DNA of 64,000 nt from Beijerinckiaceae bacterium (GTDB taxonomy: Bacteria > Pseudomonadota > Alphaproteobacteria > Rhizobiales > Beijerinckiaceae), in the NCBI GenBank assembly GCA_027532775.1, contig JAPZTO010000001.1:868001-932000 (forward strand). The letters run 5' to 3'. Numbering within the stretch: position 1 is the stretch's first letter; every line of letters starts with the position of its first letter. Shown piece by piece: positions 1 to 64,000 of this stretch. The translations under genes were made by a program, and so were the position numbers. The notes below the pieces were generated by a model that was not told where the DNA came from, ran no database searches, and saw nothing but the letters and a program-made list of their open reading frames with translations.

Positions 1-2139
1 CATTTCGGCGATCTCGCCCGCCCGGAGGACCCGATCCGGAGCCCCGTGCCGCTGAATTACTCGTTCCGGACAAGCCCGGACCTGCTTGAACTTGTCGACA
101 GGATCTTCGCCCATCCCGAATTCCGTTCGGGCGTCGCGCTTTCGGGCGAGGCGGTGGCGCATCAGGCTGCCTGGCCTGATTTCCCCGGCGAGGCCGAGCT
201 CTGGCCCATTATCCGGCCGCCCATTCCCGATCTCGCGCCCCCGGGCCCGCGGCAGCCGCCGGAACAGGTGCTGGCGGAGAAAGTCGCGGCGACGATTCGC
301 GGCTGGATCGACAGCGGCCAATGCCACCTGCGCGACGGCAAGCCCATCGAGCCGGGCGACGTGCTGATCCTCGTCCGCGAACGCGGCCCCTTCTTCGAGG
401 CGATGCTGCGTGCCCTGAAACGGCGGGGGCTTCCGGTCGCCGGGGCGGACAGGCTGACGCTTCAGGATCATATCGCCGTGCAGGACCTGCTGGTCGTGGC
501 CGAGGCGGTGCTGAGCCCGGGTCATGACCTTGCGGTGGCAACGGCGCTGCGCAGCCCGTTTTTCGGGGTCGATGAACCAACGCTGGAAGCCGTCGCCCGG
601 GGCCGGCCAGGGCCGCTCTGGGATGCCGTGCAGACCCATCCTGCGCTCGGCGAGGTGGCCCGCACGCTCGGGCGCCTTGCCCGGCAAGCGCGGCGCATCG
701 GGCCCTATGCCTTCCTTGCCGGGCTGCTCGGCGGAACGGTGCCCGACGGATCGGGGCGAACGGGGCGCCAGTCGCTGGAAGCGCGGCTGGGCTCGGACAT
801 GCATGAACCGGTGGATGCGCTGCTGCAGGAGGCGCAGGCGTTCGAGAGCCGCGAGACCGCCTCGCTGATGCTGTTCCTGCTCGACCAGCGGAAGCGCAGC
901 ACCCAGATCAAGCGCGACATGGATTCGCGCAGCGGCCTGATCCGCGTGATGACCGTCCATGGCTCCAAGGGTCTCGAAGGGCGGATCGTCTTTCTGTGCG
1001 ACACCATGCGGCCGCCGAAAACCGCGCGGAAAAGTGACCCGATCCTTCTTCGGGACGCGACCGGGCCGCTGCTCGGCTGGCTGGGCTCCGATCTTGAAAG
1101 GCAACCTGGCTTCGATGTCGTGACGGCGGCGATAGACCGGAAACAGCGGGAGGAGGCGCGCCGGCTGTTTTACGTGGCGATGACGCGGGCTTCTGACCGC
1201 CTCATCCTCGGAGGATTCAACAGGAGGCCGCCGCCCGAGAAGGAAATCAAGGCCGGGCAGGAACACCCGATGGACGATGCTGACCGCGCGACATGGTACC
1301 AGATGGCGCGGGACGGGTTCGCCCGGCATCCGCGCGTGGTGATCACGCCCGATCCCGATGCCGAGGCCATGGGCCTTGAGGGGCTGGGCCGCAGCGTGAT
1401 GCGGATCCCCCCCGCGCGCCTTCCCTCCGGAGGGGAGTTGGCGCGCCCGGGGCTGCCGGCACGGGAAAACGCCGCTCCGGCGACGCTGCCCGGCTGGCTG
1501 CTTGCTGCGCCACCCGTCGAGGAAAAGCCGCGCGGGCGGCTGGTTCCGTCCGGGCTGGCAGGGCCCGAACAAGCCGGGCCGGAACGCGTGGCCGGGCCGC
1601 TTTCGCCGCGGGAACGCGGCATCCTGCTCCATCGCCTGTTCGAGACGTTGGCGCCGGTGCCGGAACCGCAGCGGGCCGAAGCCGGTCGACGCTGGATCGA
1701 GCGGGCGGTGCCGCATCTGGACGCTGCGGTTGCGGACCCGCTTCTCGCCCCGGTCCTCGGCATGCTGGCTCACCCGGATATGGCCCTCTGGTTCGCGCCG
1801 GGCTCCCGGGCAGAAGCGGCGATTGCCGGTTTTGTCCGGTTGGCTGATGGCGAAGCCTACCCGGTCGAGGCGCGGCTCGACCGGTTGAGGGTGACGGAGG
1901 AGCAGGTTGCGTTCCTCGACATCAAGAGCGGCTGGCGTGGCGAGCGGCTCGGCGCCGGCATCCTCCGGCAGATGGCCGTCTATGCCAACCTGCTGGAACA
2001 GCTCTACCCGAAAAGGGCAGTGATTGGCGCGATCCTCTGGACGCGGACCATGACTCTGGAACCGCTTGACCCCGCCCTTTTGCGGAACGCGCTGGCCGAG
2101 ATTGCTCCCCCGACGCCGCGGGATGACGGCCTGCCTTGA
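1..2139 (+). CDS. addA: Double-strand break repair helicase AddA, 3' part (5' end outside the window)
   Basis: The open frame enters from base 1 without a start codon, so only the last 712 residues are present. This is the C-terminal half of an AddA-type UvrD/Rep-family helicase-nuclease that processes double-strand DNA ends for recombination together with AddB. Visible are SF1 motif V ([20 protein letters not shown], about residue 315), motif VI ([17 protein letters not shown], about residue 390) and, near the C terminus, a RecB-type nuclease core with the spaced acidic residues of VEARLDRL and FLDIKSGW. The N-terminal Walker A region must lie upstream. addB is expected just upstream in this lineage but is not in the window. 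trxA follows 61 bases downstream on the same strand. Confidence 0.95.
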
Positions 2140-2200
2140 TTCAGGCCCGGGCAATGCCTACCTTCCCGCTGAATGCATCGCCTGCCGAAAGGAAATTCCC

Positions 2201-2527
2201 ATGGGCGCGAATACCCACACCGTGACGGACAAGAGCTTTGCGGCGGACGTGCTGCAATCGGCAGAGCCGGTCGTTGTCGATTTCTGGGCGCCCTGGTGCG
2301 GCCCGTGCCGGATGATCGCGCCGGCGCTTGAGGAAATCGCCACCGAAATGGCCGGCAAGGTCAAGATTGCCAAGGTGAATGTGGACGAGAATCAGGAGAT
2401 CGCCGCCCAGTATGGCATCCGGTCGATCCCGACACTGATGATCTTCAAGGATGGCAAGCTGGCCGCGACCAAGGTCGGCGCCGGCTCGAAATCCGACCTC
2501 TCGAAATGGATCCAGACCTCGGCCTGA
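2201..2527 (+). CDS. trxA: Thioredoxin 1
   Basis: This 108-residue protein is a classical cytosolic thioredoxin, a disulfide reductant for enzymes such as ribonucleotide reductase. The redox motif WCGPC lies in the expected [12 protein letters not shown] context at about residue 35, and the cis-proline segment [12 protein letters not shown] follows at about residue 75. Length and domain order match the family with no extra domains. The frame is open further upstream, but the ATG chosen has an AAAGGA Shine-Dalgarno sequence ten bases before it and gives the usual thioredoxin N terminus. The gene follows addA on the same strand and ends at a strong terminator shared with convergent folC. Confidence 0.97.
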
Positions 2528-2556
2528 CCGGTCAATCCGCTTTGCCAGCATATCGG

Positions 2557-2588
2557 AAACCCGGCCTTGCGCCGGGTTTTCCTTTTTT
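2557..2588 (+). terminator. Rho-independent terminator between trxA and folC
   Basis: A perfect 9-bp inverted repeat (AAACCCGGC / GCCGGGTTT, 5-base loop) is followed by TTTTCCTTTTTT. It lies 30 bases after the trxA stop and ends trxA transcription. The A-run on the other side suggests it may also stop transcripts coming out of folC on the opposite strand. Confidence 0.9.
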
Positions 2589-2598
2589 GGTGGCGGGT

Positions 2599-3912
2599 TC
2601 AGGCCGGAAGCGAGCCGTCGGCCTGCAGGACCTCGCCCGCGAGGTAGAGCGAGCCGATGATCAGGATGCGCGGCGCCACCGGCCAGGACCGGGCGGCGAG
2701 GTAGCGAAGCCCATCGCGCACCGAGGCGGTCGAGACGGCGGGAAGGCCGGTCTCGCGCGCGATCGCCGCCAGTTCCTCGGGCGGACGGGCGAGCGAATGC
2801 ACGACCGGCACGGCAAGCAGTTCCTGCGCGAGACCGACAAACGGCTTGAGAATGGCGCGGGCATCCTTGCGCGCCATCGTGCCCATCAGCAGGATAACCG
2901 GTCGCGGCTGGCGCTCCTCGAGGCTCACAAGCGTCTCTGCCAGAACCCGCGCGCCATCCTCGTTGTGCCCGCCATCAAGCCAGAGTTCGGCGCCGGCCGG
3001 TGCGAGACGGGAGAGATGACCCTGCAGGCGCTGGAACCGGGCCGGCCATTCGACCTGCAGCAACCCCTGCTCGATTGCGGCGGGGGTGGCCCATTGCGGC
3101 ACGGCCCGCGAGAGCGCGGCGATGGCAGTGGCGGCATTGCCAATCTGGTGGCGGCCGAGCAGGCGCGGCAACGGCAGATCCAGCAGCCGGTCCTCGGCCT
3201 GGTAGACCATGCGGCCGCGTTCCTCATGGGCGTGGAAATCCTGCCCGCCGATCATTGCCTCGCAGCCGAGGCGCGCGGCCTGCTCAAGGCAGACAGCCAC
3301 AGCCTCAGGGTCCTGATCGGCGATGATCACCGGCGAGCCGGCCTTGATGATGCCGGCCTTCTCGAAGGCGATCTTGCCGATCGTGTCGCCCAGATGTTCG
3401 CGATGGTCCATCGAGACCGGCGTGATGACACTGGCAGCGGGGCCGAAAACGACATTTGTCGAATCGAAGCGACCGCCGAGGCCCACCTCCATCAGCACCA
3501 CATCGGCGGGATGGCGGTGGAAGAGATCGAACGCCATGGCGGTCGTGATCTCGAAGAAGGTGATCGGATCACCGGCATTGATCGCCTCGATCCGGGCGCA
3601 GGCCTCGGCAAGCTGCTCGTCGGTAATCAGCCGGCCGCCGCCGGGCTGGCCGAGACGGATCCGCTCGTGGAAGCGCACGAGATGCGGCGAGGTGAAAACA
3701 TGGACGCGAGCGCCGGCCGCCTCGAGCATCGCGCGCATGAAGGCGATGGTCGAGCCCTTGCCATTGGTGCCAGCGACATGGATCAGCGGCGGCAGCTTGC
3801 GCTCGGGATTGCCAAGCTTCGCCAGCAGACGTTCGGTGCGCCCGAGCGTGAGGTCGATCTTCTTCGGATGAAGCGATTCAAACCGCGCCAGGAAGGCGTC
3901 CGCATGCTGCAT
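2599..3912 (-). CDS. folC: Bifunctional folylpolyglutamate synthase / dihydrofolate synthase
   Basis: This 437-residue Mur-ligase-family enzyme adds glutamate to dihydropteroate and to folates, using ATP. The P-loop is seen as HVAGTNGKGSTIAFM at about residue 45, followed by FTSPHLVRFHERI, the ITPVSMDHREHLGDT magnesium-binding segment and, in the C-terminal domain, LWLDGGHNEDGA. Length is typical for FolC. It is the last gene of the minus-strand run, 12 bases after accD, an accD-folC order common in alphaproteobacteria and probably co-transcribed. No unusual residues were seen. Confidence 0.96.
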   Translation of the reverse strand: MQHADAFLARFESLHPKKIDLTLGRTERLLAKLGNPERKLPPLIHVAGTNGKGSTIAFMRAMLEAAGARVHVFTSPHLVRFHERIRLGQPGGGRLITDEQLAEACARIEAINAGDPITFFEITTAMAFDLFHRHPADVVLMEVGLGGRFDSTNVVFGPAASVITPVSMDHREHLGDTIGKIAFEKAGIIKAGSPVIIADQDPEAVAVCLEQAARLGCEAMIGGQDFHAHEERGRMVYQAEDRLLDLPLPRLLGRHQIGNAATAIAALSRAVPQWATPAAIEQGLLQVEWPARFQRLQGHLSRLAPAGAELWLDGGHNEDGARVLAETLVSLEERQPRPVILLMGTMARKDARAILKPFVGLAQELLAVPVVHSLARPPEELAAIARETGLPAVSTASVRDGLRYLAARSWPVAPRILIIGSLYLAGEVLQADGSLPA

Positions 3913-3924
3913 GGCGCGACCCCG

Positions 3925-4800
3925 TCAGGCCGCCGCTTCGCGTTTGCTCAGGAGCCGGCAGAGCCGCGACACGGTGGGCCGGATCTCCTTGCGGTGGAGA
4001 ACCATGTCGACCATGCCGTGATCGCGCAGGTATTCGGCGCGCTGGAAGCCCTCCGGCAGCTTCTCGCGGATGGTCTGCTCGATGACGCGCGGGCCGGCAA
4101 AGCCGATCATCGCGCCCGGCTCGGCAATATGGATGTCGCCCAGCATGGCATAGGAGGCGGTTACGCCGCCGGTTGTCGGGTTGGTCAGCACGGCGATATA
4201 GGGCAGGCCGGCCCGGCGCAGGCGCTGGATCGCCACGGTCGTGCGCGGCAATTGCATCAGCGAGAGGATGCCCTCCTGCATGCGCGCGCCGCCCGAAGCG
4301 ATGAAGAGCACCAGCGGCGACTTGCGCTCGAAGGCGGTATTGGCTGCGACGATGATGGATTCACCCGCCGCCATGCCGAGCGAGCCGCCCATGAAGGCGA
4401 AATCCTGCACGGCCATCGTCACCGGCAGCGCATCCAGCGTGCCAAAGCCGATCAGGACTGAATCATTGAGGCCGGTCTTGGCGCGGGCATCCTTCAGGCG
4501 ATCGGTATAGCGCTTCTCATCCTTGAACTTCAGCGGATCAACCGGAACATCCGGCACCTTGATCGCCTCATACTGGCCGCCATCGAACATATGGGCCAGC
4601 CGGACCTTCGCGCCCATGCGGAGGTGATGCTCGGACCCGGGGATGACCCAGAGATTGTCCTCGACCTCCTTCTGGAACACCATCTGCCCGGTATCCGGGC
4701 ATTTGATCCAGAGATTCTCGGGTGTCTCGCGCTTGAGCAGCGACCGGATCTTCGGCCGGACGAGATTGGTGATCCAGTTCATCGTGCTTTCGGTGGACAT
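3925..4800 (-). CDS. accD: Acetyl-CoA carboxylase carboxyltransferase subunit beta
   Basis: AccD (291 residues) forms the carboxyltransferase component of acetyl-CoA carboxylase with AccA and makes malonyl-CoA for fatty-acid synthesis. The crotonase-like core is clear: the oxyanion segment [16 protein letters not shown], then [17 protein letters not shown] and [13 protein letters not shown]. The N-terminal segment aligned with the E. coli zinc ribbon keeps only the first of four cysteines (KCPDTGQ), and the second pair is replaced by VIPGSEHH, so zinc is probably not bound. It sits between trpA and folC. A 221-base spacer with repeats separates it from trpA, so it may have its own promoter. 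Confidence 0.96.
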
Positions 4801-5021
4801 TCTGTTTCAATCCCTCGCACAAGCTCGGTGGTTGTTTCCGTTGCAGCGGCGTTGCCGCTGCGGTCCCTCGCATAAGCTCGGCGTCGCTTCGCTCCTCGCC
4901 CGGGCAAGGTGTATTCCTTTGGGATCGGCTGCGCCGCTCCCGGTTCCCTCGCATAAGCTCGGCGTCGCTTCGCTCCTCGCCCGGGCAAGCCCGGGCAGGG
5001 TGTGTTCCGGCGAGGTCGAGG
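4801..5021. repeat. trpA-accD spacer with two identical 45-bp direct repeats and a partial copy
   Basis: Two copies of a 45-bp sequence beginning TCCCTCGCATAAGCTCGG occupy 4864-4908 and 4945-4989 with no difference between them. A diverged 18-base start of the same unit lies at 4811-4828. The units are 36 bases apart. They encode nothing supported on either strand and are not palindromic. Exact identity of two copies in a short spacer points to a dispersed genomic repeat rather than a conserved regulator. The spacer must also hold any promoter specific to accD; none was recognised. Confidence 0.85.
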
Positions 5022-5852
5022 CTATTCCTTCTTCACGCCGCGCACGGCAGAAGCGAGTGACGAGACCAGACCCGTGACAGCGGAAACGGTCTTTTCCGTG
5101 GCCTTGCCCTCATTGTCGAGCGAAGTACGGATCAACTCGACCAAAGCCGAGCCGACAACCACGCCATCGGCGCCGCGCGCGATTGCCGCCGCATGTTCGG
5201 GCGCCTTGACGCCGAACCCGACCGCCACCGGCAGGTCGGTCTGGCGCTTGATCCGGCCAACAGCCTCGGCAACCTTCGAGAAATCCGGCGTCGCGGTGCC
5301 GGTGATCCCGGTAATCGAGACGTAATAGACAAACCCGGATGTGTTCGCCAGCACGGCCGGCAAGCGCTTGTCATCGGTGGTCGGCGTGGCAAGCCGGATG
5401 AAGTTGAGGCCAGCCTGCATCGCGGGCACGCAGAGTTCCGCATCCTCTTCCGGCGGCAGATCCACCACGATCAGGCCGTCGACGCCGGCCGCGCCGGCAT
5501 CGGCGAGGAAACGCTCGACGCCGTAAACATAGATCGGGTTGTAATAGCCCATCAGGACGATCGGCGTTTCGGCATCGCCGGCGCGGAACTGCCGGACGAG
5601 ATTCAGCGTGCCCTTCAGCGTCATGCCGGCCTTGAGCGCCCGCATGGACGACCATTGCACCGCCGGGCCATCGGCCATCGGATCGGAGAAGGGCATGCCC
5701 AGTTCGATCACGTCGGCGCCGGCACCCGGCAGGGCCTTGACCAAAGCGAGGCTGGTGACGGGATCCGGATCACCGGCTGTCACGAAAGTGACAAGGCTGG
5801 CCCGGCCGGCAGCAGCATTGTTGGCGAAGCGGGTGGGAATGCGGGTCGACAT
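5022..5852 (-). CDS. trpA: Tryptophan synthase alpha subunit
   Basis: TrpA (276 residues, TIM barrel) cleaves indole-3-glycerol phosphate to indole and glyceraldehyde 3-phosphate and passes indole to TrpB. Visible are FVTAGDPDP near residue 25, the catalytic Glu and Asp regions [18 protein letters not shown] and [15 protein letters not shown], the mobile loop [11 protein letters not shown] and the phosphate-binding [10 protein letters not shown] and VVGSALVE segments. All key positions look intact. It follows trpB by three bases, so the two subunits are translationally linked as usual. Confidence 0.97.
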
Positions 5853-5855
5853 ACC

Positions 5856-7102
<1,247 letters not shown>

Positions 7103-7106
<4 letters not shown>

Positions 7107-7771
7107 CGTGCTCCCTCGGCTTCGCGCGCCGCAGCGACGAAAGCCCTGATCCGGGCTGGATCCTTGATGCCGGGGGCCGATTCGACCCCGGAAGAGACAT
7201 CCACGCCCAGCAGATTGACACCGAAGCTCCGGACAAGGCGGATCGCCTCGCCCACATTCTCCGGCGTGAGGCCGCCCGATAGCATGAACGGGCGATGCGG
7301 GGGAAGCGCCGAAAGGACGCGCCAGTCAAAGGGCTGGCCGTGGCCGCCCGGATAGGCGGCGTCCTTCGGGGGTTTCGCATCCAGCAGAAGCCGGTCCGCC
7401 ACCGGCGCGAAGCTGGCCAGGGTCGCGAGATCAGCCGGGCCGGACACGCCGATCGCCTTCATGACCGGGCGACCCCAGACGGCACGGACATCGCGCACGC
7501 GCTCGGGCGTTTCCTGCCCGTGGAACTGCCAGGAATCCGGTTCGACGGCCGATCGGATCGCGCTCAGGACATCGTCGCCGGCATTGACGACCAGCGCCAC
7601 CGTTTCGACGCGCCCGCGGGCATGGGCCGCAAGGGAGGCGGCCTGATCCAGCGTGACATAGCGCGGGCTGCGTGGATGGAAATTCAAGGCGATCAGATCC
7701 GCTCCGGCCTCGATGGCGGTATCGATCGATTCCGGCGTGGACAGCCCGCAGATCTTGACGAGCAGGGGCAT
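7103..7771 (-). CDS. trpF: Phosphoribosylanthranilate isomerase
   Basis: TrpF (222 residues) is the small TIM-barrel isomerase of the third step of tryptophan synthesis. The N terminus [21 protein letters not shown] carries the catalytic Cys in KICG, the catalytic Asp is in LLLDAKPP, and the phosphate-binding end reads [16 protein letters not shown] and [10 protein letters not shown]. The frame is open upstream into the preceding gene, but the ATG chosen gives the conserved family start. This ATG overlaps the TGA of the preceding gene by one base and the trpF stop overlaps the trpB start, so trpF sits in a tightly coupled chain. Confidence 0.95.
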
Positions 7772-8721
7772 CAGGCGACCAGGCCGGTCGCCCGGGCGAT
7801 CTGCATCGCCGTGGCGAGATCGAACATCGCGCCCCCGGTCGACTTGTAGAGGGTGATGTCGCCCGGCTGGCGCGGATTGATCACGGCACCGCGCGCCAGT
7901 TCCGGCAGGTCGGCCTCGACCTGATCGGCGGAAACCAGCCCGGCGGCGATGGGCTGCACCAGGTCGCCACCCTCCTTGAGCACGCCGCCGCGCGTATCGA
8001 CGAAAAGCCGCGACCGCAGCACGCAATCATCGTCGGTTTCACGCATCGCCGGGGTGAAAGCCCCGACGAGGTCAAGATGTGCGCCCGGCTTCAGCCAGGC
8101 GCCATGGACCAGAGGTTCGCGCGAGAGCGTGATGGTGGAGACGATATCCGCTTCCCGCACCGCCGATTCGAGATCTTCGGCCACCTCGACGACAAGGCCC
8201 TCGGCCGCGAGGCTGGCCGCCAGCTTTTCTGCATTGGCGCGCGTCTTGTTCCAGATGATGGAGCGGGTGACCGGCCGCACGGCCCGGTGGGCGCGCAGGA
8301 AGAACGGCGCCAGCGCACCGGCCCCGACCACCAGATGGGTCGCCGCATCCGGCCGGGCGAGGTAGCGCGCAGCGAGTGCCGAGGTTGCCGCCGTCCGCCA
8401 CAAGGTAAGCCGCGTGCCGTCAATCAGCGCCATCGGTGCGCCCGTATCGCCATTCATGAGCACATAGGCGCCGAGCACACTGGGCAGGCCGCGATCGGCA
8501 TTGCCGGGAAAGACATTGACGATCTTCACGCCGAGATAGCCGCCCGCTCCGGCATGCCAGGCCGGCATGATGAGGTGCATGGCCTCGCCATCCTCGCGGG
8601 CAATCGGATGATGGTGCCGCACCGGGACCACGACATCCGCCCGGAGGAGGGAATCAATGGCGTCGATCAGGGCAGGAAGGGTCAATGCCGCGTCGATCGC
8701 GGCCTGTTCCAGAACGCGCAT
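7771..8721 (-). CDS. Ornithine cyclodeaminase / mu-crystallin family oxidoreductase
   Basis: This 316-residue protein has the ornithine cyclodeaminase/mu-crystallin fold: an N-terminal dimerisation part with GYLGVKIVNVFPGN, and a Rossmann domain starting LVVGAGALAPFF with later segments ADIVSTITLSREPL and HLDLVGAFTPAMRETDDD. Members include ornithine cyclodeaminase, alanine dehydrogenase and ketimine or pyrroline reductases; the substrate cannot be told from sequence. It is unusual in sitting between the lapA-like gene and trpF, with its stop overlapping the trpF start by one base. It must therefore be transcribed with the trp genes, although no tryptophan-pathway role is known for the family. 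Confidence 0.88.
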   Translation of the reverse strand: MRVLEQAAIDAALTLPALIDAIDSLLRADVVVPVRHHHPIAREDGEAMHLIMPAWHAGAGGYLGVKIVNVFPGNADRGLPSVLGAYVLMNGDTGAPMALIDGTRLTLWRTAATSALAARYLARPDAATHLVVGAGALAPFFLRAHRAVRPVTRSIIWNKTRANAEKLAASLAAEGLVVEVAEDLESAVREADIVSTITLSREPLVHGAWLKPGAHLDLVGAFTPAMRETDDDCVLRSRLFVDTRGGVLKEGGDLVQPIAAGLVSADQVEADLPELARGAVINPRQPGDITLYKSTGGAMFDLATAMQIARATGLVA

Positions 8722-8728
8722 GGCGGCG

Positions 8729-9061
8729 TTACCTTGTTGCAGGAAGCAGGGTCGTGGCCTGGCCCGACTGGGCTTTCAGCCGGGTGCACTCATCCTGCAG
8801 GCGGTCACGCTCGCGGCGGAACTGACGCTCGGCCTTGCGGTGCCGGCCCTGCGCGAGCCAGGTCACCATCGAGCCGATCACGGCGCCCACGGCCAGCGTG
8901 CCGAAGAAGAAGAGGAACAGGGGCACCGAAACGCGCAAGGCCTCGGCCGGGGGCGAAAGCGGATCAATGACAAGGCTGACGATCTGCCGGTTTGCCACAC
9001 CGAACAGGACGAGAAGGATCGCCACCGGCAGCAGCAGCAGAAATTTCAGCAGGCGCAACAC
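8729..9061 (-). CDS. LapA-family (DUF1049) inner-membrane protein
   Basis: A 110-residue protein with two hydrophobic segments (residues 3-24 and about 46-70) and a basic, charged C-terminal tail rich in Arg, Glu and Gln that may form a coiled coil. This is the layout of lipopolysaccharide assembly protein A domain proteins (LapA), which in E. coli act with LapB in control of LpxC. It lies seven bases before the cyclodeaminase-like gene and 28 after ihfB, the place it usually has in Hyphomicrobiales trp-accD clusters. Function is inferred from family only. Confidence 0.82.
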   Translation of the reverse strand: MLRLLKFLLLLPVAILLVLFGVANRQIVSLVIDPLSPPAEALRVSVPLFLFFFGTLAVGAVIGSMVTWLAQGRHRKAERQFRRERDRLQDECTRLKAQSGQATTLLPATR

Positions 9062-9089
9062 GGCGTTTCTCCTTGTCCAGCAGCGCTTT

Positions 9090-9392
9090 TCAGGCGCGCT
9101 TGGCAGCGCCGGCCTTCGGGTTGAGCCGCTCGCGCATTTCCTTGCCGCTCTTGAAATACGGCACGACCTTGCCCGTCACGCTGACCTTCTCGCCCGTGCG
9201 CGGATTGCGGCCCTGGCGCGGATCCCGCTCCTTGATCGAGAACGTACCAAAGCCGCGCAGTTCGACGCGGTCGCCGCGCTTCAACGCATCGGTGATCTCG
9301 TCGAGGATGGCATTGACCAGAATCTCGACATCCCGCTGGTAAAGGTGCGGGTTCAACTCGGCCAGTTTGAGCACCAGTTCGGACTTGATCAT
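9090..9392 (-). CDS. ihfB: Integration host factor subunit beta
   Basis: A 100-residue HU/IHF-family DNA-bending protein. The start [17 protein letters not shown], the core [20 protein letters not shown] and the arm signature [29 protein letters not shown] identify the beta subunit, which pairs with IhfA. IHF bends DNA at sigma-54 promoters, which is relevant because the nitrate locus in this window has a sigma-54-type element. It lies downstream of sppA in the same direction, as in many alphaproteobacteria. Confidence 0.95.
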
Positions 9393-9465
9393 GGAATACC
9401 TCTGCCCTGGAAACCGGACCCGCCCTCGGCGTGGCGAACCCTGTTAGATAATTGATTTCGAATAA

Positions 9466-10404
9466 TTATTGGCCAGAAGGTTGCCAGATCGACACCAAGC
9501 CGTCAAGCGCTCCGGGGCCAAGGATATCGCGCGCGGTATCGCCCAGTCCCGGCCAGTCGAGCCCGAGGAAGGCCGCGATTCCCGGCAGGGTGCCCGAGGC
9601 CTGACGCGGCCGGTAATCCGTCACCGGAAGGTTGGCGCCGATCTTCTTCTCGGCCTCCAGCCAGGCGATGGCCTCACGCTCGCCGCCCAAAGAATCGATG
9701 AGCTTGAGTTCAAGCGCCTGCCGGCCGGTGAAGACACGGCCATCCGTGACCTTGTCGAGTGCCTCGCCCTCAAGCTTCCGGCGTTCGCCTACCAGCGCCC
9801 GGAACCAGCGATAGGTATCGAGCACCGTCTCCTCGAGCGCCTTGCGGGCTTCGGGCGAGGTCGGTTCGATGCCGCTCGGCATGGCCTTGAGCGGGGACGA
9901 GCGCACCGACTCGACCTTGACCCCCAGCGTATCGAGCAACTTCGAGAGGTTGGGCACCTGGGCAATCACGCCGATGGAGCCGACAATGCCGCTACCATTC
10001 GCCACGATCCGCTCGGCGCCGAGCGCCGTCATGTAGGCACCGGAGGCGCCGACGCCGTCGACAACCGCGATGACGGGCTTTTTACCGGCGAGGCGCTGCA
10101 CCTCGTTGTAGAGGGCCTCGGAGCCAGCCGTGGTGCCGCCGCCGGAATTGATCCGCAGGATGACCGCCCGGACATTGGGGTTGTCCGCGCGTTTGAGCAC
10201 GTCGAGCGTCGCCTGCCGGCCGGTAATCATCCCCTCGATGGTGATACGGGCAATGTGCGGGCGGGAAAAGCCCAAGCTGCCGCGCCAAGCGAGACCGGCC
10301 ACGACAAGCGCCGCAAGAGCGGCGAGAATCGCGATAACGCGCCAGAATGTCAGCTTCCTGCGCAGCTGCCGTCTGTCGACCATCATGTCTGCCGTCAGAG
10401 CCAT
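9466..10404 (-). CDS. sppA: Signal peptide peptidase SppA (short form)
   Basis: A 312-residue S49 serine protease anchored by one N-terminal membrane segment (about residues 20-42) after a basic start. The short, single-domain form carries the catalytic Ser in VDGVGASGAYMTALGAERI and the expected Lys in a following conserved block (SSPLKAMPS). It degrades signal peptides left in the membrane after cleavage. Alternative ATG codons lie six and seven codons in and would also keep the membrane anchor. It is 65 bases downstream of the M16 pair and upstream of ihfB. Confidence 0.92.
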   Translation of the reverse strand: MALTADMMVDRRQLRRKLTFWRVIAILAALAALVVAGLAWRGSLGFSRPHIARITIEGMITGRQATLDVLKRADNPNVRAVILRINSGGGTTAGSEALYNEVQRLAGKKPVIAVVDGVGASGAYMTALGAERIVANGSGIVGSIGVIAQVPNLSKLLDTLGVKVESVRSSPLKAMPSGIEPTSPEARKALEETVLDTYRWFRALVGERRKLEGEALDKVTDGRVFTGRQALELKLIDSLGGEREAIAWLEAEKKIGANLPVTDYRPRQASGTLPGIAAFLGLDWPGLGDTARDILGPGALDGLVSIWQPSGQ

Positions 10405-10469
10405 TCTCTCATCCCTGGCCGAAAGTGCCGTGCCTCACGGACACAGCCGTTGCCACGATCCGGAACGGA

Positions 10470-11744
10470 TCACAACCCCTTGGGTTGACCGGCCACGACC
10501 ACCAGCGGCTCCCGTCCGGCAAAAAGGCGCCGCGCCACCGCCTGCATCTGCGGCAGGGCGACGGCCGCGACCTCGTCATTCCGGCGGTCGATATAGTCGA
10601 TTCCAAGCTTCTCGATGGCGATTTCGAGCAGCTGGTTGGCGATCTTCCGCGACGTATCGAACCGGAGAGCATAGGACCCGATCAGGAACGCCTTGGTCCG
10701 GGCCATTTCCTCCTCGGTCGGGCCAGCTTCAGCCATCCGCGCGATCTCGGCCAGCATGATCGAGAGCGATTCGGCAACGCGCTCGTTGCTGGTCGCCGTA
10801 CCGGCAATGAAAGTCTCGGCATGGTGGCGGTTGGAGAGGCTCGACCAGACCGAATAGGCGAGGCCGCGCTTCTCGCGAACCTCCATCCAGAGGCGCGAGG
10901 TGAAGCTGCCGCCGCCGAGAATATGGTTGACCAGCATGGCGGCCATGAAATCCGGATCCTTCCGCGCGATGCCGGGCATGGCGAGGTAGAGGGTGGATTG
11001 GGGGATATCCAGCGGCACGATCTCGCGATGGCCGGCATGGCCGACGCCGATATCGGCGATGGTGGCGAGACGGGCCTTGGCCGGCAGGCTACCGAACGCC
11101 TTCTCGACAAGGGCCGTCAGTTGCTCCGGTGCAATGGCCCCGACCACGGCGATATGGAGCGCATCCCGCCCGAACAGGGCCTGATGCTGCGCAACGACAT
11201 CCTTGCGGGTAATCGCCTGCAATTCCGGGATACGGCCATCCGCCGGGCGGGCATAGCTGTGGCCTTCGAAGGCAAGGGCGTTCAGCCGGTCCCGCGCGCG
11301 GGCGCCCGGATCGGATTCCTCGCGCCGGAGGCCGGAAATGATCTGGCTCCGGACGCGGTCGATCGCAGCCTGGTCGAAGCGCGGCTGGTTGACCGCCAGC
11401 GCCAGCAGCTCGAATGCGGCTTCGACATGCTCGGAAAGCGTGCGCAGGGAGCCGTCGACACGGTCCCGGCCGGCATCGAAGGACAGCTCGATGGCCTTTT
11501 CCTCCAGCCGCTCCTGGAAGGCCGAGGCATCATGCGGGCCGGCGCCTTCGTCCAGCGTGCCGGCCATCAGGTTGGCGAGGCCGGCCATGCCCTCCGGATC
11601 CTGCGCGGCACCACCGACGAAGGCGAATTCCATCGAGACAAGCGGGACGGTGTAATCCTCGACATGCCAGATCTCGATGCCGGAAGGCGAGACCAGGGCG
11701 CGGGCCCGGCTGGTGGTGCGGGCATGGGACAGGGGTGCGTTCAT
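10470..11744 (-). CDS. M16 family protein, non-catalytic partner subunit
   Basis: A 424-residue pitrilysin/insulinase-fold protein in which the place of the zinc motif HxxEH reads GLANLMAGTLDEGAG, so both His ligands and the Glu are absent. The second-domain signature FTSRLWMEVREKRGLAYSVW is intact. Such inactive subunits form heterodimers with a catalytic M16B subunit, and here the catalytic partner is the next gene upstream, 16 bases away. The pair is probably one periplasmic or membrane-associated peptidase, but no clear signal peptide is visible, so location is uncertain. Confidence 0.9.
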   Translation of the reverse strand: MNAPLSHARTTSRARALVSPSGIEIWHVEDYTVPLVSMEFAFVGGAAQDPEGMAGLANLMAGTLDEGAGPHDASAFQERLEEKAIELSFDAGRDRVDGSLRTLSEHVEAAFELLALAVNQPRFDQAAIDRVRSQIISGLRREESDPGARARDRLNALAFEGHSYARPADGRIPELQAITRKDVVAQHQALFGRDALHIAVVGAIAPEQLTALVEKAFGSLPAKARLATIADIGVGHAGHREIVPLDIPQSTLYLAMPGIARKDPDFMAAMLVNHILGGGSFTSRLWMEVREKRGLAYSVWSSLSNRHHAETFIAGTATSNERVAESLSIMLAEIARMAEAGPTEEEMARTKAFLIGSYALRFDTSRKIANQLLEIAIEKLGIDYIDRRNDEVAAVALPQMQAVARRLFAGREPLVVVAGQPKGL

Positions 11745-11760
11745 GGGTTCCGTCCGGGGC

Positions 11761-13038
11761 TCAGGCCGCAGCCTTCAGGAGATGTCCGACCACGAAGCGG
11801 CCGGGCTGGAGATAGCGCTTGGCGACATCGAGGATCTCGGCAGCGGTCACGGCACGGATGCGCTCGGGCCATTCGGTCACATCGCGCACGGTGCCGCCCG
11901 TCGTGAGCGTGGCGCCGTAGATGCGGGCAAGATGGGCCTGGTTATCCTGCGCATAGATCATGTCGGCGATCAGGCGCGTTTTGGCGCGCGCGAGTTCGGT
12001 GGCGCTGACTTCCGCCTCGCGCAGCGTGGCGATGACGGCATCGATCGCGCCATCGACAGCGTCGAGCGAGACATCTTCCGCCGGAACCGCATAGACACCG
12101 AACTGGCCGATATCGAGCGCGTCATTCCAGTACCACGAGCCGGCATTGACCGCGGTGCTGCCGTCCAGCACGAGGGCGCGGTAGAGGCGGCTGGTCTGGG
12201 AGCCGCCGAGGATCTGCGCGAGCAATTCGAGCGCGAAGGCCTCGTTGCCCTCTGCCGTGGCATGGGCTGGCACCAGATAGGCCCGCTGGGTGATGGGCTG
12301 CTCCACCTTCGCATCGCTGAGGCGAACCTGGCGGGTTGCGCGGATTTCCGGCTCCTTCACCCGCCGGCGCGCGGGCGCTGGCCCTTCCGGCCTCGGCACG
12401 CGGCCATAGGTTTCCTCGGCGAGCCGGCGGACCTCGCCGGATTCGACATCGCCTGCAACGATCAGGATCGCGTTGTCCGGCCGGTAGAACCGGCGGTAAT
12501 AGGCCAGGGCATCCTCGCGCTGCAGATCCTCGATCTCGTGTCCCCAGCCGATCACCGGCGTGCCATAGGGATGGTGGACATAGAGCGTCGCGAGCAGGCT
12601 TTCCTGCAACTGGGCGGAGGGATCGCTGTCGGTGCGCATCTTGCGCTCCTCGATCACCACGTCGCGCTCTGACAGCACCTCCGGACCCTCGAGGACGAGG
12701 CCGGTCATGCGGTCGGATTCGAGCGCCATCATCGCGCCGAGATGTTCCTTGGCGACGCGCTGGAAATAGGCGGTGTAGTCATAGGAGGTGAAGGCATTCT
12801 CCTGACCGCCGAGGCTGGCGACCGTCTCGGAGAACGTGCCCTTCGGGTTCCGCTCGGTCCCCTTGAACATCAGGTGCTCGAGAAAATGCGCAATCCCGGA
12901 CTTGCCGGCAGGATCATCCGCAGCGCCGTTCCGGAAATAGACCATGTGCGTCACGACAGGGGCACGCCGGTCCGGGATCACCACCACTTCAAGCCCGTTG
13001 TCGAGATGGAAATGATCGACGGCAGCATCGGTGCGCAT
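11761..13038 (-). CDS. M16 family zinc metallopeptidase, catalytic subunit
   Basis: A 425-residue M16B peptidase with the inverted zinc motif HFLEH at residues 51-55 in GIAHFLEHLMFKGTERNP, and the C-domain signature SQTSRLYRALVLDG. It is the active half of a two-gene pair with the inactive subunit 16 bases downstream. A GAGGGA Shine-Dalgarno sequence precedes the ATG. It is the first gene of the long minus-strand run through trp to folC, preceded by a terminator that isolates it from the lspA group. The substrate is unknown; family members process presequences, peptides or cofactor precursors. Confidence 0.93.
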   Translation of the reverse strand: MRTDAAVDHFHLDNGLEVVVIPDRRAPVVTHMVYFRNGAADDPAGKSGIAHFLEHLMFKGTERNPKGTFSETVASLGGQENAFTSYDYTAYFQRVAKEHLGAMMALESDRMTGLVLEGPEVLSERDVVIEERKMRTDSDPSAQLQESLLATLYVHHPYGTPVIGWGHEIEDLQREDALAYYRRFYRPDNAILIVAGDVESGEVRRLAEETYGRVPRPEGPAPARRRVKEPEIRATRQVRLSDAKVEQPITQRAYLVPAHATAEGNEAFALELLAQILGGSQTSRLYRALVLDGSTAVNAGSWYWNDALDIGQFGVYAVPAEDVSLDAVDGAIDAVIATLREAEVSATELARAKTRLIADMIYAQDNQAHLARIYGATLTTGGTVRDVTEWPERIRAVTAAEILDVAKRYLQPGRFVVGHLLKAAA

Positions 13039-13083
13039 GGATTCCCTCGCAGGCAGGGCCCGGCCGGGCCCGATGAAACAAAA

Positions 13084-13106
13084 GGCCGGAATGGATCATT
13101 CCGGCC
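13084..13106 (-). terminator. Rho-independent terminator after the exported-protein gene
   Basis: A perfect 10-bp stem (GGCCGGAATG / CATTCCGGCC) with a 3-base loop. On the minus strand it is followed by TTTTGTTT, so it ends the ribF-ileS-lspA-exported protein transcript before the M16 genes. Confidence 0.85.
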
Positions 13107-13157
13107 CTTCAGACATGGCGTCAGGACGGCGCCCCTGCAAGGGGGCGGCACGCCGCA

Positions 13158-13817
13158 TCAGTCGAGGCGGCGCCAGGCGTCATCCACCTTGAAGCGATCG
13201 ACAGTCGGGCCATCCGTGGTGCGGCGGCCTGTCGGGGCCGCAGCCGAGGGAATGCGGAGGCCGGTCGGCGGATCCGTCAGGTAGCGCCGCGGCGGCTCGG
13301 TGCCCGGCGGATAGCTCGGTGCGCTGGCCGTCTGGTCGGTCCGGCGCATTTCCTCGATGCTGGCGCGGACGCCATCATAGTCGTTGCGCGGCGAGGGCGC
13401 CTCGCCCACCTTTGAACCCCGCGTCGAGCGGCCGGCGGCGAGCTCGTTGACCGAGAGACGGCCACCCTCGCTCGGATCGGCGAGAATCGGCGCGAGAACC
13501 GGCATGTTGCGGCGGCGGCGCTCGCGTTCCCGATCGAGCACGTCAGGATCGCGCGGCCACTGGCCGGCGGCCTGCCGGCGGGCGGCATCACCCGGCTCGG
13601 GCTCGCGAAGCTTGTTGAGATCCTTCGGAACCACAAGGCCGGGGCGCTCGCGGTATTCGATCGGCTCCTTCTCCTCGGGCAGAAGACCGATCCGGCCCAG
13701 CATGTTGCGCATGAGAAGACCTTCCTGCGCCGCTGCGGGAAGCGGGGCGAGCGCGGAAAAGCCGACAAGGCCGCCGAGAAAAGCGGCGCGCAGGAGCGTG
13801 AAAGAAGACGAGACCAT
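13158..13817 (-). CDS. Exported protein of unknown function next to lspA (possible BamF/DUF3035-like)
   Basis: A 219-residue protein with a clear Sec signal peptide (basic start, hydrophobic stretch to about residue 26, cut near PAAAQE). The mature part is polar, rich in Arg, Pro and Glu, with a stretch IEYRERPGLVVPKDLNKL and no recognised enzyme motif. The position between lspA and a pair of M16 peptidase genes is where DUF3035 proteins (BamF, an alphaproteobacterial BAM-complex subunit) occur in related genomes, and the LVVP segment recalls them. There is no lipobox cysteine, unlike BamF lipoproteins, so this identity is a guess. The ATG used gives the signal peptide at the N terminus. Confidence 0.7.
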   Translation of the reverse strand: MVSSSFTLLRAAFLGGLVGFSALAPLPAAAQEGLLMRNMLGRIGLLPEEKEPIEYRERPGLVVPKDLNKLREPEPGDAARRQAAGQWPRDPDVLDRERERRRRNMPVLAPILADPSEGGRLSVNELAAGRSTRGSKVGEAPSPRNDYDGVRASIEEMRRTDQTASAPSYPPGTEPPRRYLTDPPTGLRIPSAAAPTGRRTTDGPTVDRFKVDDAWRRLD

Positions 13818-13874
13818 CGGGTGAACTCCGTAACCAGCTGGATCCCATATCATTCCCGACCTGAAAACACCAGA

Positions 13875-14387
13875 TCAGGGCAATTCCGGGGCACGGGATG
13901 GTAAAATCTGACCGACGAGCATGAAGAGGACCCCGAAAACGATGGCGGCATCGGCGATATTGAACACATACCAGCTGAAAGTGCCGATATGGAAATGCAC
14001 AAAGTCGAAAACCGCGCCATGCAGGATCCGGTCGATCGCGTTGCCGATCGCCCCGCCGATGATCAGCCCGATCCCGATGGTCTCCGGCCGGTTCGCGGAT
14101 TTCCGGAGCCAGAAGGTGAGGAAGATCGCGGCGGCGATCTTGAAGGCCGCAAGGAACCAGCGGCCGGCATCCGAATCCTGCTGGAACAGGCCGTAGGAAA
14201 TCCCCCGGTTCCAGACAACCGTGAAATCGATGAACGGCAGGACTGGCCAGGGATAGGTCAGCCGGAGGGTAGTGCCATAGATCAGCCAGAGCTTGCTTGC
14301 CTGGTCTGCCAGCAGGCAGACCAGCGCGATGGCAAGTCCGATCCGGAAAGCCGCCGGATCGCCGGACGGCCGGGCCTCGTCCGCCAT
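13875..14387 (-). CDS. lspA: Lipoprotein signal peptidase
   Basis: LspA (170 residues) is the inner-membrane aspartyl protease that cleaves prolipoproteins after lipid addition. Four membrane segments are visible, with the conserved NRGISYGLF block, the first catalytic Asp in GGAIGNAIDRI and the second in YVFNIADAAIVFG. The chosen ATG lies 7 bases after the ileS stop; the frame stays open further back inside ileS but that would add a non-family N terminus. The gene order ileS-lspA is widespread in bacteria and suggests co-transcription. Confidence 0.95.
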   Translation of the reverse strand: MADEARPSGDPAAFRIGLAIALVCLLADQASKLWLIYGTTLRLTYPWPVLPFIDFTVVWNRGISYGLFQQDSDAGRWFLAAFKIAAAIFLTFWLRKSANRPETIGIGLIIGGAIGNAIDRILHGAVFDFVHFHIGTFSWYVFNIADAAIVFGVLFMLVGQILPSRAPELP

Positions 14388-14394
14388 GCCGGCC

Positions 14395-17300
14395 TCACGC
14401 TGCCTGCGGGTTGGCAGCCTGCCATTCCCGCATCGCCTGCGCATCCCTCGGGGTGATGTCGGGGAAGGCCGGATCCGCCGTGGCCGGGTCGAAATAACGC
14501 CAGGAGCGGGCGCATTTGACGCCCTCCGCCCGGGTCGGGACGACCGCGATACCCTTGACTTCCGGCAGCCGGAAGGCGGCTTCCGGCCCGTTGCCAGCTT
14601 CGATGCGGATGCCGGACGTGATGCAGATCTCGGCGAAATCGATGCCCTCCAGCGCCGTGCGATCCGCCGGATCGGCAAGATGGAGAACCGGGGCGGCTTC
14701 CAGCGAGGACCCGATCCGCTTGTCCGCACGTTCGAGTTCCAGTGCGCCGGTCACGACGCGGCGGATCTCGCGGAGGCGCTCCCACTTCGCCGCCAGGGCC
14801 TCATCCAGCCAGCTGGCGGGGATATCGCGGAAGCCTTCCTCATGGATCGAGCCGGGCAGGCCCGGATGGCGGGCCAACCAGGCCTCGTCGGCGGTGAAGA
14901 CGAGGATCGGCGCCAGCCAGCGCAGGATCGCATCGCAGAGGATGTCGATCACGGTCAGCGCGGCGCGGCGGGCCGGGCTGGAGCCGGGATCGCAATAGAG
15001 CGTGTCCTTGCGGATGTCGAAATAGAAGGCCGAAAGCTCGGTATTCATGAAGGCGGAGAGCTCCATGACGACCTTGCGGTAATCATACTCGGCATAGGCC
15101 TTGCGGATGACCGGATCGAGCTCGGCCAGTCGATGCAGCATCAGCCGCTCCAGCTCGGGCATGGCGGAAGCCGCGACCGGCTTGCCGTCATGGTGCCGCA
15201 GCGCGCCCAGCATCCAGCGGATCGTGTTTCGCAGCTTGCGATAGGTCTCGACAAAGGTTTTCAGGATCTCCTTGCCGATGCGGAGATCATCCGAGTAGTC
15301 CGCCGAGGCCACCCAGAGCCGGAGGATATCGGCGCCGGAATCCTTGATCACATCCTGCGGGGCGGTCACGTTGCCGAGGGATTTCGACATTTTCTGACCC
15401 TTTTCGTCGAGGACGAAACCATGGGTCAGCACAACGTCGAAGGGCGCGCGGCCACGTGTGCCGCAGCTTTCCAGCAGCGAGGACTGGAACCAGCCGCGAT
15501 GCTGGTCGGAGCCCTCGAGATACATCACCCGGTCGTAGATCTGGTTTTCTTGGCCGCCATCGACCTTGCGCTTGACGCCGGCGAGGCCGGGGAAATGCTT
15601 CGGATCTTCCAAAGTGTAGGTATGGGTCGAGCCGGAATCGAACCAGACATCGAGAACGTCCGTCACCTGCTCATAGGCGGCGGAATCATGGCCAAAAGGC
15701 TTCAGGAAGCGCTCGGCCGCGCCTTCCGCGAACCAGGCATCGGCGCCTTCCTGATCGAAGGCCGCCGCGATGGCCTCGTCGACGCGCTTGTCCTGCAGCA
15801 ATTCCTTCGTCTCGCGATGCACGAAAACGGTGATCGGCACGCCCCAGGCACGCTGCCGGCTCATCACCCAGTCGGGCTTGTTCTCGACCATGCCGCGGAT
15901 GCGGTTCTCGCCGGAGCCCGGCACCCATTCGGTCTTCGCAATAGCGTCGAAGGCGACTTTCCGAAGCGAATCGCCCTTCTCGAACGGCTTGTCCATCGCG
16001 ATGAACCATTGCGGCGTGTTCCGGAAGATGACCGGCTTCTTCGACCGCCAGCTATGCGGATATTGATGCTTCAGCCGGCCGCGCGCGACGAGGGCATCGG
16101 CCTCGATCAGCGCCTTGATGACCGCCTCGTTGGCATCGCCCTTCTCGCCCTTCTCGGTGATGACGCGCCTGCCGGTGAAGCCCGGGGCCTCTTCGGTGTA
16201 GATGCTGTCATCATCGATGGTGAAGGGGATCTTGGTTTCGATGCCTCGGGCGCGCAGGTCCTGCTGGACATCGGCGCGGGTCCAGATTTCAAAGTCCTCG
16301 CGGCCATGGCTCGGCGCGGTATGGACGAAGCCCGTGCCGGCATCATCGGTCACATGGTCACCGTCGAGCAAGGGCACGTCGAAATCGTAGCCGAGAGCGG
16401 CAAGCGGGTGGCCGCAGGTGGCTCCCACCAGCGCATCGGCCGGAACATCGGCCCTCCGCGCCAGCGTGATCTTCGCCGACCCGGCGACTGCCTCGGCCAG
16501 CTTGTCGGCAAGGATGTAAAGCTCGCCTGGCTTCGGGCCGAAATCACGCTCGTTCGCTGTCACCTCATAGAGGCCATAGGCGATCTTCGAGGAGAAGGAG
16601 ATCGCGCGGTTGCCCGGCAACGTCCAGGGCGTCGTCGTCCAGATGAGGATGGAGGCGCTCTGGAACAGCGCGGAGCGGTCAAAGGCCGCCGCCATCGGTG
16701 CCGAACCGACATCGCCACTTGCCATCTGGCCGGCTTTCACCGGAAACTTCACCCAGACCATGTCGCTCTGGTGATCGTGATATTCGATCTCGGCCTCGGC
16801 AAGCGCGGTCTTTTCAACCACGGACCACATGACCGGCTTCGAGCCGCGATAAAGCAGCCCGTTATCCTTGAATTTCATGATCTCGCGGGCGATCTGCGCC
16901 TCGGCATGGAAGGCCATGGTCGAATAGGGGTTGTCCCAGTCGCCCGTCACGCCCAGCCGCTTGAATTCCTCGCGCTGGATCGAGAGCCATTTCTCGGCAT
17001 AGGCGCGGCATTCGGCGCGGAACGCATTGATGGCGGTGCCGGAATTGAGTTCCGGCTTGGACTGGCCGCGCGCCCGGTATTCCTCCTCGATGCGCCATTC
17101 GATCGGCAGGCCGTGGCAATCCCAGCCCGGCACATAGTTCGAATCGAAGCCGAGCATCGACTGGCTGCGGGTAACGAGGTCCTTCAGGATCTTGTTGAGC
17201 GCATGGCCGATATGGATATTGCCGTTTGCATAGGGCGGGCCATCATGCAGCACGAATTTCGGCTTGCCCTTCGATGCTTCACGGATGCGGTGGTAGAGGT

Positions 17301-17424
17301 CGATCTTCTGCCAGCGCGCGAGGATTTCCGGCTCCTTCTGGGGCAGGCCAGCGCGCATGGGGAAATCGGTTTCGGGCAGGAACAGGGTCTTCGAATAATC
17401 GAAAGCGGCGGATTGTTCGGACAT
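14395..17424 (-). CDS. ileS: Isoleucyl-tRNA synthetase
   Basis: IleRS of 1009 residues, class I. The HIGH motif is in [13 protein letters not shown] (about residue 68) and KMSKS in [15 protein letters not shown]. The CP1 editing domain is recognisable ([16 protein letters not shown]). The C-terminal end, where many bacterial enzymes have zinc-binding CPRC motifs, reads [11 protein letters not shown] with a single Cys, so zinc is probably not bound there. The opposite strand also has a very long open frame (1140 codons), a codon-bias shadow. It lies between ribF and lspA on the same strand. Confidence 0.97.
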
Positions 17425-17552
17425 CGAGGGCTCTTCTCGAAAAGCGGCAGATCAGGGCGACAGCAAAAACCGGCCCCTGGCGATCAACGCGCCGGAGCCG
17501 GGGTGATAATTCGCGCCAGAAAGATGCGGGTGCCGACCATGGTGCCGCTCTA

Positions 17553-18575
17553 TCAGGCTTTGCCGCTTTGGGGAAGAACCCCGCTTGCCGCGTCGAGGAT
17601 GGCCCGCGCTTCAGCGCAATCCAGAGCCATTTGCGCCAGCAACGCTTCCAGCGAGTCGAATTTCGCCTCGCCGCGCAGCCGGGCGCGGAAGGCCACGCGC
17701 AGGGTCTGGCCATAGATCTCGCGGCTGAAATCGAAGAGATGCACTTCCAGCAGGGGTGGGCCATTGTCGAAATGCGGGCGCCGCCCGAAACTCGCCACGC
17801 CCCGGAGCGCCTCACCATCGAGTTCGGCCGCGACGGCGTAAATGCCATAGGCAAGCGCATTGCCGGGATCGAGCGCGAGATTCGCCGTGCGGTAACCGAT
17901 CTCCCGGCCCCGCTTGGCGCCGTGGATCACCTCGCCGGCAAGGGCATAGGGCCGGCCGAGCATCGCATTGGCGCGGGGAATATCTCCGGTGGCCAAAGCC
18001 TCGCGGATGGCGGTGGAGGAAATGATCGTTCCGTCCGTAAGGCGGACCGGGCCGACCAACCGCACCGCGAAGCCAAGCCGTTCCCCCTCGGCAACGAGCA
18101 AGGCCGGTGTGCCCTTGCGGCCCTGGCCGAAATGGAAATCCTCGCCCACAACCACAGCATCGGCCCGGAGTACGCCGAGAAGGATATCGGCAATAAAGGC
18201 TTCGGCGGACAGGCTGGCAAAGGCGCGGTCAAAAGCGATGATCGCAGCCGCGTCGAAGCCGATTCCGGACAGGGCAGCCGCGCGGTCTTCCGGGGCCGTC
18301 AGCCGGAACAGGGGCTGGCCGGGCTGGAAGAGCGCGCGTGGATGCGGGTCGAAGGTCAGGGCCACGCATTCGACCGGGCGGCCTGGCGCCCTTTCGCCGG
18401 CCAGAGCCCGGCCCGCCTGCACGAGGGCGGCATGGCCGAGATGGGCGCCATCAAAATTCCCGATTGCCACGACCCGAAAGTGGCTCTCCGGGGCCGGAAT
18501 TCCCGTATCCGCTGCCGTTTCCGTGTCGGCGGACAGCATCCAGACCGGAAAATTTTTGGAAACTTGTTTGTTCAT
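17553..18575 (-). CDS. ribF: Bifunctional riboflavin kinase / FAD synthetase
   Basis: RibF (340 residues) makes FMN and FAD from riboflavin. The FAD synthetase domain starts VVAIGNFDGAHLGHAALVQAG at about residue 40 with the later ISSTAIREALATGDI block; the riboflavin kinase domain has GRPYALAGEVIHGAKRGREIGYRTANL and the terminal GVASFGRRPHFDNG region. The frame is open for 43 more codons upstream, but the ATG at 18575 is closest to family length; a second internal Met is possible. It is divergent from the CheY-like gene and is followed by ileS. No FMN riboswitch was seen upstream. Confidence 0.94.
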   Translation of the reverse strand: MNKQVSKNFPVWMLSADTETAADTGIPAPESHFRVVAIGNFDGAHLGHAALVQAGRALAGERAPGRPVECVALTFDPHPRALFQPGQPLFRLTAPEDRAAALSGIGFDAAAIIAFDRAFASLSAEAFIADILLGVLRADAVVVGEDFHFGQGRKGTPALLVAEGERLGFAVRLVGPVRLTDGTIISSTAIREALATGDIPRANAMLGRPYALAGEVIHGAKRGREIGYRTANLALDPGNALAYGIYAVAAELDGEALRGVASFGRRPHFDNGPPLLEVHLFDFSREIYGQTLRVAFRARLRGEAKFDSLEALLAQMALDCAEARAILDAASGVLPQSGKA

Positions 18576-18732
18576 TATCAACCACGTCTGCACTTTGGAG
18601 CGGGCTAACCTCCCGCGATCCCTGCAAATTTGATCCTGCCATGCCACCGCATTAACGCATTCGCAATCGACAAGCAGGTAGTTTCGGCGGTGAAGAGCAC
18701 ACATCTAGAGGGTGAACGTGTGACTTTCGCAA

Positions 18733-18764
18733 AAAAGCCGCCGGGCTGAAGTCGGGCGGGTTTT
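18733..18764 (+). terminator. Terminator-like hairpin in the leader of the CheY-like gene
   Basis: An imperfect inverted repeat AAAAgCCGCCgG / CgGGCGGgTTTT flanked by A and T runs lies 28-59 bases before the CheY ATG. It has the shape of an intrinsic terminator reading rightward, yet no plus-strand gene precedes it in the ribF/cheY divergent gap. It may be an attenuator of the cheY transcript or a barrier to stray transcripts. Confidence 0.5.
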
Positions 18765-18791
18765 GGTGAAGGGGCGTTATTGGAGCGGGTC

Positions 18792-19184
18792 ATGAATTTC
18801 GACAGTTCAATGCCGATTCTCGTCGTGGACGATTATCAGACCATGGTGCGGATCATCCGTAACCTCTTGAAGCAGCTTGGCTTCGAGGATGTGGATGAAG
18901 CCTCGGATGGTTCGGAAGCGCTGAACAAGATGCGCGAACGCCGCTATGGGCTGATCATTTCCGACTGGAACATGGCGCCGATGACGGGCTACGAATTGCT
19001 GAAACAGGTTCGTGCTGACCGCGACCTGCATGCTACGCCCTTCATCATGGTGACGGCCGAATCGAAGACGGAAAACGTCATCGCGGCCAAGCGCGCCGGC
19101 GTGAACAACTATATCGTCAAGCCGTTCAACGCCCAGACGCTGAAGGCGAAGATCGACGCCGTCAGCCAGTCGATGCACCAGTAA
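18792..19184 (+). CDS. cheY: CheY-like single-domain response regulator
   Basis: A 130-residue stand-alone receiver domain. Visible are the acidic pair in ILVVDDYQTMVRI (residues 13-14), the phospho-acceptor Asp58 in IISDWNMAPMTG, the Thr of FIMVTAES and the Lys of NNYIVKPFNAQTL. There is no output domain, so it acts by protein contact, as CheY does at the flagellar motor. The ATG is chosen over a TTG four codons upstream because GGAGCGGG lies at Shine-Dalgarno distance. It is not next to other chemotaxis genes, but a TipF-like EAL gene lies 1 kb away, which fits a motility role. Confidence 0.88.
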   Translation: MNFDSSMPILVVDDYQTMVRIIRNLLKQLGFEDVDEASDGSEALNKMRERRYGLIISDWNMAPMTGYELLKQVRADRDLHATPFIMVTAESKTENVIAAKRAGVNNYIVKPFNAQTLKAKIDAVSQSMHQ

Positions 19185-19202
19185 TTTCCGCAGCCCCGGA
19201 AT

Positions 19203-20072
19203 TTACCAGACAAGGCTGATCGCCACGGCGATCGGCCTTTTTTCATGCGTGGCGATCAAGGCTTCGAGCAGGTCGCGGTTGAACCGGCCCTGTTCCAGGT
19301 TGATCTCGTGCCCGTGAATGCCCGCCAAAGTCATCAGGCAGTCATGGCCGGCTGCCACCGCGCCCGCGACATCGGTCCGGAGCGCATCGCCGATGCAGAG
19401 GATGCGGGCAGGATCGACCTTCCGACCCAAAGCCTGCTCGATCGCCTCGCGGGCATAGCGATAAACAAGGGGATGTGGCTTTCCGACCCAGATTGTCTCG
19501 CCGCCCAGCTTCTCATAGAGATCCGCAATCGCTCCGGCACAGGGCAGCAGGTCACTGCCACGCTCGACCACAAGATCGGGATTGGCGCAAATCAACCGGA
19601 GGTTGCGCCGGTGGGCCTCCTCCAGCATGGGCCGGTAATCCTCGGCCTGCTCGGTTTCGTCGTCGAACAGACCGGAGCAGAGGATGAGGCGGGCTTCTTC
19701 CAGCGGAACAGGGCGGACGGCAAGCCCCTCAAAGATCGCCCGGTCCCGCGCGGGGCCGAGATGAAAGAAGGGCGCATCGCCTTGCCGGGCCAGCAGATCC
19801 CTCGTGACACCGCCCGAGGAGACAATCGCATCGCTGATGCCATCGATCACGCCGAAACCGGTGAGTTGCCGCCGGATCGAATCCGGCGGGCGCGGCGCAT
19901 TGGTCAGCAGGATAACAGGCTTGCCGGCCTCGCGGGCTGCTCTCAGCGCCTCACCGGCTCCGGGCGTGGCAGCAACCCCGTTATGGAGCACGCCCCAGAC
20001 ATCACTGATGATCGCGTCATAGCGATCCATCATGCCCGAGAGGCCGGAGATCAGAGGGGTCAGGGATGTCAT
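19203..20072 (-). CDS. TIGR01459-family HAD hydrolase
   Basis: A 289-residue HAD-superfamily phosphatase of the NagD-like (class IIA) type. HAD motif I is DAIISDVWGVLHNG, motif II is VILLTNAPRPPDSI, and motif III/IV include GKPHPLVYRYA and ILCIGDALRTDVAGAVAAG. The first Asp is followed by VW rather than the DxD of many phosphatases, as is common in this subfamily. The substrate is unknown. The gene is convergent with the CheY gene; the terminator of the latter overlaps its last codons. Confidence 0.9.
   Translation of the reverse strand: MTSLTPLISGLSGMMDRYDAIISDVWGVLHNGVAATPGAGEALRAAREAGKPVILLTNAPRPPDSIRRQLTGFGVIDGISDAIVSSGGVTRDLLARQGDAPFFHLGPARDRAIFEGLAVRPVPLEEARLILCSGLFDDETEQAEDYRPMLEEAHRRNLRLICANPDLVVERGSDLLPCAGAIADLYEKLGGETIWVGKPHPLVYRYAREAIEQALGRKVDPARILCIGDALRTDVAGAVAAGHDCLMTLAGIHGHEINLEQGRFNRDLLEALIATHEKRPIAVAISLVW
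19212..19243 (+). terminator. Rho-independent terminator of the CheY-like gene
   Basis: A 13-bp stem with one G-U pair (AAGGCTGATCGCC / GGCGATCGGCCTT), 2-base loop as drawn, followed by six T. It lies 27 bases after the cheY stop and inside the last codons of the convergent HAD gene, so the C-terminal residues of that protein are partly dictated by the terminator. Confidence 0.88.
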
Positions 20073-20124
20073 GGGCGGCTCTCGGCAACGCGGCGATCAT
20101 GCCACGTGGCAGCGGGTAGCCCGT

Positions 20125-21549
20125 TCACGCGCGCCGTGCAAGATCGCGGAGGCTGCGGCGCTCCGCTGGCGGCTCCGTCGGCCGGGGCGGTTCCGGCGAG
20201 GGTGTGCCAGCCTCGAGCACATCGGCCCGGACGGCCTGCGGCGGCGAGAAGGCAAGGCCCTGCGCATATTCGATATTGAGATCGATGAGATCCGCGATGG
20301 TCGGCTCGTCGCCAACAGCATCGACCATAAAGGACAGCTTGCGGCGGGCCAGAAGCGGCACGAAATCGGCCGTGGCGACATCGAACAGGGTTTCGCGCTC
20401 GTGGGTTTCGGCCAGCAGGGATTCGGCCGGCATGCGCAGCCAGCGCACGCCCATCTGCGACAGCTTGACGGGATCGAAATCGAGATCCTCGATATCGCGC
20501 ATCATGAAGCTGAAGCCCATCTTCGAGAGGCTCCGCAATGCCTCGTGCTCGAAAGCCACCGCCTTGCGGAAGAAGCGCTGCGGCAAGCACAGGACGATGC
20601 GCTCCGGCGCCTGCGGCACATCGGCGATCAGCGCCTCGAGATCATCGAAGGCGGCTTCGCTCATCAGGAACCGCTGGGAAATGTCGACGAAAAGCAGCAC
20701 ATCCCGCTCGCGCTGGGAAAAGACGCGGGCCAGCCGGACCGCCTGGATCATCAGCTTGCGGTCAAAAGCGAGTTGATGCCCGACAGCCTCGACAGCCAGC
20801 CGGATCTCGTTGTTCGGAATGGCGAGATCGCTGCCATCAGGGCGGAGGGTCACGTCATAGCCCTTCAGGCGCCGTTGCGGCAGGCCCACCACGCGCTGCA
20901 GGAACAGGTCGAACCGGTCGGCGGCGATAGCGGCCGCGACGAGCTGGCGGACAGCACGCGGCGGCTCCTGCGCATTTCCGCCCTGCCGCGGCGCCATCGG
21001 CGCCTCGCGGATCACCCGCTCGTCCGACATCATCGCGGAAGCACGGGCCGGTTCCGGCGTGACCGGCTTCTGCGGCGCCAGCCAACCGGGCGAAGGCCGC
21101 TGCTCGGCGGCGCGGCTGACGGATGTCGCTGCCGGGCGGCGGGAATAGGCAAGCTCCTGCTCGGCGGCCTCGGTCCGGCGATCAAGTTCAGCCACGCCGT
21201 CCGCAATGTCGCGCACCAACGCACTCAGGGTGGCAAATTCGCTGGCATGGACCGCGCCCTCGGCCGGGCCATTGACAAAAGCCTCGCGCAATTCGCGGGT
21301 GTGCCGGGCGAGCAGGGCCGCATGCTGGCGCGTGCTTTCGAGATGGTCTCTGAGCACCTCGATCTCACGGAAGAGGCTGGAGCCCCGCACATGCAGAAGC
21401 GCCCCGCCGCCGGCAAAGGCCGCCGACAGGCCGACCACCGCCAACCAGAGCTGGTCGTACCGATGCGCGAGCACCGAGAGGCCCGCCGCGGTAACGGCCA
21501 CAAGGCTGACAGAGAGAAGATGTTGAACACGCATGCGGGGCGGCGCCAT
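20125..21549 (-). CDS. Membrane-anchored degenerate EAL-domain protein (TipF-like)
   Basis: A protein of about 474 residues with two N-terminal hydrophobic segments, a coiled-coil-like stretch (about residues 60-155), a Pro/Arg-rich linker and a C-terminal EAL fold from about residue 215. The signature ExLxR reads YDVTLRPDG, losing the catalytic Glu, and DFVPLLARRKLSF and IEYAQGLAFSPPQAV mark the end of the fold (canonical QGxxFxxP). It is probably not a phosphodiesterase but a c-di-GMP sensor or scaffold. The layout resembles TipF, a flagellar positioning factor of Caulobacter. The first ATG is used; a TTG 11 codons upstream and an ATG five codons downstream are alternatives. Confidence 0.75.
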   Translation of the reverse strand: MAPPRMRVQHLLSVSLVAVTAAGLSVLAHRYDQLWLAVVGLSAAFAGGGALLHVRGSSLFREIEVLRDHLESTRQHAALLARHTRELREAFVNGPAEGAVHASEFATLSALVRDIADGVAELDRRTEAAEQELAYSRRPAATSVSRAAEQRPSPGWLAPQKPVTPEPARASAMMSDERVIREAPMAPRQGGNAQEPPRAVRQLVAAAIAADRFDLFLQRVVGLPQRRLKGYDVTLRPDGSDLAIPNNEIRLAVEAVGHQLAFDRKLMIQAVRLARVFSQRERDVLLFVDISQRFLMSEAAFDDLEALIADVPQAPERIVLCLPQRFFRKAVAFEHEALRSLSKMGFSFMMRDIEDLDFDPVKLSQMGVRWLRMPAESLLAETHERETLFDVATADFVPLLARRKLSFMVDAVGDEPTIADLIDLNIEYAQGLAFSPPQAVRADVLEAGTPSPEPPRPTEPPAERRSLRDLARRA

Positions 21550-21734
21550 GTGTCGGGAGAGACAACGAATCACTTCAGTCAAAGCTACTTTGTCCAGAAT
21601 GCAATAGCGAGACTCCCCGCCTGCAACGGCCTGTGGAAATCAACGTTGTGCAAGGCTGCCCCGCCCCGCTAGTCTTGGGCACGGCAAGGTTGCTAGAAAT
21701 GAGTGCGGAAGACCGATACCGCCGGAAGGAATGC

Positions 21735-22208
21735 ATGCCCCGGATCATCAACCCGCGTTCGATCGCCCCGCCGGCTTCCCATTACGCGCATGGTATCGTG
21801 CATTCGGGCCGGTCGCGCCGGTTACTGATTTCCGGGCAGGTCGGGATCACGCTGGACGGGACGCCGGCGCCCGACCTCGCCAGTCAGATGGAGCTGGCCT
21901 GGGACAATCTCGAAGCGGTCCTGCGCGAGGCCGGCATGGCGGTGCAGGATCTGGTCAAGATCGTGGTCTATGCCACCGTGCCGGGTTCCGTCGGGCTCTA
22001 CAGGACCATCCGGGACCGCCGGCTCGGCGGCCATCTCGTTGCCGCGACCTATGTCGAGGTTGCAGCCCTGGCCTCGCCTGCCTATCTCATCGAGATCGAG
22101 GGCGAGGCGGTGTGCGAGGATGCCGAGATGGCCTTCCTCGACATGCCGCGTGAAACGGAGATCGGCGCGACGGGCGGCGGCGGCAGCCACCGGGCCGGTC
22201 ATGAATGA
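21735..22208 (+). CDS. RidA-family (YjgF/YER057c/UK114) protein
   Basis: A 157-residue RidA-fold protein; such proteins hydrolyse reactive enamine/imine intermediates of PLP enzymes or act in specific catabolic routes. Visible are HYAHGIVHSG, LLISGQVGITLDG, the alpha-helix with WDNLEAVLREAGMAVQDLVKI and the end segment YLIEIEGEAV. The catalytic Arg of canonical RidA, expected around the strand VAATYVEVAAL, is not evident (ATYVEV instead of RxxVxV), so it belongs to a divergent subfamily. The C-terminal tail after EGEAV is longer than usual. A GGAAGGA site precedes the ATG. A PLP aminotransferase gene lies downstream. Confidence 0.85.
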   Translation: MPRIINPRSIAPPASHYAHGIVHSGRSRRLLISGQVGITLDGTPAPDLASQMELAWDNLEAVLREAGMAVQDLVKIVVYATVPGSVGLYRTIRDRRLGGHLVAATYVEVAALASPAYLIEIEGEAVCEDAEMAFLDMPRETEIGATGGGGSHRAGHE

Positions 22209-22221
22209 ACGCAGGAGAGGG

Positions 22222-22446
22222 ATGATGGCGGAGCAGGATCTCACACTCGGCGTCGGCGGCATGGCCTGCGAGGGTTGCGCCCAATCCGTGACCCGCGCGA
22301 TCACCCGGATCGACCCCGGCGCGAAAGTGGCCGTCGACCTGCCGGGCAAGGCCGTGCGGATCAGCGCCGCGACGAAGGATCGCACAGCGTTCGAACAGGC
22401 CATCGTCGCGGCGGGTTACGACCTGATCCCTTCGGCGGTGCAGTAG
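22222..22446 (+). CDS. Heavy-metal-associated (CopZ/Atx1-like) domain protein
   Basis: A 74-residue single HMA domain with the metal site GMACEGCAQSV (CxxC) at about residues 14-18 and the beta-alpha-beta end VVAAGYDL. These bind Cu(I) or other soft metals and pass them to P-type ATPases or regulators; no metal ATPase is nearby. AGGAGAG stands before a double ATG and fixes the start; an in-frame ATG 21 bases upstream overlaps the RidA gene and is less likely. It follows the RidA gene by 13 bases, in the same direction. Confidence 0.85.
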   Translation: MMAEQDLTLGVGGMACEGCAQSVTRAITRIDPGAKVAVDLPGKAVRISAATKDRTAFEQAIVAAGYDLIPSAVQ

Positions 22447-22562
22447 ATTTTTCCACTAATCCCGCGCCGTTTTCAGGGGTTGTTTCCTTCTCCGAGGGGC
22501 GTATCCTCGCGGTCATTTCCGGGCGCCGGCAGCGCTCGATCCCTTCTTGCGCGGAGCATCCC

Positions 22563-23915
22563 ATGGCCAAGTCCGGCGCCCAGCCGATCACCACCCTTTC
22601 GCAGCCGAATGATCTCGAGGCATTCTGGATGCCCTTCACGGCCGAGCGCGCCTTCAAGAAGGCGCCGCGCCTCGTCTCGCGCTCGAAGGACATGCATTAT
22701 TATACCAATGACGGCCGGGCGATCATGGACACGACCGCCGGCCTCTGGTGCTGCAATGCCGGCCATAACCGCGATCCGATCGTCGAGGCGATCAAGGCCC
22801 AGGCCGAGACGCTCGATTATTCCCCGCCCTTCCAGTTCGCGCATCCCCTCGGGTTCCAGCTGGCTTCGCGCATCGCCTCGATGGCACCGGGCGATCTCGA
22901 CCACGTCTTTTTTGTCAATTCCGGCTCGGAAGCGGTCGACACCGCGCTGAAAATGGCGATCGGCTATTTCCATGCGAAGGGCGAGGGCAATCGCTGCCGC
23001 CTGATCGGCCGCGAACGCGGCTATCACGGCATCGGCTTCGGCGGGATCTCGGTCGGCGGCATGCTGGCCAACCGCAAGGCTTTCGCCACCCAGCTCCTGC
23101 CGCATGTCGACCACCTGCCCCATACCTACAACCGGGCCGAGCAGGCCTTCACCAAGGGCGAGCCGGAATGGGGTGCGCATCTGGCCGATGATCTCGAGCG
23201 GATCGTCGCGCTGCATGACGCCTCGACCATCGCCGCTGTCATTGTCGAGCCGATGGCCGGCTCGACCGGCGTGCTGCCGACGCCGAAGGGCTATCTCAAG
23301 CGCCTGCGCGAGATCTGCGACAAATACGGCATCCTGCTGATCTTCGACGAGGTAATCTGCGGCTTCGGCCGGCTCGGCACCTCCTTCGCGGCGGAGCGCT
23401 ACGGCGTGGTGCCGGACATGATCACCTTCGCCAAGGGTGTCACCTCGGGCACGGTGCCGATGGGCGGCGTCATCGCCCGAAAGCATATCCACGAGGCCTT
23501 CATGAAGGGCCCGGAGCATATGGTGGAGTTCTTCCACGGTTACACCTATTCGGCCCATCCGCTGGCCTGCGCGGCCGCCATGGCCACGCTCGACGTCTAT
23601 CGCGACGAGGACCTGTTCGAGCGCGCCCGCAAGCTCGAGCCGATCTGGGCCGATGCGATCCACTCGCTCAAGGGCTCGCCCAACGTGCTCGACATCCGCA
23701 CGGTCGGCCTGACGGCGGCGATCGACCTGGCCTCGATCCCCGACGCGTTCGGCAAGCGCGCCTACACGGCAATGCATCGCGGCTTCGAGGATTACGGCTT
23801 CATGGTGCGCAATACCGGCGAGACCCTGGCGCTCACCCCGCCGCTGATCATCTCGGAAGCGCAGATCGACGAGACCGTGGACAAGCTCGGCAAGCTCATC
23901 CGCGCGGTTGCCTGA
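22563..23915 (+). CDS. Omega-amino acid:pyruvate class III aminotransferase
   Basis: A 450-residue class III (fold-type I) PLP aminotransferase. The N terminus FWMPFTAERAFKKAPR and LDYSPPFQFAHPLGFQLA are typical of beta-alanine/omega-amino acid:pyruvate transaminases. PLP residues are VFFVNSGSEAVDTALK, the Asp in LLIFDEVICGFGRLG and the Schiff-base Lys in ITFAKGVTSGTVPMGG. It probably moves the amino group from beta-alanine or a similar omega-amino acid to pyruvate; the exact donor is not decidable. The open frame extends far upstream but overlaps the HMA gene; the chosen ATG gives the known family start. Confidence 0.92.
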   Translation: MAKSGAQPITTLSQPNDLEAFWMPFTAERAFKKAPRLVSRSKDMHYYTNDGRAIMDTTAGLWCCNAGHNRDPIVEAIKAQAETLDYSPPFQFAHPLGFQLASRIASMAPGDLDHVFFVNSGSEAVDTALKMAIGYFHAKGEGNRCRLIGRERGYHGIGFGGISVGGMLANRKAFATQLLPHVDHLPHTYNRAEQAFTKGEPEWGAHLADDLERIVALHDASTIAAVIVEPMAGSTGVLPTPKGYLKRLREICDKYGILLIFDEVICGFGRLGTSFAAERYGVVPDMITFAKGVTSGTVPMGGVIARKHIHEAFMKGPEHMVEFFHGYTYSAHPLACAAAMATLDVYRDEDLFERARKLEPIWADAIHSLKGSPNVLDIRTVGLTAAIDLASIPDAFGKRAYTAMHRGFEDYGFMVRNTGETLALTPPLIISEAQIDETVDKLGKLIRAVA

Positions 23916-23998
23916 TCGCCATGGGATAGGCAGGCCGGCGGCGTCGTGATAGCCTATATCTGCTTGGATTCGTTGTGCGGAACCGGGAGATGGCGATC

Positions 23999-24229
23999 AT
24001 GACGGATGCCGACCTGCTCAAGGCCCTGTTTGCGCGGTTCGGCGTGGCGCTGAGCGCGGAGGAATCCGCGCGCCATGCCGATCTGGCGCCGAGGGAGGCG
24101 ATCCTGCTCCTGCTGGCCAATCGCGAGATCTCGGCCCGGTTCGATGCCGCCCATGGGCGCCCGCCGGAAGAGAACGACATCGATGCCCTGCATGACCTCT
24201 ACGCCACGCTCGAAGCGCGGCATGCGTGA
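23999..24229 (+). CDS. Small hypothetical protein (76 residues)
   Basis: A short acidic, helical-looking protein without Cys, signal peptide or membrane segment. A CCGGGAGA sequence lies about 8 bases before this ATG; an ATG three codons upstream and a GTG eight codons upstream are possible starts. Composition (many Ala, Leu, Glu, Asp) and codon use resemble the neighbours, so it is probably a real gene, but no family was recognised. It lies between the aminotransferase and hisS, followed at once by a short tandem repeat. Confidence 0.5.
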   Translation: MTDADLLKALFARFGVALSAEESARHADLAPREAILLLLANREISARFDAAHGRPPEENDIDALHDLYATLEARHA

Positions 24230-24266
24230 GGCCATGATGCGTGAGGCCATGACGCTTGAGGCGTGA
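24222..24266. repeat. 15-bp tandem repeat upstream of hisS
   Basis: The unit GAGGCCATGATGCGT and diverged copies follow one another from the last codons of the small hypothetical gene into the hisS leader: ATGCGTGAGGCC at 24222 and 24237, then ATGACGCTTGAGGCG. About three units. It may have grown by slippage and could vary in copy number between strains. Confidence 0.8.
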
Positions 24267-24298
24267 CAAGCGCGGCCGGTGGCGATAAAGCCGCCGGA

Positions 24299-25828
24299 AT
24301 GAGCACCGATAACACGCCCCGTTCCGACAAGACCGAAGCCCGACGCCCGCGTGGCCTGCCCGATCGCGGGCCTGCCGATATCATGGCGACCGAAGCCATG
24401 ATGGCGACGATCCGCGAGGTCTACCAGCGTTATGGGTTCGACCCGGTCGAGACGCCGTTCCTCGAATATACGGATGCCCTCGGCAAGTTCCTTCCCGATC
24501 AGGACCGGCCGAATGCCGGCGTGTTCTCCCTGCGCGACGATGACGAGCAATGGATGAGCCTGCGCTACGATCTCACCGCGCCGCTCGCCCGCTATTGCGC
24601 GGAGAACTGGCAGAGCCTGCCCAAGCCCTATCGCAGCTATCGCGCCGGCTGGGTGTTCCGCAACGAGAAGCCGGGGCCCGGGCGCTTCCGGCAATTCATG
24701 CAGTTCGATGCCGACACGGTGGGCGCGGCCAGCGTGGCCGCCGATGCCGAGATCTGCATGATGGCGGCAGATACGATGGAGGCGTTGGGGATTCCGCGCG
24801 GCTCCTACGTGATCAAGGTCAATAATCGCAAGATCCTCGATGGAGTGATGGAGGCGATTGGTCTTGGCGGCGAGGAGAATGCCGCGCGCCGGCTGATCGT
24901 GCTGCGCGCTTTGGACAAGGCCGATAAATTCCCTTTGCTGGAAATTGCCAAGCTTTTACAAAATGGGCGCCTTGATGAAAGTGGTGACTTCACTAAGGGT
25001 GCCGAACTTTCAAACCAGCAGTTGAACATCCTTGAGCGTGCAAGGCGCTTCTTTACGCGTGATTGGGAAAAAGCCTTCTCAATCAGAATCTACAAGAAGT
25101 ACTTGTCTCGTATCCTGGGTGTAGCCGAGGCGCCATTTGCAGCCAGTGATGGCCTTGAAGAACTAGAAACAATTCGTAAGCTCGTCCGCGCCGCCGGCTA
25201 TGGGCCGGACCGCATTCGCATCGACCCCTCGGTCGTCCGTGGCTTGGAATACTACACCGGCCCGGTCTTCGAGGCCGAACTCTTGTTCGAGGTGAAGGAC
25301 GAGGACGGCAAGCCCGTCCGCTTCGGCTCGGTCGGGGGCGGCGGGCGCTATGATGGCCTCGTCTCACGCTTCCTCAGCGAGCCGGTGCCGGCCACCGGCT
25401 TTTCCATCGGCGTGTCGCGCTTGCTGGCCGCGTTGCAGGCGCTCGGCAAGGTTTCGACCCGGCCGCTGGACGGCCCCGTTCTGGTTCTGGCGATGGACCG
25501 CGATGTCACAGCCATGGCAAGTTATCAGCAGATGGTCGCGGCCCTGCGCGCGGAGGGCCTCCGCGCCGAGATCTATCTCGGCAGCGCGGGCATGAAGGCG
25601 CAGATGAAATATGCCGATCGCCGCGCCTCGCCCATCGCCATCATCCAGGGTTCGAACGAGCGCGAGAAGGGCACGGCGCAGGTGAAGGACCTGATCCTCG
25701 GCGCCACGCTCTCGGCCACCAAGGATCGCGAGGAATATCTGGCGTTGCAGGCCAAGGCGCAGTTTGAGGTGCCGGTTTCCGGCCTCGTGCAGGCGATCCG
25801 CGACGTGTTGGCCAGGCAACGGGGCTGA
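24299..25828 (+). CDS. hisS: Histidyl-tRNA synthetase
   Basis: HisRS of 509 residues, class II. The N-terminal region [18 protein letters not shown], motif 2 ([19 protein letters not shown]), the HisRS blocks [17 protein letters not shown] and [13 protein letters not shown], and motif 3 [13 protein letters not shown] are intact, and a C-terminal anticodon-binding domain follows. Residues about 205-294 are encoded by a segment with about 49% G+C and codons unlike the rest (many TTG, CTT, AAA, GAA), while the reading frame is kept. The ATG is chosen over an upstream ATG inside the tandem repeat. hisZ and hisG follow. Confidence 0.93.
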
Positions 25829-25985
25829 GGGGCCAGCCTCGACGCAAAGGATTAAGCGCATTCGCGGTTTCCGCTCGCCTGCGCGCGAGCGGGCTGGTAT
25901 GGGCAGGGCGATCATGGGCACGGTCGGCCTGGTCTAGCCAGAACGCGCCGGGCCTTCTGCAGGAGCGCCCAAGCGGCGAGACCCG

Positions 25986-27146
25986 ATGACCGAACGACCC
26001 GAGACAGCGGCCCGCCTCGCGCGGCCCCAACCGCAAGCCGACGATCTCGGCCGCCTGATGGCGCGGCTGCATCGGGCCGGCTACCATGCGGCCGAGGTTC
26101 CGGTGCTCCAGCCTGCCGATCCGTTCCTTGAACTCTCGGGCGAGGATATCCGCGGCCGCCTGTTCCTGACGACGAACGAAGAGGGCGAGGAATGGTGCCT
26201 CCGGCCGGAATTCACGATTCCCGCCGCCCTCGCCTATCTGAAATCCGGGATTGTCGGACGCCGGCTCGACCAGGTCTTTGTCGGCCCGGTCTTCCGGCAT
26301 CGGCCCGGCGAAAGTGGCGAGTTCACGCAGGTCAGCCTCGAATCCATCGGGCGGAATGACCGCGAGGCCGCCGATGCCGATGTGCTCGCCGAAATCCACG
26401 GCGCCGTGACCGATGTGGTCGGCGAAAGCGGGCTCGGCATCACCATCGGCGATCTCGGCCTGTTTTCGAGCCTGCTCGGCGCGCTGGCGCTTGACGGCGT
26501 GACAAGCCGCCGGCTGGCGCTGGCGCTTGGCGAAGGACGGCTCGGCCCGTTGCTTGACCCGCAGCGCCTTGCGGAACCGAAGCAGGAGCCGCGCGGCCTC
26601 ACGCGCTATTCCGGCGTGCTCGATGCGCTCAAGGGCGCCGACCCCGAGGAGGCGCGCGCCTTCGTGAAGGACCTGCTCTCCATGGCCGGCATCACCGCAA
26701 CCGGTGGCCGCACGGCCGAGGACATTGCCGGCCGGTTCCTCCAGCGCGCGCGGGACGATGCCCAGCAGCTCGGCCCGGAACAGGCGGCGATCCTGCGCCG
26801 CTTTCTCGCCATCGGCGGCGATCCCGACCGGGTGGCACAGGAGCTGCGGCAGCTGGCCGGGGAGGCCGGGCTCGACCTCTCGGCCGCGATCGACCGGTTC
26901 GAGATGCGCACCGGCTTCATCGAAGCGCGCGGCCTGCCGCTGGCGAAGATCCGCGCGGCGGCCGGGTTCTCGCGGAGCCTCGACTATTATTCCGGCTTCG
27001 TCTTCGACCTCCGGCTCGAGGGCGCGCCGCGCCCGCTCGCCGCCGGCGGCCGCTATGACCGGCTGTTCGAGCGCATGGGCCGCACGGTGCCGGGCATCGG
27101 CGCGGCGATCTGGATGGACCGGCTGGTCCGGGAGATGGCGGTATGA
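25986..27146 (+). CDS. hisZ: ATP phosphoribosyltransferase regulatory subunit
   Basis: HisZ (386 residues) is a HisRS-like protein without aminoacylation activity that joins HisG to form the active, histidine-regulated ATP phosphoribosyltransferase. It keeps the class II fold: ADPFLELSGEDIRGR, LRPEFTIPAALAYL, the motif-2-like QVFVGPVFRHRPGESGEFTQ, and SLDYYSGFVFDLRLEG plus AAGGRYDRLFERMG near the end, but lacks an anticodon-binding domain. Its stop overlaps the hisG start by 4 bases, so the two are translationally coupled. Confidence 0.94.
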   Translation: MTERPETAARLARPQPQADDLGRLMARLHRAGYHAAEVPVLQPADPFLELSGEDIRGRLFLTTNEEGEEWCLRPEFTIPAALAYLKSGIVGRRLDQVFVGPVFRHRPGESGEFTQVSLESIGRNDREAADADVLAEIHGAVTDVVGESGLGITIGDLGLFSSLLGALALDGVTSRRLALALGEGRLGPLLDPQRLAEPKQEPRGLTRYSGVLDALKGADPEEARAFVKDLLSMAGITATGGRTAEDIAGRFLQRARDDAQQLGPEQAAILRRFLAIGGDPDRVAQELRQLAGEAGLDLSAAIDRFEMRTGFIEARGLPLAKIRAAAGFSRSLDYYSGFVFDLRLEGAPRPLAAGGRYDRLFERMGRTVPGIGAAIWMDRLVREMAV

Positions 27147-28138
27147 CGGATGCGCCCCTCACCATCGGCATCCCCTCCAAGGGACGCCTGCAGGAAAACA
27201 CCTTCGCCTTCTTCGCGCGGGCCGGGATGCCGATCCTGCAGCCGCGCGGCGCGCGGGATTACCGCGGCGCAGTGAAGGGGCTGGAGGGGATCGAGATCGC
27301 CTTCCTTTCCGCCTCGGAAATTGCCGGCGAACTGGCGCGCGGTTCGGTGCATTTCGGCGTGACCGGCGCGGATCTCCTGTCCGAGCAACTGGCGGACCCG
27401 GCAGCCAAGGTCGAGATGCTGGCGCCGCTCGGCTTCGGCCATGCGAATGTGGTCGTGGCCGTTCCGGAAGCCTGGATCGACGTGCATGACATGGCCGATA
27501 TCGAGGAAGTGGCGGCGGATTTCCGGCACCGGAAGCAGCGTCGCCTGCGGGTGGCAACGAAATATGTCAATCTGACCCGCCGCTTCTTCAAGAAGCATGG
27601 CATTGCCGATTACCGCATCGTCGAGAGCCTCGGCGCCACCGAAGGCGCGCCGGCTGCCGGGACGGCGGAGATCATCGTGGATATCACCACCACCGGCGCC
27701 ACGCTCGCGGCGAATGCGCTGAAGGTGCTGGATGACGGCACGATGCTGAAATCCGAAGCCAATCTTGTCGCATCGCTGCAGGCGGATTGGAGCCCGGACA
27801 TGCTGGAACGCGCCCGCTCGGTTCTGGCGCGGATCCATGCCGAGGAAGAGGCCCGCAGCCATCGCCGGGTTGCGGCCTATTTCGGCGGCCCCGTTTCCGA
27901 CGCCGCCCGGATGGCCGCACAGGATGGACGGATCCTTGCCGAGGGCCCGCAGGAGCTGACGCTGTTCCTTCCGAAAGACCGGGTGGCCGAGACGGCCGAT
28001 ACCCTGTTGCGCCTCGGCGCGGAGCGCGTTCTCGTTTCCGAGGTGGATTATGCCTTCAGCATCGAGAACCCGCTCTTCGACAAGCTGAACCAGGCGCTGG
28101 ATTCCCGCCGCGTGCCCGATCTGCGTGCCATCGCCTGA
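27143..28138 (+). CDS. hisG: ATP phosphoribosyltransferase catalytic subunit
   Basis: HisG carries out the first step of histidine synthesis, joining ATP and PRPP. Visible are LTIGIPSKGRLQENTFAFF at the start, FGVTGADLLSEQ, RVATKYVNLTRRFF and the PRPP loop EIIVDITTTGATLAANAL. At 331 residues it is longer than the short HisG forms that normally need HisZ (about 210-230). The extra C-terminal part, from about residue 235, ends VLVSEVDYAFSIENPLFDKL and probably forms an additional domain. Long HisG together with HisZ is known in some Hyphomicrobiales relatives, so this is family-typical rather than a fusion artefact. Confidence 0.93.
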   Translation: MTDAPLTIGIPSKGRLQENTFAFFARAGMPILQPRGARDYRGAVKGLEGIEIAFLSASEIAGELARGSVHFGVTGADLLSEQLADPAAKVEMLAPLGFGHANVVVAVPEAWIDVHDMADIEEVAADFRHRKQRRLRVATKYVNLTRRFFKKHGIADYRIVESLGATEGAPAAGTAEIIVDITTTGATLAANALKVLDDGTMLKSEANLVASLQADWSPDMLERARSVLARIHAEEEARSHRRVAAYFGGPVSDAARMAAQDGRILAEGPQELTLFLPKDRVAETADTLLRLGAERVLVSEVDYAFSIENPLFDKLNQALDSRRVPDLRAIA

Positions 28139-28164
28139 GTTGTTCGCACACATTCCGAAAAGAA

Positions 28165-28197
28165 AAGAGGCCGCTCGCGGGGGGCGGGCGACCTCTT
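28165..28197 (+). terminator. Terminator-like hairpin after hisG
   Basis: An inverted repeat AAGAGGcCGCtCGC / GCGgGCGaCCTCTT lies 27 bases after the hisG stop. There is no long T-run on the plus strand beyond the TT, so the efficiency is uncertain. It also lies ahead of the convergent ABC exporter gene end. Confidence 0.6.
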
Positions 28198-28293
28198 GAA
28201 GCGCACGAGGCGAGCGGGGGGCAAACCATCGGCGCGTCTTGACCAGTTTACGCCCGCTTTCTGCGGATGGATCACCAAAAACGCCACGTATGA

Positions 28294-30390
28294 TTACGCA
28301 GGCTGCCGGGATTCCTCGATGCTGTAGAGCGAATCGGGGCCCATGCGCATCTCGACCCGGCGATCATGGTTGTCGATCAGGCTCGAGCGGTGACCGATGG
28401 AGATGACCGAGGTTTCCGGCAGGAGGCGCGCGATTGCGGCATAGATCGCATCCTCGAGCGGCTCGTCGAGCGCCGAGGTGGATTCGTCGAGCAGCAGCCA
28501 GTCCGGCCTGGCCAGGAGCGCGCGCGCCACGGCGAGGCGCTGCTGCTCGCCGCCCGACAGGACCTGCGACCAGTTCGCCTCCTCGTCGAGCCGTGTGACG
28601 AGGACCGGCAGGCGGACGGCCTCGAGCGCGGCGACAATCGACGCATCGTTATGCGCGCCCTCGGCAGCGGGGTAAGATACGGCGCCGCGCAAGGTGCCCA
28701 TCGGGATATAGGGCCGCTGCGGCAGCAGCATCACGCTGGCACCGGCGGGGATATCAACCGTGCCGGTGCCAAAGGGCCAGATCCCGGATATCGCGCGGAA
28801 CAACGTCGATTTGCCCGAGCCTGAAGGCCCGACCAGCAAGGTGCGCTGACCCTTGCGGAAGGTCAGGTCGCGGATGCGGGCGATGGTCCGGCCATCGGGC
28901 AAGGCCAGTTCGAGCTGTGGAATAACGAGGTCAGGGCTGGAGGCCCGGCTGGGGCGGATGGCCGTGGCATCCTGTGTTTCCCGTGCAGAATCGATCGACT
29001 GCTCGAAGCCGGTCAGGCGATCAACCACGGCTTTGTAATCGGCGATGGTCGAATAGCGGTCGATGAAGAACGAGAGCGCGGCATCGACGCGCCCGAAGGC
29101 GCTGGCCGTCTGGAACATCACCCCGAGCGTGATCTTGTCGAGGAAATAGAACGGCGCGAGGATCACGATCGGGATGACGCTGTTGGCCATGCCGTAGAAG
29201 CTCGTGAAGGCATTGAGCCATTTGGCGACGCCGATAATCTCCATGTAGTTCGTGGCCACCCTGCGGAACCGACCGCCGAGGCGCTGCTTCTCGGTGGCCT
29301 CGCCCCGGAGCAGGGCAATGGGCTCGTTGAATTCGCGCAGCCGCGCCAGGAGATAGCGGAAATCCGCCTCGTATTTCTCCTGTTCGAAATTCAGGCGGAT
29401 CAGGCGGCGCCCGATGAAATGCGCGAGGATCGTGCCGATCCCGGCATAGATGAGAGCGATCCAGAACAGCATGCCCGGCAGCTTGGTTTCTGTCCCGGGA
29501 ATGGGCAGGTTGGCCGAGAGATTCCAGAGGATGACCGAGAACGAGACCAGCGAGGAGATCTGCGCGATCATCTGGATCGTCAGGGTATAGGTGGTCTCGG
29601 TATATTTCCGGACATCCTCCTGGATGCGCTGGTCCGGGTTGTCGATGGCATGGCCGAATTGCAACGTATAATGCGTGCTCCTGTCGAGCCAGCGCCCGGA
29701 CAGGCGGTTGGTCATCCATTCGCGCCAGCGGATCTTGAAGACCGAAACCAGCACCAGTTCGATGATATTGGACAGGATGAAGACCGCAACGATCGGCATC
29801 CAGACTTCCAGCAATTGCCGCCAGAATTCCGGCTGGTTCTTGTTCTGGATGGCATCGTAGAACTCGCGATTCCACTGGTTGAGCCGCACGGTGATGCCGA
29901 CCTGCGCGAGGTTGATCACGATAATCACGCCGAGCAGGACGAAGGCGATCCAGCGTTCCGGCGCGTTCACCTTCGGGATCGGCCAGAGGCTCATCGTGCC
30001 GCGATCCGCCGTCTCGAAATAGGGATCGGCAATGGCGAAGACGCGCTTGGTGATCGGAAGCCGCGCCAGCAGGATGGCGAGAAGGCCGAAAGCAGCCGCC
30101 GTGAAGGCGGTGAGCGGCGGGACAAGCTTGAGCCAGGCGAGCCCCGTCAGCCCGCCGAGGATCACGATGGCCATCAGCACGAGATAGCCGAAACCGTAGA
30201 AAACGATGAAGAAGCGCAGATAGGCGCCGATCCCGGGTGTCGCCAGCATGCCCCCGGCAAGGACAAGTCCGGCCACCGAGACATAGAGCGGGACCTGGCC
30301 TACAAGGCCGGCGAGGTTCAGGGCGATCGCCAGGACGGACATGGCCGCAACGGCGAAGGCCAGGAGACGCTGGAGAGGATGCATCGTCAT
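28294..30390 (-). CDS. SbmA/BacA-like ABC transporter, fused permease and ATPase
   Basis: A 698-residue protein. The N-terminal half has about eight hydrophobic segments including an SbmA/BacA-like (ABC_membrane_2) core: VRLNQWNREFYDAIQNKNQPE, WMTNRLSGRWLDRSTHY, NPDQRIQEDV and the FEQEKYEADFRY block. The C-terminal ATPase has Walker A LLVGPSGSGKSTLFRAISG, signature LSGGEQQRLAVARALL and Walker B DWLLLDESTSALDE. Unlike BacA and SbmA, which lack an ATPase domain and use the proton gradient, this is the full-length YddA-type protein. Relatives carry peptides, vitamin B12 or very-long-chain lipids; the cargo is unknown here. A Lrp regulator lies upstream on the same strand. Confidence 0.9.
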   Translation of the reverse strand: MTMHPLQRLLAFAVAAMSVLAIALNLAGLVGQVPLYVSVAGLVLAGGMLATPGIGAYLRFFIVFYGFGYLVLMAIVILGGLTGLAWLKLVPPLTAFTAAAFGLLAILLARLPITKRVFAIADPYFETADRGTMSLWPIPKVNAPERWIAFVLLGVIIVINLAQVGITVRLNQWNREFYDAIQNKNQPEFWRQLLEVWMPIVAVFILSNIIELVLVSVFKIRWREWMTNRLSGRWLDRSTHYTLQFGHAIDNPDQRIQEDVRKYTETTYTLTIQMIAQISSLVSFSVILWNLSANLPIPGTETKLPGMLFWIALIYAGIGTILAHFIGRRLIRLNFEQEKYEADFRYLLARLREFNEPIALLRGEATEKQRLGGRFRRVATNYMEIIGVAKWLNAFTSFYGMANSVIPIVILAPFYFLDKITLGVMFQTASAFGRVDAALSFFIDRYSTIADYKAVVDRLTGFEQSIDSARETQDATAIRPSRASSPDLVIPQLELALPDGRTIARIRDLTFRKGQRTLLVGPSGSGKSTLFRAISGIWPFGTGTVDIPAGASVMLLPQRPYIPMGTLRGAVSYPAAEGAHNDASIVAALEAVRLPVLVTRLDEEANWSQVLSGGEQQRLAVARALLARPDWLLLDESTSALDEPLEDAIYAAIARLLPETSVISIGHRSSLIDNHDRRVEMRMGPDSLYSIEESRQPA

Positions 30391-30531
30391 CAGAAATCCC
30401 TGCGGCGCGTGGATGCGCGAGACTATCCCGCCAATCTAGACAGAATCACGGTGAAGGACAGGCTCGGGCATCGCGCGCGGACGGTAAAACCGCAAGGGTC
30501 CACAGCAGCGTCCATCACGCTCGCGTGAATT

Positions 30532-30999
30532 TCAGGGCCGCATCGCCGGCATCGGCAGGATGCGGCTGTCCTTCAGGCAGGTCAGCCCGATGGAGGAGCG
30601 GACATGCGCCACGCTTTCATGCGGCAGAAAGACCTCGTTGAGGATGCGGGCGAGGGCCGGCAGGTCCGGCACGACGAGGCGGATGAGGTAATCGGCCTCG
30701 CCAGTTACCGCGAAGGCCTCGAGTACCTCGTCGAGCCCTTCGACCAACCGCTGGAAGCGTCGGGCATTGTCCGGCGAATGCGTCGCCAAAGTCACCTGCA
30801 CGAAAGCATGGACATGGAGACCGATCGCCGCCGGATCCAGCGCGGCGTGATAGGCGCGGATCGTGCCCTCGCTCTCGAGGTGCTGGCGGCGGCGGGAACA
30901 TTGCGAGGCGGAAAGGCCGACCTTTTCCGCCAGCTCGTTGTTGGTGAGCCGCCCGTCCTGCTGCAGGGCGGCGAGAATGCGCATGTCGAACGGATCCAT
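30532..30999 (-). CDS. Lrp/AsnC family transcriptional regulator
   Basis: A 155-residue Lrp/AsnC regulator: N-terminal winged HTH (MRILAALQQDGRLTNNELAE, then SQCSRRRQHLESEGTI) and a C-terminal RAM/AsnC ligand domain (VQVTLATHSPDN, VTGEADYLIRLVVPD). It is divergent from hppD, 182 bases apart; such Lrp genes commonly control hppD in response to aromatic amino acids in this group, an inference from position. The start chosen is the ATG giving the usual N terminus; another ATG five codons upstream is possible. A terminator was not seen before the ABC exporter gene 141 bases downstream. Confidence 0.9.
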   Translation of the reverse strand: MDPFDMRILAALQQDGRLTNNELAEKVGLSASQCSRRRQHLESEGTIRAYHAALDPAAIGLHVHAFVQVTLATHSPDNARRFQRLVEGLDEVLEAFAVTGEADYLIRLVVPDLPALARILNEVFLPHESVAHVRSSIGLTCLKDSRILPMPAMRP

Positions 31000-31181
31000 G
31001 CACGGATCATGCATGTTTATCCGGATTTCCGCAAGATATGGCGGTTCAGACCGCCGGGGGAGCCGCGGAATGCGCGCCTCGTGCATGCGAACCGCGTTAT
31101 CCTCTGGATCAGGGAGGCCTGTCCTCCGCCACATCACGGGAGAGAGCCTTGGGTCCGTTTCCGCATCACGCGCCGCCTGCC
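31000..31181. promoter_or_regulatory. Divergent control region between the Lrp regulator and hppD
   Basis: This gap must hold the promoters of both genes. Near the Lrp start lies a partly symmetrical stretch ATGCACGGATCATGCAT and the short palindrome ATCCGGAT, both plausible Lrp-type sites, but no clean -35/-10 pair was identified. The assignment rests mainly on the divergent gene arrangement. Confidence 0.4.
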
Positions 31182-32264
31182 ATGATCACTCCGGACAATC
31201 CGGCCGGGACGGATGGCTTCGAATTTGTGGAATTCGCCCATCCGCAGCCGGAAAAGCTGGCGATCCTGTTCCAGCAGATGGGTTACAAGCCGGTTGCCCG
31301 GCACAAGAAGAAGGCGATCACGATCTATCGCCAGGGCGACATCAACTACGTGCTCAATGCCGAGCCGTCCTCCTTCGCCGCGCGCTTCGTGGCCGAGCAT
31401 GGCCCCTGCGCCCCCTCGATGGGCTGGCGCGTGGTGGATGCGCAGCACGCTTTCGCCCATGCGGTGAGCCTCGGTGCCGAGCCCTATGAAGGCGCGGACA
31501 AGACCTTCGACGTGCCGGCCATCAAGGGCATTGGCGGGTCGATCCTCTATTTCGTGGACACCTATGGCGCGAAGGGTTCGCTCTATTCGCACCCGGATTT
31601 CACCTGGCTCGGCCCGGTCGATCCGAAACCGGAGGGCCACGGTTTCTACTATCTCGACCACCTGACCCATAACGTGTTCCGCGGGAACATGGACAAGTGG
31701 TCGAATTTCTACATCAACCTGTTCAATTTCCGGCAGATCCGCTTCTTCGACATCGAAGGCAAGCTGACCGGCCTGTTCTCGCGGGCGCTGACCTCGCCTT
31801 GCGGCCGGATCCGCATCCCGATCAACGAGAGCGCCGACGAGCATTCGCAGATCGAGGAATATCTGAAGAAATACAAGGGCGAGGGCATCCAGCATATCGC
31901 GGTTGCGACCGAGGATATCTACCGCTCGACCGATCTTCTGGCCGAGAACGGCATCCGCTTCATGCCGGGCCCGCCGGATACCTATTACGAGAAGAGCCGT
32001 GAACGGGTGCATGGGCATGAAGAGCCCATCGAGGCGATGCGCAAGCACGGCATCCTGATCGACGGCGAGGGCGTGGTCGATGGTGGCATGACGCGCATCC
32101 TGCTGCAGATCTTCTCGAAAACGGTGATCGGGCCGATCTTCTTCGAATTCATCCAGCGCAAGGGCGATGACGGGTTCGGCGAGGGCAATTTCCGCGCCCT
32201 GTTCGAATCGATCGAGGAAGACCAGATCCGCCGCGGCGTGCTGAAGGTGCAGGCGGCCGAATAA
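31182..32264 (+). CDS. hppD: 4-Hydroxyphenylpyruvate dioxygenase
   Basis: HppD (360 residues) is the Fe(II) enzyme that turns 4-hydroxyphenylpyruvate, from tyrosine, into homogentisate. It has the two-domain vicinal-oxygen-chelate fold. Iron ligands are visible as the first His in FYYLDHLTHNVFRG, the second in GIQHIAVATEDIY and the Glu in IFFEFIQRKGDDGFGEGNF, which is the conserved C-terminal signature. The ATG follows a long open frame and was chosen from family N termini. maiA lies 105 bases downstream; homogentisate dioxygenase and fumarylacetoacetase are not in the window. Confidence 0.96.
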   Translation: MITPDNPAGTDGFEFVEFAHPQPEKLAILFQQMGYKPVARHKKKAITIYRQGDINYVLNAEPSSFAARFVAEHGPCAPSMGWRVVDAQHAFAHAVSLGAEPYEGADKTFDVPAIKGIGGSILYFVDTYGAKGSLYSHPDFTWLGPVDPKPEGHGFYYLDHLTHNVFRGNMDKWSNFYINLFNFRQIRFFDIEGKLTGLFSRALTSPCGRIRIPINESADEHSQIEEYLKKYKGEGIQHIAVATEDIYRSTDLLAENGIRFMPGPPDTYYEKSRERVHGHEEPIEAMRKHGILIDGEGVVDGGMTRILLQIFSKTVIGPIFFEFIQRKGDDGFGEGNFRALFESIEEDQIRRGVLKVQAAE

Positions 32265-32369
32265 CCCATCGATCCGGGCAGACGGGGCGGGTTTTGCCCG
32301 TTCCGTTGCCTCACTTGATTTTCCGCGCCCGAAGACGGCACCCTGCCGGCGGACAGGACGGGGACCGCC

Positions 32370-33014
32370 ATGGCACTCACGCTTTATACCTATTACCGCT
32401 CTTCCGCCGCCTATCGCGTGCGAATCGCGCTCGGGCTGAAGGGGATCGCGGCCGAGCCGCGCTTCATCCATCTCGTGCGGAATGGCGGCGAGCAGAAGAG
32501 CGAGGCCTTCCGCCGCATCAACCCGAATGCCACGGTGCCGGCCCTCGTCACGGAGGAGGGCGCAGCCATCGTCCAGAGCCTCGCGATCCTGGAATATCTC
32601 GAGGAGATCCGGCCGCAGCCGACGCTCCTGCCGGGCAATGCGCTCGCGAGGGCGCAGATCCGCGCGGCGGCGCAGGTCATTGCCTGCGATATCCATCCGG
32701 TGAACAATTCGCGTGTGGGGGCCTTTCTCAAGGCGGAATTCGGCCGCAGCCAGGAGGATGTGATCGCCTGGATGCACCATTGGATGCGGAACGGCCTGCT
32801 GGCCTACCAGGCGCTTCTCCCGGAAGGAACGCGGTTCTCCTTCGGCGATACGCCGACGCTCGCCGATTGCTGCCTCGTGCCGCAGCTTTACAATCTGAGC
32901 CGGTGGAACGCGCCGTCTGACGGGCTGGACCGGCTGCTGGCCATCGAGGCGGCATGCCTCGCCCTGCCGGCCTTCGAGGCCGCGCGGCCGGAAAACCAGC
33001 CCGATTTCGAATAG
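32370..33014 (+). CDS. maiA: Maleylacetoacetate isomerase (zeta-class GST)
   Basis: A 214-residue zeta-class glutathione transferase that isomerises maleylacetoacetate to fumarylacetoacetate in tyrosine breakdown. The N-terminal thioredoxin fold has TYYRSSAAYRVRIALGLKG, with the active-site serine pair, and NPNATVPALV and IVQSLAILEYLEE for glutathione binding; the C-terminal domain has VGAFLKAEFG and SFGDTPTLADCCLVPQLYN. Length is typical. It lies after hppD, consistent with one aromatic catabolic transcript. Confidence 0.93.
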   Translation: MALTLYTYYRSSAAYRVRIALGLKGIAAEPRFIHLVRNGGEQKSEAFRRINPNATVPALVTEEGAAIVQSLAILEYLEEIRPQPTLLPGNALARAQIRAAAQVIACDIHPVNNSRVGAFLKAEFGRSQEDVIAWMHHWMRNGLLAYQALLPEGTRFSFGDTPTLADCCLVPQLYNLSRWNAPSDGLDRLLAIEAACLALPAFEAARPENQPDFE

Positions 33015-33030
33015 GCCGCCAACCCTTCGC

Positions 33031-33744
33031 CTATAGCCGGGTTGCCGCGAGACCTTTCATCAGGATCGGCCCCGTGGGCTTGCCCGTCGGCGAGCCGCCC
33101 TGCGGCTCGAGCGTGATCTCGAACAGATGGCCGACCTGCGCCGGCGAGAGCCCCCTGAGTTCCAGCTTGATCGTGCGGGCGCGATCCATCCGCGCGAGCG
33201 AAACCGGGCCCTGCTCGCGGGTCTGCAACGTCCAGACCTCGAGAACCCGGCCATCGGGGACGGGAATCGTGTCGAGCGGAATGAGCTGGACGGTCCCGTT
33301 GGCATAGGCATGGACCACAGCTGCCGCCCGGCCATCCGGCGCCGAGAGAACCGCGACGAGTTGCGGCGCTTCCGGTCCGGCGGCGATGCGCATCAACAGG
33401 GCGATGCCGAACACGAGCGAGGCCAAGGTGCCGGCGAGCCCGAGCGGGCGCCAGAGACGGAGCGAATCCCAGAAACTGGCCAGCCCGGGCCGTTCGCGCT
33501 GTGCGGCGCGATCCGCCCTGAAGGCAAGGCGGCTGGCCTCGATGCGTGACCAGAGTTCGGGCGAAGGGGTCAGTTCCGGTGCGCTGGCATCCAGCCCGGC
33601 AAAGTGCCGCTGCCATTCCGCCACCGCTTCGGCAAAGGCCGGGTCGCGCTGGATGCGCCGCTGGAGTGCCGCCCGCTCGCCACGGTCCAGCACGCCGAGC
33701 ACGAATTCTCCCGCAAGGGCCATGTCATCCCGCGAGAGACTCAT
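33031..33744 (-). CDS. Anti-sigma factor (RskA-like)
   Basis: A 237-residue membrane protein: an N-terminal cytoplasmic anti-sigma part (DDMALAGEFVLGVLDRGERA, AVAEWQRHFAGLD), one membrane helix around residues 100-120 (PLGLAGTLASLVFGIALLM) and an extracytoplasmic RskA-like domain (VPDGRVLEVWTLQTREQGP, then LEPQGGSPTGKPTGPI at the end). It would hold the adjacent ECF sigma factor until a periplasmic signal. The ATG chosen overlaps the sigma-factor stop by four bases, so the two are coupled. No zinc-binding HxxxCxxC is seen, so it is not of the ZAS type. Confidence 0.9.
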   Translation of the reverse strand: MSLSRDDMALAGEFVLGVLDRGERAALQRRIQRDPAFAEAVAEWQRHFAGLDASAPELTPSPELWSRIEASRLAFRADRAAQRERPGLASFWDSLRLWRPLGLAGTLASLVFGIALLMRIAAGPEAPQLVAVLSAPDGRAAAVVHAYANGTVQLIPLDTIPVPDGRVLEVWTLQTREQGPVSLARMDRARTIKLELRGLSPAQVGHLFEITLEPQGGSPTGKPTGPILMKGLAATRL

Positions 33745-34292
33745 CCGAGACACTCCTTCAGCGCGAGCAGCGACCGCCGGATCCGGCTCTTGATGGTGCC
33801 GAGCGGGATCCGCAACCGTTCGGCGATCTCGCCATGGCTCAGCCCCTCGACATAGGCGAGGACCACGGCATGGCGCGCCGCCGTCTCGAGACGGTCCAGG
33901 CAATGCCTGAGCGCCTCGGCTTCGGACAGGCGCCCGACGGCCTCCTCGGGGTTCTCGTCTTCGGAGGCGATGTCGAGGGGTTCAAGGGAATCGGTCAGTT
34001 CCGTCCGGGCCTCGCCGCGCAGGATGTTCAGCGCGCGGTTTCGGACGATCGTGTGGATCCAGCCGCGCGGGCTGCCAAGCCGGGCATCATAGCTGGCCGC
34101 GCGGTTCCAGATGCTGACAAAGGCATCATGGACGGCCTCCTCCGCGAGGGACCGGCGTTTCAGGATTCGCAGCGCGATGCCCAGCATCCGGCCAGCCTCC
34201 GCCTCGTACAGGCGCCGGAATGCATCGGCCCGGCCTTGCGCGATGTCACGCAGGCAGGTTGCCAGATCGGTTCCGACAGGGTCGTTCGTCAT
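33741..34292 (-). CDS. ECF-family RNA polymerase sigma factor
   Basis: A 183-residue sigma factor with region 2 (AFRRLYEAEAGRMLGIALRI, AEEAVHDAFVSIWNRAASYD) and region 4 (LDRLETAARHAVVLAYVEGL, then HGEIAERLRIPLGTIKSRI). It resembles SigK-like sigma factors paired with RskA-type anti-sigma factors. The ATG preferred has a GAGGACGAG Shine-Dalgarno sequence; an ATG 8 codons upstream has none. The target promoters are unknown; no self-promoter could be firmly recognised. The gene is divergent from nasT. Confidence 0.92.
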   Translation of the reverse strand: MTNDPVGTDLATCLRDIAQGRADAFRRLYEAEAGRMLGIALRILKRRSLAEEAVHDAFVSIWNRAASYDARLGSPRGWIHTIVRNRALNILRGEARTELTDSLEPLDIASEDENPEEAVGRLSEAEALRHCLDRLETAARHAVVLAYVEGLSHGEIAERLRIPLGTIKSRIRRSLLALKECLG

Positions 34293-34465
34293 CTCGTCCT
34301 CGGCTTGGGCCGACATTGGGAATACACCCGGGAAGGCCCGGCGGATGCAGGCATAAGACGCGTTCGCGCAACCAAAGGGAAGAACGTCCCGGCAAATTTT
34401 CGGTTGATCCCCCAGCGATCCATGCCACCATATCGCACTGCACCATCTGGAAGGCCCTTTCGCGC

Positions 34466-35068
34466 GTGATCCCGGCTGCCAAGCTTTCCGTCCTGATTAT
34501 CGACGAGAACCGGGTGCGCGCTGCGATCATCGAAGCGGGTCTGCGCGAAGCCGGGCACGAGAGAGTGACCATCCTCTCCGACATGCAGGGGCTGATGCGC
34601 CAGATCGTCGAGCTGTCGCCAGATGTGATCGTGATCGATCTCGAAAACCCGAACCGGGACCGGCTGGAGCATCTGCTCCAGATGAGCCGCGTTGTGGACA
34701 AGCCGATCGCGATGTTCGTCGACCAGTCCGACAGCAGCATGATGGAAGCGGCGATCGAGGCCGGCGTTTCGGCCTATGTGGTGGATGGCCTCCGGCAGGA
34801 CCGGGTGAAAGCGATCATGGACATGGCCATTGCCCGGTTCAATGCCTATTCCCGGCTTCGGTCGGAACTGGAAGGCACGCGTCAGGCGCTGGAAGACCGC
34901 AAGGCCGTGGACCGGGCGAAGGCCATCCTGATGAAGACACGCGGCATGAGCGAGGACGAGGCGCATCACCTGCTCCGGCGGACCGCCATGCGCGAGAACC
35001 GCCGCATGGGCGATGTCGCCCGCGCGCTGATCGGCAGCGCGTCCCTGATCCTGGGAGATCGCGAATGA
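34466..35068 (+). CDS. nasT: ANTAR-domain response regulator NasT
   Basis: A 200-residue protein with an N-terminal receiver-like domain (LSVLIIDENRVRAAII, Asp in DVIVIDLENPNRD) and a C-terminal ANTAR RNA-binding domain (RKAVDRAKAILMKTRGMSED, then AHHLLRRTAMRENRRMGDVA). NasT binds two-hairpin leader RNAs and prevents termination in nitrate assimilation operons; NasS holds it when nitrate is absent. The start is a GTG, since no ATG gives the receiver domain's beginning. The stop overlaps the nasS ATG by 4 bases. The predicted RNA target is upstream of nrtA. Confidence 0.9.
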   Translation: MIPAAKLSVLIIDENRVRAAIIEAGLREAGHERVTILSDMQGLMRQIVELSPDVIVIDLENPNRDRLEHLLQMSRVVDKPIAMFVDQSDSSMMEAAIEAGVSAYVVDGLRQDRVKAIMDMAIARFNAYSRLRSELEGTRQALEDRKAVDRAKAILMKTRGMSEDEAHHLLRRTAMRENRRMGDVARALIGSASLILGDRE

Positions 35069-36228
35069 AGGCCCCCATCCGCCTCGGCTTCATCCCGCTG
35101 ATCGACGCCTCGATTCCCATCGTGGCCGCCGACAAGGGCTTCGCTGCCGCCGAGGGGCTTGAGATCGAACTCGTCCGCGAGACCTCCTGGGCCAATATCC
35201 GCGACCGGCTGGCGATCGGCCATTTCGATGCTGCGCATATGCTGGCGCCGATGCCGGTGGCGGCCGCCCTCGGCCTGACGCCGCTGGACGTGCCCGTGGT
35301 CGCCGCCATGACGCTCGGCGTCGGCGGCAATGCCACCACGGTGTCGGAAGCCCTCTGGCAGGCCATGCTGCGCGTGGCACCGGATGTCGTCGCCAATGAT
35401 GCGAAATCGGTCGGCCGCGCGTTGCGCCTCGCCCTGCGCACCTGGCCGGGCGGCAAGCCGACCCTCGCGGTGGTGCATCCGCATTCCTCGCACAATTACG
35501 AATTGCGCTATTGGCTCGCCGCGTCCGGTATCCAGCCCGGGCGGGATATCGAACTGGCGATCCTCGCGCCGCCGCTCATGCCCGACGCGCTGGCCAGCGG
35601 AAGCCTCGACGGGTTCAGCGCCGGCGAGCCGTGGAGCAGCCATGCCGCCCGGCGCTTCGGCGGCCGGATCATCCTCACCAAATCGGCGATCTGGCGTGAC
35701 GGGCCCGAGAAGATCCTCGGGCTGCGCGCGCCCTGGGCCAAAGCCAACCCGGATGCCGTGCAGGCGCTGCTGCGCGCCTGCCGCCGCGCGGCGACCTGGT
35801 GCGCCGACAAGTCGAATGCCGACGAGCTGATCGACATCCTCGCGGCGCCGGGCCGGCTGCACCTGCCGAAGGAGGATATTGCCGCGCCGCTGACTGGAAA
35901 GATGCTGCTGGCCGATGGAAGGCGGCACCAATTGCAGGATTTCCTCGTCTTCGGCGGCGGCGAAGCCAATGCGCCGCGGCGGGAAACGGCGATCTGGTTC
36001 CTGACGCAGATGGCGCGCTGGGGCCAGACAACCCTGTCGGACGAGGCGCGGCGCCGGGCGGAAGGCTCCTATGCGCCGGAACTCTTCGCCGAATCCGGCG
36101 GCCGGGCCGAGCCTTACCGGATGGCGCCGATCACCGGGTTGTTTGACGGCGAGGTGTTCCAGCCTGCCGATTCGGAGGCCTATCTCGCGCGGCAGATCCT
36201 GCGCGACCAGCGACAGGACCCTGCCTGA
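35065..36228 (+). CDS. nasS: Nitrate sensor NasS (CmpA/NrtA-fold protein)
   Basis: A 387-residue CmpA/NrtA-fold protein without a signal peptide: it starts directly with the ligand-binding fold IRLGFIPLIDASIPIVAADK, and continues with HPHSSHNYELRYWLAASG and FSAGEPWSSHAARRFGG. The lack of a signal peptide marks a cytoplasmic sensor, NasS, rather than the transporter-binding protein (nrtA, the next gene, has a Tat signal). NasS sequesters NasT without nitrate or nitrite and releases it when they bind. It overlaps nasT by four bases. Confidence 0.9.
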   Translation: MKAPIRLGFIPLIDASIPIVAADKGFAAAEGLEIELVRETSWANIRDRLAIGHFDAAHMLAPMPVAAALGLTPLDVPVVAAMTLGVGGNATTVSEALWQAMLRVAPDVVANDAKSVGRALRLALRTWPGGKPTLAVVHPHSSHNYELRYWLAASGIQPGRDIELAILAPPLMPDALASGSLDGFSAGEPWSSHAARRFGGRIILTKSAIWRDGPEKILGLRAPWAKANPDAVQALLRACRRAATWCADKSNADELIDILAAPGRLHLPKEDIAAPLTGKMLLADGRRHQLQDFLVFGGGEANAPRRETAIWFLTQMARWGQTTLSDEARRRAEGSYAPELFAESGGRAEPYRMAPITGLFDGEVFQPADSEAYLARQILRDQRQDPA

Positions 36229-36370
36229 TTTTTCGGCATGATGCATTGCAGCATGGCGCTTGGGCCGAAAAGGATTCCGGTGCCAACCGGGATGACTGCG
36301 CTGCATCTGGAATCCTAACAACCTGAATCCATTCCAGAATCAGTGAAAAATCGGGTTGACCGCAGGACTT
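36229..36370. promoter_or_regulatory. nasS-nrtA intergenic region with dyad elements
   Basis: This stretch upstream of the -24/-12 element holds several inverted repeats: TTTTCGGC/GCCGAAAA (36230-36237 and 36264-36271), AGGATTCC/GGAATCCT (36271-36278 and 36309-36316), and ATGCATTGCAGCAT (36239-36252). It is the position where NtrC-type enhancer sites would lie for a sigma-54 promoter, but none matches the NtrC consensus convincingly. Confidence 0.4.
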
Positions 36371-36385
36371 GGCACGAAAGGTGCT
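36370..36385 (+). promoter_or_regulatory. Sigma-54-type -24/-12 promoter of nrtA
   Basis: The sequence TTGGCACGAAAGGTGCT matches the RpoN consensus TGGCACG-N4-TTGC(A/T) at all but one of the strongly conserved bases (GTGC for TTGC). The essential GG at 36371-36372 and GC at 36383-36384 are 12 bases apart, the exact required spacing. The predicted transcript start is near 36396, right at the first hairpin of the leader. This would place nitrate uptake under general nitrogen control (NtrC). Confidence 0.8.
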
Positions 36386-36394
36386 GTCTTTGTC

Positions 36395-36497
36395 TCAAGC
36401 CAATGTCGGCTTGAAGTCAGTTTTCACCCGAACGGGTATTCGGCAACGCCGCCGGCCAGCCCTCCTCGCCTCGAGGAGATCGCTGCCGGCGGCTTTT
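36395..36497 (+). promoter_or_regulatory. NasT-responsive two-hairpin antitermination leader with intrinsic terminator
   Basis: Hairpin P1 (36395-36414): 7-bp stem TCAAGCC/GGCTTGA, loop AATGTC. Hairpin P2 (36441-36454): stem CGGC/GCCG plus one G-U pair outward, loop AACGCC. Both are hexaloops with A at position 1 and G at position 4, the ANTAR recognition signature. The terminator (36448-36497) is GCCGCCGGC/GCCGGCGGC with an inner TCCTCG/CGAGGA stem and TTTT; its 5' arm overlaps P2, so P2 and terminator exclude each other. NasT bound to P1-P2 should let RNA polymerase through into nrtA. The linker holds a small ACCCG/CGGGT hairpin. nrtA starts 38 bases after the T-run. Confidence 0.88.
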
Positions 36498-36534
36498 CAT
36501 TTCAACGGCCCCGCGCCGCCAGAGGAGAGCAAGG

Positions 36535-37848
36535 ATGACGTCGAAGGTTCTGACCAGCAGGGACCCCGTGGCCACCCGCCGTGATATCCTGAAACTGGGT
36601 GCCGCTGCCGGCGCGACAGCCGCCGCCGCGCGGCTCGCCTTCCCCGGCGGCGCCTTCGCGCAGGGCACCGGGCCGGAAGTGAAGGGCACCAAGCTCGGCT
36701 ATATCGCGCTGACCGACGCCTCGCCGCTGATCATCGCCAAGGAGAAGGGCTTTTTCGCCAAGCATGGCGTGCCGGATATGGATATCGCCAAGCAGGCCTC
36801 CTGGGGGGCCACGCGCGACAACATGGCCCTCGGCACCAAGGCGAACGGCATTGATGGCGGGCATATCCTGCGGCCGAAAACCCATCTCTATTCGACCGGC
36901 AAGGTCATGCAGAACAACCAGCCCTTGCCGATGTACACGCTGCTCAACCTCAACGAGGATTGCCAGGCGATCTCGGTTTCGAACGAGTTCAAGGACCTGA
37001 CGGTCGGCACCGATGCCTCGGCACTCAAGGAGGCCTTCGCCAAGAAGCGCGCCAGCGGCAAGGAAGTGAAGGTCGCCATGACCTTCCCCGGTGGCACGCA
37101 TGATCTCTGGATCCGCTACTGGCTGGCTGCGGCCGGCATCGACCCGGACAAGGATGTGTCGACCATCGTCGTGCCGCCGCCGCAGATGGTGGCGAACATG
37201 AAGGTCGGCACGATGGATGCCTTCTGCGTGGGCGAGCCGTGGAACGAGCAGCTGGTCAACCAGAATATCGGCTTCACGGCCTGCACGACGGGTGAGGTCT
37301 GGTTCAAGCATCCGGAAAAGATTCTCGGCATGCGCGCCGATTGGGTGGATGCCAACCCGAAAGCCACGCAGGCTATCCTGATGGCCACGATGGAAGCCCA
37401 GGCCTGGTGCGAGAAGATGGAGAACAAGCAGGAAATGGCCGAGATTGTCGGCCGCCGGCAATGGTTCAACGTGCCGGTGCCGGACATTATCGGCCGCATC
37501 AAGGGCGACATCAATTACGGCCGCGGCAAGGTGGCCAATGGCACCAACCTGCTGATGAAGTTCTGGGGCAAGTCGGGTGAGGTTTCCTATCCCTGGAAGA
37601 GCCTCGATACCTGGTTCATCACCGAGAATATCCGCTGGGGCAAGTTCGAGCCGACCACCGATATCAAGGCGCTCGTCGACAAGACAAACCGCTCGGATCT
37701 CTGGATCGAGGCGGCCAAGGGCCTCGGCCTGACCGGCTATCCGACGGGCGACAGCCGCGGCGTCGAGAAGTTCTTCGACGGCAAGGTTTTCGATCCCGCC
37801 GATCCGATGGGCTACCTCAAGTCCCTTTCCGTCAAGCGCATCGCCTGA
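36535..37848 (+). CDS. nrtA: Nitrate ABC transporter substrate-binding protein NrtA
   Basis: A 437-residue CmpA/NrtA-family periplasmic binding protein for nitrate or nitrite. The N terminus has a twin-arginine signal, ATRRDILKLGAAAGATAAAA, ending near GGAFAQG, so export is by Tat. Binding-fold segments include KLGYIALTDASPLIIAKEKG, PGGTHDLWIRYWLAAAGI and DAFCVGEPWNEQLV, parallel to the NasS sequence. GAGGAGAG before the ATG is a good Shine-Dalgarno sequence. It is the first structural gene of the nitrate operon, under the upstream leader. Confidence 0.95.
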   Translation: MTSKVLTSRDPVATRRDILKLGAAAGATAAAARLAFPGGAFAQGTGPEVKGTKLGYIALTDASPLIIAKEKGFFAKHGVPDMDIAKQASWGATRDNMALGTKANGIDGGHILRPKTHLYSTGKVMQNNQPLPMYTLLNLNEDCQAISVSNEFKDLTVGTDASALKEAFAKKRASGKEVKVAMTFPGGTHDLWIRYWLAAAGIDPDKDVSTIVVPPPQMVANMKVGTMDAFCVGEPWNEQLVNQNIGFTACTTGEVWFKHPEKILGMRADWVDANPKATQAILMATMEAQAWCEKMENKQEMAEIVGRRQWFNVPVPDIIGRIKGDINYGRGKVANGTNLLMKFWGKSGEVSYPWKSLDTWFITENIRWGKFEPTTDIKALVDKTNRSDLWIEAAKGLGLTGYPTGDSRGVEKFFDGKVFDPADPMGYLKSLSVKRIA

Positions 37849-37899
37849 TCCTCGAGGGTCGCCTGCCGGCGGCCCCTCCCCCCGTTCCTGGAGATCGCC

Positions 37900-38811
37900 A
37901 TGGCCGTCCCCGTGCAGAAGACCGACAACGTGACATCCCTTCCCAGCCCGAAGGCGAGCGCGAAGCCCGCCGAGATCGTCACCCTTCCTGCCCGCAAGAG
38001 CGAGGGGAACGGCAAGAAGGTCGTGGACCGGCTGAAGGGCATCGCCGCGACCACGGTACCGCCCCTCTTGGTGCTGGGCGTGCTCCTGCTGGTCTGGCAG
38101 ATCAGCTTTGCCCGCCCGGGCGCGAGCCTGCCCGCGCCGAGCGTGATCTGGGCCGAGGCGAAGGATCTCATCCTCGATCCGTTCTTCGTGATGGGCCCGC
38201 AGGATATTGGCCTGGGCCTCCGCGTTTTGACCTCGCTGGAACGCGTGGCGATCGGCTTCGGGCTGGCGGCGGTTGTCGGCGTGCTGCTCGGTGCGCTGGT
38301 CGGGCAGTCGATCTGGGCGACTCGCGGGCTCGACCCGATCTTCCAGGTTTTGCGCACCGTGCCGCCATTGGCTTGGCTGCCGATCAGCCTTGCGGCCTTC
38401 CGCGATGCCAATCCGAGCGCGATCTTCGTGATCTTCATCACCGCGATCTGGCCGATCATCATCAACACCGCTGTCGGCATCCGCAACATTCCGCAGGATT
38501 ACCGTAACGTGGCGCAGGTGCTGCGGCTGAACACGTTCGAGTTCTTCTTCAAGATCATGGTGCCCTCGGCCGCGCCCTACATCTTCACCGGGCTCCGGAT
38601 TGGCATCGGCCTTTCGTGGCTCGCCATCGTGGCGGCAGAAATGCTGACCGGCGGCGTCGGGATCGGCTTCTTCATCTGGGATGCGTGGAACTCGTCCAAG
38701 CTCTCCGACATCATCGTTGCGCTTCTTTATATCGGCGTTGTCGGCTTCGCGCTGGACCGCCTCGTCGCCGCGATCGGCAGCCTCGTCACCCGCGGCACCT
38801 CGGCCAGCTGA
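37900..38811 (+). CDS. nrtB: Nitrate ABC transporter permease NrtB
   Basis: A 303-residue inner-membrane permease of the BPD-transport (SsuC/TauC-like) family, with about six hydrophobic segments. After a polar N terminus of about 50 residues come TVPPLLVLGVLLLVWQISFA, the conserved block QVLRLNTFEFFFKIMVPSAA (the EAA loop that contacts the ATPase) and SWLAIVAAEMLTGGVGIGFF. It forms the channel for NrtA-delivered nitrate with the ATPase encoded 14 bases downstream. Confidence 0.95.
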   Translation: MAVPVQKTDNVTSLPSPKASAKPAEIVTLPARKSEGNGKKVVDRLKGIAATTVPPLLVLGVLLLVWQISFARPGASLPAPSVIWAEAKDLILDPFFVMGPQDIGLGLRVLTSLERVAIGFGLAAVVGVLLGALVGQSIWATRGLDPIFQVLRTVPPLAWLPISLAAFRDANPSAIFVIFITAIWPIIINTAVGIRNIPQDYRNVAQVLRLNTFEFFFKIMVPSAAPYIFTGLRIGIGLSWLAIVAAEMLTGGVGIGFFIWDAWNSSKLSDIIVALLYIGVVGFALDRLVAAIGSLVTRGTSAS

Positions 38812-38825
38812 GCAGGAGATTTCCC

Positions 38826-39620
38826 ATGCACGCCTATCTCAAGCTCGACCATATCGACAAAAGCTTCGTCCGGGGTGGCCAGACCACCGAAGTCCTCAAG
38901 GATATCAGCCTGACGATCGACCAGGGCGAATATGTCTCGATCATCGGCCATTCGGGGTGCGGCAAATCCACCCTGCTGAACCTCATAGCCGGGCTGACGC
39001 AGGTGACTGCAGGCGCCGTGTTGCTGGAGAACCGCGAGGTCAATGCGCCGGGGCCGGAACGCGCCGTGGTGTTCCAGAACCATTCGCTGCTGCCCTGGCT
39101 GACCGTCTACGAAAACGTGAAGCTGGCGGTCGACAAGGTGTTTTCCGGCAAGAAGAGCCGGACCGAACGACATGACTGGATCATGGCCAATCTCGATCTG
39201 GTGCAGATGGCCCATGCCAGGGACAAGCGCCCGTCGGAAATCTCCGGCGGCATGAAGCAGCGCGTCGGCATTGCCCGGGCTTTGGCCATGGAGCCGAAGA
39301 TCCTGCTGCTGGACGAGCCTTTTGGTGCGCTGGACGCGCTGACCCGCGCCCATCTTCAGGACAGCGTGATGGATATCCATGCCCGGCTGAAGAACACGAT
39401 GATCATGATCACCCATGATGTCGACGAGGCCGTGCTGCTCTCGGACCGGATCGTCATGATGACGAATGGCCCGGCCGCCCGGATCGGCGAGGTGCTGGCC
39501 GTTGACCTGCCGCGGCCGCGCAAGCGCCTCGATCTGGTTTCGGACAGCCGCTACATCGCAGCGCGCGAAGCCGTGCTGCGGTTCCTGTACGAGCGTCACC
39601 GGCTCGTCGAAGCGGCCTGA
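38826..39620 (+). CDS. nrtD: Nitrate ABC transporter ATP-binding protein
   Basis: A 264-residue ABC ATPase with Walker A IIGHSGCGKSTLLNLIAGLT, Q-loop VVFQNHSLLPWLTVYENVK, signature SEISGGMKQRVGIARALAM and Walker B KILLLDEPFGALDALTRAHL, then the H-loop MIMITHDVDEAV. It has no C-terminal NrtA-like regulatory domain, so it matches NrtD rather than the fused NrtC. The frame is open upstream inside nrtB; the ATG chosen gives the usual start. Gene order nrtA-nrtB-nrtD then nirB indicates one operon. Confidence 0.93.
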   Translation: MHAYLKLDHIDKSFVRGGQTTEVLKDISLTIDQGEYVSIIGHSGCGKSTLLNLIAGLTQVTAGAVLLENREVNAPGPERAVVFQNHSLLPWLTVYENVKLAVDKVFSGKKSRTERHDWIMANLDLVQMAHARDKRPSEISGGMKQRVGIARALAMEPKILLLDEPFGALDALTRAHLQDSVMDIHARLKNTMIMITHDVDEAVLLSDRIVMMTNGPAARIGEVLAVDLPRPRKRLDLVSDSRYIAAREAVLRFLYERHRLVEAA

Positions 39621-39630
39621 GGAGCGGATC

Positions 39631-42084
39631 ATGGCCAAGCAGAAACTGGTTGTCATCGGGAATGGCATGGCGCCGGGCCGCGCGCTCGAGAAGCTCCTCG
39701 AGCTGGCGCCGGATGCCTACGAGGTGACGATCTTCAACGCGGAATCCCGCGTGAACTACGACCGGATCATGCTCTCGCCGGTCCTCTCCGGCGAGAAGAC
39801 CTTCGAACAGATCGTGATCCATGGCGATGGCTGGTACATTGATAACGGCATTACGCTTTACAAAGGCCACAAGGTTACCGAAATAAACCGCAATACCCGG
39901 ACGGTAACCTCCGAGCATGGCGAGACGGCTCCCTACGACAAGCTGATCATCGCCACCGGGTCCAACCCGGTAATCATTCCGGTGCCGGGGCACCAGCTCC
40001 CGGGCGTTCTGACCTACCGCGATCTCGACGATGTCCACGCCATGATGCTCGCCGCAAAATCGCGCGGGAAGGCTGTGGTGATCGGCGGCGGATTGCTGGG
40101 GCTAGAGGCCGCTGCAGGCCTGCAGGCGCAGGGGATGGAAGTCGTCGTTCTCCACCTGATGCCGACGCTGATGGAGCGCCAGCTCGATCCGGCTGCCGGG
40201 TATCTCCTCCAGAAGGCCGTCGAGGCGCGCGGCATCAAGGTGCATTGCAAGGCGAATACCCACGAGATCACCGGGATGGACCGGGTGACAGGCGTACGCC
40301 TCGATGACGGCACGATCTATCCGGCCGATCTCGTTGTCATGGCCGTGGGCATCCGCCCGAATGCCGCCCTCGCCAAGGCGGCCGGGCTGGAGGTCAACCG
40401 GGGCATCGTCGTCAGCCCGGACATGCGGACCTCCGATCCCCATATCTTCGCGCTCGGCGAATGCGCGGAAGCCTCGGGCCAGGTCTTCGGCCTTGTCGCC
40501 CCCCTCTATGACATGGCGGGCGTGGTGGCGAAGCAACTGACGGGGGATGCCACGGCCGCCTTCAGCCCGCAGGCCACCGCGACCAAGCTCAAGGTCACAG
40601 GGATCGACCTCTATTCCGCCGGTGATTTCGGCGATGCCAAGGACCGCGAGGAGATTGTCCTCCGTGATCCGACACGCGGTGTCTACAAGCGCCTTGTCCT
40701 GAAGGACAATATCCTCATCGGCGCGGTGCTCTACGGCGATACCGGCGACGGCCCGTGGTTCTTCGACATGATCAAGCGCGGCACCGACATCTCGGAGATG
40801 CGGGAAACGCTGATCTTCGGCCAGGGCTATCAGGGGGGCGCCCTCGCGGACCCTATGGCAGCCGTTGCAGCCTTGCCGGATGAGGCGGAGATCTGTGGCT
40901 GCAACGGCGTCTGCAAGGGCAAGATCACCACGAAAATCACCGAACTCGGGCTGACCAGCCTCGACGAGGTACGCGCCCATACCAAGGCCTCGGCCTCCTG
41001 CGGCTCCTGCACGGGGCTGGTCGAGCAGGTGATCAAGCTCAGCCTGGGCGACAGCTACAACCCCGCCGCCGTCCAGCCGATGTGCGGCTGCACCGATCTC
41101 GGCCATGACGATGTCCGCCGGCTGATCAAGGCAAAGGCGCTGAAATCGATTCCGGCGGTCATGCAGGAACTGGGCTGGAAGAGCTCCTGCGGCTGTGCGA
41201 AATGCCGGCCAGCGCTGAACTATTACCTGATCTGCGACTGGCCCGGCGAATACGAGGATGATGGCCAGTCCCGCTTCATCAACGAGCGCGTCCACGCCAA
41301 TATCCAGAAGGATGGCACCTATTCGGTCGTACCGCGGATGTGGGGCGGGCTCACCAGCGCGAAGGAACTCCGCGCGATTGCCGATGTGGTCGACAAGTTC
41401 GCCATTCCCACGGTGAAGGTCACCGGCGGGCAGCGGATCGACCTGCTGGGCGTGAAGAAGGAGGATCTTCCCGCTGTCTGGTCGGATCTCAACCAGGCGG
41501 GGATGATCTCCGGTGCGGCCTATGCCAAGGGGCTGCGCACGGTGAAGACCTGCGTCGGCACCGACTGGTGCCGGTTCGGCACCCAGGATTCCACGGGCCT
41601 CGGCGTGAAGATCGAGAAGTTCATGTGGGGCTCCTGGACGCCGGCCAAGGTGAAGATGGCTGTTTCCGGCTGCCCCCGGAACTGCGCTGAATCGACCTGC
41701 AAGGATGTCGGCGTGATCTGCCTCGATTCCGGCTACGAGATCCATTTCGCCGGCGCGGCCGGGCTGGACATCCATGGCACGCAGGTTCTCGGCCATGCGA
41801 AGACCGAGGAGGAGACAATCGAGATCATCGCGGCGCTGACCCAGCTCTATCGCGAGCAGGGCCGCTATCTCGAGCGCATCTACAAATGGGCGAAAAGGGT
41901 CGGGACCGACTCGATCAAGCAGGCGATCATCGAGGATACGGAACGGCGTCGCGTGCTGTTCGACCGGTTCGTCTACAGCCAGAGCTTCGCGCAGATCGAC
42001 CCCTGGGCCGAACGCGTGGCCGGCAAGGATGCGCATGAATTCGCGCCGATCGGCACGCTCAGCCTGCCTCAGGCGGCGGAATAG
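39631..42084 (+). CDS. nirB: Assimilatory NAD(P)H nitrite reductase, large subunit
   Basis: NirB (817 residues) reduces nitrite to ammonium with NAD(P)H, FAD, Fe-S clusters and siroheme. Order of domains: FAD/NAD oxidoreductase (LVVIGNGMAPGRALEKLL; VVIGGGLLGLEAAAGLQAQG around residue 150), BFD-like [2Fe-2S] regions (CGCNGVCKGKITTKI with ASCGSCTGLVEQ at about 430-470 and a second CGC cluster), then the sulfite/nitrite reductase part, with siroheme-Fe4S4 cysteines in VKTCVGTDWCRFGTQDS and VSGCPRNCAESTCKD (about residue 630-690). GAGGAG precedes the ATG. Confidence 0.95.
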   Translation: MAKQKLVVIGNGMAPGRALEKLLELAPDAYEVTIFNAESRVNYDRIMLSPVLSGEKTFEQIVIHGDGWYIDNGITLYKGHKVTEINRNTRTVTSEHGETAPYDKLIIATGSNPVIIPVPGHQLPGVLTYRDLDDVHAMMLAAKSRGKAVVIGGGLLGLEAAAGLQAQGMEVVVLHLMPTLMERQLDPAAGYLLQKAVEARGIKVHCKANTHEITGMDRVTGVRLDDGTIYPADLVVMAVGIRPNAALAKAAGLEVNRGIVVSPDMRTSDPHIFALGECAEASGQVFGLVAPLYDMAGVVAKQLTGDATAAFSPQATATKLKVTGIDLYSAGDFGDAKDREEIVLRDPTRGVYKRLVLKDNILIGAVLYGDTGDGPWFFDMIKRGTDISEMRETLIFGQGYQGGALADPMAAVAALPDEAEICGCNGVCKGKITTKITELGLTSLDEVRAHTKASASCGSCTGLVEQVIKLSLGDSYNPAAVQPMCGCTDLGHDDVRRLIKAKALKSIPAVMQELGWKSSCGCAKCRPALNYYLICDWPGEYEDDGQSRFINERVHANIQKDGTYSVVPRMWGGLTSAKELRAIADVVDKFAIPTVKVTGGQRIDLLGVKKEDLPAVWSDLNQAGMISGAAYAKGLRTVKTCVGTDWCRFGTQDSTGLGVKIEKFMWGSWTPAKVKMAVSGCPRNCAESTCKDVGVICLDSGYEIHFAGAAGLDIHGTQVLGHAKTEEETIEIIAALTQLYREQGRYLERIYKWAKRVGTDSIKQAIIEDTERRRVLFDRFVYSQSFAQIDPWAERVAGKDAHEFAPIGTLSLPQAAE

Positions 42085-42092
42085 GAGGGGCC

Positions 42093-42446
42093 ATGAACGC
42101 GATGACGGCAGAATGGATCGATGTGGGCGCAGAGGCGGATATCCCCTTGCGCGGCGCCCGCGTGGTCCGGAGCCTGGCAGGCGATATCGCGGTCTTCCGT
42201 GCAGCGGATGGCACAGTCTTCGCCCTGCGCGACCGGTGCCCGCACAAGGGTGGGCCGCTCAGCCAGGGCATCGTGCATGGGCATGGCGTAACCTGCCCGC
42301 TGCATAACTGGGTGATCAGCCTCGAAACCGGCGAGGCGCAGGGCGCCGACCACGGCTGCACGCCGAAAATTCCGGTATTGCTCGCCGACGGGCGGGTGCT
42401 GCTCGATGCCCAAGCCATCGCGCGGCTTGCGGTGCCCCATGGCTGA
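42093..42446 (+). CDS. nirD: Nitrite reductase small subunit
   Basis: NirD (117 residues) is the Rieske-type partner of NirB. The Rieske ligand motifs are RCPHKGGPLSQG (Cys and His) and TCPLHNWVISLETGE (Cys and His), with the right spacing, so a [2Fe-2S] cluster is likely held, unlike some NirD proteins that lack the ligands. The start follows nirB by eight bases and the end overlaps the nasA start by eight, so the three are translationally coupled. Confidence 0.95.
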   Translation: MNAMTAEWIDVGAEADIPLRGARVVRSLAGDIAVFRAADGTVFALRDRCPHKGGPLSQGIVHGHGVTCPLHNWVISLETGEAQGADHGCTPKIPVLLADGRVLLDAQAIARLAVPHG

Positions 42447-45105
42447 AACGGCGGCGGGCCCGACCACGCGGACAACCTGCCCCTATTGCGGGGTCGGCTG
42501 CGGGGTTCTGGCCACGCCGCAGGCGGATGGCAGCGTGGCGATTGCCGGTGATCCGGACCATCCGGCCAATTTCGGGAAGCTCTGCTCGAAAGGCACCGCG
42601 CTCGGCGCGACACTGGGAATGGAGGGGCGGCTCACGCATCCCTCGATCCATGGACAGCGGGCCAGCTGGAATGGGGCGCTTGACCTCGTGGCGCGCCGCT
42701 TTTCGGAAACCGTGGCGGAGCACGGCCCGGATTCGGTGGCGCTTTACGTCTCGGGGCAGTTGCTGACGGAGGATTACTACGTCGCCAACAAGCTGATGAA
42801 GGGCTTTATCGGCACCGCCAATATCGACACGAATTCCCGCCTCTGCATGGCCTCCTCGGTGGCCGCCCATCGCCGGGCCTTCGGCAGCGACACGGTGCCG
42901 GCGCTCTATGACGATCTCGACGAGGCCGATCTCGTTGTGCTGGTCGGTTCGAATTTCGCCTGGTGCCATCCGGTCCTGTTCCAGCGCCTGCTGGCCACCC
43001 GCGAACGCCGGGGCACGCGGATCATCGTCATCGATCCGCGCCGGACCATGACGGCCGAGGCGGCGGACCTGCATCTTCCGCTCGAACCGGACAGCGATGC
43101 CGCGCTCTTCCTCGGTCTGCTCCGCCATCTCGAGGCGGATGGGCTGGCCGACACGGCCTATCTCGATGCCCATGTCTCGGGTACGGAAGCCGCGCTCGTG
43201 GAAGCCCGGTCCCTGCCGGTCGCCCGTGTGGCCAGCCTGACCGGGCTGCCGCCCGAACAGATCCGCGCCTTTTACGAGGCCTTTGCCCGCACGCCGCGTA
43301 CGCTGACCATCTTCAGCCAGGGCGTGAACCAGTCGGTCCGGGGCACCGACAAGGCCAACGCGATCATCAACTGCCATCTCTATACCGGGCGGATCGGCAA
43401 GCCGGGCGCGTCGCCCTTCTCGATCACCGGGCAGCCCAATGCGATGGGCGGGCGCGAGGTCGGCGGCCTCGCCAACATGCTGGCCGCGCATATGAATATC
43501 GAAGACGAGGCTGCGCGCGAACGCGTCCAGCGCTTCTGGCAGTCTCCGACAATGGCCGCGAAGCCGGGCCTGAAGGCTGTCGATCTGTTCGATGCCGTGC
43601 TCGACGGCCGGATCAAGGCGCTGTGGATCATGGCGACAAACCCGGCCGATTCGCTGCCGGAAGCCGGGCGCATCGATGCCGCGCTCATGGCCTGCCCCTT
43701 CGTCGTGGTCTCCGATATCCTGACCGAGACCGACACGACCCGCCATGCCCATGTGCTGCTGCCGGCGCTCGGCTGGGGCGAGAAGGATGGGACGGTCACG
43801 AATTCGGAGCGCCGCATCTCGCGCCAGCGTGGCTTCCTGCCGCCACCGGGTGAGGCCCGCGCCGATTGGTGGGCTTTGGCCGAGGTGGCGAAGCGAATGG
43901 GCTTTTCGGGCTTCGAATATCCTAATGCAGCAGCGATCTTCCGCGAGCATGCCGCCCTTTCGGCGTTCGAGAATGGCGGCACGCGCGATTTCGATCTCGG
44001 CGGCGTCGCGACTATCAGGGATGACGCCTTCAACGAGATGGCCCCGTTCCTCTGGCCGAAACCTGCCGATGGGCCGGAAGGCGGGCGCTTCTTCGCCTCG
44101 GGCGGGTTCTTCACGCCGGATCGCAGGGCGCGGATGGTCGCCGTCGCCCTGCCGCCGGAAACCAAGCCGAGAGATGCCGAGAACAATCTCTGGCTCAATA
44201 CCGGCCGTATCCGCGACCAATGGCATACGATGACGCGGACCGGCCGGGCGCCGGCCCTGTTGGGCCAGTTCGGCGAGCCTTTCGCCGAAATCCACCCGGA
44301 TGACGCCGCGGCGGCGGGCATCGCGCCGGCCGATCTCGTCCGGGTTCGTTCGCGCCATGGAGAGGCCGTCGTCCGCGCCATGGTCACCCCGCGCCAGCGC
44401 CGGGGCTCGGTCTTCGTGCCGATCCACTGGACGGATCGCTTTGCCAGCAATGGCCGAATCGACAAGCTGGTCGACCGGATGACCGACCCGGTTTCCGGCC
44501 AGCCGGGACTGAAGCGCACGCCGGCCCGGATCGAGCGCTATCAAGCGCAATGGTTCGGTTTCGCGGTGACAGCGCGCCGGCCGGAGCCGCCGCCGGGAGC
44601 CTACTGGGCGATCGCGCCGGTCGAGGGCGGCTATCGCATCGAGATGGCGGGGGAGACGCCGCTCGCCGATCCGCAATTCATGGCCGCACGCCTGTTCGGG
44701 CTGGCGGAAGACGAGGCGGAGTGGGTGGCGCTGCATGATCGCGAGGCCGGGCGGGCCCGCCTTGCCGCCTTCCGCGGGGAAGCACTGGTCGGGGCGCTTT
44801 TCCTCGCGCCGGAGCCTGTGCGGCTGTCACGCTCCTTTCTCGCCGAAGCGATCGGCGCTGCGCATTCCGCGGCGGAACGGTTCCGGATCCTTGCCGGGCG
44901 GGGCGGGGCGGACCAGCCCGATCGCGGCGCGATCGTCTGTGCCTGTTTCCAGGTCGGCGTGAACGAGATCCTCACGGCGATCCGCGAGGGCAAGGCTTCG
45001 GTGGAGGTTATCGGCGACGCGCTGAAGGCCGGCACCAATTGCGGCTCCTGCCGCCATGACATCCGGAGGATGCTCGATGAAAATCGCCTCGAGAAAGCCG
45101 GCTGA
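42439..45105 (+). CDS. nasA: Assimilatory nitrate reductase catalytic subunit
   Basis: NasA (888 residues) is a molybdopterin enzyme of the DMSO-reductase family that reduces nitrate to nitrite in the cytoplasm (no Tat signal). The N-terminal [4Fe-4S] site is TTCPYCGVGCGVLA with a later KLCSKGTALG; molybdopterin binding is spread over QLLTEDYYVANKLMKGFIG, INCHLYTGRIGKPGASPFS, GQPNAMGGREVGGLANML and the C-terminal molydopterin-dinucleotide domain (LNTGRIRDQWHTMTRTGRAP). The end adds a BFD-like [2Fe-2S] domain (IVCACFQVGVNEILTAIREG, TNCGSCRHDIRRML), typical of NasA types that take electrons from a partner directly. The first ATG in frame after nirD is used. Confidence 0.95.
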   Translation: MAETAAGPTTRTTCPYCGVGCGVLATPQADGSVAIAGDPDHPANFGKLCSKGTALGATLGMEGRLTHPSIHGQRASWNGALDLVARRFSETVAEHGPDSVALYVSGQLLTEDYYVANKLMKGFIGTANIDTNSRLCMASSVAAHRRAFGSDTVPALYDDLDEADLVVLVGSNFAWCHPVLFQRLLATRERRGTRIIVIDPRRTMTAEAADLHLPLEPDSDAALFLGLLRHLEADGLADTAYLDAHVSGTEAALVEARSLPVARVASLTGLPPEQIRAFYEAFARTPRTLTIFSQGVNQSVRGTDKANAIINCHLYTGRIGKPGASPFSITGQPNAMGGREVGGLANMLAAHMNIEDEAARERVQRFWQSPTMAAKPGLKAVDLFDAVLDGRIKALWIMATNPADSLPEAGRIDAALMACPFVVVSDILTETDTTRHAHVLLPALGWGEKDGTVTNSERRISRQRGFLPPPGEARADWWALAEVAKRMGFSGFEYPNAAAIFREHAALSAFENGGTRDFDLGGVATIRDDAFNEMAPFLWPKPADGPEGGRFFASGGFFTPDRRARMVAVALPPETKPRDAENNLWLNTGRIRDQWHTMTRTGRAPALLGQFGEPFAEIHPDDAAAAGIAPADLVRVRSRHGEAVVRAMVTPRQRRGSVFVPIHWTDRFASNGRIDKLVDRMTDPVSGQPGLKRTPARIERYQAQWFGFAVTARRPEPPPGAYWAIAPVEGGYRIEMAGETPLADPQFMAARLFGLAEDEAEWVALHDREAGRARLAAFRGEALVGALFLAPEPVRLSRSFLAEAIGAAHSAAERFRILAGRGGADQPDRGAIVCACFQVGVNEILTAIREGKASVEVIGDALKAGTNCGSCRHDIRRMLDENRLEKAG

Positions 45106-46537
45106 AGCCATGCCGCCCCGGATGGGCGCGCTGGCGAAGCTCCCGGTCTTCCTGGACCTCGCCGGCAAGCGCGCCGTGCTGGCCGGGAACAGCGCCGGCG
45201 CAGCCTGGAAGGCCGAGCTTCTGGCCGCCGCCGGCGCCGATGTCACGGTCTATGCGCCGGATGCCAGCGATGACATGCGTGCCATCGTGGCGCGGGGCGC
45301 CGAGGCGGGGAGCCTGACCCTGCTAGAGCGACCCTGGTCAATCGACATTTTCTCCCTCGCGGCGCTTGCTGTCGGCGATTTCGAGGACGAGGCGGAAGCC
45401 AAGGCCTTCCGGTGCGCTGCGCGCGCGGCCGGCGTGATCGTCAACACGGTCGACAAGCCGGAGACCTGCGATTTCCTGTTCGGCTCGATCGTCAACCGCT
45501 CGCCGGTGGTGATCGGGATCTCGACCGATGGCGCTGCCCCGATCCTCGGGCAGGGCATCCGCCGCCGGATCGAGATGCTGCTGCCGCCGAGCCTTGCCGA
45601 CTGGGCCGGGCGCGCACAGGGCATCCGGCACCGGGTGATGGAGCGGCTGAAGCCAGGCCCGGAACGCCGCCGGTTCTGGGAGGCTTTCACAGACCTCGCC
45701 TTCCGCGACAAGGCGCGGGCTGATGATGCGACACTGGATCGCATGATCCGCGAAAGCCGGCTCGCCGGGGGTGCAACCGGCGGCCGCGTCACCTTGGTCG
45801 GTGCCGGCCCGGGCGATGCCGACCTGCTGACCATCAAGGCCGTGCGGGCGCTGCAATCAGCGGATGTCATCCTGTTCGATGACCTCGTCTCCGATGCCGT
45901 GCTGGAACTGGCGCGGCGCGAGGCGAAGCGCATGATGGTCGGCAAACGGGGCGCGCGGGAGAGTTGTGCGCAGGGCGACATCAACACCCTGATGATGGGG
46001 CTCGCGCGACAGGGCAAGCATGTTGTCCGGCTGAAATCCGGTGACCCGATGGTGTTCGGCCGGGCCGGCGAGGAGATCGAGGCGCTCGAGCAGGCGGGGA
46101 TTCCGGTCAGCGTCGTGCCGGGCATCACCTCCGCCCAGGCCATGGCGATGAGCCTCAACCGCTCGCTGACGCATCGCGACCATGCCCAGAGCCTGATGCT
46201 GGTGACCGGCCATTCGCGGCACGGGGAATTGCCGGACACGATCGACTGGGCCCAGGCCGCCAGCGGGCGTGCCACCCTAGTCATCTATATGGGCGCGCGG
46301 CAGGCTGGCGCCATCGTCGCAGCCCTGCGCCAGCAGGGCATGAGCGGCGCGACGCCGGCGATTGCCATGGCCTCGCTGTCGCGCCCCGGCGAGGCCCGCT
46401 GGGAAGGCAGCCTCGATGCGCTCCCGCAGGGCGTCATGACGCTGCCTGCCGGCGCGCCGATCCTGATCGGGATCGGGCCGGTCTTTGCCGCCCGCAACCT
46501 GGCGACGGCCGTCGAAGGTTTCCGCAAGGCCGTTTGA
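45077..46537 (+). CDS. cysG: Siroheme synthase CysG
   Basis: A 486-residue fused enzyme that makes siroheme, the cofactor NirB needs, from uroporphyrinogen III. The N-terminal part (about residues 1-230) is the NAD-binding precorrin-2 dehydrogenase/ferrochelatase with GKRAVLAGNSAGAAWKAELL. The C-terminal part (about 240-480) is the SAM-dependent methyltransferase: TLVGAGPGDADLLTIKAVRA, then LKSGDPMVFGRAGEE and VVPGITSAQAMAM. A GGAGGA site six bases before the ATG sets the start; it overlaps nasA by 29 bases. Last gene of the nitrate locus. Confidence 0.94.
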   Translation: MKIASRKPAEAMPPRMGALAKLPVFLDLAGKRAVLAGNSAGAAWKAELLAAAGADVTVYAPDASDDMRAIVARGAEAGSLTLLERPWSIDIFSLAALAVGDFEDEAEAKAFRCAARAAGVIVNTVDKPETCDFLFGSIVNRSPVVIGISTDGAAPILGQGIRRRIEMLLPPSLADWAGRAQGIRHRVMERLKPGPERRRFWEAFTDLAFRDKARADDATLDRMIRESRLAGGATGGRVTLVGAGPGDADLLTIKAVRALQSADVILFDDLVSDAVLELARREAKRMMVGKRGARESCAQGDINTLMMGLARQGKHVVRLKSGDPMVFGRAGEEIEALEQAGIPVSVVPGITSAQAMAMSLNRSLTHRDHAQSLMLVTGHSRHGELPDTIDWAQAASGRATLVIYMGARQAGAIVAALRQQGMSGATPAIAMASLSRPGEARWEGSLDALPQGVMTLPAGAPILIGIGPVFAARNLATAVEGFRKAV

Positions 46538-46590
46538 GTTCCGGGAGACCTTGTGCGATCACAGGGCATTCCCTCAGGAGACTCTCTTTG

Positions 46591-47244
46591 ATGTTCACAC
46601 TCTATGGTGTCTATCGCTCGCGCGCGTCGCGGATCGTCTGGCTTGCGCTTGAACTCGGCCTGCCTTTCAAGCATGTGCCCGTCATCCAGGCCAACCGCCT
46701 CAAGGGCGAGATCCCGCCCGGCACGGTGCATACCCGTTCGCCGGAATTCCTGAAGGTCAATCCGAACGGGCATATCCCCTCGATCGAGGATGAGGGCCTC
46801 GTCCTGCACGAATCCCTCGCGATCACGCTCTATCTCGCGCGCAAGCATGGCGGCCCGCTGGCGCCGGCCAACGTGGCGGAAGAAGGCCAGGCGACGATGT
46901 GGACACTCTGGGCCGCGACCGAGGTCGAGCCACATTCGATCCAGGTGCTCTACAACATGGCAGCGAAGCCACCGGAAGAGCGCGATGCCAAGGCCGCCAC
47001 AGCTGCGGTGGAGGCACTGGCGGCACCGTTCCGCGTGCTGAACGAGCATCTCGCCCGCCACCCCTTCATCCTCGGTGACCGCTTCACCGTGGCCGACATC
47101 AATGTCGCGGAAGTGATGCGCTACGCCCTGCCGGCCAAGACGCTCTGGGAGGCCGCACCGGCGGTCAGCGCCTGGCTGCGGACTTGCCATGCCCGGCCGG
47201 CCTATCAGGAGATGATGGCACGCCGGGATGCCGAACCCGCGTAA
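46591..47244 (+). CDS. Glutathione S-transferase family protein
   Basis: A 217-residue GST. N-terminal thioredoxin fold MFTLYGVYRSRASRIVWLAL and the glutathione-binding VNPNGHIPSIEDEGLVLHES; C-terminal helical domain with ILGDRFTVADINVAEVMRYA. The class is not clear (closest in style to theta/beta-type bacterial GSTs). An in-frame ATG 19 codons upstream overlaps cysG but the ATG used has an AGGAG site. It is probably unrelated functionally to the nitrate operon; the 53-base gap has no clear terminator. Confidence 0.9.
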   Translation: MFTLYGVYRSRASRIVWLALELGLPFKHVPVIQANRLKGEIPPGTVHTRSPEFLKVNPNGHIPSIEDEGLVLHESLAITLYLARKHGGPLAPANVAEEGQATMWTLWAATEVEPHSIQVLYNMAAKPPEERDAKAATAAVEALAAPFRVLNEHLARHPFILGDRFTVADINVAEVMRYALPAKTLWEAAPAVSAWLRTCHARPAYQEMMARRDAEPA

Positions 47245-47272
47245 CGGCAAGAGCCTAAACAGCAAGGCCGTC

Positions 47273-48181
47273 TCAGGCGCCGAAGGCCTCGATTTCGGCG
47301 GCCTTCGGCATCGACGCCCCCGCGCCGTCCCGCGTGACGCTGATGGCCGCCGCCCGGTTGGCGCGGGACAAAGCGGCCTCGAGGTCCAGCCCGAGCGCAA
47401 GAGAGGCGGCGAGCACGCCGACAAAGCAATCCCCCGCGCCGGTCGTATCCCGTGCGGCAACGCGATGGCCCGGCACGGCGCGGATGCTGCCATGGTCGCG
47501 GACGAGGGCGCCCTCCGGGCCGCGCGTGAGGACAAGAACCGGGATGTCCGGCAGGGCCACGGCCAGCGCCGCAGCGAGGGCTGGCCCTTCCGGCACGTCA
47601 TGAGCGCCTGTCAGCTGCGCGAATTCGGTTTCGTTGAGAACAAGAAGATCGGTCAGGCCGATCAAGGCGGGATCATGCGCGCGCATCGGCGCCGGGTTCA
47701 GCAGCGTGCGGGCGCCGGCCTTGCGCGCCTTGCGGAACCCTTCGAGCAGAAAATGATCCGGCACCTCGAAGGGCGCGATGACCAGATCCCCCGGCCGCAT
47801 TTCGAGTGCGGCGGCATCATCGGCCCCGAGCGCGGCATTCGCCCCGGGAACAACAATGATGCTGTTCTGCCCGGTCGCATCGACGGCGATCACCGCCAGC
47901 CCGGTCGGATGGCCGGGTCGGAGGGCGAGGGCGGAGAGATCGATCCCCTCGCCTGCGAGGAATTCCCGCATGGCCGCGCCGAACCCGTCGGCGCCGATCG
48001 CCCCTGCGAGGCTTGTCGGCGCGCCGGCCCGGGCAGAGGCGACCGCCTGGTTCGCGCCCTTCCCACCGGGATATTCCGACAGGGCGGTCGCGGCCAGCGT
48101 CTCGCCCGGCCGGGGATGGTGCGGTATCGACAGGACCAGATCGCGGTTGACGCTGCCGAGAACGACGACGCGGCCCGTCAT
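47273..48181 (-). CDS. rbsK: Ribokinase (PfkB family)
   Basis: A 302-residue PfkB-family sugar kinase. N-terminal GSVNRDLVLSIPHHPRPGET and the substrate motif YPGGKGANQAVASARAGAP are ribokinase-like; the C-terminal catalytic motif DTTGAGDCFVGVLAASLALG holds the general-base Asp. It phosphorylates D-ribose or a similar sugar. No ribose transporter genes are adjacent, so the specific sugar is uncertain. It lies convergent with the GST gene, 12 bases downstream of the IF-1 paralogue on the same strand. Confidence 0.9.
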   Translation of the reverse strand: MTGRVVVLGSVNRDLVLSIPHHPRPGETLAATALSEYPGGKGANQAVASARAGAPTSLAGAIGADGFGAAMREFLAGEGIDLSALALRPGHPTGLAVIAVDATGQNSIIVVPGANAALGADDAAALEMRPGDLVIAPFEVPDHFLLEGFRKARKAGARTLLNPAPMRAHDPALIGLTDLLVLNETEFAQLTGAHDVPEGPALAAALAVALPDIPVLVLTRGPEGALVRDHGSIRAVPGHRVAARDTTGAGDCFVGVLAASLALGLDLEAALSRANRAAAISVTRDGAGASMPKAAEIEAFGA

Positions 48182-48193
48182 CGGAATGTCCGG

Positions 48194-48481
48194 TCAGCGC
48201 CGCTTCGGCGGCTGGCCTTTCTGCGGCGGACGGGCACCGCCCGGCGTGAAGCCCGAGCGCTCGTCCTTGTGGCGGAAAACGAGGCGGCCCTTTTCCAGAT
48301 CGTAGGGCGACATCTCGACCGTCACCCGGTCACCCGCGAGGGTCTTGATGCGGTTCTTCTTCATCTTGCCGGCGGTATAGGCGATGATCTCATGTCCGCT
48401 GTCGAGCTGGACCCGAAAACGGGCATCGGGCAACAATTCCAGCACCAAACCTTCGAACTGGATCACTTCTTCTTTCGCCAT
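48194..48481 (-). CDS. infA: Translation initiation factor IF-1 (extended paralogue)
   Basis: A 95-residue protein with the complete IF-1 OB fold: [38 protein letters not shown] and [20 protein letters not shown]. Ordinary IF-1 is about 72 residues. The extra 20-residue tail ([20 protein letters not shown]) is Pro-, Gly- and Arg-rich. The first block starts [10 protein letters not shown] as in normal IF-1. A second IF-1-like gene next to a cold-shock gene is a recurring arrangement in alphaproteobacteria; a standard infA would be elsewhere in the genome. It follows the cold-shock gene on the same strand. Confidence 0.88.
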
Positions 48482-48528
48482 CCGGCAAACCTTCCTCTAT
48501 GGCGTGCATGCCGCACGCAGAAACGGGA

Positions 48529-48556
48529 CAAAGCCGCTCCGAACCCCGGAACGGCT
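48529..48556 (-). terminator. Rho-independent terminator of the cold-shock gene
   Basis: A 10-bp stem (AGCCGTTCCG / CGGAGCGGCT on the minus strand, with one G-U pair) and a 5-base loop, followed by TTTG. It lies about 45 bases after the cold-shock gene stop, before the IF-1 paralogue. Confidence 0.75.
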
Positions 48557-48601
48557 CTGCCCTACCCGATCACGACCCGCAACCCGGGCCGTGGACTTCC
48601 G

Positions 48602-48811
48602 TCAGATCGCCTGCAGGTTCACCGCGGCCATCTTGCCGGTGCGACGATCGGCCTGCAGTTCATAGGTAACCTTCTGTCCATCGCGCAGGCCCTGGAGGCC
48701 CGAGCGCTGCACGGCGCTGATATGTACGAACACATCCTTGCCGCCATCATCCGGCTGAATGAATCCGTAGCCCTTCTGTTCATTGAACCACTTCACGGTT
48801 CCAGTGCTCAT
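48602..48811 (-). CDS. cspA: Cold-shock protein (CspA family)
   Basis: A 69-residue single cold-shock domain with both RNA-binding motifs: RNP1 [11 protein letters not shown] and RNP2 [13 protein letters not shown]. It binds single-stranded RNA and helps unwind it at low temperature. The start is the ATG with [11 protein letters not shown]; upstream open frame is part of the untranslated leader. An AAAGGA Shine-Dalgarno sequence lies inside a structured leader (see 48812-49013). Expression is therefore probably controlled at the RNA level. Confidence 0.95.
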
Positions 48812-48978
48812 GGGTCTATCCTTTGGACTATCAGGTCTCAACAGGTTGCCGATCTCTCGGCAATCGTTACACGTTTGGAGTTTGGAAGTTCCGCGCCCCG
48901 ATGGTCGATCTTTGGAGAAGCAGTCTGAACGTGCGCCTGGTAGTCCCAAAGCGGCCCAGTCGTCCGGCCAAATCGATA
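48812..48978 (-). promoter_or_regulatory. Structured 5' leader of the cold-shock gene
   Basis: About 167 nt from predicted transcript start to ATG. A long-range inverted repeat pairs CTTTGGGACTACCAGG (48936-48951) with CCTGATAGTCCAAAG (48821-48835): 14 base pairs with one bulge and one mismatch; the 3' arm extends into the AAAGGA ribosome site. Between the arms sits a perfect 7-bp hairpin TTGCCGA/TCGGCAA with a GAGA tetraloop (48846-48863). The layout resembles temperature-responsive leaders of csp genes. Confidence 0.72.
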
Positions 48979-48984
48979 GTCTGA

Positions 48985-49013
48985 TTTATAGCGCGGAAAC
49001 GGGCATTCTACAA
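48985..49013 (-). promoter_or_regulatory. Probable housekeeping promoter of the cold-shock gene
   Basis: On the minus strand TTGTAG and TATAAA are separated by exactly 17 bases, matching -35 TTGACA and -10 TATAAT at 4 and 5 of 6 positions. The predicted start near 48978 gives a leader of about 167 nt. The TATAAA box is unusual in such G+C-rich sequence. Confidence 0.68.
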
Positions 49014-49178
49014 GTTCCTGCCCCTGCCTCGCCCCTGCAGGCCGGTTCAGACAACAAGCCGCAGGGTGAGCCCGGGTGCGGCCATTCTGCTTTCGTTCGT
49101 CGGCAAGTTTCCGTTCCGGTTCGGCGAGGCAGAAGCGTCACGCCGGGCGCCTCCGGGAGGGTGACAACTCCGTAACCG
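49014..49178. other. Gene-free stretch between mgsA and the cold-shock promoter
   Basis: Together with the csp leader this makes a 367-base gap without a protein gene. No convincing open frame, tRNA or strong terminator was seen; it should contain the 3' end of the mgsA transcript. Confidence 0.6.
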
Positions 49179-49568
49179 CTATACCGCCAGAAGGCCGGCC
49201 GCCACGAAGAGATCGGCGGTGCGACGGCTCAGGGCGATCGGCACGTCATAGACGACCGCCAGCCGGAGAAGGGCCTTGATATCGACATCATGCGGCATGG
49301 GCGAGAGCGGGTCGATGAAGAAGACCACCGCGTCGATGCGGCCTTCGACGATCAGCGCCCCGATCTGCTGGTCGCCGCCGAGCGGGCCGGAAGCAAGCCG
49401 GGTGATCGCGAGATCGGGACAGCGCTTCTGCAGCACGGCCCCGGTGGTGCCCGTGCAGAAGAGGCGATGGGTGGCAAGGGCGGGGCGATTGGCCTCGGCC
49501 CAGTCAGCCAGGGCTTCCTTCATGCGATCATGCGCGACGAGAGCGAGGGTCTTTCCATTCGCGCTCAT
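49179..49568 (-). CDS. mgsA: Methylglyoxal synthase
   Basis: MgsA (129 residues) converts dihydroxyacetone phosphate to methylglyoxal and phosphate, a bypass that frees phosphate from triose phosphates. Visible are [13 protein letters not shown], the phosphate loop [12 protein letters not shown], the catalytic Asp in [14 protein letters not shown] and the second Asp in [18 protein letters not shown]. It is shorter than the E. coli protein (152) but complete. It is the last gene of a tight minus-strand set, three bases after otnC. Confidence 0.93.
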
Positions 49569-49571
49569 GAC

Positions 49572-50213
49572 TCACCATTCCAGCCGGAAGGTAGCGACAA
49601 GCTCCGCAATCTCGGCCTCCGAGAGCAGACGAAGCGGATGGATGCCCGGCATCAGGAAGAGGCGGGCCGTCTCCTCGAATTCCTCCGCCGCCGAGATCGC
49701 CTCGGCAAGATTGCGCCCGGCCGTCACCGGCCCGTGATTCGCCAGAAGAACGGCACGGTAGCGCCCTTCCAGATCGCGGATCATCTCGCCGATCCGGTCA
49801 GAGCCCGGACGGGCATAGGGCAGGACGGCGACCCGGCCGACTCGCATGACGAAATAGGGCGAAAAGGGCGGGATCGGATCCCGTTCCGGCAGGTCGGCCC
49901 GGAAGGACAGGCCCGCCGCATGGGTCGAATGGAGATGGACGACCGCGCCGCAATCCGGCCGCGTCTCGTAGAAGGCGCGGTGGAGCGAGACCTCCTTGGT
50001 CGGGGCATCCCCGGAAACGGGCATGAAGCCCGGATCAAGCTTGCTGAGCCGCGCCGGATCCAGCCGGCCGAGCGTGGAGTTGGTGGGCGTGACGAGATAG
50101 CCATCGGGGATGCGGATCGAGAGATTGCCCGCACTGCCGATGGCCATGCCCATGGCCGCGAAATGGCGACCGGCCTCGACCAGCGCCTGCCGGGCCTCGG
50201 CTTCGGGCATCAT
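49572..50213 (-). CDS. otnC: 3-Oxo-tetronate 4-phosphate decarboxylase (class II aldolase fold)
   Basis: A 213-residue class II aldolase/adducin-fold enzyme. SAGNLSIRIPDGYLVTPTNS and the zinc-binding VVHLHSTHAAGLS (HxH) are seen, plus a downstream LLANHGPVTAGRNLAEAI with a further His. Paired with OtnK it probably decarboxylates 3-oxo-tetronate 4-phosphate to dihydroxyacetone phosphate. Its start overlaps the otnK stop by one base. Confidence 0.88.
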   Translation of the reverse strand: MMPEAEARQALVEAGRHFAAMGMAIGSAGNLSIRIPDGYLVTPTNSTLGRLDPARLSKLDPGFMPVSGDAPTKEVSLHRAFYETRPDCGAVVHLHSTHAAGLSFRADLPERDPIPPFSPYFVMRVGRVAVLPYARPGSDRIGEMIRDLEGRYRAVLLANHGPVTAGRNLAEAISAAEEFEETARLFLMPGIHPLRLLSEAEIAELVATFRLEW

Positions 50214-51490
50214 CAGCCCGGCCCCCCGGCCATGCCGTCCATCACAGCCAACGCCTTGGCGAAGAAATCGGGCGCGCCGAAATTGCCGCTCTTCAGGGCG
50301 AGGGCCAGGGCGGGCTCGCCCTCATGGACGAGCGCGGGAACGCCGGGATCGATTTCGGGGCCGATTGCCAGGGCCTTCAGGGCAAGACCGCTGACGATCG
50401 CGCTCGAGGTCTCGCCGCCGGCCGTAATCAGACGGCGGTAGCCAGAGGCCACCAGCATCCGGGCCAGACCGGCAAAGAAGCTTTCGACCGCATGGGCCAC
50501 TTTCTCCGTGCCGAACCGGGCCTGAAGGGCAGAAACCTCCTCCGGCGCAGCGCTGGAATAGACCAGCGGCAGCGCCGCGGAGCCGGGCTCACCCCCGAGC
50601 CAGGCCATCACATCGGCCGGGGCGAAGCGGGATTCGACGATGGCGGCGGCATCCAGCGCCAGAGCCGGCGCCTCCGCCCGGTGCCGGGCGACCTGCGCCA
50701 GTGTCGCACGAGAACAGGAGCCGGACAGGGCGATTGCCTTTCCGAGCGGCGCGCGCGGCGCCGGCGCGGCTGCGGCAGGACTGCGGCCGAAATTGGCGGG
50801 TAGACCGAGCGCGATCCCGGATCCGCCGGTGACAAGGGCCATGCCCTTCGCCGCCTCGCCGAGCCGGACAAGATCGTCATCGGTGATGGCATCGCAGACG
50901 ACCAGCTTCTCCTTGCGGCGGGCGGCCTCGTCCAAAGCCGCGCGGATGGCCTCCGGCCCCTTGCGGATTGTATCGAGCGTGATCAGCCCGATGCGGTTCT
51001 GCGACTGGTAGGACAACCAGCGCTGGAGATTGGCATCGGTCATCGGGGTGAGCGGATGCTTCTCCATGCCGCTCTCGTTGAGCAGCCTGTCGCCGACGAA
51101 GAGATGCCCGCGATAGATCGTGCGGAGATTGGTCGGGAAAGCCGGGCAGACGATGGCGACCGGCGCGGCAAGCGCCTCGATCATCGCATCGGCAACCGGC
51201 CCGATATTCCCTTCGCGCGTCGAGTCGAAGGTGGAGCAGTATTTGAAGAGGATCTGCCCCGCCCCCGCCGCACGGAGGGCCTCAAGGGCGGCGAGGCTCT
51301 GCGCCACCGCCTCCGCTGCAGGAATCGACCGCGATTTCAGCGCGATGACGCCCGCCTCACATTCGGGACGGACGGAATCGGGGATGCCGACGAACAGGGT
51401 CGTCCGCATCCCGCCCCGGGCGAGCGTATTGGCGAGATCGCTCGCGCCGGTGAAATCATCCGCAACCGAACCGAGCAGCATGCCTCGCAA
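50213..51490 (-). CDS. otnK: 3-Oxo-tetronate kinase (four-carbon acid sugar kinase)
   Basis: A 425-residue four-carbon acid sugar kinase (formerly DUF1537). N-terminal LLGSVADDFTGASDLANTLA, a central VVCDAITDDDLVRLGEAAKG, and the C-terminal nucleotide-binding part ITAGGETSSAIVSGLALKAL are typical of OtnK. It phosphorylates 3-oxo-tetronate at C4. The usual partners OtnI (isomerase) and the C4-acid dehydrogenase are not in the window. The start lies seven bases after the M20 hydrolase gene. Confidence 0.9.
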   Translation of the reverse strand: MRGMLLGSVADDFTGASDLANTLARGGMRTTLFVGIPDSVRPECEAGVIALKSRSIPAAEAVAQSLAALEALRAAGAGQILFKYCSTFDSTREGNIGPVADAMIEALAAPVAIVCPAFPTNLRTIYRGHLFVGDRLLNESGMEKHPLTPMTDANLQRWLSYQSQNRIGLITLDTIRKGPEAIRAALDEAARRKEKLVVCDAITDDDLVRLGEAAKGMALVTGGSGIALGLPANFGRSPAAAAPAPRAPLGKAIALSGSCSRATLAQVARHRAEAPALALDAAAIVESRFAPADVMAWLGGEPGSAALPLVYSSAAPEEVSALQARFGTEKVAHAVESFFAGLARMLVASGYRRLITAGGETSSAIVSGLALKALAIGPEIDPGVPALVHEGEPALALALKSGNFGAPDFFAKALAVMDGMAGGPG

Positions 51491-51497
51491 TCCCGTG

Positions 51498-52664
51498 TCA
51501 GGCCGCCGTGCGGGCCCGGGCGAGTTCCGCCCAGTACTGGATGCCGACCGGGATCACCTCGTCGTTGAAGTCATAGGCGGGATGATGCAGGCCGGCGGTG
51601 TCGCCATTGCCGATGAAGATGAAGGCGCCGGGCCGTTCCAGCAGCATGTAGGAGAAATCCTCGCCGCCCATGGTCGGGACGGCATCGTCATCCACCTGCG
51701 CAGCCCCGGCAATCTTCCGGGCGATGTCCGAGGCGAAGCGGGTTTCCTGCGGGTGGTTGACCGTGGCCGGATAACCGCGGCGGTAATCGAGCGTCACCTC
51801 CGCGCCGAGCATCCGCGCCGTCCCTTCGACGATGGCCTTGAAACGCTCCTCGGCCAGGTCCCGCACATCGTTGTCGAGGGTGCGCACGGTGCCACGGAGG
51901 ATCGCCCGCTGCGGGATGACATTCTGCGCCTCGCCGGCCTGGAAGACGGTGTTGGAGACTACGATCGACTTCAGCGGGTCGATCGTCCGGGAGGCGATCG
52001 ATTGCAGCGCCGTGATGATATGGGCGCCGACGAGCACGGGGTCGATCCCCTCATGCGGCTTGGCGGCATGGGCGCCGCGCCCCTCGATGGTGAGGGTGTA
52101 ATAGGCCGTCGCGGCCATGAGCGGGCCTGGCCGCAGCGAGAAATGCCCGGGCGGCAGGCCCGGCATGTTGTGCATGCCGTAGACCTCGTCGATCTTCCAG
52201 CGCGTCATCAGGCCATCATCGACCATGGCCTTGCCGCCGGCGCCGCCTTCTTCGGCGGGCTGGAAGATCAGGACGACCGTCCCCTCGAAATCCCGGGCCG
52301 AAGCCAGGTGCTTGGCGGCGCCGAGCAGCATCGAGGTATGGCCGTCATGGCCGCAGGCATGCATCTTGCCCGGAATGGTCGAGCGATGCGGCAGGTTGGT
52401 TTCCTCCGAGATGGGGAGGGCATCCATGTCGGCGCGCAGCCCGACAACCCGGCCCCCCGGGCCGTTCCGGCCATGGACCACGCCAACGACGCCCGTCTTG
52501 CCGATGCCCTCGACAACCTCGTCGCAGCCGAATTCCCGCAGCTTCTGCGCCACGATCCCCGCCGTCCGGTGCACGTCATAGAGCGTTTCGGGATGGGCGT
52601 GGAAATCACGTCGCCATGCGGTGACTTCATCCTTCAGGGCAAGGATCCGGGGGTCGATCGTCAT
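51498..52664 (-). CDS. M20 family amidohydrolase (hippurate hydrolase-like)
   Basis: A 388-residue M20D zinc hydrolase. Metal-binding motifs are GKMHACGHDGHTSMLLGAAK near residue 95 and VLIFQPAEEGGAGGKAMVDD near 130, and the dimerisation domain has GRGAHAAKPHEGIDPVLVGA; a late PTMGGEDFSYMLLERPGAFI supplies the remaining His/Glu. Such enzymes cleave N-acyl amino acids, hippurate or N-acetyl-diaminopimelate. It is the first gene of the set continued by otnK, otnC and mgsA; a functional link to the tetronate genes is not obvious. Confidence 0.9.
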   Translation of the reverse strand: MTIDPRILALKDEVTAWRRDFHAHPETLYDVHRTAGIVAQKLREFGCDEVVEGIGKTGVVGVVHGRNGPGGRVVGLRADMDALPISEETNLPHRSTIPGKMHACGHDGHTSMLLGAAKHLASARDFEGTVVLIFQPAEEGGAGGKAMVDDGLMTRWKIDEVYGMHNMPGLPPGHFSLRPGPLMAATAYYTLTIEGRGAHAAKPHEGIDPVLVGAHIITALQSIASRTIDPLKSIVVSNTVFQAGEAQNVIPQRAILRGTVRTLDNDVRDLAEERFKAIVEGTARMLGAEVTLDYRRGYPATVNHPQETRFASDIARKIAGAAQVDDDAVPTMGGEDFSYMLLERPGAFIFIGNGDTAGLHHPAYDFNDEVIPVGIQYWAELARARTAA

Positions 52665-52755
52665 TGTCAGGGTCCAATCTCGGGAAAAGGCGGTGATCGC
52701 ATCACCGTATCATCGGCCATTCTAGCGGATCGGGCGCCCTTGACCATGCCGGTCT

Positions 52756-54054
52756 TCACGAAATCGGTTCAGTCGGATGCATAGGATCATGCCTGTCTTG
52801 CATGACGGCCTCGCGGCGATTGCGGGCGTTCTCGATCGCGGCGCGGGGGCGGACGGTGCGGTAGCGGCCGCGCTCCACCGACATCAGCACGATGGCAAAA
52901 ACGGTCATGCCGTTGAGCCACCAGGTCTGCGTGGCGCCCCGTTCGAGGAAGGTGAAGGTGAAGGCCGAGGCGAGACCCGCCAGGGCGAAAGGCGCCACTT
53001 CCAGCCCGAAGCGCCCGGCCGCCCGGAAGGCGAGGAACACGAGGAATGCCGTCGCCAGCGCACCCAGCAGGCCGAGGTCGAACCAGATGTCGGAAATCAG
53101 CGTGCTCGGAACCGCCGCCGGGACCTGGCCATCCAGCCGGGCCCTGCCGATGGCCTCGATGCCACGTCCGGTCAGGACGGAAACGGGATCCTGCTGGATC
53201 ACGTCCCACCAGAGCGCGCCCGTCACCAGGGCCTGGCCGGGCACGATGCCCGGGATCAGCGAGGCCAGCTTGGCGAGCAGCGGCAGAAGCGGTGCGAAAC
53301 CGACAAGAAGAGCGAAGAAAGCCGCCATGATGCGGCCTGCACGTTCCGGAACCGCCCAGGCGAGCGCGAAGACCAGAAATCCGATGCCGGTCGGCAGGAT
53401 CGCCTCGCCGGTCGGCCCCGAAATCGCCGCGGCAAAGACCAGCACGAGCAGGATGGCCGCCAGCAACCGGCGGTTCTTGATCATCAGCCATGCCGCCGCC
53501 GCCCAGCCGAGGCAGGCGATCAGGACCGTGGCTCGGCCGGGCGCGGCCGCCGGGAACTGGATCGAGGCAAGGCCCGCCAGTTCAAGGCCTCGCCCTGCCA
53601 GCAGCAGGACTGCGCCGAGCGCGACGCCGATCGTCACAAGATGCAGGTTGGTAGCGCGCATCTTTCTCGGCAGGGCCTGCACCGCCATGAATCCGAGCAG
53701 GACCACGCCGATTGTCTTGAAGAAGCGCGCCGCCGCTTCGCCCGGCGCCGGCGTCCAGAGCAGGGAAAACAGGGCCCAGCTGACCAGCAGCATCGCCGTC
53801 ACGCCCGGCCAGGAGAGCAGGGCATCCCGGCAGGCATTGACCAGGCGGGCGGGATCCCGCCGCAGGAGGACGGCAAGAATGATCAGCACGGCGGCGATGG
53901 GCACGAGAACCACGATGACCCAGCGCGACAGCAGCGTGGCACTCGGCGTGACAATGGCGAGAATCGCGAAGCCGAACCGCAGCAGCATGCCTGCGGCAGC
54001 CTTTGCGGGGTCATCGGGCCCCGTTCCATTATGCGATTCGAAGGCCATGGCCAT
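52756..54054 (-). CDS. Polytopic membrane protein, O-antigen ligase-like
   Basis: A 432-residue integral membrane protein with about ten to twelve hydrophobic segments. It has the overall layout of the WaaL/Wzy (O-antigen ligase/polymerase) superfamily: an early helix pair, a periplasmic loop between later helices that contains LTGRGIEAIGRARLDGQVPA, and the WxDxG-like segment SDIWFDLGLLGALATAFLVF, found in exopolysaccharide biosynthesis ligase-like proteins. No glycan genes are nearby, so its role stays open. The C terminus is cytoplasmic and basic. It runs opposite to the nitroreductase gene. Confidence 0.75.
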   Translation of the reverse strand: MAMAFESHNGTGPDDPAKAAAGMLLRFGFAILAIVTPSATLLSRWVIVVLVPIAAVLIILAVLLRRDPARLVNACRDALLSWPGVTAMLLVSWALFSLLWTPAPGEAAARFFKTIGVVLLGFMAVQALPRKMRATNLHLVTIGVALGAVLLLAGRGLELAGLASIQFPAAAPGRATVLIACLGWAAAAWLMIKNRRLLAAILLVLVFAAAISGPTGEAILPTGIGFLVFALAWAVPERAGRIMAAFFALLVGFAPLLPLLAKLASLIPGIVPGQALVTGALWWDVIQQDPVSVLTGRGIEAIGRARLDGQVPAAVPSTLISDIWFDLGLLGALATAFLVFLAFRAAGRFGLEVAPFALAGLASAFTFTFLERGATQTWWLNGMTVFAIVLMSVERGRYRTVRPRAAIENARNRREAVMQDRHDPMHPTEPIS

Positions 54055-54254
54055 TCCTCTTCCGGTGCAACCCTAGAAGAGCCGGCCGGGAGCTGGCTGT
54101 ATGGCGCAAGCCACACTCGTGACAAAATCAGCACGAAATCGCCCTGCACGGCTGGCGGATCCAGCCTCGAATGCCCGTTGATCCGGTACGGAATGCCCTT
54201 GTCGCCGAAGGGCGGGCAGCTTAACTCCCCTCAACTGTGACCGAAGGACATGCC

Positions 54255-54839
54255 ATGCCCCCCTCCACGCATCCCGTGATCGACGCCCTTTTCGCCCGCC
54301 GCTCGGCCAATGCCCGGATGCTGGCCGGCCCCGGCCCTGACGAAACGCAGCTTCGACTGATCGTCGAGGCGGCGTCGCGGGCACCCGATCACGGGCGGAT
54401 CGTGCCGTTCCGCTTCCTGGCGCTCGCCGACACGGCCCGCGACCGGCTGGCCGACCTGCTCGGTGCGGCGACCCGCGAAATGATGCCGGATGCGCCGGAA
54501 GAGGAAATCCAGCGGGCCCGCGAAAAGGCCCATCAAGGCCCGTGCCTCGTCGGGGTTCTTGCGCGTATCGACGCCGATCATCCGAAAATCCCGGCTTCGG
54601 ACCAATGGCTTGCCGTAGGCTGCGCCCTCGAGAACCTTGTCCTGGCCGTGCAGGCGCTCGGCTTCGCTGCAGCGATCCGTTCCGGGCGTTTCCTGGAGAC
54701 AGAGGCCTTCCGTCACGGTTTCGGGCTCGGGCCGAACGAACATTTCGTGTCGATCGTCGCGATCGGCACCACACAGGACTGGCCGCCGGCGAAGCCGAAG
54801 CCGGCACTCGACACGGTTTTCGGGATCTGGAACGGCTGA
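54255..54839 (+). CDS. Nitroreductase family flavoprotein
   Basis: A 194-residue FMN-dependent nitroreductase-fold protein. FARRSANARMLAGPGPDE and LIVEAASRAPDHGRIVPFRF (the FMN phosphate-binding Arg and the RAP-H signature) are YdjA-like, and VGCALENLVLAVQALGFAAA plus LGPNEHFVSIVAIGTTQ complete the fold. These reduce nitroaromatics, quinones or other acceptors with NAD(P)H; the natural substrate is not evident. The ATG used has GAAGGA upstream; a GTG six codons earlier is possible. Confidence 0.9.
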   Translation: MPPSTHPVIDALFARRSANARMLAGPGPDETQLRLIVEAASRAPDHGRIVPFRFLALADTARDRLADLLGAATREMMPDAPEEEIQRAREKAHQGPCLVGVLARIDADHPKIPASDQWLAVGCALENLVLAVQALGFAAAIRSGRFLETEAFRHGFGLGPNEHFVSIVAIGTTQDWPPAKPKPALDTVFGIWNG

Positions 54840-54842
54840 GCC

Positions 54843-55427
54843 TCAGGCCCCGGCGCGCTCGCGCCAGGCCTGCCGCAAGGAGGCGGCCTGTCCGGCCGGA
54901 TCATCAAGGATCTGGCATCCCGCCCGGACAGGCGCTGCGAGCGAGGCCGGCAGCGCCCTGCTCTCGGGCGCGATGAAGCCCAGCGTGACAGGTGGTGCGC
55001 CCTTCAACACAAGGCGGTGGAGGGCGGCCCCGTCCTCGGTCGCCACGTCCCGCGTGATGATGGCATGGCCCCTTTCGGGATAAGGCCAGCCGGACAGGCT
55101 CTCCCCGTCAACGAAGACGGCCGGATTTTCAGCGAGGAAAACCAGCACCACGGCCGAATCCGGCCGGGCCGTGCCGGAGGCAAATGCTCCCGCCAGCAAC
55201 AAACCGCGGATATCCGGCCGTTGGCGGGCGAAAGCGCGGCTGTCCTCCACGAGGGTGCGGATGGCCGCCTGATCGAGACCGGCTTCACGGACCGGGGCTT
55301 CGCGCCGGAACATGCCGGCCAGCCCGGAACGGTTGCGGCCGGGCATCACGAGAAACCGGGCCGCGAACCAGAATCCGATGACGGCCAGCAGCAGATAGGG
55401 GGCATTTTCTGCAAGAAACGACGGCAT
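54843..55427 (-). CDS. Membrane-anchored protein with a degenerate nucleotidyltransferase-like domain
   Basis: A 194-residue protein with one N-terminal membrane segment (PYLLLAVIGFWFAARFLVM, residues 9-27) and a soluble remainder. In the soluble part GLLLAGAFASGTARPDSAVV resembles the minimal nucleotidyltransferase signature GSxARGxxxxDSDxDL, but the conserved Ser and both catalytic Asp positions are changed (GAFASG; SAVV). The end, VRAGCQILDDPAG, also matches how such domains close (xxGxxLYDPxG). If the relation is real, the enzyme is inactive. No close family was recognised; function unknown. It is convergent with the nitroreductase gene. Confidence 0.6.
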   Translation of the reverse strand: MPSFLAENAPYLLLAVIGFWFAARFLVMPGRNRSGLAGMFRREAPVREAGLDQAAIRTLVEDSRAFARQRPDIRGLLLAGAFASGTARPDSAVVLVFLAENPAVFVDGESLSGWPYPERGHAIITRDVATEDGAALHRLVLKGAPPVTLGFIAPESRALPASLAAPVRAGCQILDDPAGQAASLRQAWRERAGA

Positions 55428-55492
55428 CGTGACTTCCTGGCGCTTCCGAATCGTCAGTCGAGCGCCAGAAGGCTCCGCCGATTCCGAGCGGA

Positions 55493-56383
55493 TTACAAGA
55501 CAACGATGCCCTGATGCTTGGCCTTGTTCTCCGGCTCGACATGGATGGTGATCATGGCCGCGCCGACCGCCTCTTTCAGCGCGGCCTCGATCCGGTCGCA
55601 GATATCATGGGCGCGGTCGACGCGCATGTCCCCCGGCACGACGAGATGGAACTCGATGAAGGTGAGACGGCCGGAATGGCGCGTGCGGAGATCATGCGCC
55701 TCGAGCGCGCCTTCGGCATGGAGCGCGATGAGGCCGCGGATCCGCTCGAGCTCTTCCGGGGCCGCCGCCTCGTCGAGCAGGCCGGAGAAGGATTGCTGCA
55801 TCAGCTTCCAGCCGGAAACAAGGATATTGACGGCCACGAGGCAGGCGAGCAGCGGGTCCAACCAGGAAAGACCGGTGGCCACGGCGATGACCAGGGCGGC
55901 CAGAACGCCGATCGACGAGATGACATCGGTCATCAGATGCTGGCCATCGGCCCGCAGGGCAGGCGAACGCAGCGTCCGCGCACGGGCGAGCAGCAGGGCA
56001 GCCCAGCCGCCATTGATCAGCCCGGCGGCCACGTTCAGGCCAATTCCGAAGGCGTCGATCGTCACCGGCTTCGGGTTCCGCCAGGATTCCCAGGCGGCAT
56101 GGAAAACGACAACGGCGGCGAGCAGGATCAGCGCGCCCTCGAAGACGGCGGCGATATACTCGATTTTCTGGTGGCCATACGGGTGCTTGGCATCGGCCGG
56201 CTTGGCGCTGACGCGCAGGGCCCCGAAAGTGACCAGAGCCGCGACCACGTTGACACAGCTTTCGAGGGCATCGGAATAGAGCGCGACCGACCCCGTCAGC
56301 CAATAGGCCCCGAATTTCAGGCCGAGCACCGCGAGACCAATCGCGATGGTGCCGAGCGCAAGGAAGGATGCACGATCCTGCAT
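55493..56383 (-). CDS. Cation diffusion facilitator family transporter
   Basis: A 296-residue CDF (ZitB/CzcD-type) metal exporter with about six membrane helices. Metal site residues are seen in SVALYSDALESCVNVVAALV (D in helix 2) and LRADGQHLMTDVISSIGVLA (HxxxD in helix 5), and a cytoplasmic C-terminal domain ends with MITIHVEPE. The helix 2 site reads DALES rather than the HxxxD of Zn/Cd transporters (DxxxS), so metal preference may differ (Mn or Fe). The open frame runs upstream; the ATG used fits family length. Confidence 0.9.
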   Translation of the reverse strand: MQDRASFLALGTIAIGLAVLGLKFGAYWLTGSVALYSDALESCVNVVAALVTFGALRVSAKPADAKHPYGHQKIEYIAAVFEGALILLAAVVVFHAAWESWRNPKPVTIDAFGIGLNVAAGLINGGWAALLLARARTLRSPALRADGQHLMTDVISSIGVLAALVIAVATGLSWLDPLLACLVAVNILVSGWKLMQQSFSGLLDEAAAPEELERIRGLIALHAEGALEAHDLRTRHSGRLTFIEFHLVVPGDMRVDRAHDICDRIEAALKEAVGAAMITIHVEPENKAKHQGIVVL

Positions 56384-56642
56384 GTCGCGCCTCCGGTGCT
56401 GCGTTGCGGGGAACTGCGCTTCCGTGGAGGAGGCCCGGCCTCCGGTCAAGCCCCGCGACCGGGAATTCCGAGGCCGGCGGCTCGCCCGTGCTCTCGCGCC
56501 TCCGATTGTTGGCAGCCGACGAAGCATGCTGCTAACAAATTGGAATTTCTATGGTTTTTTACATCCCTGCGACCGTTTGTCAACTTCTGTGCAAGGAGTT
56601 CCGCGGTGAAATAACGGGGTTGGTTCCAGAAAGGAGGACGCC
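56384..56642. promoter_or_regulatory. Divergent region between the CDF transporter and usg genes
   Basis: 259 bases with a G+C-rich left part and an AT-rich right part (GGAATTTCTATGGTTTTTTACA near 56541-56562), where a usg promoter is likely. AGAAAGGAGGA precedes the usg ATG as a strong ribosome site. No tRNA, hairpin or clear -35/-10 pair was found. Confidence 0.35.
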
Positions 56643-56912
56643 ATGGTTGATCTGCAGTTCCGCCGCCAGCTTGAAGGATATGGGCTGACGACGGCGAATA
56701 TCCTCTATCGCCTGCCGGATCATCCGGCCCTGCTGCAGGAATTCATCTGGCAGGATTACGATGTCTATCCGAACTTTCCGGTGCTGCACCGGTTCATCGA
56801 TTTCTGGCGCCGCGAGATCGAGGGCGCGCTCCATTCGATCAAGGTGGCCCATAACCGGCTGATCACCCCGGCGGAGATCCGGAAAGTCGGCGTCGAGTTC
56901 CGCCTGAACTGA
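56643..56912 (+). CDS. usg: Usg-family protein
   Basis: An 89-residue protein of the Usg family (PF06233), found in alphaproteobacteria. Its features are QLEGYGLTTANILYRLPDHP, the aromatic-rich LLQEFIWQDYDVYPNFPVLH and KVAHNRLITPAEIRKVGVEFR. No Cys, membrane segment or known catalytic motif. The function of the family is not established. It starts after an AGGAGG site and is convergent with the glutaminase gene, three bases away. Confidence 0.85.
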   Translation: MVDLQFRRQLEGYGLTTANILYRLPDHPALLQEFIWQDYDVYPNFPVLHRFIDFWRREIEGALHSIKVAHNRLITPAEIRKVGVEFRLN

Positions 56913-56915
56913 TCC

Positions 56916-57857
56916 TCAGAGCACCGACCAGCCGGCATTCTGGACGAAAAGTTCGAGTGCGATCGTGCCGACAAGGGAATTGCCGACGCGATCCAGTTCG
57001 GGAGACCAGACGGCTACCGCCCCGCGCCCCGGCGCGACGGCGACGATCCCGCCGCCGACACCGCTTTTCGCGGGCAGGCCGACGCGATAGGCGAAGCTGC
57101 CGGTGGATTCGTACATGCCGCAGGTCATCATCACCGCATTGACGCGGCGCGCGAGGCGCGCCGGCATGATCGTTTCGCGCGAGAAGGGCGAGAAGCCGGA
57201 AGCGGCCAGCGGCAGGGCGGCGCGGGCCAGATCGCGCACCGAGAATTCCAGCGCGCATTGCCGGCAATAGGCATCGACCACCGCATCCGGGGCGTGGTCA
57301 ATCGTGCCATGGACCTTGAGGATATGGGCAATGGCGCGGTTCTGATGGGCCGTCGCCTGTTCCGAAAGGGCCACTGCCTCGTTCACCTGCCCGCCCGAGA
57401 GCCCGCCGCTCACGCGGACAAGCCCGGCCATGAGGGCCGCCACATCCGGGGAGCGGCCCATCAGGTAATCCGTCACCGCCAGCGCCCCGGCATTGACGAA
57501 GGGATTTCGCGGGGCGCCCTGCTCGGCTTCGAGAATGGCCAGATGGTTGAACGCCGTACCCGAGGGCTCCTTGCCGACGCGCGTCCAGATCTCGTCGCCG
57601 CCCCGGTTCAGCGCGAGGATCAGCGCGAAAAGCTTCGTAATGCTCTGAAGGGAAAAGGGCTCGTCGCAATCACCCGTGCCGACTTCCTCGCCATCGAGGG
57701 TCACAACCGCCATCCCGAATTTCCGCGGATCGACCCGCGCGAGTTCGGGAATGTAATCCGCCACGCGGCCGCGCCCGAAGGCCGGCCGGACATGATCCCG
57801 GATGTCATCCAGCAGGTGGGAAAGCGAGAATTCGGAGCCGGAGTGCGGATTGCGCAT
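56916..57857 (-). CDS. glsA: Glutaminase A
   Basis: GlsA (313 residues) hydrolyses glutamine to glutamate and ammonia. It has a beta-lactamase-like serine fold: the SxxK motif is in PFSLQSITKLFALILALNRG, and NPFVNAGALAVTDYLMG, GLPAKSGVGGGIVAVAPG and GNSLVGTIALELF mark the remaining conserved blocks. It is convergent with usg, three bases apart. Nitrogen metabolism is a theme of the window but no link to the nitrate locus control is visible. Confidence 0.95.
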   Translation of the reverse strand: MRNPHSGSEFSLSHLLDDIRDHVRPAFGRGRVADYIPELARVDPRKFGMAVVTLDGEEVGTGDCDEPFSLQSITKLFALILALNRGGDEIWTRVGKEPSGTAFNHLAILEAEQGAPRNPFVNAGALAVTDYLMGRSPDVAALMAGLVRVSGGLSGGQVNEAVALSEQATAHQNRAIAHILKVHGTIDHAPDAVVDAYCRQCALEFSVRDLARAALPLAASGFSPFSRETIMPARLARRVNAVMMTCGMYESTGSFAYRVGLPAKSGVGGGIVAVAPGRGAVAVWSPELDRVGNSLVGTIALELFVQNAGWSVL

Positions 57858-57961
57858 GGCCGGATGGCCCTTTTTGCTTGCGGGGGCGGGCTAATGGCAT
57901 GCAGCAGGTCCCGAGGCAAGCAACAATCGGCGGAAGGCCCGTTTCAGGGTAGCTCAAATGG

Positions 57962-57986
57962 AAAAAGCCGGGTCCGAAGACCCGGC
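57962..57986 (-). terminator. Rho-independent terminator of the DUF4170 gene
   Basis: A perfect 8-bp stem GCCGGGTC/GACCCGGC with a CGAA-type tetraloop; on the minus strand it is followed by TTTTT. It ends the DUF4170 transcript (and any read-through from aceA) before glsA. Confidence 0.9.
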
Positions 57987-58033
57987 CTCGCCTGCTCCGG
58001 CGATTCCTCCAATTTTGTTATCCCGCCGCTGTC

Positions 58034-58252
58034 TTATGCAGCTTCGCTCTGGCGGTTCGGATTGGGCGCGTTCGCCACGATGGAATAGCGCGTGGTGGCC
58101 GAGGACCGGCTGGCGAGCGAGCGCTCGCGCCAGACCCGATTGGCTTCCTCATAAGAGGAGAACGGCCCGAATACGCGTGCTGTCCCCGGAATGACCTCGT
58201 GGAACTCCACGCACTGATATTCGCCGCCAATCACCCAGAATTGTCTTGGCAT
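58034..58252 (-). CDS. DUF4170 domain protein
   Basis: A 72-residue small protein of the DUF4170 type: QFWVIGGEYQCVEFHEVIPG, then VFGPFSSYEEANRVWRERSL and STTRYSIVAN-like end. The shape suggests a single compact alpha/beta unit. Function unknown. AAAGGAG eight bases before the ATG fixes the start. It lies downstream of aceA on the same strand with a hairpin between, so it may be partly co-transcribed. Confidence 0.8.
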   Translation of the reverse strand: MPRQFWVIGGEYQCVEFHEVIPGTARVFGPFSSYEEANRVWRERSLASRSSATTRYSIVANAPNPNRQSEAA

Positions 58253-58311
58253 CGTGGTTCTCCTTTCTGTCCCCGAGCGGAACGCGTTCTTTCTGTGGTT
58301 TGGGAGAAATG

Positions 58312-58339
58312 CCGGATCACGGAGGAGACCGCGATCCGG
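58312..58339. other. Strong hairpin between aceA and the DUF4170 gene
   Basis: Perfect 7-bp arms CCGGATC/GATCCGG continue inward, after one mismatch, as CGG/CCG around AGGAGA. A second small inverted repeat GGCC/GGCC overlaps it at its right end. There is no T-run, so it is more likely an RNA 3'-end stabiliser or processing element for aceA mRNA than a terminator. Confidence 0.5.
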
Positions 58340-58379
58340 CCAGTCAAAGGCCGGGGGGATGAGCACCGGCCCCAAAGGT

Positions 58380-59672
58380 TCACTCGGCCGCGATCGCCTT
58401 GGCCGGCGCATCGCCGTGGAACTGTTCGGTCTCCGTCGAGCCGGCCATCGCGGTCGTCGAGGACTTGCCCTGCGAGATTGCCATGGCGACGGCATCGAAA
58501 TAGCCGGTGCCCACTTCGCGCTGGTGACGGACGGCGGTGAAGCCGATGTCCTGGGCCGCGAATTCACGCTGCTGCATTTCCGAATAGGCACCCATGCCGC
58601 GCTGCGAATAGCCCTTGGCCAGCTCGAACATCGAGAGGTTGAGCGAGTGGAAGCCGGCCAGCGTCACGAACTGGTACTTGTAGCCCATCGCGCCGATCTC
58701 TTCCTGGTAGCGGGCCGCCTCGGCATCGCTCATCTTCTTCTTCCAGTTGAAGGAGGGCGAGCAATTGTAGGCGAGCAGCTTGTTCGGGTACTTCTTCTTG
58801 AATTCGGTCGCGAATTCACGAGCTTCGCCGAGATCCGGCTCGGAGGTTTCCCACCAGACGAGGTCGGCATAATCGCCATAGGCCAGGCCGCGGGCGATGG
58901 CATGCTCGACCGAGTGCTTGTTGCCCTGCTTCAGGCGGAAGAAGCCTTCTTCGGTGCGGCTGTCCCGGTCGATCCAGGGATGATCATAGTCATCCACGTC
59001 CGAGGTGATCAGGTTGGCAGCATGGGCGTCGGTGCGTGCGAGCAACACGGTCGGCACGCCGCAGACATCGGCCGCGAGACGCGCCGCGTTCAGGGTGCGG
59101 ATGAAGGTCTTGGTCGGGACCAGCACCTTGCCACCGAGATGGCCGCACTTCTTTTCCGAGGCCAGTTGGTCCTCGAAATGCACGCCGGCAGCACCCGATT
59201 CGATCATGCCCTTCATCAATTCGAAGGCGTTGAGCGGGCCACCGAAGCCGGCTTCGGCATCGGCGATGATCGGCGCCATGTAATGGATGGAGGTGTCCCC
59301 TTCCATATGGGCAATCTGGTCGGCGCGGCGCAGCGTGTTGTTGATGCGGCGCACCACGTCCGGCACGGACGAGGCCGGATAGAGCGACTGGTCCGGATAC
59401 ATCTGGCCGGCATTGTTCGCATCGGCCGCAACCTGCCAGCCGGAGAGATAGATGGCCTCGAGGCCGGCCTTCACCTGCTGCATCGCCTGATTGCCGGTCA
59501 GGGCGCCGAGGGTGCGGACGAACGGGCGGTTGGCGAGGAGCATGCGGAGGCGCTCGGCACCCATGCGGGCGAGCGTGTATTCCATCTTGAACGAACCGGC
59601 GAGCTTCGCGACATCCGCGGGGGTGTAATCGCGCTTGTTCTGCGGGTTGTAAGATGTGGTGGGGGCGGACAT
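58380..59672 (-). CDS. aceA: Isocitrate lyase
   Basis: AceA (430 residues) splits isocitrate into succinate and glyoxylate, the entry of the glyoxylate shunt. The catalytic loop KKCGHLGGK is present at about residue 185, with [11 protein letters not shown] before it, and [16 protein letters not shown] and [19 protein letters not shown] towards the end. Length is normal. The ATG used has an AAAGGAAAG site. Divergent from a ScfR/RamB-type regulator, with a palindrome in between, so expression is likely tied to acetate or acyl-CoA. Confidence 0.96.
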
Positions 59673-59833
59673 GGTCTTTCCTTTCAAGTCTGTCTTTCGT
59701 CGAGGATGCGCGGCTCATCCTTGATGCCGGAGCAAGCAAACATCATTTACAAGCCTTCACACGCATTCTCCTCTCATGCGCCATTCGCGGATGCAATAAG
59801 TTGTTGGAATTAGTCGGGAAACTCGGAAAATGC

Positions 59834-59864
59834 TTGACAGCTTCACAAATGTAATGTTGTGAAG
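59834..59864. promoter_or_regulatory. Probable operator in the aceA/regulator divergent region
   Basis: A perfect 8-bp inverted repeat CTTCACAA-8-TTGTGAAG lies at 59841-59864 after a TTGACA hexamer (59834-59839). The same half-site CTTCACA occurs again at 59755-59761, closer to aceA. The symmetry and location suggest the binding site of the regulator encoded 26 bases downstream. No ideal -10 box follows TTGACA at 17 bases. Confidence 0.7.
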
Positions 59865-59889
59865 TGTAAATATTTTTACAGGAGGCTGC

Positions 59890-61317
59890 ATGAAATCTCT
59901 CCGGATTGGCGGCAAGATCCGCCGCCTCCGCCAGGAGCGCCGGCTCAGCCAGGCGCAGATGGCCACCGAGCTTGCGATCTCGCCGAGCTATCTCAACCTG
60001 ATCGAGAGCAACCAGCGCCCGGTCACGGTGCCGGTGTTGCTGCGCCTCGCGGAAAAGTTCCAGGTCGATCTCGCCAGCCTCGGCGGCGAGGGCGACGAGC
60101 AGCTTCAGACCGACCTGATGGAGGCGCTGTCCGACCCGGTTTTCGAAGCGGCCGACGTGAAGGCCAGCGACGTGAAGGAACTGGTCGCGCAATTGCCGGC
60201 AATGGGGCGGGCCTTCCTCGCGCTCTACCAGGCCTATCGGCGGGGTGGGGCGGCCGATGGCCGTTTCGGCGACGAAGCCGATGGCGATGGCGGCATCCAT
60301 GCGCTCCCGTCGGAGGAGGTCACCGAGTTCCTCCAGCGCCGCCGCAACCATTTCCCGGAACTCGAGGAGGCGGCCGAGCAGCTCTGGCAGGAGAACGGCC
60401 TTGCGCTGCTGACGCTCCAGCAGGACCTGGTGAAGGTGCTGAACATGCGCTTCGCCGTCGATGTCGAGATCGCCTCGGTCGATGCGATGCAGGGCCTGCT
60501 GCGGCACTACAACCCGCTGACCCGGCGGCTGATGCTCTCGGAGTTGTTGCCGCTGCCCAGCCGCACCTTCCAGCTTGCGCACCAGATCGCCTTTCTCGGC
60601 TACCGGAAGGAGATCGACCAGGCGGTTTCGGGTGGCAAATCCTCCAGCCCGGAAGCGGATGCGCTGGCCGCCTCGGCGCTCGCCAATTACTTCGCCGCAG
60701 CAGTCATGGCACCGTATGACCGCTTCCTCGAAGCCGCGCGGAGCACGCGCTATGCGATCGACATTCTCCAGCACCGGTTCGGCCTGTCCTTCGAGCAGGT
60801 CTGCCACCGGCTGACCACCCTGCAGCGCCCGGGCAACGAGGGCATCCCGTTCCACCTGATCCGGGTCGACATTGCCGGCAACATCTCGAAACGCTTCTCG
60901 CTGTCGGGGATCCAGATTGCACGGTTCGGCGCCGCCTGCCCGCGATGGAATGTCTATGACGCCTTCGCCACACCCGGCATGCTGCGGGTGCAGGTCTCGA
61001 AAATGCCGGATGGCGCCTCGTTTTTCTGCGTTGCCCGGACCTTGACTCCCGCCGGGCGTTCCTTTGTCCGGGGTGGCATGCCGCAGCGCGCCGGCACGCT
61101 CGCCATCGGGCTCGGCACCGCGATCTCGCATGCGCGCGAGATCGTCTATGCGGATGGCCTCAATCTCGACGATCCGCAGGTGGTGACCCCGATCGGCGTA
61201 TCCTGCCGCATCTGCCCCCGGACGGATTGCGCGGATCGGGCCATGCCGGCGCTTGCGCAGCGGCTGTCCATCGACGAAAACAAGCGCGGCCTGTCGACCT
61301 ATTCGATGGGCGGTTGA
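59890..61317 (+). CDS. XRE-family short-chain fatty acyl regulator (ScfR/RamB-like)
   Basis: A 475-residue regulator: N-terminal XRE helix-turn-helix (RIGGKIRRLRQERRLSQAQM, then ELAISPSYLNLIESNQRPVT), a middle IrrE/ImmA-like region (AHQIAFLGY; ANYFAAAVMAPYDRFLEAAR), and a C-terminal ScfR-type domain. The end has the cysteine pattern CRICPRTDC, possibly a zinc or Fe-S site. RamB and ScfR family members control glyoxylate and propionate metabolism in response to acyl-CoA or acetate; divergence from aceA suggests direct control of isocitrate lyase. An AGGAGG site precedes the ATG by 6 bases. Confidence 0.9.
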   Translation: MKSLRIGGKIRRLRQERRLSQAQMATELAISPSYLNLIESNQRPVTVPVLLRLAEKFQVDLASLGGEGDEQLQTDLMEALSDPVFEAADVKASDVKELVAQLPAMGRAFLALYQAYRRGGAADGRFGDEADGDGGIHALPSEEVTEFLQRRRNHFPELEEAAEQLWQENGLALLTLQQDLVKVLNMRFAVDVEIASVDAMQGLLRHYNPLTRRLMLSELLPLPSRTFQLAHQIAFLGYRKEIDQAVSGGKSSSPEADALAASALANYFAAAVMAPYDRFLEAARSTRYAIDILQHRFGLSFEQVCHRLTTLQRPGNEGIPFHLIRVDIAGNISKRFSLSGIQIARFGAACPRWNVYDAFATPGMLRVQVSKMPDGASFFCVARTLTPAGRSFVRGGMPQRAGTLAIGLGTAISHAREIVYADGLNLDDPQVVTPIGVSCRICPRTDCADRAMPALAQRLSIDENKRGLSTYSMGG

Positions 61318-61335
61318 GGAAGGAATGGCGCCGGA

Positions 61336-62301
61336 ATGCCCAGCAAGCTCGAACAATTGAAGGCCATGACCGTCGTTGTCGCCGATACCGGTGACATGGC
61401 CGCGATCGAGGCGTTCAAGCCCACGGATTGCACGACCAACCCGACGCTGATTCTCAAGGCGGCGGAAATGCCGGCCTACCGGCCTCTGGTCGAGGAGGCC
61501 GTGGCATGGGCCCGCGCGCAGAGCCTCCCGGCGGCCCAGCGCGTCGAGGCCGCCTGTGACCGGCTCGCCGTGACCTTCGGCTCCGAGCTAACGCGCCGCG
61601 TTCCTGGCCGCGTTTCCACCGAGGTCGATGCCGATCTTTCCTTCGATACAGCCCGGACGGTGGCCAAGGCGCGGCGGATCATCGCGGATTACGAGAGCCG
61701 GGGCATCGGCCGCGAGCGGATCCTTATCAAGATCGCGTCGACCTGGGAGGGCATCCGCGCGGCGGAAATCCTCCAGAAGGACGGGATCGACTGCAACCTG
61801 ACGCTGCTGTTCGGCCTCGCCCAGGCGGTGGCTGCGGCAGAAGCCGGCGCCTTCCTGATCTCGCCCTTCGTCGGGCGGATCCTCGACTGGCACAAGAAGG
61901 CGACGGGGCAGGATTACACCGCCGAGACCGACCCCGGCGTGGTGTCGGTCCGGTCGATCCATGCCTATTACAAGGCGCATGGCCACAAGACGGTGGTCAT
62001 GGGCGCCTCGTTCCGCAATCTCGGCGAGATCGAGGCGCTGGCCGGCTGCGACCGGCTGACCATCGCCCCCGCCCTGCTTGACCAGCTCGCGCAGGATCAG
62101 GGGCCACTCACCCGGGCCTTGTCCCCTGACGGCAGCGGGGCACCCGCCCCGGCGCGGATTGCCGTCGACGAGGCCTCGTTCCGCTGGGCGATGAACGAGA
62201 ATGCCATGGCCACCGAAAAGCTGGCCGAGGGCATCCGCCTCTTCGCAGCCGATCTCGGCAAGCTCAAGGCCATGCTGGCGCCGATGGTGGAAGCGAGCTG
62301 A
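61336..62301 (+). CDS. tal: Transaldolase
   Basis: A 321-residue transaldolase of the TalB type. The Schiff-base Lys is in [20 protein letters not shown]; the N-terminal [20 protein letters not shown] plus [13 protein letters not shown] and the later YAKGHK-like [35 protein letters not shown] complete the fold. It moves a C3 unit between sugar phosphates in the pentose phosphate pathway. It follows the regulator by 18 bases, perhaps co-transcribed; a short hairpin with a T-run follows. Confidence 0.95.
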
Positions 62302-62330
62302 AACCGTCCGCATCACGACCGGAGCGCCCC

Positions 62331-62350
62331 CGGGCTGCCCGTTTTGTTTT
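62331..62350 (+). terminator. Weak terminator-like hairpin after tal
   Basis: CGGG/CCCG with a 3-base loop followed by TTTTGTTTT. The stem is short, but the T-rich tail stands out in G+C-rich sequence, and it separates tal from lepA. Confidence 0.5.
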
Positions 62351-62416
62351 GTCGCAGGGGCCGTCCGGGAAGCAATTTCCTTGGACATTTGCGCCAGCTT
62401 CGCTATCTCCCGCGCC

Positions 62417-64000
62417 ATGAGCACGGAACCGATCAGCAATATTCGCAACTTCTCCATCGTGGCGCATATCGACCACGGGAAGTCCACCCTCGCCGATCGC
62501 CTGATCCAGAAAACGGGCGGGCTGACCGAGCGCGAGATGGTGGAGCAGGTGCTCGACAGCATGGAGATCGAGCGCGAGCGCGGCATCACCATCAAGGCGC
62601 AGACCGTCCGGCTGAATTACCGGGCGAATGACGGCAAGGATTACATCCTCAACCTCATGGATACGCCGGGCCATGTCGACTTCGCCTACGAGGTCTCGCG
62701 CAGCCTCGCGGCCTGCGAGGGCTCGCTGCTGGTGGTCGATGCCAGCCAGGGCGTCGAGGCGCAGACGCTGGCGAATGTGTATCATGCGCTCGATGCCAAT
62801 CACGAAATCGTCCCCGTCCTCAACAAGGTGGACCTGCCTGCCGCCGAGCCGGACCGGGTTAAGGAACAGATCGAGGAAGTGATCGGGCTCGACGCCTCCG
62901 AGGCGGTGCCGATCTCGGCCAAGACCGGGCTCAATATCGAAGGCGTGCTCGAGGCGATCGTCACCCGTCTGCCGCCACCCAGGGGCGATCTCTCGGCGCC
63001 GCTCAAGGCCCTGCTGGTCGACAGCTGGTACGATGTCTATCTCGGCGTTGTCGTGCTGGTCCGGATTATTGACGGCAAGCTGAAAAAGGGCATGCGCGTC
63101 AAGATGATGGGCACGGATGCGGTCTATGATATCGACCGGGTCGGCGTGTTCACGCCGAAGATGATCGACCTGCCGGAACTCACCCCCGGCGAAGTGGGCT
63201 TCATCACCGCCTCGATCAAGGAAGTGGCGGATACCCGCGTCGGTGACACGATCACCGAGGAGAAGAAGCCGACCGCGCAGGCTTTGCCTGGCTTCAAGCC
63301 GGTCCAGCCGGTGGTGTTCTGCGGCCTCTTCCCCGTCGATGCAGCGGAGTTCGACGAACTCCGCGCCGCGATGGGCAAGTTGCGCCTCAACGATGCGAGT
63401 TTCACCTACGAGATGGAATCCTCCGCCGCACTCGGCTTCGGCTTCCGCTGCGGCTTCCTCGGCCTGCTCCATCTGGAGATCATCCAGGAGCGGCTGACGC
63501 GCGAGTTCAACCTCGACCTGATCGCCACCGCGCCGAGCGTCGTCTACCAGATCGCCCTGCGCGACGGCACCGAGATCGACCTGCATAATCCGGCGGACCT
63601 GCCGGATGTGATGAAGATCACGGAGATCCGCGAGCCCTGGATCCGCGCCACGATCCTTACGCCGGATGATTATCTCGGGGCGATCCTCAAGCTCTGCCAG
63701 GAGCGGCGCGGCAACCAGATCGACCTGACCTATGTCGGCAAGCGCGCGATGGTGGTCTATGACCTGCCGCTCAACGAGGTGGTCTTCGATTTCTATGACC
63801 GGCTGAAATCGATCTCGAAGGGCTATGCCTCGTTCGATTACACGATCACCGATTACCGCGAGGGTGACCTCGTGAAGCTGTCGGTTCTGGTCAATTCCGA
63901 GCCGGTGGACGCGCTCTCGATGCTCGTCCACCGCAACCGCGCCGAAGGCCGGGGCCGGGTGATGTGCGAGAAGCTGAAGGATCTGATCCCGCCGCATCTC
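62417..64000 (+). CDS. lepA: Elongation factor 4 (LepA), 5' part (3' end outside the window)
   Basis: The first 528 codons of a LepA GTPase, which back-translocates stalled ribosomes; the usual length is about 600, so about 70 codons lie outside. The GTPase motifs are G1 AHIDHGKST (residues 16-24), G3 DTPGHVDF, G4 NKVD and the later SAKTG; LepA-specific segments include [16 protein letters not shown] and the C-terminal domain [17 protein letters not shown]. The ATG follows a normal spacer after tal. Confidence 0.96.

Follow-up and report, generated by a model that had tools for sequence, protein, structure and literature searches.

A probable NasT-controlled antitermination leader with a wide, hairpin-containing linker behind a sigma-54-type promoter in an alphaproteobacterium

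The 306 bases that separate nasS from nrtA in an alphaproteobacterial genome of 3.8 Mb very probably hold a NasT-controlled transcription-antitermination leader, which lies behind a sigma-54 promoter and carries its first hairpin, P1, at the predicted 5' end of the transcript. The leader is part of a stretch of 64,000 nucleotides, hereafter the window. An element of this known kind is by far the best explanation of the region and is well supported; from the comparisons given below we infer the start site, the activation by NtrC, the binding of NasT and the use of a middle hairpin as a spacer. What is new, and is put forward provisionally, is the wide, hairpin-containing spacing between the NasT-type hairpins, together with the occurrence of the recruiting loop at either of two places.

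It is unsettled how an ANTAR dimer uses two hairpins, at once (Ramesh 2012, PMC3369931) or sequentially (Walshe 2022, PMC8934654), and both models, in the accessible portions of these articles, draw chiefly on EutV, and the EutV leaders tolerate only short linkers. Natural linkers of 25-39 nt that contain a hairpin, found beside relatives with gaps of at most 8 nt, offer a direct test of distance versus unpaired length. Linker caps such as the 2-25 nt used in an actinobacterial survey of ANTAR targets (PMC8164766, as far as its available text goes) can also make searches miss or misassign P1 in NasT leaders.

The locus and its promoter

The features of the locus, all on the forward strand, are the following.

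34466..35068, + strand: nasT, receiver and ANTAR RNA-binding protein (Pfam Response_reg and ANTAR; the GTG at 34466 is one candidate start)
35065..36228, + strand: nasS, nitrate-sensor-type NMT1_2 protein (Pfam NMT1_2; open reading frame)
36222..36238, + strand: possible NtrC box TGCCTGATTTTTCGGCA, over the nasS stop and 158 bases before the predicted +1
36370..36385, + strand: sigma-54 -24/-12 element TGGCACGAAAGGTGCT (consensus; kept in the leaders of the genus; RpoN encoded in the genome)
36396..36413, + strand: P1, 5'-end hairpin CAAGCC-AAUGUC-GGCUUG (6 bp, A1/G4 loop, C:G closing pair)
36426..36437, + strand: middle hairpin ACCC-GAAC-GGGU within the P1-P2 linker (folding; pair changes in relatives)
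36440..36455, + strand: P2, antiterminator hairpin UCGGC-AACGCC-GCCGG (A1/G4 loop)
36448..36493, + strand: intrinsic terminator hairpin (-35.7 kcal/mol), its 5' arm shared with P2
36494..36497, + strand: terminator U-run TTTT (sequence)
36535..37848, + strand: nrtA, nitrate-binding NMT1_2 protein (Pfam), followed by nrtB and nrtC
37900..45105, + strand: nrtB, nrtC, nirB, nirD and an assimilatory nitrate reductase-type gene (NCBIfam and family models)

The nasT and nasS genes overlap by 4 bases, and Pfam matches and open reading frames confirm them as the pair immediately upstream of the leader. The nasT product matches Rv1626, EutV, NasR and AmiR (phmmer) and is the one ANTAR protein of the genome, which also encodes a single sigma-54 (RpoN) and an NtrC above the NCBIfam cut-off. 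An ANTAR-type NasT that adjoins an NMT1_2-type NasS beside nitrate assimilation genes is the arrangement of a NasS-NasT system. Downstream, nrtB, nrtC, nirB and nirD match TIGR01183, TIGR01184, TIGR02374 and TIGR02378, respectively, over the NCBIfam cut-offs, and the reductase-type gene is matched below cut-off by formate dehydrogenase- and NasC-type models. A search of the plasmid collection gave no match. A second NrtA-like protein with 34% identity is encoded elsewhere in the genome (G000:C15:572734-573915, L002), and near it the covariance model R2, described below, has only unconvincing matches at E 1.9 or worse.

In TGGCACGAAAGGTGCT, the GG at 36371-36372 and the GC at 36383-36384 are 12 bases apart, exactly as the preliminary description of this DNA had it, and the element is conserved in the leaders of the genus. 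It is the sole match to TGGCACN6TGCW in the 64 kb (0.21 expected; at least one match in 19 of 100 shuffles). Genome-wide, the pattern has 15 matches versus 27 for a reversed control, so that the motif alone is not significant; since it is not enriched, the evidence lies in its conserved position and not in the motif itself. Sigma-54 promoters start transcription about 12 bases after the -12 C. With the C of the GC counted as -12, the predicted +1 is 36396, the first base of P1, and the earlier remark that P1 begins at the predicted +1 is borne out by this count.

The candidate NtrC box differs at one position from the published P. denitrificans box (PMC5424462, available text); it is weak and the sole NtrC-like box nearby. 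Matches to the box in the window are not above chance (5 versus 5.43 expected), and TGCCTGATTTTTCGGCA is kept at the nasS end of the relatives L005-L007. Also upstream of the promoter is an inverted repeat, AGGATTCC/GGAATCCT, at 36271-36278 and 36309-36316, which is perhaps an activator site. L004 keeps both halves, L007 has AGAATTCC/GGAATTCT at the same site, changed on both sides, and L005 and L006 do not have the repeat.

Leader hairpins and alternative folds

P1 is closed at its foot by C36396-G36413 and presents its loop at 36402-36407; a possible seventh pair, U36395-A36414, would fall at -1. The P2 stem consists of four G-C pairs and one G-U pair, and its loop occupies 36445-36450. As in dual-hexaloop ANTAR targets, the stems have at least 3 bp, the six-base loops carry A at position 1 and G at position 4 (A1/G4), and P2 overlaps the 5' arm of the terminator. 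The two loops proposed earlier, AATGTC and AACGCC, are correct base for base. So is the proposed sharing of the terminator 5' arm with P2 (36440-36455 versus 36448-36493): this arm is made of the last three P2 loop bases and the P2 3' arm. The linker, previously described as about 26 nt long with a small hairpin of its own, measures 25 nt, or 26 with a 6-bp P1; that description undersold the small hairpin, which is a conserved and covarying third element (p 0.095 versus shuffles in the window alone). The leader at 36396-36534 folds at -61.7 kcal/mol (z -3.58), a stability matched by one shuffle in 200.

Growing transcripts of the window were folded for 17 ends, at equilibrium and as RNA free of polymerase footprint and protein. 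The probability of P2 is 0.59-1.0 across the nine ends folded between 36455 and 36488 and is zero for ends from 36490 on, and the terminator replaces P2 once the transcript reaches 36490 or beyond. The folding of 36396-36500 that had been suggested as a check gives the same picture, the free fold reaching -52.0 kcal/mol versus -41.5 with P2 forced. As the terminator 3' arm emerges at 36490, where P2 drops to zero, the interval over which P2 has to be held by a protein spans about 35 nt of transcription. The middle hairpin has a probability of 0.78-0.99 in early and late transcripts and is outcompeted by another pairing for ends 36462-36475 (0.06-0.26), just when P2 is exposed, which argues against a rigid spacer. 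An extended middle hairpin that pairs with the P2 5' arm was dropped, the outer strand not being kept in relatives (by eye).

Conservation and covariation

NrtA was searched in 61 genomes, and 17 leaders upstream of NrtA matches with 64-100% identity were compared, 12 of them from the window's genus. The promoter, an A1/G4 P1 near +1, an A1/G4 P2 and an overlapping terminator are all present in 10 of these 12; in L011, of the same genus, the A1/G4 hairpin lies about 20 nt further in. Ten aligned genus leaders show no variation at A1, at G4 or at the closing C:G in either loop, so the conservation in close relatives on which the preliminary description had staked its reading is there. Upstream of nrtA, the genus member L010 (G010) keeps a sigma-54-like site and has no P1, P2 or terminator; its genome contains a single NrtA-type match, so that no NasS is seen there, and by its sequence L010 appears to be a natural loss of the switch. 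At L123 (G001, also of the genus, with NasS and a distant NrtA), the promoter is accompanied by GGCC-AACGAG-GGCC at +1, with no P2 and terminator by the rule used in the survey below.

Within the near clade (L001, L004-L007), the outer pair of the middle hairpin varies between A-U, G-U and G-C with the stem kept, and in other species of the genus the middle sequence is replaced and a hairpin is still present 1-3 nt before P2. Covariation was scored by pair counts on P1, the middle hairpin and P2, against shuffles that ignore relatedness. The genus alignment scores 0.264 versus 0.136 in shuffles (none of 500 reach it), and sliding gives at most 0.106; P2 hardly varies there (four of its five pairs never do) and therefore adds little. 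For 27 leaders outside the genus the score is 0.265 versus 0.173, above all 500 shuffles, and at most 0.102 when slid, with two of five pair measures weaker, their values being reached by 12 and 48 of 500 shuffles. RNAalifold applied to 12 diverse leaders found P1 and the middle hairpin unprompted, with compensatory change in 8 of 9 pairs; P2 was not found in these 12, where MAFFT had not lined it up.

Covariance-model searches

The covariance search proposed earlier had a divided outcome. Model R2, built from seven other leaders (five of the same genus) and excluding both the window and its near-identical clade, places the window site first in the 3.8-Mb genome with 45.3 bits (E 1.1e-6), followed by a match with 27.4 bits (E 0.008). 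Model R1, built from 27 first-class leaders (defined below) outside the genus, 23 of them L053-L098 and mostly rhizobia by title, does not report the site up to E 10, its best matches in the same genome lying elsewhere at E 0.26. Over 31 further loci, R1 found L105, L096 and the close relative L005 (E 7e-4), found L013 only at E 0.18 and did not find the leader of L001. Our reading is that the model is biased by sequence, yet this is still a miss. Rfam has no match to the site at gathering scores, and a search up to E 10 adds no more than a chance match.

Two candidates for a second NasT target were rejected. The R2 runner-up is antisense inside a binding-protein gene, and ATCC-AACGGG-GGAT, which goes with a sigma-54-like site before a urea-type binding-protein gene, has a stem and loop that relatives do not keep (by eye). 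A TGGCAC site is found upstream of the urea-type binding-protein gene in 11 of 12 genus matches, L217 being the exception; in L156 (about 1470-1516, minus strand) a sigma-54-like site stands just before a urea-type ABC binding-protein gene, named by look.

The NasT protein

The alignment of NasT with EutV spans nearly the full protein (E 2.8e-14), and the ANTAR domain of NasR aligns as well. The RNA contacts of EutV given in the available text of PMC8934654 are R142, K143, K147, K149, E160, Y164, R168, M172, N173, R175 and R177; seven of these 11 are identical in NasT, under an inferred chain-to-paper offset of 2 that fits every named residue. The differences are Arg for K147, His for Y164, Arg for N173 and Asn for R175. 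Tyr164 of EutV stacks on G4 (PMC8934654, same text). The corresponding residue is His165 in the window NasT; of the 93 rows of the alignment, 10 more have His and the remaining 82 have Tyr or Phe.

Survey of alphaproteobacterial leaders

The survey combined the best 80 of 571 NasS relatives with 30 loci drawn from the 64 genomes, out of 385 in the class, that gave matches, neither set being random, and with the 17 nrtA leaders; after removal of four duplicates, 123 regions remained. By rule, an A1/G4 P2 that overlaps a terminator with a U-run is present in 92 of the 123 regions and absent from 31, some of which are unrepaired misses of the rule (L051 and L116 have G at loop position 1, by eye) and others real exceptions, e.g., L123. 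A sigma-54-like promoter accompanies P2 in 78 of the 92. In these 78, a partner A1/G4 hairpin lies at the 5' end only in 39 (the first class, to which the window belongs), next to P2 only in 19 (the second class), at both places in 16 and at neither in 4. The strict 5' rule gives 34 first-class leaders and 9 with neither; five leaders (L067, L071, L073, L086 and L089), whose A1/G4 5' hairpins have a 3-bp inner stem or suffer an edge effect, were moved by hand to give 39 and 4. L119, counted in the first class, probably belongs to both, because a partner stands directly before a second P2-like hairpin (by eye), like in its relative L050. Among the 14 leaders with no promoter match, 11 have the partner next to P2 and three, from Microvirga, have none there; one of the latter, L106, has an A1/G4 hairpin 25 nt before P2.

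The two places are separated in distance. The gap from the 5' hairpin to P2 is 25-39 nt in 31 of the 34 strict first-class leaders (5, 58 and 76 nt in the others); for partners adjoining P2, all 46 gaps fall between -1 and 8 nt (35 leaders with a promoter, 11 lacking one). The rules allowed partner gaps of up to 12 nt and 5' hairpin starts up to +15, so the empty range of 13-24 nt was not imposed. In leaders with both partners, the 5' hairpin is 29-46 nt (eight leaders) or 110-168 nt (eight leaders) from P2. Fifty strict 5' hairpins start at -1 to +8, and all 50 have a closing C:G. A hairpin of at least 4 bp with an A1/G4 loop starting at -2 to +9 is present in 35 of 57 non-redundant promoter leaders; 300 dinucleotide-shuffled sets contain a mean of 0.53 and a maximum of 4, and none of the 15 alternative base combinations at positions 1 and 4 of the loop occurs in more than 2 of the 57.

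The linkers of non-redundant first-class leaders have z<0 in 20 of 21 cases (mean z -2.06). The 5' segments of the second class do so in 17 of 19 (mean z -1.53; L126 and L128 do not fold), and their hairpins mostly lack an A1/G4 loop, some having UUCG (L036) or GNRA (L068, L094) instead. Because most 5' segments fold even in leaders whose sole A1/G4 partner adjoins P2, the 5' hairpin may serve an additional purpose, for example to shield the end of the RNA. The NasS tree, made with a quick method and with several long branches flagged, requires at least seven changes of the 5' state and at least eight of the middle state. The classes largely follow clades of this tree, so leader counts are not event counts and independent switching lacks statistical proof. 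The idea that the two A1/G4 positions are lost reciprocally was set aside, since the independent pairs (0 same, 2 opposite, 3 with no difference) cannot reach significance; the alternative positions are a pattern, not a proven trade-off. Residue 139 of NasT is A in 36 of 39 first-class leaders and E in 17 of 19 of the second class; an independent-pairs test gave no signal for a tie to leader class, and the difference was taken as shared descent.

Comparison with known systems

Statements on published systems are drawn from the accessible portions of the articles cited. The nasA leader of P. denitrificans (PMC5424462) also has nasT-nasS just upstream of a nitrate assimilation operon, and its hairpins HI and HII lie 137 and 91 bp upstream, compared with starts 139 and 95 bases before the nrtA ATG for P1 and P2. 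Loss of HI or of nasT abolishes growth on nitrate there, HI being essential and HII attenuating (PMC5424462). The two leaders were compared by description, and the available description of the nasA leader names neither a sigma-54 site nor a hairpin separating HI from HII; in P. denitrificans the NtrC box is placed before nasT, and the window candidate lies over the nasS stop. The eut leaders of E. faecalis likewise contain two A1/G4 hexaloop hairpins, the second overlapping a terminator (PMC3369931, PMC8934654), but their linker is 5-12 nt long (PMC3369931), with no inserted hairpin described in the available text of either article, versus 25-26 nt and a hairpin in the window. The ANTAR motif was defined with a variable linker between the two stems (PMC3369931), a definition that the window linker fits, although it falls outside the 5-12 nt of eut and at the edge of the actinobacterial 2-25 nt. 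The nasF leader of K. oxytoca shares the A1/G4 P1 and P2 and the nitrate signal (PMC3369936, PMC7496416) and differs in that NasR is one protein that senses nitrate and binds RNA, with no NasS-NasT pair; a C:G closing pair was selected by SELEX for NasR (PMC3369936, PMC7496416). In B. diazoefficiens, NasS-NasT controls nos read-through and a NasT-type hairpin is predicted before nirA; its NasT targets are respiratory as well as assimilatory (PMC6759348). The accessible article text covered by the literature search describes no NasT leader with a hairpin lying between P1 and P2 or with the partner at two alternative places.

Proposed mechanism and alternative explanations

Without nitrate, NasS would hold NasT, as is known in relatives; with no free NasT, P2 would form briefly, the terminator would overtake it and transcription would stop about 100 nt in. 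With nitrate, P1 would recruit free NasT shortly after the RNA emerges from the polymerase; NasT would then stabilise P2, blocking the terminator 5' arm and allowing nrtABC-nir-nas to be made. The folded middle hairpin would take up part of the 25-26 nt and leave about 13 unpaired bases. Such a leader would form a two-level gate, with nitrogen status acting through RpoN and nitrate through NasST. There is a little less than an even chance that a broader plan holds for alphaproteobacterial NasT leaders: three hairpins, with the A1/G4 recruiter at the 5' end or before P2, a middle hairpin in the window's class as a folded spacer that bridges a distance at which EutV fails, and several moves of the recruiter.

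That failure counts against the antitermination leader as the best explanation, as do the His165 of NasT in place of EutV Tyr164, the miss by R1, the two weaker pair measures and the absence of P2 from the RNAalifold result. Eut linkers of 3 or 14 nt cause strong loss, 14 nt impairing EutV in vivo (Ramesh 2012, PMC3369931), and an addition of 20 nt abolishes EutV action in vitro (Walshe 2022, PMC8934654). The latter study found one hexaloop bound per EutV dimer, proposed hopping from P1 to P2 and reports that single hexaloops can be bound. The last point would suit a leader in which P1 is a mere stabilising or promoter-clearance hairpin at the 5' end, its loop incidental, and the target of NasT is P2 by itself or P2 together with the middle hairpin; second-class leaders, which mostly keep a 5' hairpin with a loop other than A1/G4 (17 of 19 with z<0), fit as well. 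A stabiliser, however, needs no A1/G4 loop, and the preference for this loop at the 5' end (35 of 57, other choices at most 2 each) and the closing C:G in 50 of 50 make this unlikely. The middle hairpin has a GAAC tetraloop here, and Met172 of EutV may exclude small loops (PMC8934654), which speaks against NasT binding to it.

The same hairpin might instead be the actual P1, its loop degenerate (CC-CGAACG-GG) and its position near P2 like that in EutV leaders, the 5' hairpin being spare. It does sit where 46 leaders have their A1/G4 partner, but no A1/G4 hexaloop occurs there in any of ten genus leaders, and across species its sequence and length vary freely with the hairpin kept, while P1 keeps A1/G4; we regard this as improbable. 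An ordinary attenuator, or a terminator at the end of nasTS, that is no NasT target and has a sigma-54 site by chance would agree with the absence of motif enrichment genome-wide and with the Rfam result. It can hardly be reconciled with the promoter, the A1/G4 loops and the P2-terminator overlap all being conserved across species and with the absence of P1, P2 and terminator from the genus member that has no NasS (L010), and we give it very little credence.

Other leader architectures

Seven Rhizobium leaders (L096, L099, L101, L105, L107, L109 and L111) have a 5' A1/G4 hairpin at the promoter and a complete P1-P2-terminator 110-168 nt later. Against R1, the 5' part scores 52 bits in L105 and 45 bits in L096; the arrangement looks like the addition of a second switch.

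In leaders of the Bradyrhizobium type, which extend from nasS to a nirA-type gene (L112:6337-6510; also L088, L092, L104, L108 and L124), the hairpin CAGC-AACGAA-GCTG is found; the nirA-type gene of L112 matches Pfam NIR_SIR. By rule, the seven leaders of this type have no terminator with a U-run overlapping P2. Judging from complementarity and predicted folds, they look like a switch of translation, not of termination: AACGAAGC is complementary to AGGAGCUUCGUU over the Shine-Dalgarno site, the arm occurs in six of the seven leaders (not in L091, and imperfectly in L104), and in the MFE fold of L112 a second copy of AACGAAGC hides the Shine-Dalgarno site.
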